Source: Geobacteraceae bacterium GWC2_55_20 (GTDB lineage: Bacteria > Desulfobacterota > Desulfuromonadia > Geobacterales > Pseudopelobacteraceae). From it: a stretch of DNA of 50,532 nucleotides. Of this stretch, positions 1 to 50,532 are shown one piece after another. Within the stretch, counting starts at the first letter, position 1. Each line of letters begins with the position of its first letter. Under the pieces are notes generated by a model. That model was not told the DNA's origin. It saw only the letters and a program-made list of their open reading frames with translations, and searched no databases. The stretch covers positions 3,025-53,556 of the forward strand of contig MGZK01000181.1 in assembly GCA_001802125.1 (NCBI GenBank). The letters run 5' to 3'. Made by a program: the position numbers and the translations under genes.

Positions 1-2
1 AT

Positions 3-1718
3 GCCTACCCGGATTTCGGGTTGCCGGGAGAGATCGGGCAGCTGTTCGGCGGACAGGTCGTTGTGGACGACAGCGCCACGGACATGTTGACCCTGCGGGC
101 GCCGGCCGAGACCGTGCCCGAATTGCTGAAACATCTCAAGAACCGCTCCGGCGCTTCGTTCAAGCGGCTGGAGGACATCGCCGCCGTGGACGAATCCTGC
201 CGCCTGGAACGGGACCGCTTCAAGGATTTCACGCTCAACTACCACCTGCTCTCCTTCGACCAGCCCGGCTACCTGCGCATCAAGACCGAACTGAGCGGCG
301 ACACCCCCGAGCTGCCGTCGGTCACAGCGGTTTTCCCGGCCGCCGACTGGTATGAACGGGAAGTCTTCGACATGTACGGCATCCGTTTCGCTGGACACCC
401 CAACCTGCGCCGAATCCTGATGCCGCACGACTGGCAGGGGCACCCGCTGCGCAAACAGCACCCCTTCCGCGCCACCGAGATGAAACCGTACACAACCGAA
501 GACGCACGCCGCCACGCCCCGCTGCCCGCCTCCGACTTCTTCGAAAAGATCGGCGAGGGGGAGCTGCTGCTCAACCTGGGACCGCAGCACCCCGGCACCC
601 ACGGCATCATCCGCTGCATCCTCAAGCTGGACGGGGAGGAGATCCGCGACATCGACTTCGACATCGGCTACCACCACCGCGGGGCCGAAAAGATCGCCGA
701 GCGGCAACACTGGAACCAGTTCATCCCCTACACCGATCGCATCGACTACCTGTCCGGCGTGCAGAACAACCTGGCCTACGTCAACTCGGTCGAACGGCTG
801 TGCGGCATCACCGTGCCGGAGCGGGCAGAATGCATCCGCGTGATGCTGTCCGAGCTGTTCCGCATCGCCAGCCACCTGGTCTGGCTGGGCACCTTCACCG
901 CCGACGTGGGGGCCATGACCCCGGTCTTCTACACCTTCACCGACCGGGAGAAGATCTTCGACATCGTCGAGATGATCACCGGCGGCCGCATGCACCCGGC
1001 CTGGTTCCGCATCGGCGGCGTGGCCGAGGACCTACCGGACGGCTGGCAACAGCCAGTCAAGGCACTTCTTGAATGGCTGCCGCCGCGAATGAAGGAGTAC
1101 CAGCAGCTGATTGAGGGCAACCCGATCTTCCGCCAGCGCCTGAAAGGAGTCGGCGCCATCTCGCTGGCCGATGCCATGGAGTGGGGGCTTTCCGGTCCCA
1201 ACCTGCGCGCCTGCGGTTTTGATTGGGACCTGCGCCGCAAGATGCCCTACGGCGGCTACGAGCGTTTCGATTTTGAAGTCGCGACCGCCGAAGGGGGCGA
1301 TTGCCAGGCGCGCTACCAGGTGCGCATGGAGGAGATCCGTCAATCGCTGCGGATCGTGGAACAGGCCCTGCGGGAAATGCCGGAGGGACGCTGGATTACC
1401 GATGATTATCGTTATGTGCTGCCCCGGAAGCAGGATGCGCTGAAGGACATCGAATCGCTGATCCACCACTTCGTCAACAGCACCCGCGGCATGTCGGCGC
1501 CAAGGGGCGAGAACTACAGCGCCATCGAGGCGCCCAAGGGGGAATACGGCTACTTCGCGGTCTCGGACGGCCTGGCCATCCCCTACCGCCTGCGGATCAA
1601 GACCCCCAGTTTCCCCCACATCCAGGCCCTGCCGGTGATGAGCCGGGGCTGGCTGCTGGCCGATTTCCTGGCAATTCTGGGCTCGGTGGATTTCGTGCTG
1701 GCCGACCTGGACCGCTAA
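3..1718 (+). CDS. nuoCD: NADH-quinone oxidoreductase subunit C/D fusion, 5' end outside window
   Basis: Subunits C and D form part of the peripheral arm of respiratory complex I, which passes electrons from NADH to quinone. The first 150 or so visible residues are the 30-kDa (NuoC) domain, with the [14 protein letters not shown] signature and HPLRK near its end. The rest is the 49-kDa (NuoD) domain with [17 protein letters not shown] and a full-length C-terminus. The frame is open to the window edge (571 codons visible), so the start lies upstream. A TTG at position 21 is a possible start but would trim the NuoC N-terminus. In some relatives NuoB is fused in front as well (NuoBCD), and this frame is compatible with that. 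No other nuo gene follows; a 155-bp repeat element comes right after the stop codon. Confidence 0.95.
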
Positions 1719-1720
1719 TC

Positions 1721-1881
1721 CTATAAACGGCAGTTAACCGCCGAGAAAAACGGATGCACGCCGATAAAAGCTGAACTTACATCAAATAAGTTAATCACCT
1801 TTTGGGTTAAACCAGTATTTTGTTCAAGCTTTTGATTTCTCGGCGTGTATCGGCGTTCATCGGCGGTTAACTGCTTTTTCC
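1721..1881 (+). repeat. MITE-like inverted-repeat element, copy A
   Basis: A non-coding element of about 155 bp starts just after nuoCD. Its ends carry a perfect 14-bp inverted repeat, CAGTTAACCGCCGA at 1731-1744 and its complement at 1860-1873. Further inside, both arms contain degenerate CACGCCGA modules. The central part is AT-rich and includes TTCAAGCTTTTGATTTCTCG. Near-identical copies lie at 14648-14867 and, inverted, at 21402-21558. It has no ORF, so if it moves it must depend on a transposase elsewhere. Confidence 0.85.
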
Positions 1882-1930
1882 ATGTTAATCTAAGTTGATC
1901 CGGGTGCCGCCGCAGAGGATTTCGCGTTTC

Positions 1931-2326
1931 CTAGGAGTAAGAAGGGGATGCAGCTCCTTTGATACGTCCAAGTTTCTTGTCGAACGTATAAAGCTGGAGA
2001 TTCTGTGTCATGGCTTCGGTAAGAATCAGGCAGTCGGAAAAGTCAGCGGAATGCTTGCGGAAGAGGGTAACAGCTGAGTTAAAAATCTCAGCGGATTGCA
2101 GCAGAAATTGCGGATGAAGGAGTAGGTGGTCCAGTATCTTGCAGATGGCGGATTTATCAAAACCGTATGCGGATTCAAGCACCCAGACCGTTTCCACCTG
2201 TACAATTTGGGGCACATACAGCACCTCGGCATTGGCAAGCAGTGCCCGAGCCGCTTGCATCTGAACTGCGGCACCGGAGTCGTCAATCAGTATTCTGACA
2301 AGGACGTTGGTATCAACAGCGATCAT
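1931..2326 (-). CDS. vapC: PIN-domain ribonuclease toxin, VapC family
   Basis: A 131-residue PIN-domain protein, the usual VapC length. VapC toxins are Mg-dependent RNases that cut tRNA or rRNA and are held inactive by the partner antitoxin. The acidic active-site residues are visible: Asp in the N-terminal MIAVDTNVLVR, Glu in QVETVWVLE, Asp in DFSDCLI, and a C-terminal TFDKKL. The ATG overlaps the antitoxin stop by 4 bp (ATGA), so the two are translationally coupled with the antitoxin first. The RNA target cannot be read from the sequence. Confidence 0.85.
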   Translation of the reverse strand: MIAVDTNVLVRILIDDSGAAVQMQAARALLANAEVLYVPQIVQVETVWVLESAYGFDKSAICKILDHLLLHPQFLLQSAEIFNSAVTLFRKHSADFSDCLILTEAMTQNLQLYTFDKKLGRIKGAASPSYS

Positions 2327-2568
2327 AACCTGCTGCCCCGTGTATGAATGGCGGCTTCCATATTCTCAAGCGTGACGGATCTGGTTGCGGTCAAAACGCC
2401 AAACGCCGGAGTCTCATGACCGGTTACGGCGGATTGCTTGGTTTTTGCCGGTAGATCGGGGAGAATGGTCAGCAATGCCCGTGTTTTTCCCTTGTGTAGA
2501 TGAGGTATTGTCTCAAGTGGGTGGATATGTCCTTTGGAATCAATCTCTACTTCAATTGTTTGCAGCAT
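2323..2568 (-). CDS. Putative VapB-type antitoxin
   Basis: An 81-residue protein directly upstream of, and overlapping, the PIN toxin gene. The N-terminus (MLQTIEVEIDSKGHIHP) resembles the short beta-strand DNA-binding start of AbrB-like antitoxins. The C-terminal half (SVTLENMEAAIHTRG) would be the toxin-binding part. An AGGAG ribosome site lies 6 nt before the ATG. The call rests mainly on the arrangement of antitoxin first and ATGA overlap; the family itself is not recognised with certainty. Such antitoxins usually repress their own operon. Confidence 0.7.
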   Translation of the reverse strand: MLQTIEVEIDSKGHIHPLETIPHLHKGKTRALLTILPDLPAKTKQSAVTGHETPAFGVLTATRSVTLENMEAAIHTRGSRL

Positions 2569-2606
2569 GGCAAACTCCTGCCTTTCTGTTGGTTGTTATC
2601 TTCCTG

Positions 2607-3043
2607 TCATGGGACATTCTGAACATATTTTTTATCAAAGTCAAATAGCGGCTTTGCGTGCCTGAAGAATGTTCGCTCACAATCACACAGATCATTTTCA
2701 GGAATCAGCTCCCTTTGTCCGTGGCCCCAGAGGTGTTCTACGGCCACTATTGCCTCAAGCCGATAGTGCCGCAGGCTGCAGGAAACGCAACGACTTCCTT
2801 CCTGACGAACTTGAAAGTATTCCTTACAGGTTGCGCCTTCATTCAGTTCTCCATCGGCATTTATGGTTTTCAGATGGAGAGTCACATTCTGGGGAGTTGT
2901 CTGAAACAGTTCAGCAATCTGCGCTTGGGTCAGCCATATTGTTTCCTCTGCAAAGCGGCAATGAATGCGGGTGCGCCCGTCCTCGGCCTGATAGAGAATG
3001 AATTCACCGGATTCGGGGATAACGGCGTTTTTTTGTTTTTCAT
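2607..3043 (-). pseudogene. RhuM-family gene remnant 1 (frameshifted and truncated)
   Basis: The reading frame encodes the N-terminal part of the RhuM family (GEFILYQAEDGRTRI, ETIWLTQAQIAELFQTT), which carries a helix-turn-helix-like segment and is often found near mobile or defence genes; its function is poorly known. The natural ATG at 3043 is one base out of frame with the rest. Compared with copy 2 (6467-6682), a run of A residues has lost one base. After about 110 residues family similarity stops (around AIVAVEHLWGHG), and the tail to 2607 is not recognised. An ORF starting at 3335 reads through upstream palindromes and is not a believable start. Confidence 0.7.
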
Positions 3044-3056
3044 GTCTGTAGCCTTC

Positions 3057-3298
3057 GTAGGGGCGCTGCTTGCTGCGCCCGCCTTTGGGGTTGATGTTGT
3101 GGCCGCCCTGATTTTGGGCGTTGTGTAGGGGCGAACCTTGCGTTCGCCCGGTTTTCATGTAGTGGCGCTCTTGCCGCGCCCTGATTTGGATTTCCCCCGC
3201 GCCAATGACAACAACCCGCAGATGGATGGAACGAGGGTAATAGACACAGGGATCAAATGCATCACCCAGCCCGTAGGGGCGAACCTTGTGTTCGCCCG
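3057..3298. repeat. Cluster of four TAGGGGCG palindromes
   Basis: Four short hairpin units lie between the RhuM remnant and the CRISPR array, at about 3057-3081, 3125-3150, 3159-3183 and 3273-3298. Two are of the GAACCTTG-loop type (GTAGGGGCGAAC...GTTCGCCCG). Two are of the GCTTGC or CTTGC type (GTAGGGGCGCTGCTTG...CGCCCG, and a variant with AGTGGCG). No gene is seen here. Together with the RhuM remnant they account for the stretch between vapB and the array. Confidence 0.8.
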
Positions 3299-3328
3299 CC
3301 TTTGAATCTTTACAGCACATGCGGGGAA

Positions 3329-4157
3329 CAGCCAATCCTCGCCCGCCCAGATAGGACGGGCGCTCGAGTTCGATGCCGAATTTTTCCCCGATGCCACTAT
3401 TGTTTCAATCCTCGCCCGCCCAGATAGGACGGGCGCTCATCAACAACAGTCACATGCACACAGGCCTACACGTTTCAATCCTCGCCCGCCCAGATAGGAC
3501 GGGCGCTCGATCCAGTTCCAGGAGTTCTTCTCCCAGTCCTTTCAGTTTCAATCCTCGCCCGCCCAGATAGGACGGGCGCTCGGTGGATAAATGCACCGAG
3601 GCCAAGGCGGCCTATGTTTCAATCCTCGCCCGCCCAGATAGGACGGGCGCTCGCAGGCCACCGAATATCCGGACAAGCGCTTCACCAAGGTTTCAATCCT
3701 CGCCCGCCCAGATAGGACGGGCGCTCAGCGGTCTGTTTTGCGGCCAAGATGGTCGAGGCTGTAGTTTCAATCCTCGCCCGCCCAGATAGGACGGGCGCTC
3801 AACGCCGTCAAACTCGTCAGGCCGGATGGTCTGGTTTCAATCCTCGCCCGCCCAGATAGGACGGGCGCTCCGAGCAGATCGTCTCCACCACCATGGGGCG
3901 CATCCAGTTTCAATCCTCGCCCGCCCAGATAGGACGGGCGCTCCCGTCATGACGCTGATCATTGACAGGGCCGATTTTGTTTCAATCCTCGCCCGCCCAG
4001 ATAGGACGGGCGCTCCACAATCTGCCGGGCTTTTGAACGGGAATACGGTGTTTCAATCCTCGCCCGCCCAGATAGGACGGGCGCTCAATCGGCCAGTGGG
4101 TTTTCCAGGGGGTGGAACGTGTTTCAATCCTCGCCCGCCCAGATAGGACGGGCGCTC
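3329..4157 (-). CRISPR. Type I-C CRISPR array, 12 repeats and 11 spacers
   Basis: Repeats are 37 bp. On the plus strand they start GTTTCAATCC and end GGACGGGCGCTC, so the transcribed (minus) strand ends in GGATTGAAAC as in type I-C repeats. Repeat starts are 3329, 3402, 3472, 3545, 3616, 3690, 3764, 3834, 3907, 3979, 4050 and 4121. Spacers are 33-37 bp. Eleven repeats look identical. The one at 3329 has lost its first four bases on the plus strand, which marks the trailer end. This agrees with a leader next to cas2 and transcription in the same direction as cas. Each repeat can fold a roughly 9-bp hairpin (CGCCCGTCC with GGGCGGGCG, one G-U pair), the expected crRNA 3' handle. No spacer match was noticed in this window. 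Confidence 0.98.
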
Positions 4158-4348
4158 TGACCCCTCAAAAAGTGGCCAGTTTCCAACATGTTATCCCGCC
4201 ATTATTGCGAACCTGGCGGAACAGGCGCCTGAACAGGTAGCCAGACACTTCAATTTCACTCTTAACCATTTGATTTTCCAGCATCGCGAACACCCCCCGT
4301 TTTCCGTATGAGCACATGGTTCGCGCGTCAGAAAAACAGAATTTCATG
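4158..4348 (-). promoter_or_regulatory. CRISPR leader region
   Basis: This 191-bp stretch lies between the cas2 stop and the newest, intact repeat. It contains no gene. It is the expected site of the pre-crRNA promoter and of sequences that guide spacer integration. A small hairpin is visible (CCGCCA at 4196-4201 with TGGCGG at 4214-4219), as is the 10-bp palindrome CAGGCGCCTG at 4222-4231. The leader role is inferred from position and repeat orientation. Confidence 0.7.
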
Positions 4349-4642
4349 TTACACCACCAGCGTCTCTTCATCGAAAAACACGGTCCTGGTTGCCCCATAC
4401 TCCTCGACACGCTTTTCCCTCGGCTCCGTCAAACGATAAAGACGGAGGTTATCCAACTCCAACTTCACCTCTTTCAGCAACTTGCGACGAAGCTGCTCGA
4501 ACTTTATCTCATCCACCTGGCACTCGAAAACCGACTTCTGCACCCGCTGGCCGAAGTTTTTACAGACCTGCGCCACGCGGCGCAAGCGGCGCCTTCCATC
4601 GCGGGTTTCGGTATTCACGTCGTAACAGACCACAATCCACAT
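4349..4642 (-). CDS. cas2: CRISPR-associated endoribonuclease-fold protein Cas2
   Basis: Cas2 forms the dimeric core of the Cas1-Cas2 integrase that inserts new spacers. The 97-residue protein starts MWIVVCYDVNTETRDG, the usual Cas2 first strand with the conserved Asp. The ATG at 4642 has AGGAGA about 7 nt upstream; the longer open frame to 4861 is only read-through over cas1 DNA. It is the last gene of the cas operon and lies next to the leader. A TAGGGGCG palindrome separates it from cas1, so translation is not coupled by overlap. Confidence 0.95.
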   Translation of the reverse strand: MWIVVCYDVNTETRDGRRRLRRVAQVCKNFGQRVQKSVFECQVDEIKFEQLRRKLLKEVKLELDNLRLYRLTEPREKRVEEYGATRTVFFDEETLVV

Positions 4643-4662
4643 AATGTATCTCCTGGCAAACA

Positions 4663-4685
4663 AGGCGCGGCAAGCAGCGCCCCTA
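4663..4685 (-). repeat. Palindrome between cas1 and cas2, carrying the cas1 stop codon
   Basis: On the minus strand the cas1 reading frame runs into TTAGGGGCGCTGCTTG...GCGCC, a GCTTGC-type member of the palindrome family. The TAG of the palindrome is the cas1 stop codon. The cas2 ribosome site follows about 10 nt later. The hairpin sits in the coding transcript and could affect cas2 expression or mRNA processing. Confidence 0.75.
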
Positions 4686-5717
4686 AGGATGAATATACGG
4701 AATATAGGCTTCGAGATCGCCTCGCAGGTGGCGGGCCAACAGACGTGCCTGAAGGTGCGGCAACAGTCCGATGGGCGATTTTTCCGCCAGCAGGGGATGG
4801 TCCACCTCCTCCTGCTTGCGCTTTTGGTAGGCCGCCACAACCTCCTTGCGCCCTTTTTCATTCAGATAGACCGCACCGCCGGGTCGCGGCTCAAAATGGT
4901 CAATCGTGACCTGTTTGCGGTTGATCAGCGTGATCGCCAGCCGATCAGCCAGGAAAGCGCGGAACTCCTCCATCAGATCCAGCCCCAAGGATGGCCGGCC
5001 CGGCCTGGGCACATGCAGAAAACCCATCTGGGGATCAAGCCCGACACCCTCCAGGGCGCTGACACAGTCGTTCAGCAGCAATGTGTAGAGAAACGAGATC
5101 AAGGCATTGACCGGGTCCAGCGGAGGCCGGCGGTTGCGGCCGTTCATCGGCAATAAATCCCGTTCCGCCGGCTTCATCATCAACGAGAACACATCGAAAT
5201 AGGCCGCTGCCGCCTCCCCTTCCAGTCCGCGCACATGATCGCTATCGCGGGGCGATTTCAGATGAAAGAGCGCAGCGGCCTGCACATCGGCTGATTTCCG
5301 CAGACGCGTTTCCTCATCCGGCGTTGCAGCCTCGCGGGCACTGCGCATCAGCACATTGCGGGCGTTTTTGACCTTGCCGGCGGTCATGCCGGCGGCGATA
5401 GCGGTTGTCCGCGCCTGATCCTGCACGGCCTGATACTGCACCTGTCGTAGCAGCACATTGCCGGTGGTCTTGCCCACCATGCGGCACTTATAGCGCCCGT
5501 TGCGGTCAAGGATCACCACGGCTCGGCCGTCATCGGCGCACTTGCCCAGGAAGAACGGACTGATCATGACATTGCCCATGGTCACGATGGAACCCAGGTG
5601 ATGCAGCGGCACCTGCAGCTTCAGTTCGCCGCCCACCTCCACCCGCACGGCCTCGTGGTCCAGCGAGAGATAGGCTCCCTGGGTCATGACGTAGAGTGTA
5701 TTGAGGAGTTGTTTCAT
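4683..5717 (-). CDS. cas1: CRISPR-associated integrase Cas1 (type I-C)
   Basis: Cas1 is the metal-dependent integrase of spacer acquisition. The 344-residue protein has the metal-binding residues in the expected places: Glu166 in GLEGEAA, His235 in MGFLHVPRPG and Asp247 in SLGLDLMEEFR. The N-terminus MKQLLNTLYV and the length are typical of I-C Cas1. AGGTGA precedes the ATG. The gene is full length; its last residues (YIPYIHP) are followed by a stop codon that belongs to a palindromic repeat. It lies downstream of cas4, from which a 112-bp gap with two palindromes separates it. Confidence 0.97.
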   Translation of the reverse strand: MKQLLNTLYVMTQGAYLSLDHEAVRVEVGGELKLQVPLHHLGSIVTMGNVMISPFFLGKCADDGRAVVILDRNGRYKCRMVGKTTGNVLLRQVQYQAVQDQARTTAIAAGMTAGKVKNARNVLMRSAREAATPDEETRLRKSADVQAAALFHLKSPRDSDHVRGLEGEAAAAYFDVFSLMMKPAERDLLPMNGRNRRPPLDPVNALISFLYTLLLNDCVSALEGVGLDPQMGFLHVPRPGRPSLGLDLMEEFRAFLADRLAITLINRKQVTIDHFEPRPGGAVYLNEKGRKEVVAAYQKRKQEEVDHPLLAEKSPIGLLPHLQARLLARHLRGDLEAYIPYIHP

Positions 5718-5740
5718 GGTTCACCTGTGTATGCATTTTT

Positions 5741-5833
5741 GTAGGGGCGATCCTTGTGATCGCCCTGGTTTTGTTTGTGGCGGTTTTAACGTTGCCCAGA
5801 TCAGAAGCGGGCGAATACAAGATTCGCCCCTAC
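5741..5833. repeat. Two opposed TAGGGGCG palindromes in the cas4-cas1 gap
   Basis: One copy at 5741-5766 reads GTAGGGGCGATCCTTG... on the plus strand, and one at 5808-5833 reads the same way on the minus strand. They point toward each other across the gap. The copy at 5808-5833 supplies the TAG stop codon of cas4 (bases 5832-5830 on the minus strand). Type I-C cas4 and cas1 are usually tightly packed, so this looks like an insertion into the operon. Confidence 0.8.
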
Positions 5834-6447
5834 ATTTCAAACAGGTTGCCCGCTGCCCGGTGAAATCGCTGACGCTCGGCAACTACTATAGGCATGCACG
5901 ATTCTTTCAAGGAACATGCGTCACAACGCTTGTCATTCACCGGCGGCGGGGTAATGCGCTGCTCAAGCATCTCGCGGATCTGATGTGTAATATGTTCCAC
6001 ATGCTCACGCATGGCATCCGTAAAAATGATCTCTTGCCGCTCCCTTGATCCGTGCCAGAAAATCGCACCCTTTGGGACGCTGGTAGCGAACATTTCCTCC
6101 AGGCAGAGCGCCTGGGCGCAAAGCTGGATGGTCTCCGGATTGCCCTTGCGATACCGTCCCGACTTGTACTCCACCGGATAGGGACAATCGCCGTGGAACT
6201 CCACCAAATCGGCCTTGCCGGTCAGATTCAGCCTTCGGCACCAAATAGGCAGGGACCGTTCCAACCGCACCCCGGCCTGTTCATGGGACGAATCATCATG
6301 CACATGTTCATGCACGTCCCTGCCCCGCATGGTGTACAGGTTTTCGTCCCAGACCTGTTCGATATGGATCAGGGCACACTGGCGCGGGCAGTAGGCGTAA
6401 TGCTCCAGGGCCGAGATGGGGATGGGATTGGAAGATTCAGGCATCAT
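5830..6447 (-). CDS. cas4: CRISPR-associated exonuclease Cas4
   Basis: Cas4 trims pre-spacers and checks for the PAM before Cas1-Cas2 integration. The 205-residue protein has the iron-sulfur cysteines, Cys20 in YAYCPRQC and three in the C-terminal KRCDACSLKESC. It also has the RecB-like nuclease residues in GKADLVEF and VEYKSG. The start at 6447 (MMPESS) is chosen because AGGGG lies about 7 nt upstream and the protein then begins as the family does; the longer frame to 6603 overlaps a RhuM remnant. The stop codon is part of an inserted palindrome, so the original last residues may have changed. Confidence 0.93.
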   Translation of the reverse strand: MMPESSNPIPISALEHYAYCPRQCALIHIEQVWDENLYTMRGRDVHEHVHDDSSHEQAGVRLERSLPIWCRRLNLTGKADLVEFHGDCPYPVEYKSGRYRKGNPETIQLCAQALCLEEMFATSVPKGAIFWHGSRERQEIIFTDAMREHVEHITHQIREMLEQRITPPPVNDKRCDACSLKESCMPIVVAERQRFHRAAGNLFEM

Positions 6448-6466
6448 GGGTTTTCCCCTGTTTGCT

Positions 6467-6682
6467 TCATAACTCAATCCTCTTTCCGCCTTCGTTAAAG
6501 ATGTTTCGAATATGCTTGGAAATAACCGACTTGTCCCGCTGAAACAGACCAACCATCTGGTTGAGCGAGAGCCAAACGGTTTCACCATTAAACCTTGCTT
6601 CAATCCTGGTACGCCTGTCCTCGGTCTGATAGAGGATGAATTCGCCGGAGTCGGAGATAACGGCGCTTTTTTGTTTTTTCAT
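6467..6682 (-). pseudogene. RhuM-family gene remnant 2 (N-terminal fragment) inside the cas operon
   Basis: The frame starts MKKQKSAVISDSGEF at 6682 and keeps RhuM features (YQTEDRRTRIEARF, VWLSLNQMVGLFQRDKSVISKHI). It ends after 71 residues with GGKRIEL, about a fifth of a normal RhuM protein. It lies in the 357-bp gap between cas7 and cas4, on the same strand, so it is likely transcribed with them. It is not a copy of remnant 1 in detail, but both share the same palindrome block upstream. A functional short protein cannot be excluded. Confidence 0.7.
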
Positions 6683-6695
6683 GTCGTTTGCCTTC

Positions 6696-6790
6696 GTAGG
6701 TGCGCTGCTTGCCGCGCCCGCCTTTGGGGTTGGTGTTGTGGCCACCCCGGATTTGCGATGTTACGTAGGGGCGAACCTTGTGTTCGCCCG
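6696..6790. repeat. Two palindromes upstream of RhuM remnant 2
   Basis: A GCTTGC-type unit (6696-6720) and a GAACCTTG-type unit (6765-6790) are joined by a GC-rich linker containing CCTTTGGGGTTGGTGTTGTG. The block from 6680 to 6790 matches the block at 3041-3150 upstream of RhuM remnant 1 at most positions. Together with the remnant it fills the gap between cas7 and cas4. Confidence 0.75.
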
Positions 6791-6804
6791 ATGTTGAAGT
6801 TGGT

Positions 6805-7665
6805 CTATATTTTTTCAATAACCGTCACGCCCTGCGGCATATTCTCCTGGGTCGGCACAAAGACATTGTACTGGTCAAAACCGCGTGGTGGTGTTTCCGA
6901 CGCTTCTGCCGTTACCAGATCAAAAAGGGTATGCGCAGGAGCATTGCCCATGTTCGAATCATGCTTGAAGACGACCAGCTTACGCGCTGACATCTGACCA
7001 CGGGCAGCGGAGCGGTCGTGCTCAAACATGTTGATCAACGCCTGCCAGAACAGTTCGAGGTCCTCTTCGCCAAAACCGGTTTGCGCAGCCAACGGCGCGG
7101 AGATGAAACCATGGCAGCGATAGAGGGCATAAGGAACTGTAAACTTTCGTCCCATGGTGCGGTTATCGCCCTGCTGTTTCTCAGCCTCGGCTTCGGTAGC
7201 TACCGCCATGCGGGTGATGCTGTGCTCCAGCGGCACCACCTGATCCACACTTCGGGAGAAAGTAAGCTGCACCGGTCCGCGTACCTGACCCGCATTTTCA
7301 CCGGTAGACATGACCGCGCCGAACGTACGTACGTCATAGTATTTCCGGCACATCAACGCACGTGCGGCTTCTGTTTTCTCCCCTTTTTCCTTACCCTTTA
7401 CAGATTCATCCTTGTGGGCATCGGCAATCAGGTTATTGAGAATTGCCTTCTCTTTTATGAAGATGTCGAAAGATTCTGAGCATCCTTTTGCCAACTGCAC
7501 AAAGTTCCTGACCTTGCGTTTGAGGCAAACATCCGTTACCAGTCCATGGCCGGTCTCGGGGTCGATACGGGGCATGTTTCCGGCATCCGGATCACCATTG
7601 GGATTGCCGTCTTTCACGTCGAAGAAAAGTACGAAATCATAACGATTATGAATTGGATTGTTCAT
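6805..7665 (-). CDS. cas7: Type I-C Cascade backbone protein Cas7 (Csd2)
   Basis: Cas7 subunits coat the crRNA spacer and form the backbone of the I-C effector complex. The 286-residue protein opens with [23 protein letters not shown], of which the DGNPNGDP block is a hallmark of Csd2/Csh2 Cas7 proteins. Later blocks include [12 protein letters not shown] and the histidine-containing [11 protein letters not shown]. An AAGGAGA site precedes the ATG. It follows cas8c by 27 nt. Downstream, the usual direct continuation into cas4 is broken by a RhuM remnant and palindromes. Confidence 0.96.
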
Positions 7666-7692
7666 GTTTGATTCTCCTTTTAATTTGTATGG

Positions 7693-8058
7693 TTATTGCT
7701 CTTTTTTGGCAAAGAAGTCCTGACGCTGATGATAATAGCCAACCGCGAAACAACCTTGATCGTGTAGGCTGAGATGAGCTGGAAAAGCCTTATCAGCAAC
7801 CACTTTTTCCATGATCTCGCCGATCAGTTTTTCCAGATTCACCGCCTGACCGCGATTCTCCAACTTGGCAATGTGATGAACCTTTAGTTTCAGCAAATGC
7901 GGAAACACTGCTACCGGCGTACCGGATGCCGCACCATAAAACCGGTCGCGAATGGTGGCATTGATTCCGGGACTGGCGCTCTCCTGGGCCTTTTCCAGTA
8001 CCGCAAAAAGCCTTCCCAGCAGATAACCGGGATTGGTGTTGGTGGTGTCGAGTGACAT
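7693..8058 (-). CDS. cas11c: Small Cascade subunit Cas11c from an internal start in cas8c
   Basis: In type I-C systems the small subunit is translated from within the 3' part of cas8c. Here an in-frame ATG at 8058 (MSLDTTNTNPGYLLGRLFAVLE, codon 469 of cas8c) is preceded by AAGGAGG with 5 nt spacing, as strong a ribosome site as any in the operon. The product would be 121 residues and mainly helical, the size expected for Cas11c. Cas11 subunits line the belly of the effector and stabilise the DNA-bound form. Internal translation in this organism is inferred from the site, its position and family knowledge. Confidence 0.85.
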   Translation of the reverse strand: MSLDTTNTNPGYLLGRLFAVLEKAQESASPGINATIRDRFYGAASGTPVAVFPHLLKLKVHHIAKLENRGQAVNLEKLIGEIMEKVVADKAFPAHLSLHDQGCFAVGYYHQRQDFFAKKEQ

Positions 8059-9462
8059 GCCGACCTCCTTCTCAGATTTATTGTTAACTTTCAAACGTGA
8101 TTCACGTACCAGAAACGCTTTGATAAGCGCTGCGCGGGGATAGGTGACATCCTGCTCCGCACGGCAGCGGCGAATGGCGGAAGCGAGTAATGTCCGCGGA
8201 TATGATCCGCCGGCAAGGATAGCCGTCATGAAGTCACCGGCCAGATTAGGCGGGATATTTTCAGATTTGCCCTGGGTTGCCGTTGATACCAGCAACCGAA
8301 ATAGCGAAAGGTACGGAGGCTGTTTTGGGCCATGGACAATGGCGCAATCCTCAAAGTGCTGCTTGATATGCCGTGCCGCTTCCCCCACGGTTCCGGGATA
8401 CCAGAAACGCACCGCTATTCGTGCAGCATTCGGAGCCAGACCAAGAACGAAGAAAGCGGTCAAGTCCTCGTCCAGCGGCGGTGCTCCAGAATCCGGAGCT
8501 TTAAACAGTTCCCGAATGGCAGCATTCTGTTGATCAGGATTTTCCTTGGACGGTTCACCGAACACATCGGCAAAAATTTCTTCCAGTGGGCTCTTCCTTT
8601 CAGCCCAGAATACGGTAGTGGTATCACCAACGAAAAGTTTCTGACGTGAGCCCTTGGCAAGCATCTGGTTAAGCGCAGTGGTATAGGCAAACGCAGCTTT
8701 TTTACTTGTTGGCGCATTGTAGCTCTGCTGCTTGCCATAGGAATCAAAACCCATATTTTTCTGAAACGAAACTATCTTGGCGTTGCTCTTAGCACCTGGG
8801 ATTGGCGTCCGTGGGTGCAACCTGGCAACTGGTGACAACTCGCCAGTTATGAGACAGACCGCTTCAATATCCGGCAAGCCGTCAGCGCCTTCATCTTCGT
8901 CTGCTACCGTTCCGGAGGTTGCCTGAATATATGCGGTGACGGATTCATTCTGACAGACAAGTCTTGTCAGTCCATCCATGGCAAAGGTCAGATTACAGCC
9001 AGGAATTTTTACGCATTCCGCCCATTTGGGATGGGCGAATACCTCGATAAAATCGCCGGCAGATAAAAACCGGTAAACTGCGGCAATCTGAGCATCATTG
9101 GGATATTTTTCATGCAGGTTTTTTACATTTGCGATGAAAGCGCCATGCTGTTTACCAGCCATTTCCTTGTGTTCATTGCTTTCGGATTTAGGCCAAGCTA
9201 GGACGTAACCGTAATGATCCCACAGTAAATTTGCCGTTTGCCACGCTTTTGATCCGGATCGTCCCTTCTCTTCGGGTACAAGGAAGGAGCGAGCAAAAAG
9301 TTTCTTGCCACTTGGACTTCGAGTGTCCTGTAAGCCGACAAATTTTCCATTGTCGTTGAGGATAATGAGAAACGGAATTTCAACCGTCTTGAACCCCTCC
9401 GGAGCAATGTTCCCCTCTTCAGCCATCCGTCGATAATAACCATTCAGCGCCTGTAGAATCAT
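7693..9462 (-). CDS. cas8c: Type I-C large subunit Cas8c (Csd1)
   Basis: Cas8c is the large subunit of the I-C effector; it reads the PAM and helps open target DNA and recruit Cas3. The 589-residue protein begins MILQALNGYYRRMAEEGNIAP, a typical Csd1 start, and contains FVGDTTTVFWAE and the ATQGKSENIPPNLAG block of the family. It overlaps the cas5c stop by 4 bp (ATGA). Its last 121 codons also hold a second, internal gene (cas11c) in the same frame. Confidence 0.96.
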   Translation of the reverse strand: MILQALNGYYRRMAEEGNIAPEGFKTVEIPFLIILNDNGKFVGLQDTRSPSGKKLFARSFLVPEEKGRSGSKAWQTANLLWDHYGYVLAWPKSESNEHKEMAGKQHGAFIANVKNLHEKYPNDAQIAAVYRFLSAGDFIEVFAHPKWAECVKIPGCNLTFAMDGLTRLVCQNESVTAYIQATSGTVADEDEGADGLPDIEAVCLITGELSPVARLHPRTPIPGAKSNAKIVSFQKNMGFDSYGKQQSYNAPTSKKAAFAYTTALNQMLAKGSRQKLFVGDTTTVFWAERKSPLEEIFADVFGEPSKENPDQQNAAIRELFKAPDSGAPPLDEDLTAFFVLGLAPNAARIAVRFWYPGTVGEAARHIKQHFEDCAIVHGPKQPPYLSLFRLLVSTATQGKSENIPPNLAGDFMTAILAGGSYPRTLLASAIRRCRAEQDVTYPRAALIKAFLVRESRLKVNNKSEKEVGMSLDTTNTNPGYLLGRLFAVLEKAQESASPGINATIRDRFYGAASGTPVAVFPHLLKLKVHHIAKLENRGQAVNLEKLIGEIMEKVVADKAFPAHLSLHDQGCFAVGYYHQRQDFFAKKEQ

Positions 9463-10145
9463 CCGCGCACCTCCCCGCTGTCGATTGACGGCACCTTCAG
9501 GCGGCCATTATCCAGGCTGGCCCGAAAGAAGAGCGGACGGCAGTCACCGGTACAGAAATGGGCGTTTTTTGCCTTATCGCCCCTGTTGTCATGGGCAATG
9601 TCGTACAACATCCAACCAAGATCGGGACTTTTCTGGATTGGCTCCGGTAGTGGCTGATCGTGGAATACCGGCTCAAAAAAAGCACTGAATTCCCGGCAAC
9701 CGAGAAAAGGCTGGTTAAAACTTTGCCCCTTTTCAGCCCGGCGTAGAAACATCTCCTGAAACTTGATTGTTGTGTCTTCCGGACCGGCCTTTTCCGTCAT
9801 CTCGAAACGGGCATGGATGGTGTAGGCCACGTCCCGCAGAAACAGTCCGGCACGTTGCTGACGCTGGTCTTCGATGAACAGGTGCGGTGTCCGTGGTGAC
9901 ATGACGCTGCCCACTTCGTTGCGCCGTACCGACTCCCAGCGAATCGGCTTAAGCACGTCAATTTGCTCCACGTGCCAGCGAATGGCCGGCTTCCAGAGGA
10001 TCGCCTCTAAAACACCACGCGCCGCCGATGGGGTCATGACATCGTAGGACACCCGTTCAACCTTCATCTCCGGTCGAGTAAAACAGGCATTCTCGCCCCA
10101 GACCTTCAGCCGCAACAGGCGGCTTTTTGTTGCTGATTCATTCAT
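9459..10145 (-). CDS. cas5c: Cas5c, pre-crRNA endoribonuclease of type I-C
   Basis: Type I-C lacks Cas6; Cas5c cuts the CRISPR transcript within the repeat and stays bound to the crRNA 5' handle. The 228-residue protein contains the family's opening LKVWGENACFTRPEMKVERVSYD and SAARGVLEAILWKP, and a glycine-rich middle. A strong AGGAGG precedes the ATG. It lies 19 nt after cas3 and overlaps cas8c by 4 bp. The repeat hairpin in the nearby array is a suitable substrate. Confidence 0.95.
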   Translation of the reverse strand: MNESATKSRLLRLKVWGENACFTRPEMKVERVSYDVMTPSAARGVLEAILWKPAIRWHVEQIDVLKPIRWESVRRNEVGSVMSPRTPHLFIEDQRQQRAGLFLRDVAYTIHARFEMTEKAGPEDTTIKFQEMFLRRAEKGQSFNQPFLGCREFSAFFEPVFHDQPLPEPIQKSPDLGWMLYDIAHDNRGDKAKNAHFCTGDCRPLFFRASLDNGRLKVPSIDSGEVRG

Positions 10146-10164
10146 GGTTCCTCCTTTCAGTTCA

Positions 10165-12369
10165 TTAACACATCAACTCATCAGGCTCGTACACGATGGA
10201 TTTATCAGGACAAAACCCCAGATTTTGGTCATATAACGCCCCGTGACTCTGGATAAAAATACCGGGATATATCTCACGGATCGCGCCGGAGGCCAGTAAT
10301 TGACCATGCAGACGGCGTGGCAGATTGACCAAGTACCGCTGCAACTTGCGCATCAACCAGCGATCCGGCTGTTCCCGATCCAATTGTGCCAGCAGTTCGC
10401 CATTTTGATAGCGGACAATGACCTGGGCCTGGGCCGCTTCGTCGATCAGTTTGAACTTTTGTGCCGCTTCACGGAAACTGAACCTGAGCTGGGAATCGTT
10501 CTGCAGCAGATTGATGATTTTCTCCTTGTCCAGACGATCCCCGCGCACCCAGTAAAACTGTCGAAAAAATGCCTCGAAATATTCCGGCGACAGCGCCGCG
10601 GCTCTGTGTGCGACAAGCAGAGAACGGCCTATTTCCGCAGCCTGCGACAAGTGCCCAACCGGGATTTTGCTCGGTGGGGTAAAGACAAAGACATCACCTT
10701 TTTCCAGCAAGCCTTCACGGTTACATCGTCCGGCTGCCTGGGCAATGGAATCAAGGCCGGCCAGCGAGCGGTACACCACCGGAAAATCCACGTCTACCCC
10801 GGCTTCAACCAATTGGGTGCTGATTACTCGCGCCGGTTTTTTCTCCTTGAGACGCTGCTTTATCTCGGCGATCTTGTCCGAACGGTGCGCGCCACACATG
10901 AGGGCCGAGAGATGAAATGTCCCTTCCGGCATCATTTCCCACAAGGTACGGGCGTCATCGCGGCGGCTGACAACGCATAATACCGAATCATGTCTTTTTA
11001 GACGTTCCGCCACACCATCCCACCCCTGCGGCTCCTGCAAATTTCCCAGAATCGCAACCTCGGTCCGTTTCAATTGAATGAAAAGTGCTGCCGGATTTTC
11101 CATGATCTCCGTCACACCGGAGAGCCCCTTGAAGTTAAAGTCGGGGGATGTGTGCGAACCAAGAGCCGGTTGAGTGGCAGTGCTGAGGAGAATGGTGACG
11201 CCGTAGTTTTTTTGAAGTTCCGTAAGCGCCTCAAGAATGGGGTTCAGAAAGTCGGGCGGCAGAAGTTGCGCCTCATCGAGAATGACCACACTCCCGGCGA
11301 TATTGTGCAGCTTGCGGCAACGGCTGGTACGGCTGGCGAAGAGTGATTCGAAAAACTGAACCGTGGTAGTGACGATAACCGGGGCATCCCAATTCTCGCA
11401 GGCAAGGCGTGAGCGGGCGTTATCTCGTTGCTCATCGTCCACATCCAGGTTGCTGTGGTGCTCGACAACAACATCGTTCATCCCATGCCAGACCTTTCTG
11501 AACTGTTCAGCGGTCTGTTCGATAATGCTGGTGTAGGGAATGACGTAGAGAATACGGCGCTGACCATGCTTGACGGCATGATTCAGGGCAAAGGCCATCG
11601 ATGAAAGTGTCTTGCCGCCACCGGTCGGCACGGTGAGTGAAAAAAGACCGGGCGCTTCTTGTGCCTTAGACATGCACTGTTTGAGGATATTGGCACGGAT
11701 AGCGTTGACCGGTGTATTTTTCGCCTTTACCTGCATTTCTTCCATGAAGCTGTTGAATACGGGCAGTAGCTCCGTCAACGGCGGATAAACACCTCGCTCC
11801 TGTGCCTTGCATTGGTCGAAAAACTTTTCCGTGTCCAGGAAATCGGCGTCCACCACGCAGGAAAACAACATCCGCAACCAGAAGGACTGTGACATGTCGC
11901 TGCCTGATTTTGCCCGCTCCGTCGGTCGTGCCTGATTCAGGATATCTTCGGGAATGCCCGCTGCAAGAGTTTGCTCAAACAGTTCTTTCTGCTGCAGTCG
12001 TTGCGCCAGCGAGGCCATACCGCCTTCGTTCCAGTCCGGCAGACCGGCATGGTGACCGGCAATCGGATAGGCAAAGATACGTCCCAATGGACCTAATGCT
12101 TCCAATGCATGCAAGGCTCCTGCGGTTGAGTGATCGCCGCCTTTTTTACCTACATGGGCATTCTGATCATGCACTGAACAAATGTATTTCTGGAACCTCT
12201 CCGAATATTTACCAAGGTCGTGCCACAAACCTGCTAATCTACCCCATTCTGCGCAACCGAATTCAGCCGCAAAGCGCCCCGCAAGCTCTGCTGTTCTCCA
12301 AAGATGATCTTCCAGACCATGTACCCTGCCATCCTCCGCTAAATGCGCTATCGCTTTTTCAGCAGCCAT
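10165..12369 (-). CDS. cas3: CRISPR nuclease-helicase Cas3 (type I-C, HD fused)
   Basis: Cas3 is recruited to Cascade-bound target DNA, which it unwinds and degrades. The 734-residue protein carries an N-terminal HD nuclease (LWHDLGKY, His50-Asp51; AGHHAGLPDW). A superfamily 2 helicase follows, with PTGGGKT (about 248-254), DEAQ (365-368) and STAT (396-399). The start at 12369 is chosen for the AGGGGG upstream and the family-like N-terminus MAAEKAIAHL; the frame upstream to 12471 runs into repeat DNA. First gene of the cas operon. The promoter must lie in the repeat-rich DNA between cas3 and the transposase gene; no clear one was seen. Confidence 0.96.
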   Translation of the reverse strand: MAAEKAIAHLAEDGRVHGLEDHLWRTAELAGRFAAEFGCAEWGRLAGLWHDLGKYSERFQKYICSVHDQNAHVGKKGGDHSTAGALHALEALGPLGRIFAYPIAGHHAGLPDWNEGGMASLAQRLQQKELFEQTLAAGIPEDILNQARPTERAKSGSDMSQSFWLRMLFSCVVDADFLDTEKFFDQCKAQERGVYPPLTELLPVFNSFMEEMQVKAKNTPVNAIRANILKQCMSKAQEAPGLFSLTVPTGGGKTLSSMAFALNHAVKHGQRRILYVIPYTSIIEQTAEQFRKVWHGMNDVVVEHHSNLDVDDEQRDNARSRLACENWDAPVIVTTTVQFFESLFASRTSRCRKLHNIAGSVVILDEAQLLPPDFLNPILEALTELQKNYGVTILLSTATQPALGSHTSPDFNFKGLSGVTEIMENPAALFIQLKRTEVAILGNLQEPQGWDGVAERLKRHDSVLCVVSRRDDARTLWEMMPEGTFHLSALMCGAHRSDKIAEIKQRLKEKKPARVISTQLVEAGVDVDFPVVYRSLAGLDSIAQAAGRCNREGLLEKGDVFVFTPPSKIPVGHLSQAAEIGRSLLVAHRAAALSPEYFEAFFRQFYWVRGDRLDKEKIINLLQNDSQLRFSFREAAQKFKLIDEAAQAQVIVRYQNGELLAQLDREQPDRWLMRKLQRYLVNLPRRLHGQLLASGAIREIYPGIFIQSHGALYDQNLGFCPDKSIVYEPDELMC

Positions 12370-12457
12370 CCAAACCCCCTTCCCTCTCCGCCTTCCCCCA
12401 ATACCGGAAAAAACTTTCCATCCATCCCTCCATAATCCAGGAAAATTACTCCTAAAA

Positions 12458-12644
12458 CCGGGCGAACACAAGGTTCGCCCCTACGGGTTTGGTTCCTGCC
12501 AACATTGGGCGGGCACATGGTTCAGGTGCCCGGTGTCTGCAACATTTTAACTGCGGGCGCGGCAAGCAGCGCCCCTACGGTTTCGTCGTCAATGCGGACG
12601 AATGCGCGATCCTAAAACCGGGCGAACACGAGGTTCGCCCCTAC
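12458..12644. repeat. Palindrome cluster between cas3 and the RAYT transposase
   Basis: Four units occur in less than 200 bp: GAACCTTG-type copies in minus orientation at about 12458-12484 and 12619-12644, a divergent GGGCACATGG variant at 12507-12533, and a GCTTGC-type copy at 12553-12578. The unit at 12619-12644 supplies the stop codon of the transposase gene. No gene or clear promoter is seen in the stretch before cas3. Confidence 0.8.
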
Positions 12645-13309
12645 GGGTTGTTTGTTGTCTGTTGCGCGTTTGCCGGGTTTTCCCGGTCCAGATGCCATTT
12701 GATCGGGTTTTCCAGGATGTATTTCCGGGCGGCGCCCAATTCCCTTTCATCACGGATCACCCGTTCGTAATAATTGCGTTGCCACAACCGACCCTCAAAC
12801 GGCGGCCAACCGTGTTCGCTGACCCCGCGAATATATGCGATGGTGGTCATGGATTTGAATGCCTGGACGATACGCCCCACCGACCCCGCGTCTGTCCCGT
12901 AGGGGCGAACCTTGTGTTCGCCCTGGTTTTTCGAATCTTTGTGTTCGCCCTGAACCTTGTGTTCGCCACGATCTTTTTGTTCACATTTTAACGGCGGGCG
13001 AACACGAGGTTCGCCCCTACGATCAACATCATCATCCGGTTCGTTCAACACCATGATTCCGTGTGCGTGATTGGGCATGATCATGTATTCGTCCAATGCG
13101 ACACCAGGTAATTTGCCCGCCAATTTCAACCACCCTTCCGACACCATCCGCCCCGCATCATTCAGCCGCATTTCCCCATCCCGCACCTCACCGAACAGGC
13201 ATGCCCGCCCCTGGGCGCAGATGGTCACGAAATAGGCCCCGGTCGTGGAATAGTCGTATTCCCGCAAGCGGATCGAGCGGCGATGATGTTTGTCGGGATC
13301 GTATTTCAT
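12641..13309 (-). CDS. REP-associated tyrosine transposase (RAYT, Y1/IS200-like)
   Basis: RAYT proteins are single-strand DNA nucleases related to IS200 TnpA and are thought to spread REP-type palindromes. The 222-residue protein has the Y1 signatures: STTGAYFVTIC near the start, the HUH motif in MPNHAHGIMVL, and the catalytic tyrosine region in LWQRNYYERVIRDE followed by YILENPIKW. The start at 13309 fits the family N-terminus; a GGAGG lies 12 nt before it. Unusually, about 40 residues (roughly 97-137) between the HUH motif and the C-terminal part are translated palindrome sequence (GEHKVRPYG repeats). The stop codon also belongs to a palindrome. Confidence 0.88.
   Translation of the reverse strand: MKYDPDKHHRRSIRLREYDYSTTGAYFVTICAQGRACLFGEVRDGEMRLNDAGRMVSEGWLKLAGKLPGVALDEYMIMPNHAHGIMVLNEPDDDVDRRGEPRVRPPLKCEQKDRGEHKVQGEHKDSKNQGEHKVRPYGTDAGSVGRIVQAFKSMTTIAYIRGVSEHGWPPFEGRLWQRNYYERVIRDERELGAARKYILENPIKWHLDRENPANAQQTTNNP
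12899..13020. repeat. Palindrome array inside the RAYT reading frame
   Basis: The 122-bp block contains a full unit at each end in opposite orientations (12899-12924 plus, 12995-13020 minus) and two half units between them (CTTGTGTTCGCC). All are in frame without a stop, giving the repeated peptide GEHKV or GEPRV. The block lies where RAYT proteins normally have a short loop, so the fold may tolerate it. Confidence 0.8.
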
Positions 13310-13444
13310 GTTCTTCAGGCACCTCCTGGATTCACACCTTGACAATGCGTGAATCCAATCATCATCGAACCCTACCACACCATCAAAACAATACAAATTC
13401 TTCTAATGTTTGCCGTTAACTTTCCATACCCTCATGATATTTTG

Positions 13445-13473
13445 TTGCCATTTTGGCGTCACTTTACTATTAT
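13445..13473 (+). promoter_or_regulatory. Candidate promoter of the TacAT-like pair
   Basis: TTGCCA (13445-13450) and TATTAT (13468-13473) are separated by exactly 17 bp and fit sigma-70 boxes at five of six positions each. Transcription would start near 13480, giving a leader of about 12 nt with GGAGG just before the ATG. In this family the antitoxin normally represses at such a site. Confidence 0.6.
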
Positions 13474-13491
13474 TTGTCCTGGAGGTGTCAC

Positions 13492-13773
13492 ATGTCCCGA
13501 ACCATTGCCGAAGAACGAATCCCCGCCCGCATGCCGACCGCCGTGTATGACAAGATCGTGGAGGCCGCACAGGCGGTCGGATCGACTCTCAATCAGTTTC
13601 TCGTCCAGGCCGCACTGGAAAAGGCCAATGCCATTCTGGAAGAGGAGCGTGTCATACGCCTTTCCGCCGCCGCTTCAAACGAGCTGTTCCGGATCATGGA
13701 AAACCCGCCCGAGCCGAATCAGTACCTGAAACGGGCAATGCAGCGCCATGAGGAGCTGATGTGCCAAAAATAG
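13492..13773 (+). CDS. DUF1778-family antitoxin (TacA-like)
   Basis: A 93-residue ribbon-helix-helix type antitoxin. The N-terminal half (ERIPARMPTAVYDKIVEAAQAVGSTLNQFLVQAALEKA) is characteristic of DUF1778 antitoxins, which bind their own promoter. The C-terminal tail (PPEPNQYLKRAMQRHEEL) is the toxin-neutralising region. The ATG at 13492 has GGAGG 6 nt upstream. It overlaps the acetyltransferase gene by 13 bp, consistent with a coupled toxin-antitoxin operon. Confidence 0.88.
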   Translation: MSRTIAEERIPARMPTAVYDKIVEAAQAVGSTLNQFLVQAALEKANAILEEERVIRLSAAASNELFRIMENPPEPNQYLKRAMQRHEELMCQK

Positions 13774-14249
13774 AGCTGCTTGATGGCCGTCATGACCGCA
13801 CCGGCTTTGACTGTGGCGTAACGGCCCTGAATAATTTTCTGAAAGCCACGGCCCGGCAGCACGCTCGAAAAGGAATTTCACGGACATTCGTCCTGACGGA
13901 AGAATCAGACGAGATCCTTGGATTTTTCACGTTGACCTTGTGCGAAATCATTGCCGGGGATATTCCGGCGAAGCTCGCCCGCGAATACCCAGCCCACTCC
14001 CTGCCCGCGGTACGCCTGGCCCGCTTGGCTGTGTCACGCCGCCATCAGAAGAAGGGGTACGGCGAATTGCTGCTGGCCGATGCTGTGAGTCGCACCCGCC
14101 TGATTGCCGGACAGGCCGGACTGATCGGCCTTTTGGTGGATGCAAAGGACGAATCCGCCAGTCGTTTCTACCAAAGATTCGGATTCACTACGATATCCTC
14201 GGACACACTGCAACTCTTCATGCCCATAGGCACCATCCTCTCCATTTAA
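13761..14249 (+). CDS. GNAT acetyltransferase toxin (TacT/AtaT-like)
   Basis: GNAT toxins of this group block translation by acetylating the amino acid on charged tRNAs. The 162-residue protein has the acetyl-CoA loop (SRRHQKKGYGELLLADA) and the C-terminal SRFYQRFGF with the conserved tyrosine. The first residues (LLDGRHDRTGFDCGVTALNNFL) match the family. It starts with GTG at 13761 inside the antitoxin gene. Which tRNA it would modify cannot be seen. Confidence 0.87.
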   Translation: MPKIELLDGRHDRTGFDCGVTALNNFLKATARQHARKGISRTFVLTEESDEILGFFTLTLCEIIAGDIPAKLAREYPAHSLPAVRLARLAVSRRHQKKGYGELLLADAVSRTRLIAGQAGLIGLLVDAKDESASRFYQRFGFTTISSDTLQLFMPIGTILSI

Positions 14250-14277
14250 CCTACCCCGGACAAGCCGGAACCAAAAA

Positions 14278-14395
14278 ACTCACACGGAGGCACAGAGGCA
14301 CTGGGAAAGTCAATAAATGCAAATCTTTTATTGCTGTATCCCAAAACTCCTTTAAACCTGGGTTTCTCCGTGTTCTATGTGCCTCTGTGAGAGCA
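14278..14395. repeat. Intergenic repeat with CACGGAGGCACAGAGGCAC modules
   Basis: After the toxin gene, a region of about 118 bp carries CACGGAGGCACAGAGGCAC on one side and, on the other, CTCCGTG and GTGCCTCTGTG, the same modules inverted. The centre is AT-rich with no ORF. The build resembles the 155-bp element family without sharing its sequence. Between its end and the terminator at 14597 I see no gene, only a short motif shared with the insert in element copy B. Confidence 0.6.
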
Positions 14396-14596
14396 AGTTT
14401 ATCTGTTTTGAGAATAAAATCAGAAAAGGCCTCACCCAAATGGTTAAGGCTAAATATTTTCTAACGCTTTATTTTTCTTAGCGAACTTCGCTTAGAAGCG
14501 CCTACTTCCGGAGCGTCTTTGCGCGATCAACTGCTTTTTGTAGGATTAAAGCACGGACATACGACACAATAAGTCGCTTAGTCATTTTGTGTTAAA

Positions 14597-14630
14597 AAAA
14601 GGCCGGAGCGTTTGCACACCCCGGCCTTTT
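14597..14630. terminator. Bidirectional Rho-independent terminator
   Basis: AAAAGGCCGG (14597-14606) pairs perfectly with CCGGCCTTTT (14621-14630) around a 14-nt loop, with further A residues on the left side. It lies between the plus-strand toxin gene and the minus-strand HD-GYP gene, so it can serve both. Confidence 0.8.
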
Positions 14631-14647
14631 CCCAATATGTATTTATT

Positions 14648-14867
14648 CTATAAACGGCAGTTAACCGCCGAGAAAAACGGATGCACGCCGATAAAAGCTG
14701 AACTTACATCAAATAAGTTAATCACCTTTTGGGTTAAACCAGTATTTTGTTCAAGCTTTTGATTTCTCGCTTAAAAACGCCTACTTCTGGCCGTCTCTCC
14801 GTGTTTTAAATGCTTTTTTTAATTTCTCGGCGTGTATCTGCGTTCATCGGCGGTTAACTAATTTTTC
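14648..14867 (+). repeat. MITE-like inverted-repeat element, copy B, with internal insertion
   Basis: The left half matches copy A (1721-1881) almost base for base. The left terminal repeat is at 14658-14671 and the right at 14847-14860 with one mismatch. About 59 extra bases sit after GATTTCTCG (14761-14769), and the element resumes after a second TTTCTCG. The insert contains CGCCTACTTCTGGCCGTCTC. Otherwise non-coding. It fills the gap before the HD-GYP gene end at 14888. Confidence 0.85.
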
Positions 14868-14887
14868 CGGGTCTAAATATGCGTTAT

Positions 14888-15961
14888 TCACGCCTGGCTT
14901 TTCTCGAAGATCTCCGCAAAATCGTCCTTTATTTCCCTGAAGGCGTCCAGGATGCGCGGATCGAAATGGTGCGGCATCGTGCGGTTGTCGCCATTCAGGA
15001 TTATATCGCAGGTTTTGTCGTGGTCGAAGGCCGGTTTGTAGACCCGGCTGTTCCGCAGCGCGTCATACTGGTCCACGATCATCACGATCCTTCCCTCCAG
15101 CGGTGTTTCCTCACCTTTCGTGCCGGCCGGATAGCCGCTGCCGTCCCAGCGTTCGTGGTGGGTGGCGGCGATCACGGCACCCATCTTGAGCATCCTGTGC
15201 GGCGAGCCCCTGAGGATGCGCTCGCCGATGACCGTGTGCTGCTTGATGGTGTTGAATTCCTCGGACGTCAGGGCGCCCGGCTTGAGCAGGATCGAGTCGG
15301 GAATACCTATTTTACCCACGTCGTGCATCGCGCTGGCGACCGAGATATCATCGATGAACTCTTCACCCATGTTCAACTGCTCCGCCAGCATCTTGGCGTA
15401 CATGCCGATCCTGGCGATGTGCAGCCCGGTATCCTCGTCGCGCAATTCGGCGGCGGCCGTGAGACGCTCGATGATTTCGCGGCTCATGTTGGTGATTTCG
15501 CCCAGGGCGGCGTTCAGTTCGGCGGTGCGCTTTTCGACGGTCTTTTCCAGCTCGATCTTGTAGTTCTTTTCAATCTGGGTCAGTCGTTTGAAATTGACCC
15601 CCTTTTCGACGGTGTGGATCAGGTAGGGGGGGCGGTAGGGCTTGATGATGAAGTCGAAGGCGCCCTTCTGAATCGCCTTGACCGCAACGTCCAGGTCGGC
15701 ATAGGCGGTCATCAGCACCACCGGTGTCTCACGGTCGAGAAAACGGATTTTCTCCAGCAGCTCCAGCCCGTCCATCACCGGCATGTTGATGTCGGTCAGC
15801 ACCAGATCGACCGGCTCCATGATAAAGCGCTTGATGGCGTCATGCCCGCTGGAGAAGGCGCGGACACTGAAACCGTATTCGTTCAAAAGCGTGGTAACGC
15901 TTTCCAGTACGAAGCGGTCATCATCCACTACAAAAATATTACCGGCGGAATCAGTGGCCAT
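14888..15961 (-). CDS. Response regulator with HD-GYP domain (cyclic-di-GMP phosphodiesterase type)
   Basis: A 357-residue regulator. A receiver domain (1-125) has the acidic pocket DDD and the phospho-acceptor Asp57 in LTDINMP. A coiled segment (128-160) follows, then an HD-GYP domain (165-340) with His213-Asp214 in [12 protein letters not shown] and [11 protein letters not shown] (268-278). HD-GYP domains hydrolyse cyclic di-GMP, so phosphorylation probably lowers this messenger. The ATG overlaps the end of the upstream histidine kinase gene by 11 bp, so the kinase is the likely partner. The key residues look intact. What process it controls is not visible. Confidence 0.93.
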
Positions 15962-18900
15962 TATCCAGCACCTCGCGTATTTTCATTAGCAGCTGCTTTG
16001 GGGAGTAGGGCTTGGCCAGGTAATTCATCCCGTTTTCAAAGCTGCCCTGCTTGATCAGCACATCTTCGGGGTAGCCGCTGCAGAACAGCACCCTGACCGC
16101 CGGATCAATGGCCCTGATCGCATCATAGACCTCGCGTCCCTTGAGCTTGGGCATGATCACATCCAGTATCACCAGGCTGATCCTGTCGCGGTTGTCCCGG
16201 AACTGATCCAGCGCCTCCTGGCCGTCCCCGGCCTCCAGCACCGAATAGCCGAACTCTTCCAGGATCTCCTTGGCCAGTATCCTGGCGGCTTGGTTATCTT
16301 CCGCGACCAGCACCAGATCGCTGCCCTGCCGCACCGGCGCGCCCTCCTCCGGCGACAGTGCGGCAGGAACCGGCAATCCGGTCAAAAGCGGAAGATAGAT
16401 CTGCATGACCGTGCCAAGCCCGATGGAGCTCTGACAGGTTATGTATCCGTTATGCTTCTTGACTATGCCGTAGACGATCGAGAGTCCCAGGCCGGTGCCC
16501 TTGCCGAGATCCTTGGTGGTATAAAACGGTTCGAAAATGTGCCGGGCGGTTTCCTCGTCCATCCCCTCACCGCTGTCGGTAAAGGTCAGCAAGGCATAAT
16601 CTCCGGCTTGGCCGAAGCCCCTGGATATCACGAAATCGGAGTCAAGCGTGACCATCTCGGTCGCTATCACTATCGAGCCGCCGTTCGGCATGGCATCGCG
16701 GGCATTGGTGGCCAGATTCATCAGCACCTGCTCGATCTGCCCGCTGTCGGCCATCACCGGCAGTCCCTCTACCGACGGGTATATTTCCAGGTTGATGTCC
16801 TCGCTGATCAGGCGACGCAGGAGTTGCTGGACCCTGGCCAGTATCTCGTTGAGATCGATCGCAACCGGGCAGGTGACCTGCTTGCGGCTGAAGGCCAGCA
16901 ACCCCTGGGTCAGGCTGGCGCCCCGCTCGGCGGTTTCGATGATCTGGCCGGCGCTCTTCTTGAAGGGGCTGTCGTCCGGCAGCTTGAGCTGCATGATGCT
17001 GGAATAGCCGATTATTGCGGTGAGGATGTTATTGAAGTCGTGGGCAATGCCTCCGGCCAGCTGCCCGATGGCCTCCATCTTCTGTGAATGGCGCAACTGG
17101 CTTTCAAGCTGCTTGCGATCGGTAACATCCTCCTTGATACCGATAAAATGGGTGATGACGCCGTTTTCATCCCTGATGGGGGCGATCAGCGCCTGCTCCC
17201 AGTACAGCTCCCCGTTCTTTTTGCGGTTATGGAATTCGCCGCGCCACTCCCCGCCGGAAAGGATCGTTTCCCACAGCTGACGATATTCCCCGGTGCTGGT
17301 TTCCCCCGATTTGAGTATGCTGGGCGTCCTGCCGATGGCCTCTTCAGGAAGGTAGCCGGTCAGCCGGGAAAAGTGCGGATTGACATACTCGATCACCCCG
17401 CGCGGATCGGTAATGATGATCGAAGCCGGGTTCTGCTCGACCGCCACCGAAAGTTTATGCAGGTGCTCTTCCGCTTTTTTCCTTTCGGACAGCTCACGCC
17501 GGAATTTATCGTTGAGCCGGGCATTTTCCAGCGCCAGCGAGGCCAGCTCCCCGAAATGGCACAGCAGGTCCATCTGTTCAGCGCTGATTTCCGTATCGCG
17601 GTCAATGAACGCCAGCCCCAGCGTCCCGATCACCTCTCCGCCGGAGGTGAGCGGCACGCCAGCCATCGCATGCAGGCAATCCCTGTCCGGATCCGGCAGG
17701 CGCCCTTCCCAGCGGCAGTAATCAGCGACCTGGACCGGCTCCCTGTTCTCCCAGACACGGCCGGCAATCCCCTCACCCGGTTTGATCGGATGATGCACGA
17801 AACTGTCATAGACCCCGCTCTGGAACACCATCTCCATTTCATTGCCGGATGCGTTTACCAGGTAGACATAACAGTTTTCAGTACCGAGCAGGTTTCCGGC
17901 CCGGGTGACTATCGCCTGCAGGAGCCCGGCCACATCGTGACGGCAGAGCAGTCCGACCGTGGTCTCGTGCAGCGCCTGCAGGTACTCGTTCTGGCGGTGC
18001 AGAAGCTGCTCCGCCAGCTTGCGGGCGGTTATGTCGCGCACCACAGCCAAAATGGCCCTGTCCCCTTCATAATCTATCAGGCTGGCGCTGACCTCGACCA
18101 TCATCGGCGAATCTTGCTTGCGGCGATGCGCAGTTTCAAAGGCATGCTGCCCCTGTTCCATGACGCGTGCCACCCGTTCGGGGATATGCACGCTCTCTTC
18201 CGGAGTGTCCAGTTCCGCCACCGGCATGTTGACCAGCTCCAGATGGCTGTAACCATAGCGCTGGCTGGCTTCGTTGTTGGCCTCCTTGATCAGCCCGTCG
18301 GCGCCGATAATGAAGATGGCGTCCCCGGATTCCTCGAAGAAGATCCGGAACTTTTCTTCACTGGCGACGATGGCGGACTCGGCCTGTTTCCAGAGCGAGA
18401 TATCGCTGAAGCTGCCCCTGATCCCGGCATACTGTCCCTGGTGGTCGTAAACCGGGCGGCAGAGATGGTTGACCCAGCGGGTCTCGCCCTGCCTGGTCAG
18501 CAAACGAAATTCCAGCGGCTCGTTGAAATCGCAGCTACCGGCCATCCGGCAATGTTCGTCCCAGTGATCCCGGTCATCGGTGTGGATCATTTCGCACAAT
18601 ATTCCCGGATCGGCCTGGAACTCTTCCGGAGTATATCCGGTCAGTTCCAGGCAGCTGGGCGAAATGTAACTGATAGTCCGGCGGTCCACCGAAATAAGGA
18701 AGATCGTCTCGCTGGAAAAATCAACCACTGTGCGATACAGCACCTCGCGCCTGACAAGCTCGTCGTTCTGCCGGTCGATCTCGGACACCAAGCGGTTGAA
18801 AGAGTGGCCAAGAATGGCAATCTCATCGGAACCATCCACCGCGATCATGCGTTGATCGGCATTATTGGCGGAAAGCTTTTCCACGTGCCTGGTGAGCCGG

Positions 18901-19844
18901 ACGACCGGTTCGGTCAACTGCCCCAGATAGCGGCGCATGAGAATGAAGAGCGCAAGTGTAAGAACCGGCAGCACGGTTAATAATATGTTTCTCAGCTTGT
19001 TGATCGGCGCAAAGGCCTCTTCAACCGGGAAGTTGGCGCCCAGAATCCAGTTTTTGGTTTTGAGGTGCTTGAACGATGCCAGGGCATGCAACCCGCGTGA
19101 GTTGACCGTCTCGCCGGTCCCGTCAAACCCGGCCACGGCACGATCCAGAAGTTTGTTTACTCCGGCCGGAACATCCCTCTTCATGATGCGGTTCTTGTCC
19201 GGATGGAGCACCATCAGACGTTCGCTGTTGAAAAGGAACGGATACCCTTTTTTGCCGAACTTCACATTGGCCAATCGCCCGAGAAAGGACTCTCTGGCCA
19301 AGTCCACGCTGGCACCCACAACCCCCATCAGCGAACCGTCATGGTCGAACAGCGGCACGGTGAACATCACCGCCGGATGGTGATGCGCCTGAGATGAAAT
19401 GTAGGGGTCCGAGAGGAAAGGACGACGGCTGGCAATGGTTTGCGCAAGGTATTCGCGATACGAAAAATCCATTCCGACGCGCCGCAGCTCCAGCGGAAGT
19501 TCGGCCACCATTCTTCCGTGCGTATCAAAGAGGAACAGCCCGTTATCGAAATTTTTCAGGTGTTCGTCCTGCTGTTTGAGGTAGGTCAGGGCCTGTTCCG
19601 GATCGTTGACCATGGCTCTGGTGATTTTTCGGGAAATGTCTTGCAGAATATCCCCGGATGAAGTGATATTGCGGTCGATTTCATCCGCCAGTATGGAGAC
19701 CATCTGGTACTGCTGGTTGAAGATCGTCTCTTTGATATGGCTCCGCACCAGGGAATATACCAGGAAAAGCAACGCGGCCAGCGTGAGCGTCATCGCCAGC
19801 GGCAACAACAGCGTGATTTTGGTTTTAAGGGTGAAGCGCGGCAT
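15951..19844 (-). CDS. Hybrid sensor histidine kinase with dCACHE, PAS, GAF and receiver domains
   Basis: A membrane sensor of about 1297 residues. In order: a transmembrane helix (about 7-29), an extracytoplasmic dCACHE sensor (about 40-270), a second helix (about 283-300), HAMP, two PAS domains, GAF, a third PAS, HisKA with His935 in GGIAHDFNN, HATPase ([23 protein letters not shown]) and a C-terminal receiver with Asp1228 in VILDVIMPK. Such hybrids autophosphorylate on His and pass phosphate to their own receiver. The start at 19844 ([10 protein letters not shown]) is chosen because the first helix then follows at once; none of the possible starts up to 19928 has a good ribosome site. It is co-transcribed with the HD-GYP regulator it overlaps. 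The dCACHE ligand is unknown. Confidence 0.92.
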
Positions 19845-20007
19845 ATCGGCACCAACATTCTGCTGTGGGAATCGTGCAGTTCGCTGCAACAATAACATAG
19901 TTTTAAAGAATCGATATATTAAAATCACCGCCGTGAACCGCCACGCACCGGTCGCCGCAGCAACCGTTTCGGACTGAATTATCGACTGATTTCAGGCAAC
20001 TTTTCTT

Positions 20008-20036
20008 TGGACAATAGCGGGGTCATCAAGTAATAT
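20008..20036 (+). promoter_or_regulatory. Candidate murA promoter
   Basis: TGGACA (20008-20013) and TAATAT (20031-20036) are 17 bp apart in the 298-bp gap between the divergent kinase and murA genes. The leader of about 100 nt contains a small hairpin (GCCCCG at 20105-20110 with CGGGGC at 20116-20121) just before the ribosome site. Nothing else was recognised in this gap. Confidence 0.45.
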
Positions 20037-20142
20037 GGCCATTTTTTCGTATTAAAATCTGTTTCCGGCATCGTTTGAGAAACTACTATTTCATCACCAC
20101 CCATGCCCCGCTGATCGGGGCAAAACCGGAAGGGGTATCTTT

Positions 20143-21396
20143 TTGGACAAGCTCATCATCAAAGGCGGAAAGAAACTGAAGGGCGACGTTACTGTCAGCG
20201 GTTCCAAGAATGCCGCTCTGCCGATCTTTGTCGCCACGATCCTGGCGCCCGGCATCAACCAGATCAGCAACGTGCCGTTCCTGCGAGACATCAACACCAC
20301 CATCAAGGTACTGGAGTCACTTGGCGCAAAGGTCGAAGGCAAAGGAAATATAGTCAAGATCGACTCTTCCGGCATCAACAGCCACGAAGCCACCTATGAC
20401 CTGGTCAAGACCATGCGCGCCTCGGTGCTGGTGCTGGGCCCGCTGCTGGCGCGCTTCGGCAAGGCGCGGGTCTCGCTGCCGGGGGGCTGCGCGATCGGCG
20501 CCAGACCGATCAACCTGCACCTGAAGGGTCTGCAGGCGCTGGGGGCCGAGATCGTGCTGGAGCATGGCTATGTCGAGGCACGCTGCAGGCGGCTTAAGGG
20601 GGCCCGCATCAATTTCGACGTTTCGACCGTGGGCGGCACCGAGCACCTGATGATGGCGGCCGCCACCGCCAAGGGCGAAACCGTGCTGGAAAACTCGGCC
20701 CGCGAACCGGAAATAGTTGACCTGGCCAATTATCTGAACCGCATGGGGGCCAGGATCGAGGGAGCCGGCACCGACACCATCCGTATCCAGGGCGTGACGG
20801 AACTATCCGCCGCCGACTACGAGGTCATGCCGGACCGCATCGAGGCCGGCACCTTCATGATTGCCGCTGCCATGACCGGAGGCGATATCAGGATCCACCG
20901 CATGAAGCTGGAACACCTGGACGCGCTGGCGTTCAAGATGCAGGACGCCGGCATCGAAATCACCAGCCGCGACGGAGTCGTACGGGTCAAGGGCCCCAGA
21001 AGAATCGGCGGCATCAACATCAAGACCCGTCCCTACCCCGGCTTTCCGACCGACATGCAGGCCCAGTTCATGGCGATGATGTGCGTGGCCGACGGCGCCA
21101 GCGTCATTTCGGAAAACATCTTCGAGAACCGTTTCATGCACGTATCCGAGCTGCAGCGTTTCGGCGCCGACATCACGATCGAGGGCAACACCGCCACGGT
21201 CAAGGGGGTCAAGAAGCTTTCCGGCGCTCCGGTGATGGCTACCGACCTGCGCGCCTCCGCCTCGCTGATACTGGCCGGACTGGCCGCGGATGGGACCACC
21301 GAAGTGACCCGCATCTACCACCTGGACCGCGGTTATGAATCCATCGAAAAGAAGCTGGCCGGACTTGGCGCGGATATTGTCAGAGTTAAAGAATAA
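20143..21396 (+). CDS. murA: UDP-N-acetylglucosamine 1-carboxyvinyltransferase MurA
   Basis: MurA adds enolpyruvate from PEP to UDP-GlcNAc, the first committed step of peptidoglycan synthesis, in the cytoplasm. The 417-residue length is standard. Lys22-Asn23 in SGSKNAALP and catalytic Cys116 in [11 protein letters not shown] are present; this cysteine form is the fosfomycin-sensitive type. The start is a TTG at 20143 with AAGGGG upstream, giving the family N-terminus [10 protein letters not shown] repeat element separates it from hisG, which may or may not share its transcript. Confidence 0.97.
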
Positions 21397-21401
21397 ACCT
21401 A

Positions 21402-21558
21402 GAAAAACGGTTAACCGCCGATACACGCCGATACACGCCGAGAAATCAAAAGCTTGAACAAAATACTGATTTAACCATAAGGTGATTAACTTTTTGATGT
21501 AAGTTCTGGTTTTATCGGCGTGCATCCGATTTTCTCGGCGGTTAATTGCCGTTTATAG
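21402..21558 (-). repeat. MITE-like inverted-repeat element, copy C (inverted)
   Basis: The reverse complement of this stretch follows copy A (1721-1881) through its whole length with scattered substitutions. The terminal repeats are at about 21408-21421 and 21535-21548. One end carries a doubled GATACACGCC module. It occupies nearly the whole space between murA and hisG. Confidence 0.85.
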
Positions 21559-21576
21559 TTCTGCCATTAAAAACCA

Positions 21577-21595
21577 GGCGGTCACAAGGATCGCC
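21577..21595 (+). repeat. Small hairpin just upstream of hisG, a degenerate palindrome copy
   Basis: GGCGGTC (21577-21583) pairs with GATCGCC (21589-21595) around ACAAG, with one G-T pair. The sequence resembles the GATC form of the TAGGGGCG palindromes seen at 5741. It ends 17 nt before the hisG ATG, next to its weak ribosome site. Confidence 0.5.
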
Positions 21596-21612
21596 CTGCA
21601 AAGGTTCACAAC

Positions 21613-22260
21613 ATGTCTGATTTTATTACCATCGCGATCCCCAAGGGACGCATCCTGGAAGAGTCGGTCGAGCTGTTCGGCAAGATCGGCATCGACTGCC
21701 GCGAACTGCTCTCGGACTCGCGCAAGCTGATCTTCGAAAATGAAGAGCAGCGCATCCGCTACATGATCGTGCGGGCCACCGATGTGCCGACCTATGTGGA
21801 ATACGGCAGCGCAGACCTGGGCATCGTCGGCAAGGACACGCTGATGGAACAGGGCAAGGACGTCTACGAGCCGCTGGACCTGAAGTTCGGTTATTGCCGC
21901 ATGATGGTGGCCGAACCGGCCAACCTGGCCAAAAACGACGATCCCAGCGGCTGGTCCCATATCCGCATCGCCACCAAGTATCCCCACGTGACCGAGAGTT
22001 TCTTCGCCTCCAAAGGGATCCAGGTTGAAATCATCAAGCTCTACGGCTCGATCGAGCTGGCGCCGCTGGTGGGACTGGCCGAGCGGATCGTGGACCTGGT
22101 CTCCACCGGCGAAACCATGCGCCAGAACGGCCTGGTGGAAGTTGAGAACATCGCCGAGATCACCACCCGCCTGATCGTCAACCGGGCCAGCCTGAAAACC
22201 AAGCATGCCCGCATTTCCGCGATCATCAAGGGACTGGAAAAGGTTCTGCAGGAATCTTGA
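21613..22260 (+). CDS. hisG: ATP phosphoribosyltransferase, short form HisG
   Basis: HisG joins PRPP and ATP in the first step of histidine synthesis. At 215 residues it is the short (HisG-S) form, which lacks the C-terminal regulatory domain and normally needs HisZ as a partner; no hisZ gene lies in this window. Family blocks include IAIPKGRILEES, YVEYGSADLGIVGKD and the PRPP loop DLVSTGETMRQNGL. First of the his genes; a lipoprotein gene starts 12 nt after it. Confidence 0.95.
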   Translation: MSDFITIAIPKGRILEESVELFGKIGIDCRELLSDSRKLIFENEEQRIRYMIVRATDVPTYVEYGSADLGIVGKDTLMEQGKDVYEPLDLKFGYCRMMVAEPANLAKNDDPSGWSHIRIATKYPHVTESFFASKGIQVEIIKLYGSIELAPLVGLAERIVDLVSTGETMRQNGLVEVENIAEITTRLIVNRASLKTKHARISAIIKGLEKVLQES

Positions 22261-22271
22261 AGGGAGTCTGT

Positions 22272-22793
22272 ATGCGAGTATTATTCACTCTGGCCGTGGC
22301 AATGCTTTTTGCCTTCATGCTCGCCTCTTGCTCGACAACGAAAACGGCGGCAACAGATCCTGGCAGCGACGGGAGCAACCAGAAAGCGGCCGCGGCGTCA
22401 GCCCCGCTCTACCCGGAAATCGCCGCCTGGCTCGAACAGAACAAAATGACCGTGAACGCAGGCCTGGCCAATGTTCCCGAACCGGCCCAGGCTTTTTCCC
22501 AGGGTGCCGTGATCGCCATCGGCGAGGGTTTCCCGCTGGCCGACTCCGAAGACCCGGGCAAAAAGCGCCTTACAGCGATCCGGGCCGCTGAAACCGCGGC
22601 CCAGCGCAATATGCTGGAGTTCTTTGCCAGCTCCGCCGCCAGCAACGAACTGCGTTTCGACACCTACACCGTACAGCTGGAAGGCTTTCTGAAAGGCGCC
22701 GTGATCGTGGCCAGCGACTACAACCCCGACCGCGAACGGGCCGCGATCCTGCTCAAACTGGACCTGAAGGGCGCAAAGAGTTTCACCAAGTAA
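22272..22793 (+). CDS. Small lipoprotein of unknown function, LPP20-like
   Basis: A 173-residue protein with a lipoprotein signal: a hydrophobic stretch and lipobox LASC, with the lipidated Cys at residue 20. After a low-complexity linker comes a folded part with ETAAQRNMLEFF and a VASDYNPDRERAAILLKL end that resembles LPP20-type domains; the match is by eye only. The start at 22272 is chosen because AGGGAG lies upstream and the signal peptide then begins at once. It sits between hisG and hisD, 12 and 16 nt away, and so is probably co-transcribed with histidine genes. No link to histidine is apparent. Confidence 0.75.
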   Translation: MRVLFTLAVAMLFAFMLASCSTTKTAATDPGSDGSNQKAAAASAPLYPEIAAWLEQNKMTVNAGLANVPEPAQAFSQGAVIAIGEGFPLADSEDPGKKRLTAIRAAETAAQRNMLEFFASSAASNELRFDTYTVQLEGFLKGAVIVASDYNPDRERAAILLKLDLKGAKSFTK

Positions 22794-22809
22794 ATATCCG
22801 GAGAGAACG

Positions 22810-24102
22810 ATGCTTTTTCTTAACATTGCCGACACCGATTTCAACACCAAATTTGACACCATCCTTTCGCGTAGCGAAGAGACCGGCCGCGAGGTCGAGC
22901 AGACCGTACTGGACATCATCGCCGATGTCCGCCTGCGGGGCGATGCAGCGCTGCTGGAGCTGACCCGCCGCTTCGACCGCCTGGAAGCGGACGCAATGGC
23001 GGAACTGGAAGTATCGATCACCGAGATCGAAGCGGCTTTCGCGCTGGTTTCCGCCGAGGAAATCGCCGCGCTGAAACTGGCCTGCGAACGGGTGGCGCGC
23101 TTCCACGAGAAGCAGAAACAGCAGACCTGGATCTCGACCGAAGAGCCGGACATCATGCTGGGTCAGAAGGTGACCCCGCTGGCGCGGGTCGGCATCTACG
23201 TGCCGGGAGGCAAGGCCAGCTATCCCAGCAGCGTGATCATGAACGCCGTTCCGGCCCGTGTGGCCGGAGTCGGTGAAATCATCATGGTGGCGCCGACCCC
23301 GGGAGGGGAGATCAACCCGCATGTGCTGGTGGCAGCCAACCTGGCGGGCGTGGACCGCATCTTCCGTATCGGCGGCGCCCAGGCCGTAGCCGCGCTGGCC
23401 TACGGCACCGATACGATTCCCAAGGTGGACAAGATCACCGGACCGGGCAACATCTATGTCGCCACCGCCAAGAAGCTGGTCTTCGGCCAGGTCGGAATCG
23501 ACATGATCGCCGGTCCCAGCGAGATCCTGGTGATCAGCGACGGCAGCGGCACTCCGGCCCACATCGCCGCCGACCTGCTCTCCCAGGCCGAGCATGACGA
23601 GCTGGCCTCGTCGATCCTGATCACAACCGACCGTTCCTTTGCCGAAAAAGTGGCGGCGGAAGTGGAGCTGCAGATAGCCCAACTGTCACGCGAAACCATT
23701 GCCCGGGCCTCCTGGGACAAGTACGGTGCGATCATCGTGGCCGATACGCTTGACGAGGTAATCGCCTTCTCCAACCGCATCGCCCCGGAGCACCTGGAAC
23801 TGGCGGTCCGCGACCCGTTCGCGATCCTGCCGCAGATCACCAACGCCGGCGCAATCTTCATGGGGCACTGGACCCCGGAGGCGGCCGGAGACTATCTGGC
23901 CGGCCCGAACCACACACTGCCCACCGGCGGCACGGCGCGCTTCTTTTCGCCGCTCTCGGTGGACGATTTCGTCAAGAAATCATCGATCGTCTATTTTTCC
24001 GAAGCCGGCTTGAAACGGCTCGGCAAGGATATTGTACGGATTGCCGGACTGGAAGGGCTGGAAGCGCACGCCAAATCGGTCAGCAAGCGTCTGGAGAAAT
24101 GA
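22810..24102 (+). CDS. hisD: Histidinol dehydrogenase HisD
   Basis: HisD carries out the last two steps of histidine synthesis, oxidising histidinol to histidine with NAD and a zinc ion. The 430-residue protein shows the family blocks [38 protein letters not shown] (zinc ligands) and [18 protein letters not shown] precedes the ATG. It ends 1 nt before hisC. Confidence 0.97.
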
Positions 24103-24103
24103 A

Positions 24104-25156
24104 ATGAGTTATCTTCGCCCCAATATAGAAGCGATGCAGGGTTACGTTCCCGGTTTCCAGCCGCCGGATATCGCCTCCTGGATCAAGCTCAACACCAACG
24201 AGAACTCGTATCCGCCCTCGCCAATGGTAGTCGAAGCCATCCTGGCCGAACTGGGCAGCGACGGCACCAACCTGCACACCTACCCCAGCGCGTCCAGCCA
24301 GCTGCTGCGCGAGGAGGCGGGGCGGCTGTACGGCTTCGATCCCTCCTGGATCATCATGGCCAACGGCTCGGACGAGGTGCTCAACAACCTGATCCGCGCC
24401 TGCGCCGCCGAAGGAGAGGAGATCGGCTACGTCCACCCCTCCTATTCCTATTACGCCACACTGGCCGAGATCCAGGGTGCCAGGGTACGCACATTCGGAC
24501 TGACCGATGATTTCCGCATCGCCTGTTTTCCCGAGCGTTACGAAGGGAAGCTTTTTTTCCTGACCACCCCCAACGCGCCGCTCGGTCCGGCATTTCCCGT
24601 TGAATACATCGAAGAGCTGGCCCGTCGCTGTGCAGGGATGCTGGTATTGGATGAAACCTATGCCGACTTTGCCGGAAGCACGGCGCTGGAGCTGGTCAGA
24701 AAATACGACAACGTGGTGGTTACCCGCAGCCTTTCCAAAAGCTATGCGCTGGCCGGCATGCGCCTGGGGCTGGCGATTGCACGCCCCGAGACAATAGCGG
24801 CACTGGACAAGATCCGCGACCACTATAACCTGGATCGTCTGGCCCAGGCGGCCTGCGTGGCCGCACTCAAAGACCAGGCATACTTGAATCAGTGCTGCCT
24901 GAAAATCCGTGAAACACGGGAATGGTTCTCGGCTGAATTACGTGCCCTTGGCTACAACGTCATCCCGTCCCAAGGCAACTATGTTTTTGCGGCGCCAGCG
25001 GACAAAAATGGCAAGCGGGTTTACGAGGGTCTGTTCAAGCGCAAGATCCTGGTACGTTACTTTTCCGATCCGCTATTGTGCCACGGCCTGCGGATTTCGA
25101 TCGGCACGCAATCGGAGATGGAGAAGACACTGGCAGCAATCAAAGATATCGGGTAA
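24104..25156 (+). CDS. hisC: Histidinol-phosphate aminotransferase HisC
   Basis: HisC is a PLP enzyme that converts imidazole acetol phosphate to histidinol phosphate. The 350-residue protein has [12 protein letters not shown] near the start and the PLP lysine Lys212 in [14 protein letters not shown]. The ATG at 24104 is only one base after the hisD stop; the frame upstream overlaps hisD and is not used. A small oddity is NAPLG at about 157-161, where most relatives have N-x-P-T/S-G. Confidence 0.95.
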
Positions 25157-25169
25157 TCCGGGAGGATAT

Positions 25170-25757
25170 ATGAGCCGCACTGCAACGATCGAAAGAATCA
25201 CCAATGAAACCAGGATCAAGCTGTCGCTGGATGTGGACGGAAGCGGCGAAGCCAGGATCTGCACCTCGGTTCCTTTCCTGGATCACATGCTGAACCTTTT
25301 TGCCCGCCACGGCCTTTTCAACCTGGAGGTCGAAGCCTGCGGCGACATCGACATCGACTTTCACCACACGGTCGAGGATATCGGCATCGTGCTGGGCGAG
25401 GCCTTCAAGCAGGCGCTGGGGGACAAGAAGGGCATCCGGCGCTACGGCCAGGCCAGCGTGCCTATGGACGAGACCCTGGCCAGCGTGGCGGTGGACATCT
25501 CCGGCCGCCCCTACCTGGTTTACCATGTCAACCTGCCCAAGGTTAAAATCGGCGAGTTCGACGTGGAACTGGCGCGGGAGTTTTTCCAGGCCTTCGCCAA
25601 CCATTGCGGGCTGAACCTGCACATCAACGTGATGTACGGCGACAACGTGCACCACATCATCGAGGCCTGCTTCAAGGCCTGCGCCAGGGCCATGGACATC
25701 GCCACCCAGCTGGACCCACGGGTCAAGGACGTCATGTCCACCAAGGGCGTTTTGTAA
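25170..25757 (+). CDS. hisB: Imidazoleglycerol-phosphate dehydratase HisB
   Basis: HisB removes water from imidazole glycerol phosphate, the sixth step of histidine synthesis. The 195-residue single-domain form has the two manganese-binding motifs, [16 protein letters not shown] and [15 protein letters not shown], plus [20 protein letters not shown] precedes the ATG at 25170. It is the last gene of this run; hisH, hisA, hisF and hisI are not in the window. A strong inverted repeat follows. Confidence 0.97.
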
Positions 25758-25773
25758 CAGAATCAAATAGCTA

Positions 25774-25822
25774 TCAATGACAAAGGGGCGCCTCCTGCCG
25801 GAGAGCGCCCCTTTGTCATTGA
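25774..25822. terminator. Perfect 18-bp inverted repeat between convergent hisB and the CpoB-like gene
   Basis: TCAATGACAAAGGGGCGC (25774-25791) is exactly complementary to 25805-25822, with a 13-nt loop that itself contains TCC/GGA. The CCCCTTT part of the stem gives a short U-run. The site lies between two genes that face each other, so it probably ends both transcripts. Confidence 0.8.
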
Positions 25823-25841
25823 AAATCCGGGACAGCCAGAA

Positions 25842-26687
25842 CTATTTGATCTCTTTCAACATGACCTTGGCCCTTTTGGCCTCTTCGCTTTTCGGGAACG
25901 CTTCAAGCAGTTTTTTCAGCACATACTTGGCGCTCTTGGGATCGTTGATCGCATTGAAGGCCATCGCCTGCTTCAGCATCGCGGCGGCGACCTTCTCCTT
26001 ACCGGGATAGTTCTTGATCACCTCCTGGTAGGCCAGGATCGCCGGTTCATAACTTTTTTCGTTGTAGTGGGTCTCACCGATCCAGAAGTGGGCATTGGCC
26101 GCCAGTTCATGCTGCGGGTTCTGTTCGAGGAATTTGGCGAACAGTTCGCGGGCGCCCGGCATGTCACCACCTTTGAACGTCTCCAGCCCTTTCGTGTACA
26201 GTGCGTCGGGCGTAAGCAGCGCAGCCGCGGATTCCGTTTTCCTGGCCTGAATAAGCTCGGTCAGTTTCCTGGTCAGATCGTCAATAGCCGTCTGTTGCTT
26301 AAGAATTCGATCTTCAAGGGCAATGATCCGTTTATCGGCGTCTTCACGGTAACGGGTCAGATCTTCCTCCGGTTTTTTCAAAGCAATGAACACATCATCC
26401 AATTTGCCGTTCAATGCCCGCAGTTCACTCTTTGTGCTGTCAATTGTCGCCATGGTATCGGCCGACATCTTACGCACCGCGGTCACATCCGACTTGAAGC
26501 CCTTCTCGATAGAAACGACACTGAGCTTGGTCTCCTCGCGCACCGCCGCCAGATCGCGATCAACCGTGTACATGCGGGTCTTGATGGAGTCTATATCATT
26601 GCGAACATTATCCAGTGCGCCCTGGGAAGCGCAACCGGACAGACATAACAGGCAAACCAGCGGAGCGACATGCTTAATTTTTATCAT
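25842..26687 (-). CDS. Lipoprotein with coiled coil and TPR repeats, CpoB/YbgF-like
   Basis: A 281-residue exported protein with a lipobox (LSGC, followed by ASQG), a long coiled coil (about 30-150) and a C-terminal TPR domain with the YbgF-type spacing (ALYTKGLETFKGGD, AHFWIGETHYNEKSYEPAILAYQEV). In Escherichia coli CpoB is soluble and periplasmic and works with Tol-Pal and PBP1B during division. This lipid-anchored form lacks a tol-pal neighbourhood here, so the role is uncertain. Two adjacent ATGs exist (26690 and 26687); GGAG is better placed for the second. Confidence 0.8.
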   Translation of the reverse strand: MIKIKHVAPLVCLLCLSGCASQGALDNVRNDIDSIKTRMYTVDRDLAAVREETKLSVVSIEKGFKSDVTAVRKMSADTMATIDSTKSELRALNGKLDDVFIALKKPEEDLTRYREDADKRIIALEDRILKQQTAIDDLTRKLTELIQARKTESAAALLTPDALYTKGLETFKGGDMPGARELFAKFLEQNPQHELAANAHFWIGETHYNEKSYEPAILAYQEVIKNYPGKEKVAAAMLKQAMAFNAINDPKSAKYVLKKLLEAFPKSEEAKRAKVMLKEIK

Positions 26688-26885
26688 CATCCTCTCCTTC
26701 TCTTCATAATGATTCGCTATGCTTATAGCATGACCGCCACCGCTTGACAAGCGCGCACTGTTATCCAATCCGGAGATAACACTTGACAAAGCCGGACGAT
26801 TTCTTTAACTGTCATATGTTTTTAGGCCGGTCAACATCGTATACGATTCAGCAGCAACTTATTATCAACAGGAGGATTTGGAAGA

Positions 26886-28955
26886 ATGGAACAGTATGCT
26901 GTAGTTTTTGCCCTGGTCTGCGCCGCAGCCGCCGTGGCATATGGCCTCATCTCGGCCCAGTGGATTCTGGGGCTCCCCCAGGGCAATGACCGGATGAAAC
27001 AGATCGCCGCTGCGATCCAGGAGGGCGCCGGTGCTTACATGAAGCGCCAGTACACCATCATCGCCGTAGTCGGTGTGGTAATGTTCATCGCCCTGTTTGC
27101 AAGCCTCGGCTGGAAGACCGCCGTAGGATTTGCCGTTGGCGCCATCTTTTCGGGTCTGACCGGTTTTATCGGCATGTTTGTTTCGGTTCGCGCCAATGTG
27201 CGTACAACCGAGGCAGCTAAAAGCGGCATCGTCAAGGCTCTCAATGTCGCCTTCAAGGGCGGCGCAATCACCGGTATGCTGGTGGTTGGCCTCGGCCTTC
27301 TGGGTGTGGCCGGCTACTATATGATTCTTCAGAAACTTATGCCGGGCGCGCCGGTTAAGGACGTGGTCAGCCAACTGGTCGGCCTTGGCTTCGGTGGTTC
27401 GTTGATTTCCATCTTTGCCCGTCTGGGCGGCGGTATCTTCACCAAGGGCGCTGACGTAGGCGCCGACCTGGTCGGCAAGGTCGAAGCCGGTATCCCGGAG
27501 GACGACCCCCGTAACCCGGCCGTTATTGCCGACAACGTTGGTGACAACGTCGGCGACTGCGCCGGCATGGCCGCCGACCTGTTCGAGACCTATGCAGTGA
27601 CCCTGATCGCCGCCATGTTGCTGGGCGCCATCACCTTCACCAGCAGCCCCGCTTCGGTCAGCTATCCGTTGATTCTGGGCGGCATCTCGATCATCACCTC
27701 GATCATCGGTACCTTCTTCGTCAAACTGGGCGGCAGCGGCAAAATCATGACCGCCCTGTACAAGGGTCTGATCGTTTCGGGCGTACTGGCCTGCATCGCC
27801 TTTTACTTCGTCACGGTCCAGATGTTCCCGGAAGGCCTCACCAACGCCGCCGGCCAGAATTTCAGCGCCATGAACATCTTCATCTCTGCCATTGTCGGCC
27901 TGGTCGTTACCGGCGCCATCTTCTGGATAACAGAGTACTACACCTCCACTGAATACGCTCCGGTCAAGCATATTGCCGAAGCATCCACCACCGGCCACGG
28001 CACCAACGTCATCGCCGGTCTGGGCATCTCGATGAAGTCAACAGCTGCCCCGGTTATCGTAATCGCTGCCGGAATCGTGGTCGCCTTCCAGTGCGCCGGA
28101 GTCTACGGCATCGCCATCGCGGCCGTATCCATGCTGTCACTGACCGGAATCGTGGTTGCCATGGATGCCTACGGTCCGATCACCGACAACGCCGGCGGCA
28201 TCGCCGAAATGGCTGAACTGGATGACTCGGTTCGCGCCGTAACCGATCCGCTGGACGCGGTCGGCAACACCACCAAGGCCGTTACCAAGGGCTATGCCAT
28301 CGGCTCGGCCGGTCTGGCCGCCGTTATCCTCTTCACCTCCTACGTTGACGAGTTGAACCACGCGCTGCAACTGGCCGGTAAAGAGATCATCAAATTCGAC
28401 CTCTCCGACCCCTACATCATCGTCGGCCTGTTCATCGGCGGCATGCTGCCCTACTACTTTGCCGCGCAGTGCATGGAAGCGGTCGGCAAAGCCGGCGGCG
28501 CGGTTGTTGTCGAAGTCCGTCGCCAGTTCCGCGAGATCAAGGGCATCATGGAAGGCACAGGCAAACCGGATTACGCTGCCTGCGTTGACATCGTCACCAA
28601 GACCGCCCTCAAGGAAATGGTCATCCCCGGCCTGATCCCGATCCTGGCTCCGGTCATCGTCGGTTTCACCCTCGGCCCCAAAGCCCTGGGCGGCGTGATC
28701 GTCGGCACGATCGTCACCGGTATCTTCGTGGCCATCTCGATGACCACCGGCGGCGGCGCCTGGGATAACGCCAAGAAGTACATCGAAGACGGCCACCACG
28801 GCGGCAAGGGCGGCGAAGCCCATAAGGCCGCGGTTACCGGCGACACGGTTGGCGACCCCTACAAGGATACGGCCGGACCGGCCGTCAACCCGATGATCAA
28901 GATCATCAACATCGTTTCACTGCTGATCGTTCCGCTTTTGGCAAAAATGATGTAA
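26886..28955 (+). CDS. hppA: Membrane proton-pumping pyrophosphatase, K+-independent type
   Basis: This enzyme uses pyrophosphate hydrolysis to pump protons across the inner membrane. The 689-residue protein has about 16 hydrophobic segments. Pyrophosphate-binding motifs are visible: [37 protein letters not shown] and, near the C-terminus, [10 protein letters not shown]. The residues that decide potassium need are Lys464 and Thr467 in [10 protein letters not shown], the pattern of K+-independent H+ pumps (dependent forms have Ala there). AGGAGG lies 11 nt before the ATG. A TTGACA at 26783 may be part of its promoter but no good -10 follows. Single-gene unit with a strong terminator. Confidence 0.97.
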
Positions 28956-28976
28956 TTCGCCTGCAGATAGCCACTC

Positions 28977-29009
28977 AAGGCGGTACCGGGAAACCGGTGC
29001 CGCCTTTTT
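28977..29009 (+). terminator. Rho-independent terminator after hppA
   Basis: The two arms AAGGCGGTACCGG and CCGGTGCCGCCTT form a 13-bp stem (one T-G pair) closed by a GAAA loop and followed by a T-run. It begins 21 nt after the hppA stop codon. Confidence 0.92.
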
Positions 29010-29011
29010 CT

Positions 29012-29039
29012 TTGCTTTCAACGTTAAAACATATATAAT
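29012..29039 (+). promoter_or_regulatory. Candidate promoter of the RNase E/G gene
   Basis: A perfect TATAAT (29034-29039) has TTGCTT (29012-29017) 16 bp upstream, directly after the hppA terminator. It would give a leader of about 47 nt before the ATG at 29093. Confidence 0.55.
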
Positions 29040-29092
29040 CCTCCGGTTTTGAATACAGTTTCAGGAGCGCCCCATCCGAAAGGTTACATTGA

Positions 29093-31315
29093 ATGAGTAA
29101 GACCATAAGTAAAAAGATGCTGATTAACGTCATGCACCCTGAAGAAGCCCGAGTTGCCATCGTCCATGACGGCCGGCTAATGGAGCTGAATATAGAGATC
29201 AGCGGCAAGGAACAGACCAAGGGCAATATCTACAAGGGAGTCGTACTGCGGGTCGAACCCGGCCTGCAGGCAGCTTTCATCGATATCGGCCGCGCCAAGC
29301 CCGGTTTTCTTCAGATGGGTGAACTGCACCCCGATTTCTGGCAGTGGCGCGACGACGTGCCCGAGGACCAGCGCAAGCGGCGGCCACGGATCCAGGAAGT
29401 GCTGAGGCGCGGACAGGAACTGCTGGTGCAGGTCGAAAAGGATGAGCGTGACAACAAGGGCGCGGCCCTGACGACCTACGTGTCCATGCCGGGACGCTAC
29501 ATGGTAATCATGCCCGGCAGCGACTCCAGCGGCATTTCCCGCAAGGTCGAGCAGGAAGGCGCCCGCAAGAAGCTGAAGGAGATCGTGGCCGGAATGAATA
29601 TTCCCGAGGGAATCGGCTATATCATCCGCACCGAGGCGGTCGGCCGCACACCCGAAGAGTTACAGAAGGATCTGGACAGCCTGGTGGGCATGTACGAGGG
29701 CATCAAGCAGAGCGCGACTGAGATCAACGGCGCCGGCGAGGTCTATCGCGACAGCGGTCTGATCATCAGGTTCATCCGTGACTACTTCTCGGATGATATC
29801 GATGAAGTGCTGGTTGACAGCAAGGATGCGGTCAACGAGGCAAAGGCTTTCTTCCGTGAAAACATGCCGACCTGCGAAAAGCTGGTCAAGCTTCACAAGG
29901 AAAAACGCCCGATCTTCTCCCGTTTCCAGCTTGAGGAGCAGATCGACCAGATTTACGAGAAGCGCGTGACGCTGCCATCCGGCGGCTCCCTGATCATCGA
30001 ACCGACCGAAGCGCTGGTTTCGATCGATGTTAACTCGGGCAAGTCCAGCGGCGAACGGGGCATTGAAGACACCGCCTTCAAGACCAACATGGAGGCCGCG
30101 GAAGAGGTGGCCAGACAGCTGCGGCTGCGCGACCTGGGCGGCCTGATCGTGATCGATTTCATCGACATGCGCGACAGGAAACATAACCAGGAAGTGGAGA
30201 AAGTGCTCAAGCAGGCGCTCAAGATGGACAAAGCCCGCGTCAACCTCGGTCGCATCTCCGATTTCGGCATGCTGGAGATGTCGCGCCAGCGCATCGCCAA
30301 GACGCTGAATGACGCCATCCACCTGGCCTGCCCGCACTGCGAGGGGCGCGGCAAGGTCAAATCAGTCGAGGCCATGGCGCTCTCCTTCCTGCGCAAGGTG
30401 CACGGCGCCGCCGCCAAGGGCAACATCGCCGAGGTACACGGCGGCCTGCCGCTGGAAGTGGCCTATTACCTGTTGAACCGCAAGAAACGTGAGCTGAGCC
30501 AGATCGAGGATGATTACGACATCGAAGTCACCGTCAAGGGCAAGACCTCGTTCCTTTTGAACCAGCTGGAACTTGAAACCGTCAAACGCGAGAAACCCCG
30601 CGCTGATGAGATTGCCAGAGTCGAAACCGAAATCGAAACCGACCCTATTGCGGCTGTTCCGATAAAAGTCAGCGTTAAAGTTGCTGTTGATGATGAACCA
30701 CAGGCCGAGGAGAGCGCTGCGACGGAAGGCGTAAAAAAACGCAAGCGGCGACGCAAGAAGAAAAAACACGGCGCTGAGTCCGGCCTGGTGGAAGCCGCCT
30801 CCGAGACGGCAGAAACAGCGGATTCAGATGAATTGATTGCCCCGATTCCAGACGCCTTGGAAGCACCGGCCGAAACCGGAATTGACACCGCCGGCGCTGA
30901 AGGCGAGGCCGGAGCCAAGCCCAAAAAACGCAAGCGACGCCGCAGCCGCAAGGGGCACAAGGAAATAGAAGCCGAAACCGCGACAGAAGCCGTGGACACG
31001 GTTGAACTACACGAACCTGAACCGGCGGCAGCCGAACCGCCACAAGCAGCAGATGACGAACCGGTAGTGGCGAAAAAGTCCAAGCGCCCCAGTGCGCCCC
31101 GGAAGAAGAAAGAGACCGGCTCCACTAAGGAACCCATTGCAGCCATCCAGGAAGCGGCGGTCGAAACGATTGAAGTCGTGCCGCCACCGGCAAAAAAGGC
31201 GCGGCGTAAACCGGCAAAAAAAGCTGCCGAGCCGGTAGCCGAAGTGGTTGAAGCTGCTGCAGATAAGCCGAAGCGGGCGCCACGCTCCCGCAAAAAAGCT
31301 CCGGCAGCAGCCTGA
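29093..31315 (+). CDS. rng: Ribonuclease E/G family endoribonuclease
   Basis: RNase E/G enzymes cut single-stranded A/U-rich RNA in rRNA maturation and mRNA decay. The catalytic half (about 1-510) has an S1 domain (GNIYKGVVLRVEPGLQAAFIDIG), the DNase I-like site with Asp in SIDVNSGKSSGERG and in VIDFIDMRDR, and the zinc-link CPHCEGRG. A tail of about 230 residues follows with five Lys/Arg-rich patches (about 546, 610, 660, 700 and 725-740) set in Ala/Glu/Pro-rich stretches. The tail could bind RNA or partner enzymes as in RNase E. Length 740 is between RNase G and RNase E, so rng and rne are both defensible names. Confidence 0.92.
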   Translation: MSKTISKKMLINVMHPEEARVAIVHDGRLMELNIEISGKEQTKGNIYKGVVLRVEPGLQAAFIDIGRAKPGFLQMGELHPDFWQWRDDVPEDQRKRRPRIQEVLRRGQELLVQVEKDERDNKGAALTTYVSMPGRYMVIMPGSDSSGISRKVEQEGARKKLKEIVAGMNIPEGIGYIIRTEAVGRTPEELQKDLDSLVGMYEGIKQSATEINGAGEVYRDSGLIIRFIRDYFSDDIDEVLVDSKDAVNEAKAFFRENMPTCEKLVKLHKEKRPIFSRFQLEEQIDQIYEKRVTLPSGGSLIIEPTEALVSIDVNSGKSSGERGIEDTAFKTNMEAAEEVARQLRLRDLGGLIVIDFIDMRDRKHNQEVEKVLKQALKMDKARVNLGRISDFGMLEMSRQRIAKTLNDAIHLACPHCEGRGKVKSVEAMALSFLRKVHGAAAKGNIAEVHGGLPLEVAYYLLNRKKRELSQIEDDYDIEVTVKGKTSFLLNQLELETVKREKPRADEIARVETEIETDPIAAVPIKVSVKVAVDDEPQAEESAATEGVKKRKRRRKKKKHGAESGLVEAASETAETADSDELIAPIPDALEAPAETGIDTAGAEGEAGAKPKKRKRRRSRKGHKEIEAETATEAVDTVELHEPEPAAAEPPQAADDEPVVAKKSKRPSAPRKKKETGSTKEPIAAIQEAAVETIEVVPPPAKKARRKPAKKAAEPVAEVVEAAADKPKRAPRSRKKAPAAA

Positions 31316-31472
31316 CGACTGCGCCGGTCCATCCGCCAGGCAACATCGATCATGCCCTGAGATCTTGCGGTTAACAGCTGCTGAGTCGGGGCATGGCCGT
31401 TCTTTCCGGCAGTTAAAAACATCGCGCGGAAACGGCCATAACCAACCTAACACGATTGAAGGAGATATATTT

Positions 31473-32612
31473 ATGGGCAGACTGACAATAACCGTATGCA
31501 TCATAGTTTGCATGGCAGTCGCTGCCGGTTGCGGCGGTGGAAGCAGTAGTACGACAGCCGCCAGCACGGCCAAGCCGGTGTTCAGCAACAGCACGACTTT
31601 CACGTTATTTTCTACCGCCACCATGTCCCTGCTCGGTGGCAATGTACAAAAGGGGCCTTTTGCATCCAAACATCAGAATTTTTCAACAGTCACCTCACCA
31701 GCCTTCAGGAACGTGACTGGAGCTGCTTTCAACGGCCCGATTGCAGTAACCACGGACGGAACCGGAAATTGGTACGTTGTGAACTTCACTTCTCACAACA
31801 TCGTCAGAATAGCTGCTGACGGAGAGATTAGAAACCATGCCGGCTCGGGATACTCCGGTTTTGCCAACAGCTCCAGCGCCAGACCGCTGACGGCGGCTTT
31901 CAGCAATCCGACCGCGATCGCCTCCGACGGCACGGACCTCTATGTCGCCGACACCGGCAACCACATCATCAGGAGAATCGAAGCCAGCGGCAGAACCTCC
32001 GTACTGGCCGGCATCGCTGGCACAATCGGTAGCGACGACACCAATACATCGCTGAGCGTTGTCGCCAGTTTCAACCAACCCAGCGGAGTGTCGGTAGCCG
32101 GTGGATTCGTGTTTGTCACCGATACACTCAATCACACCATCCGCATGATCAACAAGGCGGACGGCACGGTTACAACACTGGCCGGTTACCCCGGAGCGTC
32201 AGGCAGCGCCGACGGAGACAGGACAATGGCACGTTTCAATCTGCCGGCCCGCATCACCTCCGATGGTCGCAATCTGTATGTCACCGACTTCGGTAACAGG
32301 ACGGTCCGCAGGATTTCGCTTGCCACCGGCAAGGTGGATACCATCGCCGGTGTCGCCGGCCAGGCCGGCACAACCAACGGCCCCAGAGGCACCTCCCTCT
32401 TCAATCATCCGAACGGCATCGCCTCCGACGGAGTCAACCTCTACGTCACCGACTCCTACGTGGGTTCGGTTCGCAGGATAGAGCTGACCAGCGGAACTTT
32501 CGTCACATCAACCATCTTTAGCGGCCTCGACACCCCGATTGGTGTCACCACCGACGGTTCGGGACTGTTCATTTCCGATCGGAATGCAAACAGCATTGTC
32601 AGGATCAAATAA
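31473..32612 (+). CDS. NHL-repeat (beta-propeller) lipoprotein
   Basis: A 379-residue exported protein. The signal peptide ends in the lipobox VAAGC (Cys at about residue 20), followed by a Gly/Ser/Thr linker. The rest contains six or so NHL-type repeats of about 45-55 residues, each with a pattern like NPTAIASDGTDLYVADTGNHIIRRI, which would fold into a beta-propeller. GGAGAT precedes the ATG at 31473. The gene stands alone between rng (157 bp away) and lysS. Geobacter relatives have many such surface or periplasmic NHL proteins; the ligand and function are unknown. Confidence 0.85.
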   Translation: MGRLTITVCIIVCMAVAAGCGGGSSSTTAASTAKPVFSNSTTFTLFSTATMSLLGGNVQKGPFASKHQNFSTVTSPAFRNVTGAAFNGPIAVTTDGTGNWYVVNFTSHNIVRIAADGEIRNHAGSGYSGFANSSSARPLTAAFSNPTAIASDGTDLYVADTGNHIIRRIEASGRTSVLAGIAGTIGSDDTNTSLSVVASFNQPSGVSVAGGFVFVTDTLNHTIRMINKADGTVTTLAGYPGASGSADGDRTMARFNLPARITSDGRNLYVTDFGNRTVRRISLATGKVDTIAGVAGQAGTTNGPRGTSLFNHPNGIASDGVNLYVTDSYVGSVRRIELTSGTFVTSTIFSGLDTPIGVTTDGSGLFISDRNANSIVRIK

Positions 32613-32637
32613 GCGGATTGTTATACCCTGATTTCTC

Positions 32638-32664
32638 TTGACGGGCAGGTAATTCAAAGATAAT
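32638..32664 (+). promoter_or_regulatory. Candidate promoter of the lysS operon
   Basis: TTGACG (32638-32643) and GATAAT (32659-32664) are 15 bp apart in the 103-bp gap before lysS. The short spacing makes this tentative, but no other candidate is seen here. Confidence 0.35.
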
Positions 32665-32715
32665 TTTACGGTTTATGCAAATATCCAATCACAGCACACG
32701 AGGATAAGATAATTC

Positions 32716-34194
32716 ATGGAAGAACTAAGCGAACTGCTGCTTCAGCGCCGACGTAAGGTCGATGCGCTCTGGGAAGCGGGAATAAATCCATACCCCAACG
32801 ACTTCAAACCACAGCACACCTCGGCCGATGTTGTGCATGCCTACGGAGACAAACAGCAGATAGATGCCAGCGATGAAATGTTCGTTGTGGCGGGTCGCAT
32901 CCTGGCAAGGCGTTCGTTCGGCAAGGCGGCTTTCATCCAGCTCCAGGACCGCAAGGGGCGGATTCAGCTGTATGTCAAAAAAGACGAAATCGGGGACGAG
33001 GCTTTTGCCGCTTTCGAATCGTTCGATATCGGCGACATCGTGGGCGCCGAGGGCTATCCGTTCCGCACCAAGACCGGCGAACTTTCGCTGCATGCCAGAT
33101 CCATAAGGCTGCTGGTCAAGTCCCTGCTTCCGCTGCCGGAGAAGTTTCATGGGCTGACTGACGTGGAAACCCGCTATCGCCAGCGCTATGTGGACCTGAT
33201 CGTGAACCCGGAAGCCCGCGAGATATTCATCAAGCGCTCACGGATCGTCAACTTGATCCGTGCATTCATGGTAAATCGTGATTTTCTCGAAGTCGAAACT
33301 CCGATGATGCACCAGATTCCCGGCGGCGCGACGGCGCGCCCATTCGTTACCCACCATAACGCGCTGGACATGGAACTCTACCTGCGGATTGCACCGGAAC
33401 TCTACCTGAAACGTCTGGTGGTCGGTGGTCTGGAGCGCGTTTTTGAAATTAACCGCAATTTCCGCAACGAGGGGATTTCCGTACGCCACAACCCTGAATT
33501 CACGATGATGGAATTCTATCAGGCCTATGCGACCTACGAGGACCTGATGGACTTGACCGAAGAACTTTTCTGCCACATCGCCCAGGAGCTGCTGGGAACC
33601 CTGGATTTTACCAACCAGGGACTTGACATAAGCTTCCAGCGGCCATGGAAGCGCCTGACTGTCCGTGAAGCGATCCTGGAGTACGGGGATGTCGAAGCCA
33701 AACATCTGGATGACCGGGATCTGGCGCTGGCCTATGCCCGCAGCATCGGCCTGGACCTTCCCGATGACATCGGTTACGGCAAGCTGGTAATGGAAATATT
33801 TGAAGAAGTTGCCGAACACAAACTGATCCAGCCGACTTTTATCACCGCCTATCCGACCGAGGTTTCTCCGCTGTCACGCAAGAACGACCAGAACCCGGAT
33901 ATTGTCGACCGCTTCGAACTGATCATCGCCGGCCGCGAAATTGCCAACGCCTTTTCGGAGCTGAACGATCCGATCGATCAGAAAGAGCGCTTCCTGGCCC
34001 AGGTGGCCGAGAAGGACAAGGGCGACGAAGAGGCCCACTACATGGACGAGGATTATGTCCGTGCGCTGGAGTACGGCCTGCCGCCAACCGCCGGCGAGGG
34101 CATCGGCATCGATCGCCTGGTTATGCTGCTGACGGACTCGCCCTCGATTCGTGACGTGATACTTTTCCCGCAACTGCGCAAGGAAACAAAATAA
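32716..34194 (+). CDS. lysS: Lysine-tRNA ligase (class II)
   Basis: LysS charges tRNA-Lys with lysine in the cytoplasm. The 492-residue protein has the N-terminal OB anticodon-binding domain ([23 protein letters not shown]). The class II catalytic motifs are motif 2 ([23 protein letters not shown]) and motif 3 ([21 protein letters not shown]). GAGG lies before the ATG. It heads a long operon of envelope genes: the LolC/E gene starts 3 nt after it. Confidence 0.98.
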
Positions 34195-34197
34195 CTG

Positions 34198-35460
34198 ATG
34201 CCATTCGAGCTTTTTATTGGATTGCGCTATCTGAAAGCCAAGCGCAAATCGACTTTCATTTCAATCATTACCTTCATATCCACAGCCGGCGTTACACTGG
34301 GAGTCATGGCCTTGATCGTGGTGCTGGCGGTCATGACCGGCTTCGAAGACGATCTGAAAGAAAAAATACTCGGCACCAATGCCCATATAGTCGTGATTCG
34401 CAGTGGTTCCCCGATGGAAAACTACAACTCCGTCATGGACAAGCTGAAGGTTTTCGAGGGGGTTGAGGCCGCTACACCTTTTATTTACAACCAGGTTATG
34501 CTATCTTCCGGCAAGAACGTATCCGGCGTGGTCTTGAGGGGTATCGATGTCGCCACCGACCGCCAGGTGACAAGACTCAGCAAGTCGGTGGTCGAGGGAA
34601 GTGTCGATCGGCTCGAGCCCAGCATGGGTGAAGGCGCGGATGCAACACCAGGACTTATGGTGGGGAAAGAGCTGGCCAAGCATCTCAACCTGTTTCTGGG
34701 GGACAAGGTCAACGTGATCTCGCCGATGGGCAACATCACGCCGCTTGGCATGATGCCCAGGATGAAACCCTTCAAGGTCGTCGGCATTTTCAACACCGGC
34801 ATGTTCGAATATGACTCGACCCTGGCCTATGTCAGCCTGGGGCACGCTCAGAGTTTTTTTGATCTGGGCGATACGGTTACCGGCATCCAGCTCAAGGTAA
34901 AGGATGTTTACAATACCGGCGAGCTGTCCCGCACCATCAACCGCGAAATGGGCACCGGTTTTTATGCCCGCGACTGGATGCAGATGAACAAGAACATCCT
35001 GTTTGCGCTTAAAACCGAAAAGATAGTCATGTTCATAATACTGACACTGATCGTTCTGGTGGCGGCTTTCGGCATTGCTTCGACCCTCTTCATGGTCGTG
35101 ATGGAAAAAACCAGGGACATTGCCATTCTAAAGTCCATGGGAGCTACCGGGACCAGCATCATGAAGATATTCGTACTTGAGGGTTTGATCATCGGCATTA
35201 TCGGCACCATCCTCGGCGTTGCCTCCGGACTGCTGATCGCACTGAACCTGGAACCGATCGTCAACACAATCCAGAAGGTAACCGGCCAGAATTTTTTCAG
35301 CAAGGACATCTACTACCTGGATCACTTCCCTTCTCTGGTTGTGCAGTCCGATGTGATTCTGATCTCCGTGACCGCCGTGCTGATTTCGTTTTTGGCTACA
35401 CTTTATCCGGCATGGCAGGCCTCGCGCATGCTGCCGGCCGAGGCGCTCAGATATGAGTAG
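34198..35460 (+). CDS. lolC: Lipoprotein-releasing ABC transporter permease, LolC/LolE family
   Basis: The LolCDE complex extracts mature lipoproteins from the inner membrane for transfer to the outer membrane. The 420-residue permease starts [26 protein letters not shown]. It has one N-terminal membrane helix, a large periplasmic domain (about 50-260) and three C-terminal helices in the FtsX-like part ([30 protein letters not shown]). Only one permease gene is present, so it may act as a homodimer (LolF-like) or pair with another elsewhere. It overlaps lolD by 8 bp. Confidence 0.9.
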
Positions 35461-36133
35461 CATTCTTGAGGTGCGAGCCCTGTGCAAGACCTATACTAGC
35501 GGGCCCAACCGGGTTGAAGTTCTGAACGGAATCGACCTTGATCTGCAGGCAGGCACTACCACCGCTCTGGTCGGGGCTTCGGGAGCCGGTAAAAGTACCC
35601 TGATGCATCTTCTGGGAGCGTTGGACCGCCCGACTTCAGGAACCGTTCTTTTCCGGGGAGAGGACGTATTCAAAAAAAATGACCGGGAACTGGCCGCGTT
35701 CCGCAACAGGAGCATCGGCTTCGTTTTTCAGTTTCATCATCTGCTCCCGGAGTTCACGGCTCTTGAGAATGTAATGATGCCGGCCTTGATCGCCAGGGTA
35801 CCTAAAAATACGGCGATAAAGAATGCAACCAATCTGCTGAATGACGTCGGCCTCGGGCAGCGAATGACGCACCGCCCTGGCGAGCTTTCCGGCGGGGAGC
35901 AACAACGTGTCGCGATAGCCCGGGCGCTTGCGCTTGAACCGGAAATACTGCTGGCCGATGAGCCGACCGGCAATCTGGACATGAAGACCAGCGACGGCAT
36001 CCATGCCATGCTGGCGGAACTGCAGAGCCGCAGGGGATTGACCCTGGTGGTTGTCACACACAACGAACGTCTGGCCGCCGCCATGGGAACCACCGTTCGA
36101 TTGACGGATGGAAAGCTGGACAAAACTATATGA
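35453..36133 (+). CDS. lolD: Lipoprotein-releasing system ATPase LolD
   Basis: LolD is the ATPase that powers lipoprotein release. The 226-residue protein has Walker [10 protein letters not shown], the Q-loop region [18 protein letters not shown] typical of LolD/MacB-type ATPases, signature [15 protein letters not shown], Walker [13 protein letters not shown] and the H-loop VTHNE. The overlap with the permease gene upstream (8 bp) and with bamA downstream (4 bp) supports the partnership. Confidence 0.95.
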
Positions 36134-38442
36134 TTTTCGGGGGAAGCGTGCCCAGTTTTCAGAACATTTTAACAACCATTTCCCTTGTTGCAGCTTTTGG
36201 TGTGACCAATGCCAGGGCTGAAGGTGAAAAGATCGTCGAAGTCCAGGTACAGGGCAACCGTCGTATAGAATCCGCGGCTATACTCAACGTATTGAAAGTT
36301 CACGCCGGTGATACCCTTTACAACGACAAGACCGATACCGACATCAGGGCCATTTACAAGCTCGGCCACTTTCAGGATGTACAGGCGGTTCTGGAGCAGA
36401 CCGATAAAGGGAACGTGCTGATATACACCGTGCTTGAGAAACCGGTCGTCCGGAGTATCAAGTTTGAAGGCAACAAGGAGCTCACAACCGAAAAACTGAA
36501 GGAAGCGCTTGAATTCCGCCAGAACACAATTTTTTCGACAAAAGATCTCGATAAAAGTGTTGCCAAGATCAAGAAACTTTACGGTGACGAAGGTTACTAT
36601 CTTGCCGACATACAACCCCATGTTGACAAGACATCCGCGAGCGACCGTTCCGTCACCTTCAAGATTAACGAGGGGAAAAAAGTCCTGATCAGCAGCATCC
36701 GCTTCGACGGCAGCAAGACCTTCAGCGACCGCAAGTTGCGCGGAGTCATGGAAACCAAGGAATCCTGGTTCATGTCATGGCTCACCGGAGCCGGCACATA
36801 CAAGGAAGAGGTCTTGAAAAACGACGCCCTAATAATCAGCGACTTTTACCTCAATAACGGATTTATCAATGTCAAGGTAGGTGAACCGGACGTCAAACTG
36901 AACGCGGACAGAACCGCTCTTGAGGTTACAATCGGCATCACCGAGGGCGACCAGTACCGCATCGGAGAGATCGGGTTCAAGGGAGAACTACTGGAATCGG
37001 CATCAGAGCTGCGCAAGAAACTTAAAAGTGAAACAGGTCAGGTCTTCAGCCGTGCGACACTGCGCACCGACATATTTACCCTGACCGACGTCTATGGCGA
37101 CAAAGGCTACGCTTTTGCCAACGTCAATCCGCAAACACGTCCCGACAAAGAGAAGAAAACTGTTGATATGACTTTCGACATGGAAAAAGGCGAGCTGGTT
37201 ACCATTGAACGAATTTCGATCTCCGGCAACCCCAAAACCAGGGACAAGGTAATTCGCCGTGAGTTGCGCGTCAACGAAAACGAACTGTACAACGCAACCG
37301 GCATGAAGCGCAGCAAGCAGAACCTGATGAATCTCGGATTTTTCGAGGAAGCCAATATTGCCACCGCCAAGGGGAGCGCCGGCAACAAGCTCAATGTGAA
37401 TATCGACGTCAAGGAAAAACCGACCGGAACTTTCAGCATCGGCGGCGGCTACAGTTCACTGGACGGCTTTATCGGCCAGGGTTCGGTGCAGCAGGCCAAC
37501 TTCCTCGGCTTGGGACTTAAGGCCAACCTTTCCGCTTCCATCGGCGGAAGTTCGCAGACCTACTCGGTCGGCGTCACCGACCCCCATTTTCTCGATTCGA
37601 AATGGACCCTGGGTGGTGATATCTACCGATCGGAGCGGGATTATATCGATTACAGCCGCCGCCTGATGGGTGGCGACATCAAGGCAGGTTACCCGATCAA
37701 CGACTTTGTCGGGACCTTCTTCATGTACAAGTATGAAATCAAGGACATCTATGACGCATCCACCGCATATGAGAATCTAAACGTCATCGATCCAGGCAAC
37801 TACCCGACCGGCACGACCACTACCAGTTCGATTTTCGGCAGCATCACCCATAACAACACCGACTATCGCCTGGACCCGACCATCGGCATGATCAACGCTC
37901 TGTCGCTCGAATACGCCGGCCTGGGGGGCAATAACAAGTACGCCCGCTACATTACCGATCACACGGTTTTCTACCCCCTTTACAAGAAACTGATTTTCTC
38001 CAGCAAGCTCACCCTGGGATACATCCAGGATGTCGGCCAGCCGGTGCCGATCGACGAAAAATTCTATCTGGGCGGCATTTTTTCATTGCGCGGATACAAG
38101 GCCCGCACTGTATCACCGACAAAGATCCAGATCACAAAAGATATGAATGGAAACCAGACCAGTGACATGGTGTACCTGGGTGGGAGCAAGGAAGTTTTCG
38201 GCAACGTCGAGTTCTCGTTTCCGCTGCTGCAGGAGGTCGGTGTCAAAGGAGTGGTCTTCTTCGATTACGGCAATGCATTTGAAGACAAATTCAATACAAT
38301 GCTGATGAGCTACGGCGGTGGTATCCGCTGGGCGTCGCCGATCGGGCCGTTGAGGCTGGAGTACGGCATCCCGCTCAACCCGCGCAGCGGTATTGACAGC
38401 AACAACGGCAGATTCGAATTTTCCATCGGAAGCCTGTTTTAA
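36130..38442 (+). CDS. bamA: Outer membrane protein assembly factor BamA
   Basis: BamA inserts beta-barrel proteins into the outer membrane. The 770-residue protein has a signal peptide, five POTRA repeats (about 30-430; first one [16 protein letters not shown]) and a C-terminal 16-strand barrel. The loop 6 motif reads SLRGYKA and the last residue is Phe (IGSLF), the usual BAM recognition end. The ATG overlaps the lolD stop; a GTG at 36148 after GGGGGA is a possible alternative start that gives a neater signal peptide. Confidence 0.96.
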
Positions 38443-38507
38443 TGAATCAACCAACTTAACCCGTATGACGGGGATAGACTTCGCTACACATTAAAGGAGA
38501 ATGCAAC

Positions 38508-39023
38508 ATGAAAAAATTGTTAGTGGCAGGTATTGCAGCACTTTGCATGGTATCAACGTCAGTTTTTGCCGCGGACGTGAAACTGGGCTACATCGACATG
38601 CAGCGGGCCCTGAACGGTTCCGAGGCCGGCAAGGAGGCCAAGGAGCAGTTGGCTGCAAGAGTCAAGAAGTACCAGGATGAGATCAACGTAAAACAGGATG
38701 ACCTCAAGAAGCTGAAAGATGAGCTGGAAAAACAGGGCATGCTCCTTTCGGAATCGGCCCGTGCATCCAAGGAAAAGGATTACCAGAACAAGCTCAAGGA
38801 TTTCCAGCGTTTCACCAAGGATGCCCAGGACGAACTACAGGGCAAGGACGAGGAGTTCACACGCAAGATCCTGGAAGGCATGGAGAAGGTGATCCAGGAG
38901 TACGGCCGCAAGAACGGCTTCACCTTCATCTTTGTCAAAAACGAAAGCATGCTGTTCGTTGACGACAAGTCCGACCTGACGGAAGAGGTGCTGAAACTGT
39001 TCAACGCGAACAGGAAGAAGTAG
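38508..39023 (+). CDS. skp: Periplasmic chaperone Skp (OmpH family)
   Basis: Skp holds unfolded outer membrane proteins on their way to BamA. The 171-residue precursor has a classical signal peptide with cleavage at VFAAD. The mature protein starts with the short strand VKLGYIDMQRALN, continues as a long charged coiled coil (about 45-115) that forms the tentacles, and ends with a second core part (FTFIFVKNESMLFVDD). AAAGGAGA precedes the ATG. The position after bamA and before lpxD is the standard arrangement. Confidence 0.94.
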   Translation: MKKLLVAGIAALCMVSTSVFAADVKLGYIDMQRALNGSEAGKEAKEQLAARVKKYQDEINVKQDDLKKLKDELEKQGMLLSESARASKEKDYQNKLKDFQRFTKDAQDELQGKDEEFTRKILEGMEKVIQEYGRKNGFTFIFVKNESMLFVDDKSDLTEEVLKLFNANRKK

Positions 39024-39026
39024 GCC

Positions 39027-40061
39027 ATGCTTCCCACCAGAACATTGAAAGAGCTGGCCGGGTATCTGGGCGGAAAGGTGCTGGGTGACGAGAACCTGGC
39101 GGTAAACGGCCTGGCCCCGCTGGAAAACGCCGGGCCGGACAAGATCACCTTCCTGGCCAATCCCAGGTATGCCTCCAAGGTTGCGGAAACCGGCGCCGGA
39201 GCGGTGTTGATGGCACCCGGCGGAGAACGCTACGGACGCAACGTGATCGAAGTGGCCAACCCCTACCTGGGCTTCGCCAAACTGCTGACGCTTTTTTACA
39301 CGCAACCGCACCCGCCCCTGGGTGTGCTTGCGGGAGCTGTCGTCGGAAGCGGAGTGAGTCTGGGTGAAGGCATTTCAGTCTATCCGGGCGCATGCATCGG
39401 CAACAACGTTACAATTGGCAACCGCACAGTGATCCATTCCGGGGCAGTTTTATACGAGGGAGCCGTTATCGGCGACGACTGTGTGATCCACGCCAACGCG
39501 GTGATCAGGGACAGATGCCGCATCGGCAATCGCTGCATCCTCCAGCCCGGTGCGGTAATCGGTTCGGATGGTTTCGGTTACGCACCCGATGGCCGTTCCT
39601 ACTACCGCATTCCACAGATCGGAATCGTCATGCTGGAAGATGACGTCGAGATCGGCGCCAATAGCTGCATCGACAGGGCCGCACTGGAGGTGACCCTGAT
39701 CAGGCGCGGCACCAAGCTGGACAACCTGGTGCAGATAGCCCACAACTGCCAGATCGGTGAAGACTGCATGATCGTGTCCCAGGTCGGCATATCGGGCAGC
39801 GCCAAGATCGGTAACCACGTCACGCTGGCTGGCCAGGTCGGGGTGGCCGGACATCTCTCCATCGGCGATAACGTCATGGTCGGCGCGCAATCAGGAGTTC
39901 CCAGCTCGCTTGAGGCCAATGCCGGATACAGCGGTTCACCGACCATGCCGCACAAGGAGTGGCTGCGGGCAATGGCCGTGGTTCCACGCCTTCCGGAACT
40001 GAAGAAGACCGTCAATGCCCTGGAAAAACGCATTGCCGAGCTTGAATCGAAATTGAAATAA
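39027..40061 (+). CDS. lpxD: UDP-3-O-acylglucosamine N-acyltransferase LpxD
   Basis: LpxD adds the second hydroxyacyl chain to the lipid A precursor from acyl-ACP. The 344-residue protein has the N-terminal uridine-binding domain ([14 protein letters not shown]), a left-handed beta-helix of hexapeptide repeats with the catalytic histidine in [12 protein letters not shown], and a C-terminal helix. If the upstream pathway supplies a 3-amino sugar (see the gnnA/gnnB entries) the substrate would be the diamide analogue. It begins 3 nt after skp. Confidence 0.96.
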
Positions 40062-40079
40062 CAGAGGGGGAATCCGCTT

Positions 40080-40523
40080 ATGCTTATGGATGTAAACGAT
40101 ATCATGAAAATTCTTCCGCACCGCTATCCGTTTCTGATGGTGGATCGGATTGTGGAGCTCGAGCATGGCAAAAGATGCGTGGGAATCAAGAATGTCACCA
40201 TCAACGAGCCCTTCTTCCAGGGGCATTTCCCAGGACACCCGGTCATGCCCGGTGTGCTGATCATCGAAGCGATGGCCCAGGTGGCCGGAATCATGGCCTA
40301 CCAGGCCTCGGACGACAAGACCAAGAAAAAGGTCAGCTACTTCATGTCGATCGACGGCGCCAAGTTCCGCAAGCCGGTTTTCCCCGGCGACCAGTTGCGG
40401 ATAGAGATCGAGACCACGCTCAATCGCCGCGGCATCTGGGGAGTCAACGGCAAGGCCTATGTGGGCGACACGCTGGTAACCGAAGCGGCCTTGAAGGCTA
40501 CTTTTGCCGATTCGGCCACCTGA
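40080..40523 (+). CDS. fabZ: 3-hydroxyacyl-ACP dehydratase FabZ
   Basis: FabZ removes water from 3-hydroxyacyl-ACP in fatty acid elongation and so competes with LpxA and LpxD for the same acyl-ACP pool. The 147-residue hot-dog protein has [14 protein letters not shown], the catalytic histidine in [13 protein letters not shown] and glutamate in IIEAMAQ. Two nearby ATGs exist (40080 and 40086); the first is used. Its place between lpxD and lpxA is conserved in many Gram-negatives. Confidence 0.96.
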
Positions 40524-40573
40524 TGAATGAGCAGTTGTACGAGAAATTGTAAATCAGTAATGGAGCGCATACC

Positions 40574-41356
40574 ATGAGCATACACCCAACCGCAATTATC
40601 GACGGAACTGCCTCTCTGGCAGGTGATGTGGAAGTCGGACCATACGCAATCATCGGCAAGCATGTCACCATCGGCAAGGGCACCTCGATCGGTTCTCACA
40701 CGGTCATCGGTGATTGGACCGAAATCGGTGAGAACAACCAGATCTCCCACCAGGCATCGGTCGGCGCCCCTCCCCAGGACCTGAAATATCGCGGTGAAGA
40801 GTGCTGGACCCGGATCGGCCATAACAACATGATCCGCGAATTCGCCACGATTCATCGCGGCACGGTAACCGGCCACGCTGAAACGGTCGTCGGCAACGGC
40901 AACCTGATGATGGCCTACTCCCACGTTGCGCACGACTGCCGTATCGGCAACGGCGTGGTGATGGCAAATGTCGCCACGCTGGCCGGGCATGTCACCGTTG
41001 AAGACAACGTCATACTGGGTGGCCTGGTGGCGGTACACCAGTTTTCAACGATCGGAGCCCACGCGATGATCGGCGGCGGCACGATGGTCGGCCTGGATAT
41101 CCTGCCCTATACGATCGCCACACCAGGCAAACGGGATGCCAAACTGCGCGGTCTGAACCTGATCGGACTGAAACGGCGCGGGTTCACCGAGGAGACCATC
41201 GGTCACCTGAAAAAAGCCTACAAGACCCTTTTCATGGCCGGCCTGAAACTGCCCGACGCAATGGGCCGCATCAAAAGTGAAATAACCGGTTGCCCGGAAA
41301 TCGACTACCTGCTGGCTTTCATCGAAAATTCCAAACGCGGAATCTGTCGCGGATGA
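40574..41356 (+). CDS. lpxA: Acyl-ACP--UDP-sugar O/N-acyltransferase LpxA
   Basis: LpxA puts the first hydroxyacyl chain on position 3 of the UDP-sugar, the first step of lipid A synthesis. The 260-residue left-handed beta-helix protein has catalytic His120 in YSHVAHDCRIG (His125 in Escherichia coli) and the GLKRRGF block. The chain-length ruler position (Gly173 in E. coli) is Gly168 in AMIGGGT, which suggests long, C14-like chains. The two next genes look like GnnA and GnnB, so the acceptor may be the 3-amino sugar and the link an amide. It overlaps the next gene by 4 bp. Confidence 0.96.
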   Translation: MSIHPTAIIDGTASLAGDVEVGPYAIIGKHVTIGKGTSIGSHTVIGDWTEIGENNQISHQASVGAPPQDLKYRGEECWTRIGHNNMIREFATIHRGTVTGHAETVVGNGNLMMAYSHVAHDCRIGNGVVMANVATLAGHVTVEDNVILGGLVAVHQFSTIGAHAMIGGGTMVGLDILPYTIATPGKRDAKLRGLNLIGLKRRGFTEETIGHLKKAYKTLFMAGLKLPDAMGRIKSEITGCPEIDYLLAFIENSKRGICRG

Positions 41357-42297
41357 ACGCGCTGCGGACAGCGGTGATAGGGGTCGGCTACCTGGGCAAC
41401 TTCCACGCCCAGAAGTATGCCGCAATAGAAGGCGTGGAGCTGGTGGGTGTGGTCGATAATGACCTGAAACGCGCCGAAGAGATTGCAACCAGGCTTGGTA
41501 CGCGTGCCTACGCTGACCACCGTGAGCTGATCGGCAAGGTTGACGCGGTCAGCGTGGTCGTTCCGACCCAGTACCATCACGCGGTGGCAAGGGATTTCCT
41601 GGCGGCCGGAGTGCATGTGCTGATCGAGAAGCCGATCACGGTTACGATCGAGGAAGCCGACGAACTGATCGCGCTGGCGGAAAAGAACCACGCCGTGTTC
41701 CAGGTCGGACATCTGGAGCGCTTCAACCCGGTTCTGGTGGCCCTGGAAGACATCCTGCACGAACCGCTCTTCATCGAATCGGTACGCATCGCCCCTTTCA
41801 AACCTCGCGGCACCGACGTCAACGTGGTGCTTGACCTGATGATCCACGACATCGAAATTATCCAGCACATCGTCAAGTCTCCGGTGGAGAGGGTCGATGC
41901 GATCGGCGCCCCGGTTTTCACCGGCGAGGAAGACATCGCCAATGCCAGGATCCTCTTCAAAAGCGGCTGCGTGGCCAACGTTACCGCCAGCCGCATCAGC
42001 CTCAAAAGCGAACGCAAGATGCGCATCTTTCAGCGCGACACTTATATCACCCTCGACTTCCAGAACCGCAAGGTGCTGACGGCCCGCAAGGGTAGCGGAG
42101 AGCTGTTCCCCGGAGTTCCCAACGTCAAGGTTGACGAGCGCGAGCTGGGCGAGGCCGATGCGCTACGGAGCGAGATCGAATCATTCATCTCCGCGATCCG
42201 TGAGGGCAAACCGCCCCAGGTGAGCGGCAGCGACGGCAGAATGGCGCTGGAAACCGCGCTCAAGATAAATACCAGCCTGGACAGGAGACCGTCATGA
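41353..42297 (+). CDS. gnnA: Gfo/Idh/MocA oxidoreductase, probable UDP-GlcNAc 3-dehydrogenase (GnnA-like)
   Basis: The 314-residue protein has an N-terminal Rossmann fold (AVIGVGYLGNFHA), the Gfo/Idh lysine Lys93 in LIEKPIT and a C-terminal alpha/beta domain (VLDLMIHDIEIIQHIV). In Acidithiobacillus and Leptospira, GnnA oxidises the 3-position of UDP-GlcNAc so that GnnB can aminate it. Here the gene lies between lpxA and lpxB, directly before an aminotransferase gene, with 4-bp overlaps on both sides. That arrangement is the main reason for the call; by sequence alone it is only a Gfo/Idh enzyme. Confidence 0.75.
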   Translation: MNALRTAVIGVGYLGNFHAQKYAAIEGVELVGVVDNDLKRAEEIATRLGTRAYADHRELIGKVDAVSVVVPTQYHHAVARDFLAAGVHVLIEKPITVTIEEADELIALAEKNHAVFQVGHLERFNPVLVALEDILHEPLFIESVRIAPFKPRGTDVNVVLDLMIHDIEIIQHIVKSPVERVDAIGAPVFTGEEDIANARILFKSGCVANVTASRISLKSERKMRIFQRDTYITLDFQNRKVLTARKGSGELFPGVPNVKVDERELGEADALRSEIESFISAIREGKPPQVSGSDGRMALETALKINTSLDRRPS

Positions 42298-43388
42298 TAC
42301 CGATGGTGGATTTGAAGACCCAATACCACAACCTGAAGACCGAAATCGACAAGGCGGTCCTCGACGCGATCGAAAGCACCCAGTTCATCCTGGGGCCGAA
42401 CGTCACCGCTTTTGAACAGGAGGCCGCCGCTTACCTGGGCGCCAACGTCTGCGTGTCCTGCGCCTCCGGCACCGACGCGCTGCACCTGGCCATCCTGGCC
42501 GCCGGGATCGGACCCGGCGACGAGGTGATCACATCACCCTTCACGTTCATCGCCACCGCCGAAGCGATCTGCTACACCGGCGCAACGCCGGTATTCGTGG
42601 ACATAGACCCGCGTACTTTCAACATTGACCCGGCCAGGATCGAAGCGGCCATTACCCCGCGTACCAAAGCGGTCATTCCGGTGCATATCTTTGGCCAGCC
42701 GGCCGATATGACCCCGATCACCTCGATCTGCGAAAAACACAAACTGCTGTTGATCGAGGACTGCGCCCAATCCTTCGGTGCAGCGATCAACGGCAGGATG
42801 ACCGGCACACTGGGTTCTCTGGGCTGTTTCAGCTTCTTCCCCAGCAAGAACCTGGGTTGCTACGGCGACGGCGGTCTTATTACCTGCGCCACGGCCGAAT
42901 TGGCCGAACAGGTTAAAATGTTGCGCAACCACGGCAGCCGCGTTCGCTACCACCACGGCGTGATCGGTTACAACAGCCGCCTGGACGATATCCAGGCCGC
43001 CATCCTGCGCGTCAAGCTGAAGCGGATTGACGAGTTCAACAGCGGCCGCCGGAGAGTGGCCCACCTGTATTCGGAACTGCTCAAGGATGTGGCCGAGGTG
43101 CCGTTCGAGGACGGCAGCGGCGTACACGTCTACCACCAGTACACGCTGCTCACCGACAGGCGCGACACGGTCATGGCCGGTTTGTCCGAGAAGCAGATAT
43201 CCTCGGCGGTCTACTACCCGATCCCGCTCCACAGGCAGGATGTCTTTGCCGATAAGTTTGCCGGAGTCAGCCTGCCGGTGGCGGAAGATGTTTCCCTGCG
43301 CTGCATGTCGCTGCCGGTATACCCGGAAATGCCGGAGGAATCGGTACGCCTGGTGGCCAGGACCGTCAAAGAGGCCCTGGTTGGCTAA
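42294..43388 (+). CDS. gnnB: DegT/DnrJ/EryC1 aminotransferase, probable GnnB-like
   Basis: A 364-residue PLP-dependent sugar aminotransferase. Visible features are SCASGTDALHLA (phosphate binding), Asp156 in LIEDCAQSFGA and the PLP lysine Lys185 in FFPSKNLGCYGDGG. GnnB makes UDP-GlcNAc3N, whose 3-amino group LpxA then acylates, giving lipid A with amide-linked chains that resist base. Its closest general relatives include WbpE-type O-antigen enzymes, so another UDP-sugar could be the substrate, but the setting among lpx genes favours lipid A. ATGA overlap with the dehydrogenase gene. Confidence 0.78.
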   Translation: MIPMVDLKTQYHNLKTEIDKAVLDAIESTQFILGPNVTAFEQEAAAYLGANVCVSCASGTDALHLAILAAGIGPGDEVITSPFTFIATAEAICYTGATPVFVDIDPRTFNIDPARIEAAITPRTKAVIPVHIFGQPADMTPITSICEKHKLLLIEDCAQSFGAAINGRMTGTLGSLGCFSFFPSKNLGCYGDGGLITCATAELAEQVKMLRNHGSRVRYHHGVIGYNSRLDDIQAAILRVKLKRIDEFNSGRRRVAHLYSELLKDVAEVPFEDGSGVHVYHQYTLLTDRRDTVMAGLSEKQISSAVYYPIPLHRQDVFADKFAGVSLPVAEDVSLRCMSLPVYPEMPEESVRLVARTVKEALVG

Positions 43389-44529
43389 TAATACCCGGCG
43401 CATCATGATCGTCGCCGGAGAGGCCTCCGGCGACATCTACGGCGCCGATCTCGCCCGCGAAGCGTTCAAAATTGACCCGGACATACATTTTTTCGGCATC
43501 GGCGGCGCGCGTATGCGCGAAGCCGGGGTTGAAACATTGGTCGACTCCGCCGACATGGCCGTGGTCGGTCTGGTGGAAGTGCTGAAACATTTTAACGTCA
43601 TCTCGGACGCTTTCCTGAAACTCAAACAGATCCTGCTCAATAACCGCCCCGACCTGCTGATCCTGATCGACTATCCCGGTTTCAACCTGCGGCTGGCCAA
43701 AATTGCCAGAAAAGCCGGCGTCAGGGTGCTGTATTACATCAGCCCGCAGATCTGGGCCTGGCGCCAGGGTCGTGTCAAGAAGATCGCCCGGCTGGTGGAT
43801 CATATGGCTGTGATCCTGCCGTTCGAGGCCCCCTTCTACGAACGGGCCGGAGTGCCGGTCTCCTTTGTGGGCCACCCGATGCTGGACATGGTCAGCGTCA
43901 ACATGGACCGCTCCCAGGCGGCTGCCAGCTTCGGGCTCGATCCGGCCCGCAAGATAGTTGGTCTCTTCCCCGGCAGCCGTAAAAACGAGCTTGACCGGCT
44001 GCTGCCGGTGATAATCGGCGCGGCCGTCCAGCTGAAATCGCGTTTTCCCGATATCCGGTTCGTGCTGCCGCTGGCCTCCACCCTGAACGCCGATTCTATC
44101 ACGCCGCAGCTGGCTGAAGCCGGCCTCGATGTCACCATTACCCGTGACCGTATCCATGAGCTGATCCGCGCCTGCGACGCGGTGATCTCGGTATCCGGCA
44201 CCGTGACACTCGAAATCGCGCTGGTCGGCACCCCGATGGTGATCATCTACAAGCTCTCGCCGCTGACCTATCAACTGGCCAAGCGGCTCGTAAAAGTCCC
44301 CAACATCGGTCTCTGCAACATAGTGGCCGGTGAAACGGTAGTCAGGGAGCTGATCCAGGACGAAGCCAACGCCGTAAATATCTCTGCGGAGATCGGAACA
44401 ATCCTGAGCGATGACGGGTACGACGGCACGATCAGGCACAAGCTGGCCCAGGTCCGCTCCAGGCTCGGTTGCGGCGGCGCATCGCAAAACGTGGCCCGGC
44501 TGATATTCACACTGATGAGAAACCAATGA
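43381..44529 (+). CDS. lpxB: Lipid-A-disaccharide synthase LpxB
   Basis: LpxB joins UDP-diacyl sugar and lipid X to form the lipid A disaccharide at the inner face of the membrane. The 382-residue protein has MIVAGEASGDIYGADLA at the start, YYISPQIWAWRQGR and the conserved FVGHPMLD and GLFPGSRKNEL blocks. The start is taken as TTG at 43381, which has AGAGG 6 nt upstream and overlaps the aminotransferase stop by 8 bp. An ATG at 43405 is possible but has no ribosome site and would trim eight residues. Confidence 0.95.
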   Translation: MANNTRRIMIVAGEASGDIYGADLAREAFKIDPDIHFFGIGGARMREAGVETLVDSADMAVVGLVEVLKHFNVISDAFLKLKQILLNNRPDLLILIDYPGFNLRLAKIARKAGVRVLYYISPQIWAWRQGRVKKIARLVDHMAVILPFEAPFYERAGVPVSFVGHPMLDMVSVNMDRSQAAASFGLDPARKIVGLFPGSRKNELDRLLPVIIGAAVQLKSRFPDIRFVLPLASTLNADSITPQLAEAGLDVTITRDRIHELIRACDAVISVSGTVTLEIALVGTPMVIIYKLSPLTYQLAKRLVKVPNIGLCNIVAGETVVRELIQDEANAVNISAEIGTILSDDGYDGTIRHKLAQVRSRLGCGGASQNVARLIFTLMRNQ

Positions 44530-46277
44530 ACCCTGTACTAAAACGAACTCTCGCATACTTTGTACCCTACTGGAAACTGATCGTGGTTTCGGCGGTCTGT
44601 TCGGCAATCGTCGGAGGAATGGACGGAGCCTTTGCCTGGCTGATCGAACCGGTGCTGAAGAAGATCTTCAGCGGCAAGGACACCGAAATCTTCATGCTGG
44701 TGCCGCTGGGGGTGGTCGTGCTGTTCGCGGTCAGGGGCGTTGCCCGCTTCACCTACGATGTCACGATCAAGCTGGCCGGACAGAAAGCGGTCCAGGACCT
44801 GAGCAACGAAATCTATGCCAGCACGGTCAGACAGGACATGGCTTTCTTCAACCGGCGTTCGACCGGGGAACTGATGTCCCACGCCACCAACGACATCAGC
44901 GCGATGCAGCAGGGGATTGCCAACGTCATGGTGGGCCTGTTCCGCGACATCCTGTCGGCATGCTCGCTTCTGGGAGTCATCTTCTATCGAAACTGGCAGC
45001 TGGCGATTTTCACATTCGTGGTCATTCCGCTGACCGCCTACCCGGCCCAGCTGATCGGCAAAAAGATCAAGAACTCGTCCGGCAGGAGCCTCAACATCAT
45101 GGGTGGCATCACCGCCATCCTCCAGGAGACTTTCTCGGGCATCAAGGTGATCAAGGCCTTCGGCCTGGAAAAACCGGCCACCGAGCGTTTTCGCGCCGCC
45201 AACCTGGATTTTTTCCGGCAGTACCGCAAGTTCATCAAATATGAATCACTGGCGATGCCGGTATCCGAAACCATCATCTCCTTCGGCATTGCCGGGGTGG
45301 TCTACTTCGGCGGCAGCCAGGTCATGTCCGGCCGCATGACCGCTTCCGAGTTCTTTTCGTTCATTGCAGCGATGGTGATGGTCTTCACACCGATCAAGAA
45401 ACTGCAGAGTTCCTACAACTCGCTGCAACGCTCAGCAGGCGCGGCGGAAAGGGTTTTCAAACTGCTGGATGAAAAGAAGAACATCGCCGACCGTCCCGGC
45501 GCCGTCACCATCGAGCGCTCATCCGGCAATGTTGAATTACGCAACGTATCCTTCAGCTACGGCAGCGAAGCGATCCTCCAGGACATCTCGCTCAAGGCGG
45601 AAACCAACAAGATGATAGCGCTGGTCGGCCCGTCCGGCGGCGGCAAGTCCACGCTGGTATCGCTTCTGCCCCGTTTTTACGATGTGACCGAAGGCGCGAT
45701 CCTGATCGATGGCCACGATGTCAGGGATATCACCATCGAATCGCTGGTCTCACAGATAGCGCTGGTCGATCAGGAAACCACCCTGTTCCATGAGACCATC
45801 GCCAACAATATCCGCTACGGCAAGCCGGACGCCACAATGGACGAGATCATCAGCGCCGCCACCGCGGCCTTCGCACACGACTTCATCATGCAGCTCCCCA
45901 ACGGTTACGACACCAGCATCGGCGACCGGGGCATACGCCTGTCAGGCGGTCAGCGCCAGCGCATCTGCATCGCCAGGGCGCTGCTGAAGAATGCCCCGAT
46001 CCTGATCCTGGATGAAGCCACCAGCGCCCTGGACACCGAGAGCGAGCAGATGGTGCAGAAGGCGCTGGATAACCTGATGGCCAACCGCACCACATTCGTT
46101 ATTGCCCACCGGCTCTCCACTGTCCTGCACGCCGACCAGATCATCGTGCTGGAGGATGGACGGATCGTCGAACGGGGTTCCCATGACGACCTCTTAAGTA
46201 ACGGCGGACTTTACAGCCGCCTGCATGCGCTGCAGTTCATTGACCGGGATCCCGCCGGATCAAGCAGCACACCATGA
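44526..46277 (+). CDS. msbA: Lipid A export ABC transporter MsbA
   Basis: MsbA flips core-lipid A to the outer face of the inner membrane. The 583-residue half-transporter has six membrane helices (about 15-310) followed by an ATPase domain with Walker A GPSGGGKST, signature LSGGQRQRICIARAL, Walker B ILILDEATSALD and H-loop AHRLSTV. Its place after lpxB and before the acyltransferase gene, with ATGA overlaps on both sides, supports lipid A over other substrates. Confidence 0.93.
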   Translation: MNPVLKRTLAYFVPYWKLIVVSAVCSAIVGGMDGAFAWLIEPVLKKIFSGKDTEIFMLVPLGVVVLFAVRGVARFTYDVTIKLAGQKAVQDLSNEIYASTVRQDMAFFNRRSTGELMSHATNDISAMQQGIANVMVGLFRDILSACSLLGVIFYRNWQLAIFTFVVIPLTAYPAQLIGKKIKNSSGRSLNIMGGITAILQETFSGIKVIKAFGLEKPATERFRAANLDFFRQYRKFIKYESLAMPVSETIISFGIAGVVYFGGSQVMSGRMTASEFFSFIAAMVMVFTPIKKLQSSYNSLQRSAGAAERVFKLLDEKKNIADRPGAVTIERSSGNVELRNVSFSYGSEAILQDISLKAETNKMIALVGPSGGGKSTLVSLLPRFYDVTEGAILIDGHDVRDITIESLVSQIALVDQETTLFHETIANNIRYGKPDATMDEIISAATAAFAHDFIMQLPNGYDTSIGDRGIRLSGGQRQRICIARALLKNAPILILDEATSALDTESEQMVQKALDNLMANRTTFVIAHRLSTVLHADQIIVLEDGRIVERGSHDDLLSNGGLYSRLHALQFIDRDPAGSSSTP

Positions 46278-47188
46278 AACGCATCAACTGGGCCTTCCAG
46301 GCGGCTGTCTTCTACCTGTTCACCTGGGCAATGACCGCCATCCCGCAGCGGTGCACCCATGCCGCTGGGCACAGGATCGGGCGCCTGCTGTTCCGTCTGC
46401 TGGCCAAGCGACGCGGGATCGCCACCGACAACATCAGCCAGGCGCTGCCGTTCATGAAACTCCACCCCTCCTGGACCGGCAAGTTTGAAACCGCGGACCA
46501 GATCGCCCTGGAGACGTTCATGAACCTGGGAATCTCGATCGTCGAGGTTTGCCGGCTCTACCACGGCAAGGGTGACATCCTGATCGATTCGATCGACGTC
46601 GAAGGGCGGGAGAACCTGGCCGCAGCCAGCGAAAAGCATAAGGGACTCATATTCGTGGGGGGGCATTGCGGCAACTGGGAACTGATGTCACTCTCCTTCA
46701 AGAAGCTTTTCAATGAAAATGTCTCGGCCATCGTCCGTCACCAGAACAATCCCTATCTGAACGCGGTAGTCGAGAAAATGCGCATGAGCTACGGCAACAG
46801 TGTGATTTACAATAAAGCCGCCCTGAGACCGATCCTGGGCGTCATAAAAAAAGATGGCGCCATCGGCATGCTGTCGGATCAGGCGGTCTTTCCGGAAAAC
46901 GGCGCCAGCATCAACTTCCTTGGCAGAAAAGCCTGGGCCAACAAGGCTCCCGCCATCCTGGCCCACAAAACGGCGGTATCGCTGATCCCGGTGTTCATCC
47001 ACCGCACCGGAATCCGGCACGTGCTTACCATACATCCGGAGTACGTGCTGTGCGGCGACCGCAGCGAAGCCGGCATCCAGCGGGATATCCAGGCGCTTTC
47101 CGGCTATCTGGAAGACTTCGTCTGCGCCCATCCGGCGGACTGGTACTGGGTTCACCGCCGCTGGAAACGGGCCGGGGAACCGGCCTGA
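46274..47188 (+). CDS. lpxL: Lipid A late acyltransferase (LpxL/HtrB family)
   Basis: Late acyltransferases add secondary chains to Kdo-lipid A. The 304-residue protein has one N-terminal membrane helix, the HX4E catalytic pair His131/Glu136 in GGHCGNWELM, LSDQAVFPENGA and the C-terminal WYWVHRRWK typical of the family. Only one such gene is in the window, so it is unclear whether it does the LpxL or LpxM step. It overlaps msbA by 4 bp and shares one base with the next gene. Confidence 0.92.
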   Translation: MKRINWAFQAAVFYLFTWAMTAIPQRCTHAAGHRIGRLLFRLLAKRRGIATDNISQALPFMKLHPSWTGKFETADQIALETFMNLGISIVEVCRLYHGKGDILIDSIDVEGRENLAAASEKHKGLIFVGGHCGNWELMSLSFKKLFNENVSAIVRHQNNPYLNAVVEKMRMSYGNSVIYNKAALRPILGVIKKDGAIGMLSDQAVFPENGASINFLGRKAWANKAPAILAHKTAVSLIPVFIHRTGIRHVLTIHPEYVLCGDRSEAGIQRDIQALSGYLEDFVCAHPADWYWVHRRWKRAGEPA

Positions 47189-47877
47189 TGAAACGTACGG
47201 CGTGGAAAGAGGCTGCACTGGTTGTGGCTTTTCTGGTGATGGCGACCTGGGTCATCGCCTATAGCGGCGCCGACCTTGAGGTTTCTTCCCGTTTCTACAT
47301 CGGCGGCGCCTGGCCGGTGGGGGAACTGTTCCCCTGGAAGACTCTGTATCGATTGGACAGGCTACCGGCGGTACTGCTTGCCGTTTGCGGACTGAGTGCC
47401 GCTGCGTTCTCCTATAAGTTTCCAGCGCTGAAAAACTGGAGAAAAGCCGGGGTGTTCCTGACCCTGTTCCTGGTCCTGGGGCCCGGACTGTTGGTCAACA
47501 GCGTCTTCAAGAGCGGCTGGGGCCGACCCCGCCCGCGTGAAATTGTCCAGTTTGACGGTAAGAAACAGTTCCTGCAGCCATGGCAGAAGGGGATCACCGG
47601 CCAGGGTCGCTCATTCCCCTCCGGTCACGCTTCGGCTGCCTTTTATCTGATCGCCCCCTTTTTCATCTACCGGCGGCGCCGGCCACGGTTGGCAAGGGGC
47701 TGGCTGGTGGGCGGCATCGTTTTCGGCATCCTGATGAGTATCGCCCGCATCGCCCAGGGGGGGCACTTTCTGAGCGACAATCTCTGGGCCTTCGGCATGG
47801 TCTACCTGACCGGACTGCTGCTTGCCACCGTCATGCGGCTTGACCAGGGAGACGACCGGCCCGCGAACAAAGAGTGA
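47188..47877 (+). CDS. PAP2-family membrane phosphatase, possible lipid A phosphatase
   Basis: A 229-residue membrane protein with about six helices and the complete PAP2 motif set: K108 to R115-P116 in KSGWGRPRP, PSGH (144-147) with the catalytic histidine, and R187, His193, Asp197 in RIAQGGHFLSD. Related enzymes include LpxE and LpxF, which remove the 1- or 4'-phosphate from lipid A, as well as undecaprenyl-diphosphate and phosphatidylglycerophosphate phosphatases. The tight placement between lpxL and waaA favours a lipid A substrate. Which phosphate it would remove cannot be read. Confidence 0.85.
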   Translation: MKRTAWKEAALVVAFLVMATWVIAYSGADLEVSSRFYIGGAWPVGELFPWKTLYRLDRLPAVLLAVCGLSAAAFSYKFPALKNWRKAGVFLTLFLVLGPGLLVNSVFKSGWGRPRPREIVQFDGKKQFLQPWQKGITGQGRSFPSGHASAAFYLIAPFFIYRRRRPRLARGWLVGGIVFGILMSIARIAQGGHFLSDNLWAFGMVYLTGLLLATVMRLDQGDDRPANKE

Positions 47878-47879
47878 CC

Positions 47880-49163
47880 ATGTTCTACCTCTGCTACAAC
47901 ATACTCTCGATTTTCCTGCTGATTCCGGTACTTGTCTACCATCTGTACCGCTCCATCAGCCGCGGACGGCCGCCGGCGCTGGCCGAGCGCTTCGGCTTCC
48001 TGTCCCCCGTGGTGGCGGAAAAAATCGCCGGCCGGCCGGTAATCTGGCTGCATGCGGTTTCGGTGGGGGAGTCGATCGCGGCCCGCCCGCTGCTGAAAGC
48101 GCTACGCAGCCAATATCCAGAGCATGCCATACTGGTATCCAATACCACTGAAACCGGCCGGGGAGTCGCCTGCGGATTTCCCGAAATCGATGTCTGCATC
48201 TACTTCCCGTTTGATTTTCTCCCGGCGGTGCGCCGCACGCTGGACCGGGTCCGTCCTTCGCTGGTAGTGATCATGGAGACCGAAATCTGGCCCAACTTCA
48301 CCCGCGAAGCGCGCCGCCGTGAAATACCGGTGATACTGGCCAACGGCAGGATCTCCGACCGCTCTTTCCGCGGTTACCTGCGCTTCAGCTGGTTCTTCCG
48401 CAATGCACTGGAACTGTTTTCACGGCTCTGCATGCAGACCGGCGTTGACGGTGAACGCATCACCGCAATCGGGGCGCCGGCCGGGCGGGTTGTCGCCGCC
48501 GGCAACCTCAAGTACGACATACCGTTCCGTGAAGTCGCCGCTGACGAGAAGAGCGCCTTGCGCAAGCGCTACGCGATCGCTGACGATCTGGTTGTCCTCA
48601 CCGCCGCCAGCACCCATGCCGGCGAAGAGCAGCACCTGATCAGCGCCTACCGGGAACTGCTCAATAACCACGCCGACCTGTTCCTGGTGCTGGTGCCGAG
48701 GCACCCGGAACGTAGCGGCGAAGTGGCGACTCTGCTGGAGCGCGGCGGTATTCCGTTCCAAAGGAGGACGGCACTGGACGGAACCGGAACGCTCCCAAAA
48801 GGCGGCGCGCTGCTGGTTGATACGGTTGGTGAGATGATGAGCCTGTATGCGCTTGCGGATATCGCCTTTGTCGGCGGCAGCCTGGTGCCGACCGGCGGCC
48901 ACAACCTGCTGGAACCGGCTTCGGTGGGGATACCCTGCCTGTTCGGGCCCCACATGGACAACTTCCGCGAGATTGCCGCATTGGTTCTGTGCTACGAAGC
49001 CGGCATCCGGGTAGAAACAGCACCGGAGCTGGTCGAGCGCTGCCGTGAGCTGATTATGAATGGCGACCTGAGGCGACAGCTGGGGCAAAACGGCCTCCGG
49101 ATGATGGCTGAAAACGGCGGCGCCACCCGGAAACACATGGAAATAATTTCCGTTTACCTATGA
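47880..49163 (+). CDS. waaA: 3-deoxy-D-manno-octulosonic acid transferase WaaA (KdtA)
   Basis: WaaA moves Kdo from CMP-Kdo to lipid IVA, starting the LPS core. The 427-residue protein has an N-terminal membrane anchor (MFYLCYNILSIFLLIPVLVY), the family blocks WLHAVSVGE, SNTTETGRG, METEIWPN and LANGRISDRSF, and a GT-B C-terminal half with VGGSLVPTGGHNLLEPA. ATG at 47880 is preferred because AGAG precedes it; a GTG at 47874 overlaps the previous stop. Whether it adds one or more Kdo units is unknown. Confidence 0.95.
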   Translation: MFYLCYNILSIFLLIPVLVYHLYRSISRGRPPALAERFGFLSPVVAEKIAGRPVIWLHAVSVGESIAARPLLKALRSQYPEHAILVSNTTETGRGVACGFPEIDVCIYFPFDFLPAVRRTLDRVRPSLVVIMETEIWPNFTREARRREIPVILANGRISDRSFRGYLRFSWFFRNALELFSRLCMQTGVDGERITAIGAPAGRVVAAGNLKYDIPFREVAADEKSALRKRYAIADDLVVLTAASTHAGEEQHLISAYRELLNNHADLFLVLVPRHPERSGEVATLLERGGIPFQRRTALDGTGTLPKGGALLVDTVGEMMSLYALADIAFVGGSLVPTGGHNLLEPASVGIPCLFGPHMDNFREIAALVLCYEAGIRVETAPELVERCRELIMNGDLRRQLGQNGLRMMAENGGATRKHMEIISVYL

Positions 49164-50251
49164 AGGACTCCTTTTCAACATACTGGCGCGACCTGGCCGA
49201 AGGGCGGCGCAGCCAGCCTGGCGACCGCCTGCTGATACTGCTGCTGGCTCCGTTTTCACTGGCTTACTCGATTGTCCAGCGCGTCAGGGCCGGTTTTTTC
49301 AAGCTCGGGATACTGAAGTCGAACCGGCTGCCACGACCGGTGATCTCGATCGGCAACATCACCGTCGGCGGCACCGGCAAGACTCCGGTCACCGCCCACA
49401 TAGCCCACCTGCTTCTGCGACAGGGGTACCGGGTGGCGGTGCTCTCACGCGGTTACGGCGGCTCGTTGGAGGGGCAGACCGTTGTCGTCAGCGACGGCGC
49501 CACGGTGATGCTGGGCCCGGCCGAGTGCGGCGACGAACCATACCTGCTGGCATCTACCATACCTGGCCTGATGGTCGTGATCGGCAGCGACCGTTATGCC
49601 GCCGGCCTGCTGGCCATGCGCCAGCTCTCTCCGGACGTTTTTCTGCTCGACGACGGATTCCAGCACCTGCGGCTGCGGCGCGACCTGGACATCCTGCTGT
49701 TGGACCACTCCCGCCCCTACGGCAACGGCTGGACACTGCCGGCCGGCCTGTTGCGCGAACCGGCCGGCGCCGGGAAACGGGCCGACCTGATCATCCACAC
49801 CCGCTGCCCGCAGGGTGCTGCAGATCATCCGGCAACGGGAGCAACTCCCGCCTGCAACGCGCGTCACCGCATCGTCGATCTGCAGCCGCTTCTCGGAGGA
49901 GACCCGCTGCCACTGCCCTACCCTGCTCCGCGCAAAGTTTTGGCCTTTGCCGGCATAGCCGATCCGGCTGGTTTTTTCGAAGAGTTGCAATCACTCGGTT
50001 TCGAGCTGGTCCACACTATCCGTTTCCCTGATCACACCACCTATGACGAATCCGAACTGGCCATTATCTTCGACTCAATGCGTCACCATCGGGCGGAACT
50101 AGCGATAACCACCGAAAAAGACGGGGTCAAGCTGAAAGGGCTATCCAGCGACAGAGGAGCCGCAATCATGCTGGCCCGCCTGGAGCTGGTCATCGACGAC
50201 CCCTCCCCGCTGCATGAGTGCCTGCGCAATTTGCTTCAAAATAAACGCTGA
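49160..50251 (+). CDS. lpxK: Tetraacyldisaccharide 4'-kinase LpxK
   Basis: LpxK phosphorylates the 4'-position of the lipid A disaccharide at the inner membrane. The 363-residue protein has an N-terminal membrane-associated helix, the P-loop SIGNITVGGTGKTP, the VLSRGYGG block and the conserved DDGFQHLRLRRDLDILLLD. ATGA overlap with waaA. Ends 43 nt before the small zinc-finger gene. Confidence 0.95.
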   Translation: MKDSFSTYWRDLAEGRRSQPGDRLLILLLAPFSLAYSIVQRVRAGFFKLGILKSNRLPRPVISIGNITVGGTGKTPVTAHIAHLLLRQGYRVAVLSRGYGGSLEGQTVVVSDGATVMLGPAECGDEPYLLASTIPGLMVVIGSDRYAAGLLAMRQLSPDVFLLDDGFQHLRLRRDLDILLLDHSRPYGNGWTLPAGLLREPAGAGKRADLIIHTRCPQGAADHPATGATPACNARHRIVDLQPLLGGDPLPLPYPAPRKVLAFAGIADPAGFFEELQSLGFELVHTIRFPDHTTYDESELAIIFDSMRHHRAELAITTEKDGVKLKGLSSDRGAAIMLARLELVIDDPSPLHECLRNLLQNKR

Positions 50252-50294
50252 TTGTGGCATGCTTGCACACTTTAAATACTAACTGGATCTAACA

Positions 50295-50468
50295 ATGCTC
50301 AAGAATGAACTGATTGACAAGCTGGCCTGCCCCGTCTGCAAGGGGAACCTGGTCTTCGACAAGGACAACAACGGATTGCTCTGCATCGATTGCGGGCTGC
50401 TCTATCCGGTCAGGGACGACATACCGGTCCTGCTGCCGGACGAGGCCATCAGAATCAACGGCAGGTGA
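50295..50468 (+). CDS. Trm112-family small zinc-ribbon protein (YcaR-like)
   Basis: A 57-residue protein starting MLKNELIDKLACPVCKG. Two CxxC pairs (CPVC and CIDC) form a zinc ribbon, followed by LLYPVRDDIPVLLPDEA, the Trm112/UPF0434 signature. In many bacteria such a gene follows lpxK, as here. Its biochemical role in bacteria is not established; eukaryotic Trm112 activates methyltransferases. Confidence 0.9.
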   Translation: MLKNELIDKLACPVCKGNLVFDKDNNGLLCIDCGLLYPVRDDIPVLLPDEAIRINGR

Positions 50469-50471
50469 TCG

Positions 50472-50532
50472 ATGTCCGCTTATAACGGCGCCGGAATCAA
50501 GCGCATCCTGATACGGGCGGTCAACTGGGTCG
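50472..50532 (+). CDS. Start of a heptosyltransferase-like gene, cut by window end
   Basis: Only 20 codons are visible (MSAYNGAGIKRILIRAVNWV). The RILIRAVNWV start resembles the first strand and glycine loop of ADP-heptose:LPS heptosyltransferases (WaaF family), which add core sugars after Kdo. The ATG is 3 nt after the preceding stop. The neighbourhood fits; the fragment alone is weak evidence. Confidence 0.6.
   Translation, partial: MSAYNGAGIKRILIRAVNWV

Follow-up and report, generated by a model that had tools for sequence, protein, structure and literature searches.

An in-frame REPIN inside a RAYT transposase gene of a Geobacteraceae bacterium, and REP-like hairpins at the same predicted loop in its relatives

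When a transposase gene carries, inside its own reading frame, the palindromes on which its product is presumed to act, is this an isolated accident or a property of the family? The question is raised by a RAYT (TnpAREP) gene of Geobacteraceae bacterium GWC2_55_20, located in a window of 50,532 nt (the whole stretch of DNA analyzed; contig MGZK01000181.1, positions 3,025-53,556, forward strand). The gene lies at 12641-13309 on the minus strand and encodes 222 amino acids; its start is probably the ATG at 13309, which is preceded by AGGAGG, rather than the TTG at 13396. An inverted repeat with 15-nt arms is found just 5′ of the start, at 13327-13357, where the scan detected no GTAG-footed REP. 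A 122-bp block (12899-13020, minus strand), placed in the gene between the sequences for the HUH strand and the following helix, is composed of two full inverted REPs, with their GTAG feet outward, and two half units between them. REP 1, GTAGGGGCGAACCTCGTGTTCGCCC, is on the coding strand (12996-13020, minus), and REP 2, GTAGGGGCGAACCTTGTGTTCGCCC, is inverted with respect to the gene (12899-12923, plus). The half unit GGCGAACACAAGGTTC (12952-12967) and a diverged half unit, GGGCGAACACAAAGAT (12935-12950), are both on the minus strand. The block is translated as RRGEPRVRPP...GEHKVQGEHKDSKNQGEHKVRPYG. An earlier note had described two full and two half palindromes in frame at this place, and both the coordinates and the frame were borne out. 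Two inverted GTAG REPs, a spacer, and further copies elsewhere, the features that define a REPIN, are all present. As single-stranded DNA the block folds at -34.4 kcal/mol (z -6.56), a value that was equaled by none of 200 shuffles.

The identity of the protein was assessed by its motifs. It has the HUH pair H81-x-H83, the dipeptide W176-Q177, and Tyr197 within Y-I-L-E-N-P; H81, H83, W176, Q177, Y197, N201, and P202 are invariant in an alignment of 48 sequences, which consists of 47 relatives, out of 50 rows picked from the 105 related genes described below, and the window protein. The match to NCBIfam NF047646 (REP-associated tyrosine transposase) is split into two stretches and, at 57.6 bits (E 1.2e-15), is below the curated cut-off of 80; that to Pfam Y1_Tnp is weak and also below its cut-off (16.8 bits, cut-off 23). 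The Y---Q motif of the IS200/IS605 group (subclass 1.1) is absent from the window protein, which shows Y197---N201 P202 instead. The WQ motif and the class-2 Y---NP tyrosine motif of TnpAREP subclass 2.4, which corresponds to RAYT group 4 (Quentin et al. 2018, PMC6006769), are both found. That study lists NH[IFV]H and YIxNNP for this subclass, together with an 8-aa insertion at the end of aB, while the window copy has NHAH, with an alanine between both histidines, and YILENP. Because of these departures from the published motifs, activity of the window copy is only putative. A relative with a GEHKV loop, L044, has lost the second histidine altogether (NHFY).

An AlphaFold model built from the 48-sequence alignment had a mean pLDDT of 80.8, with core blocks mostly above 90. 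Residues 89-143, between the strand at 81-88 and the helix at 144-166, were predicted to have no secondary structure, and the ten-residue means of pLDDT across residues 91-140 were 43-61. The notion that the extra peptide is a tolerated loop therefore looks correct at the level of the model. The top PDB match was 4er8, the structure of a RAYT in complex with a REP hairpin (E 3.8e-06); its TM-scores were low, 0.47 when normalized to the length of the query and 0.62 when normalized to that of the target. Together with the motifs and NF047646, this fold match upheld the earlier identification of a RAYT with HUH and tyrosine regions. An insertion of variable length between b3 and aC, as in subclass 2.4, is represented here by residues 89-143, and the loop ranges from 17 to 246 amino acids across the 105 genes. 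According to PMC6006769, the variable region seems peripheral to the active site. The E. coli TnpAREP (subclass 2.2) has a similar fold, 4er8 being the matched structure, and GTAG-hairpin REPs also occur around its gene, but its insertion is located elsewhere, at aC:b4 rather than b3:aC, as stated in the same article.

In PMC6006769, in-frame insertion of REPs inside the gene, generally between HuH and Y, is presented as a feature that only subclass 2.4 has and that predominates there. Internal REPs in RAYT genes are an already described phenomenon, of which the window is one example. The window gene resembles subclass 2.4 in encoding an HUH/Y1 protein with a variable b3:aC insertion and an in-frame REP, and differs in that its REPIN contains extra half units. 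With moderate confidence, we favor the reading that it is a TnpAREP of subclass 2.4/RAYT group 4, as judged from the published description, and that it carries its cognate REPIN in cis, in frame, in a tolerant and probably disordered loop; we infer that the enzyme acts on these REPs. The idea that the enzyme was invaded by its own substrate thus holds as a property already known for RAYT group 4, but not as a one-off accident of this gene. Comparison with other systems defines the arrangement further. Like REPINs and REPtrons, the window has two inverted REPs with outward GTAG feet near a RAYT gene, but here one copy is within the very reading frame that encodes the RAYT. Rickettsia palindromic elements are also palindromes translated in frame inside proteins (PMC3733652, citing earlier work); however, they are CGTC-tagged, and CGTC repeats are reported there without association with transposase genes, whereas the REPs in the window are GTAG-tagged and reside inside the presumed cognate enzyme.

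The block in the gene is part of a larger group of repeats. The window includes 11 GTAG-footed REPs, all within 3057-13020, either inside the gene or 3′ of it. The GTAG foot of the 3′ flanking REP (12620-12644, minus strand) provides the TAG stop codon of the RAYT gene (12641-12643); REP-derived stop codons have been described in general (PMC3733652). A second flanking REP (12460-12484, minus strand), plus adjoining bases, shares 28 identical nucleotides with the loop. A third one, of a different stem type (12555-12578, minus strand), adjoins the sequence ACATTTTAAC[T/G]GCGGGCG, which recurs in the loop. These three REPs lie within 1 kb of the gene and have GGGC/GCCC stems, in agreement with subclass 2.4, for which GT[AG]G REPs within this distance and stems that begin with three G-C pairs are described. 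The recurring sequence occupies 12542-12559, beside the flanking REP, and 12983-13000, inside the loop; its exact form CATTTTAACNGCGGGCG exists at these two places only in the genome. The two shared spacer sites suggest that spacer DNA was copied along with the REP.

Six REPs are found in the cas region, between 3057 and 6789, as the earlier note had indicated; its statement that palindromes crowd both flanks of the gene applied to the 3′ side only. On the 5′ side of the RAYT gene, the window scan detected no GTAG-footed REP and just three hairpins of the GTGG type, all of them weak, at 15155, 23959, and 47317. A REP of the same type as that in the loop is present between the cas4 and cas7 ORFs (6765-6789, plus strand). 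Between the cas1 and cas4 ORFs there is an asymmetric REPIN (5741-5833), formed by a GATC-type REP on the plus strand (5741-5765) and a GAAT-type REP on the minus strand (5809-5833), which overlaps the end of the cas4 ORF by a few bases. Three more (3057-3080, 3125-3149, and 3273-3297, all on the plus strand) are beside a CRISPR array at 3306-4157 with 12 or more repeats, the last of them ending just ahead of it. The ORFs in this stretch, cas1, cas4, cas7, csd1, cas5, and cas3, constitute what we take to be a type I-C set. Other genes in the window include a tandem of a TacA1-like antitoxin and a GNAT acetyltransferase, likely a toxin-antitoxin pair, adjoining the RAYT gene (13453-14249, plus strand), and a sensor histidine kinase of 1325 amino acids with Cache, HAMP, GAF, PAS, and receiver domains (15951-19928, minus strand). 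The exact sequence GGCGAACN5GTTCGCC was located 8 times in the 4.55-Mb genome, and 7 of these sites are on the contig of the window, so the exact loop REP is rare and local in this genome. The GATC, GAAT, and CAAAC stem types, with paired changes, are dispersed throughout the genome, in many cases as outward pairs.

Relatives of the gene were collected from several sources. Scanning of named genomes identified 21 loci, and matches were found in 45 of 148 genomes of the window's phylum and in 72 of 201 genomes of a phylum sample drawn around G150, a Chloroflexus genome that carries L025. From both phylum scans, the genomes of the 21 loci, and further fetched stretches, 147 open frames with both core halves were obtained, and merging of identical cores yielded 105 distinct genes. 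The gene seen as L044 and L185 was dropped because it lacks the second HUH histidine, and 48 frames with one half as well as L030, which is interrupted by stops, were left out. The set consists mostly of genes from draft genomes and is skewed to close or best matches of P0001-like queries. Weak relatives in 4 plasmid records were left aside.

A total of 149 GT[AG]G hairpins were located in the loops, distributed among 75 of the 105 genes, compared with 2 in the N-terminal cores and none in the C-terminal cores. Their density was 8.81 per kb in loops, 0.60 in the upstream flanks, and 0.52 in the downstream flanks (shuffles: 0.12, 0.14, and 0.17); the flank counts covered 96 of the 105 genes in the random-flank test and 91 in the slice test. 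The proposal that the insert could be unique to the window gene was therefore rejected, since relatives in many groups carry loop REPs and the phenomenon has been published. Nor is the insert ordinary sequence common to all homologues: it is frequent at this place, but palindrome, peptide, and frame vary by gene. The 75 loops comprise 23 with outward REPINs, 29 with double-foot palindromes, and 23 with hairpins on a single strand, and none has an inward pair. This geometry is uninformative on the direction of insertion because REPINs show outward feet on either strand. None of the 10 loops of 25 amino acids or fewer has a REP. Three or more tandem copies of a peptide are present in 11 of the 105 loops, with a maximum of 15 copies in L151. 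L151 and L152 are near-identical RAYT genes in tandem, in which a GAKNV half-REP unit is repeated 15 and 3 times, respectively; a third RAYT in the same genome has a loop of 246 amino acids.

The REPs in the loops were then compared with those around the genes. Four RAYT genes with different loop sequences were found with P0001 in the genome of the window; one of them, L011, has in its loop a half-like stretch and no full hairpin. These loops have 28, 27, 24, and 24 nt in common with their own flanks, against 10-14 nt with those of the other three (flanks of up to 3 kb per side, with paralogues unmasked). In G162, where 7 of 12 loci were compared, the own flank gave the row maximum in six, including one tie and two at just 14 nt; the loop of L105 matched better the flank of L110, which carries an identical REP. 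The pattern failed in G310, where the matrix of the 3 compared loci of 4 was not diagonal, and the 114-nt flank match of L151 reflects its tandem copy, present in the unmasked flanks. Across the set, the own flank beat all of 30 random other flanks in 32 of 96 genes, about 3 being expected, and did not in the other 64, and 28 of 96 loops share at least 15 nt with the flanks of at least one of the 30 random loci. With flanks of 1.45 kb, 36 of 68 REP-bearing loops share at least 15 nt, compared with 3 of 23 REP-less loops. Matching to the flanks was therefore observed in part of the set, and homogenization with them is not general because in 32 of the 68 REP-bearing loops the shared stretch is below 15 nt and 16 have neither a flank match nor a REP-like hairpin in these flanks.

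The frame in which the REP is read also varies. Among the 63 genes with a forward REP in the loop, the first one is in phase 0 in 51 and in phase 1 in 12, with at least 8 changes on a weakly resolved tree (127 columns, 45 of 102 inner branches open) in which gain and loss are indistinguishable. In this quick tree, a clade with 97% SH-aLRT support unites the window gene (L009), L023, L024, and L027. L009 and L023 have the first REP in phase 1 and GEHKV-type peptides, and L024 has a different REP in phase 0; its genome, G149, gives the same contig place as G025, a genome of the window's genus, and on that basis we take it to belong there too. Retention of a single ancestral REP without change is unsupported by these phases, and a conserved peptide is ruled out as the explanation, given that loop peptides differ between genes. 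The dN/dS of the core was 0.20 between the window gene and L024, and, over seven gene pairs, six values were 0.17-0.24 and one was 0.65 (L072/L179). As judged from these comparisons, the enzyme core is under purifying selection; the values are pairwise averages, so the present-day activity of the window copy is only putative.

The distribution of REPs among genomes was compared with that of the gene. In the 148 genomes of the window's phylum, a net REP-like count of at least 10 was obtained in 21 of the 45 genomes with a P0001-like gene and in 10 of the 103 without one. The GAAC-type REP was present in 14 genomes, 10 of which have a P0001-like gene, compared with 35 of the remaining 134. The P values for these associations (1e-6 and 0.001) are too favorable, as related genomes are not independent. 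The palindromes are thus not equally abundant without a P0001-like gene, but there are exceptions, and a resident RAYT does not fully explain the REPs, since the 10 genomes named above lack a P0001 match. A profile search of 12 exceptional genomes produced matches in G096, G122, and G137, of which only that in G096 covers both halves. In G134 (99% complete) there are 30 GAAC-type REP matches and no P0001 relative by sequence or by profile.

A mechanism can be proposed for the preferred reading, that of a subclass 2.4 enzyme with its cognate REPIN in cis. The enzyme would recognize a single-stranded hairpin with a GTAG foot, cut it, and rejoin it; other TnpAREPs cleave REPs (PMC8266576). Cutting and rejoining would spread REPs and REPINs, some of them close to the gene of the enzyme. 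One REPIN could come to occupy the loop because the fold would tolerate additional residues at that place. Exchange or re-insertion between the loop and nearby copies, together with slippage, might replace and homogenize the loop, and in this way the loop REP would track the flanks while the core protein remains conserved.

A function of the internal REPIN is possible. Tentatively, rather than a tolerated accident, it may be a heritable master copy of the system in this RAYT group, in which the cognate substrate, locked in frame, could seed a REP population in a new genome after transfer and changes in the specificity of enzyme and substrate would stay linked. A less likely alternative to the preferred reading is that the REPIN is a functional cis element, kept as a linked substrate that travels with the gene or as a hairpin that would let the protein regulate its own mRNA or gene. 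Such an element would be in agreement with the presence of a loop REP in 75 of 105 relatives though its sequence changes, with the strong fold of the block as single-stranded DNA, and with the palindromic matches to the generic pattern in G094 and G014, which are only in or beside the gene. However, 30 of the 105 relatives have no detectable loop REP, 10 of them with loops of 25 amino acids or fewer, and the loop REP is accordingly dispensable.

It is about as unlikely that the insertion is a selfish accident, with REPs spreading everywhere and surviving only in tolerant places such as the RAYT loop. In-frame REPs have indeed been published in uvrA, recB, and other unrelated genes (PMC3733652), the loop is predicted to be disordered, and in most of 26 tabulated genomes only a minor fraction of the generic matches falls in the sampled loops (3 of 82 in the genome of the window, 2 of 193 in G106). 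On the other hand, when slices of equal length were compared, a hairpin was present in 68 of 91 loops and in 80 of 1693 slices of nearby DNA. In addition, three genomes have generic matches in or near the loop. In G094 (a draft, 80% complete) both matches are inside it; in G014 (99%, one contig) the palindromic matches are one inside it and a palindrome some 50 bp upstream; and in G086 (99%) 2 of 4 are inside it, the remaining two being other stem types. These three were chosen from six genomes that were fragmentary or had low counts, the rest of which (G090, G111, and G112) also have REPs elsewhere, and the generic pattern detects only GTAGGGGC...GCCC (chance controls of 3, 6, and 19 for the G094/G014/G086 set). 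Survival of random hits alone is disfavored because the density in the loop is much higher than that in nearby DNA and because loop REPs are present where other REPs are nearly absent. That the palindromes are coincidental low-complexity coding sequence, as might be thought of some long or repetitive loops without a detected hairpin (e.g., L027 and L167), is refuted for practical purposes by the shuffled loops (a hairpin in 1.8 of 105 genes against 75 observed), the 28-nt identity between the loop and a flanking REP, and the z value of -6.56.

The reading of a group 4 RAYT with its REPIN in cis then bears on the biology of the family. Matching of the internal REP to the gene's own flanks, turnover of its frame, and REPs confined to the gene were not seen in the literature found, within the portions of the main texts covered. 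To the published phenomenon this survey adds the predicted disordered location of the loop, the differences in palindrome from gene to gene, and the frequent match to the flanks of the same gene. A presumed cognate palindrome at a fixed site in the gene for the enzyme offers a joint record of enzyme and substrate, of use for the question of how REPs arise and keep up with their enzymes, and the four paralogues in the genome of the window, each with a loop that matches its own flanks, are ready material for tests of specificity. Genomes in which REPs of the loop type are found solely at the gene may reveal the beginning or the end of a REP family.
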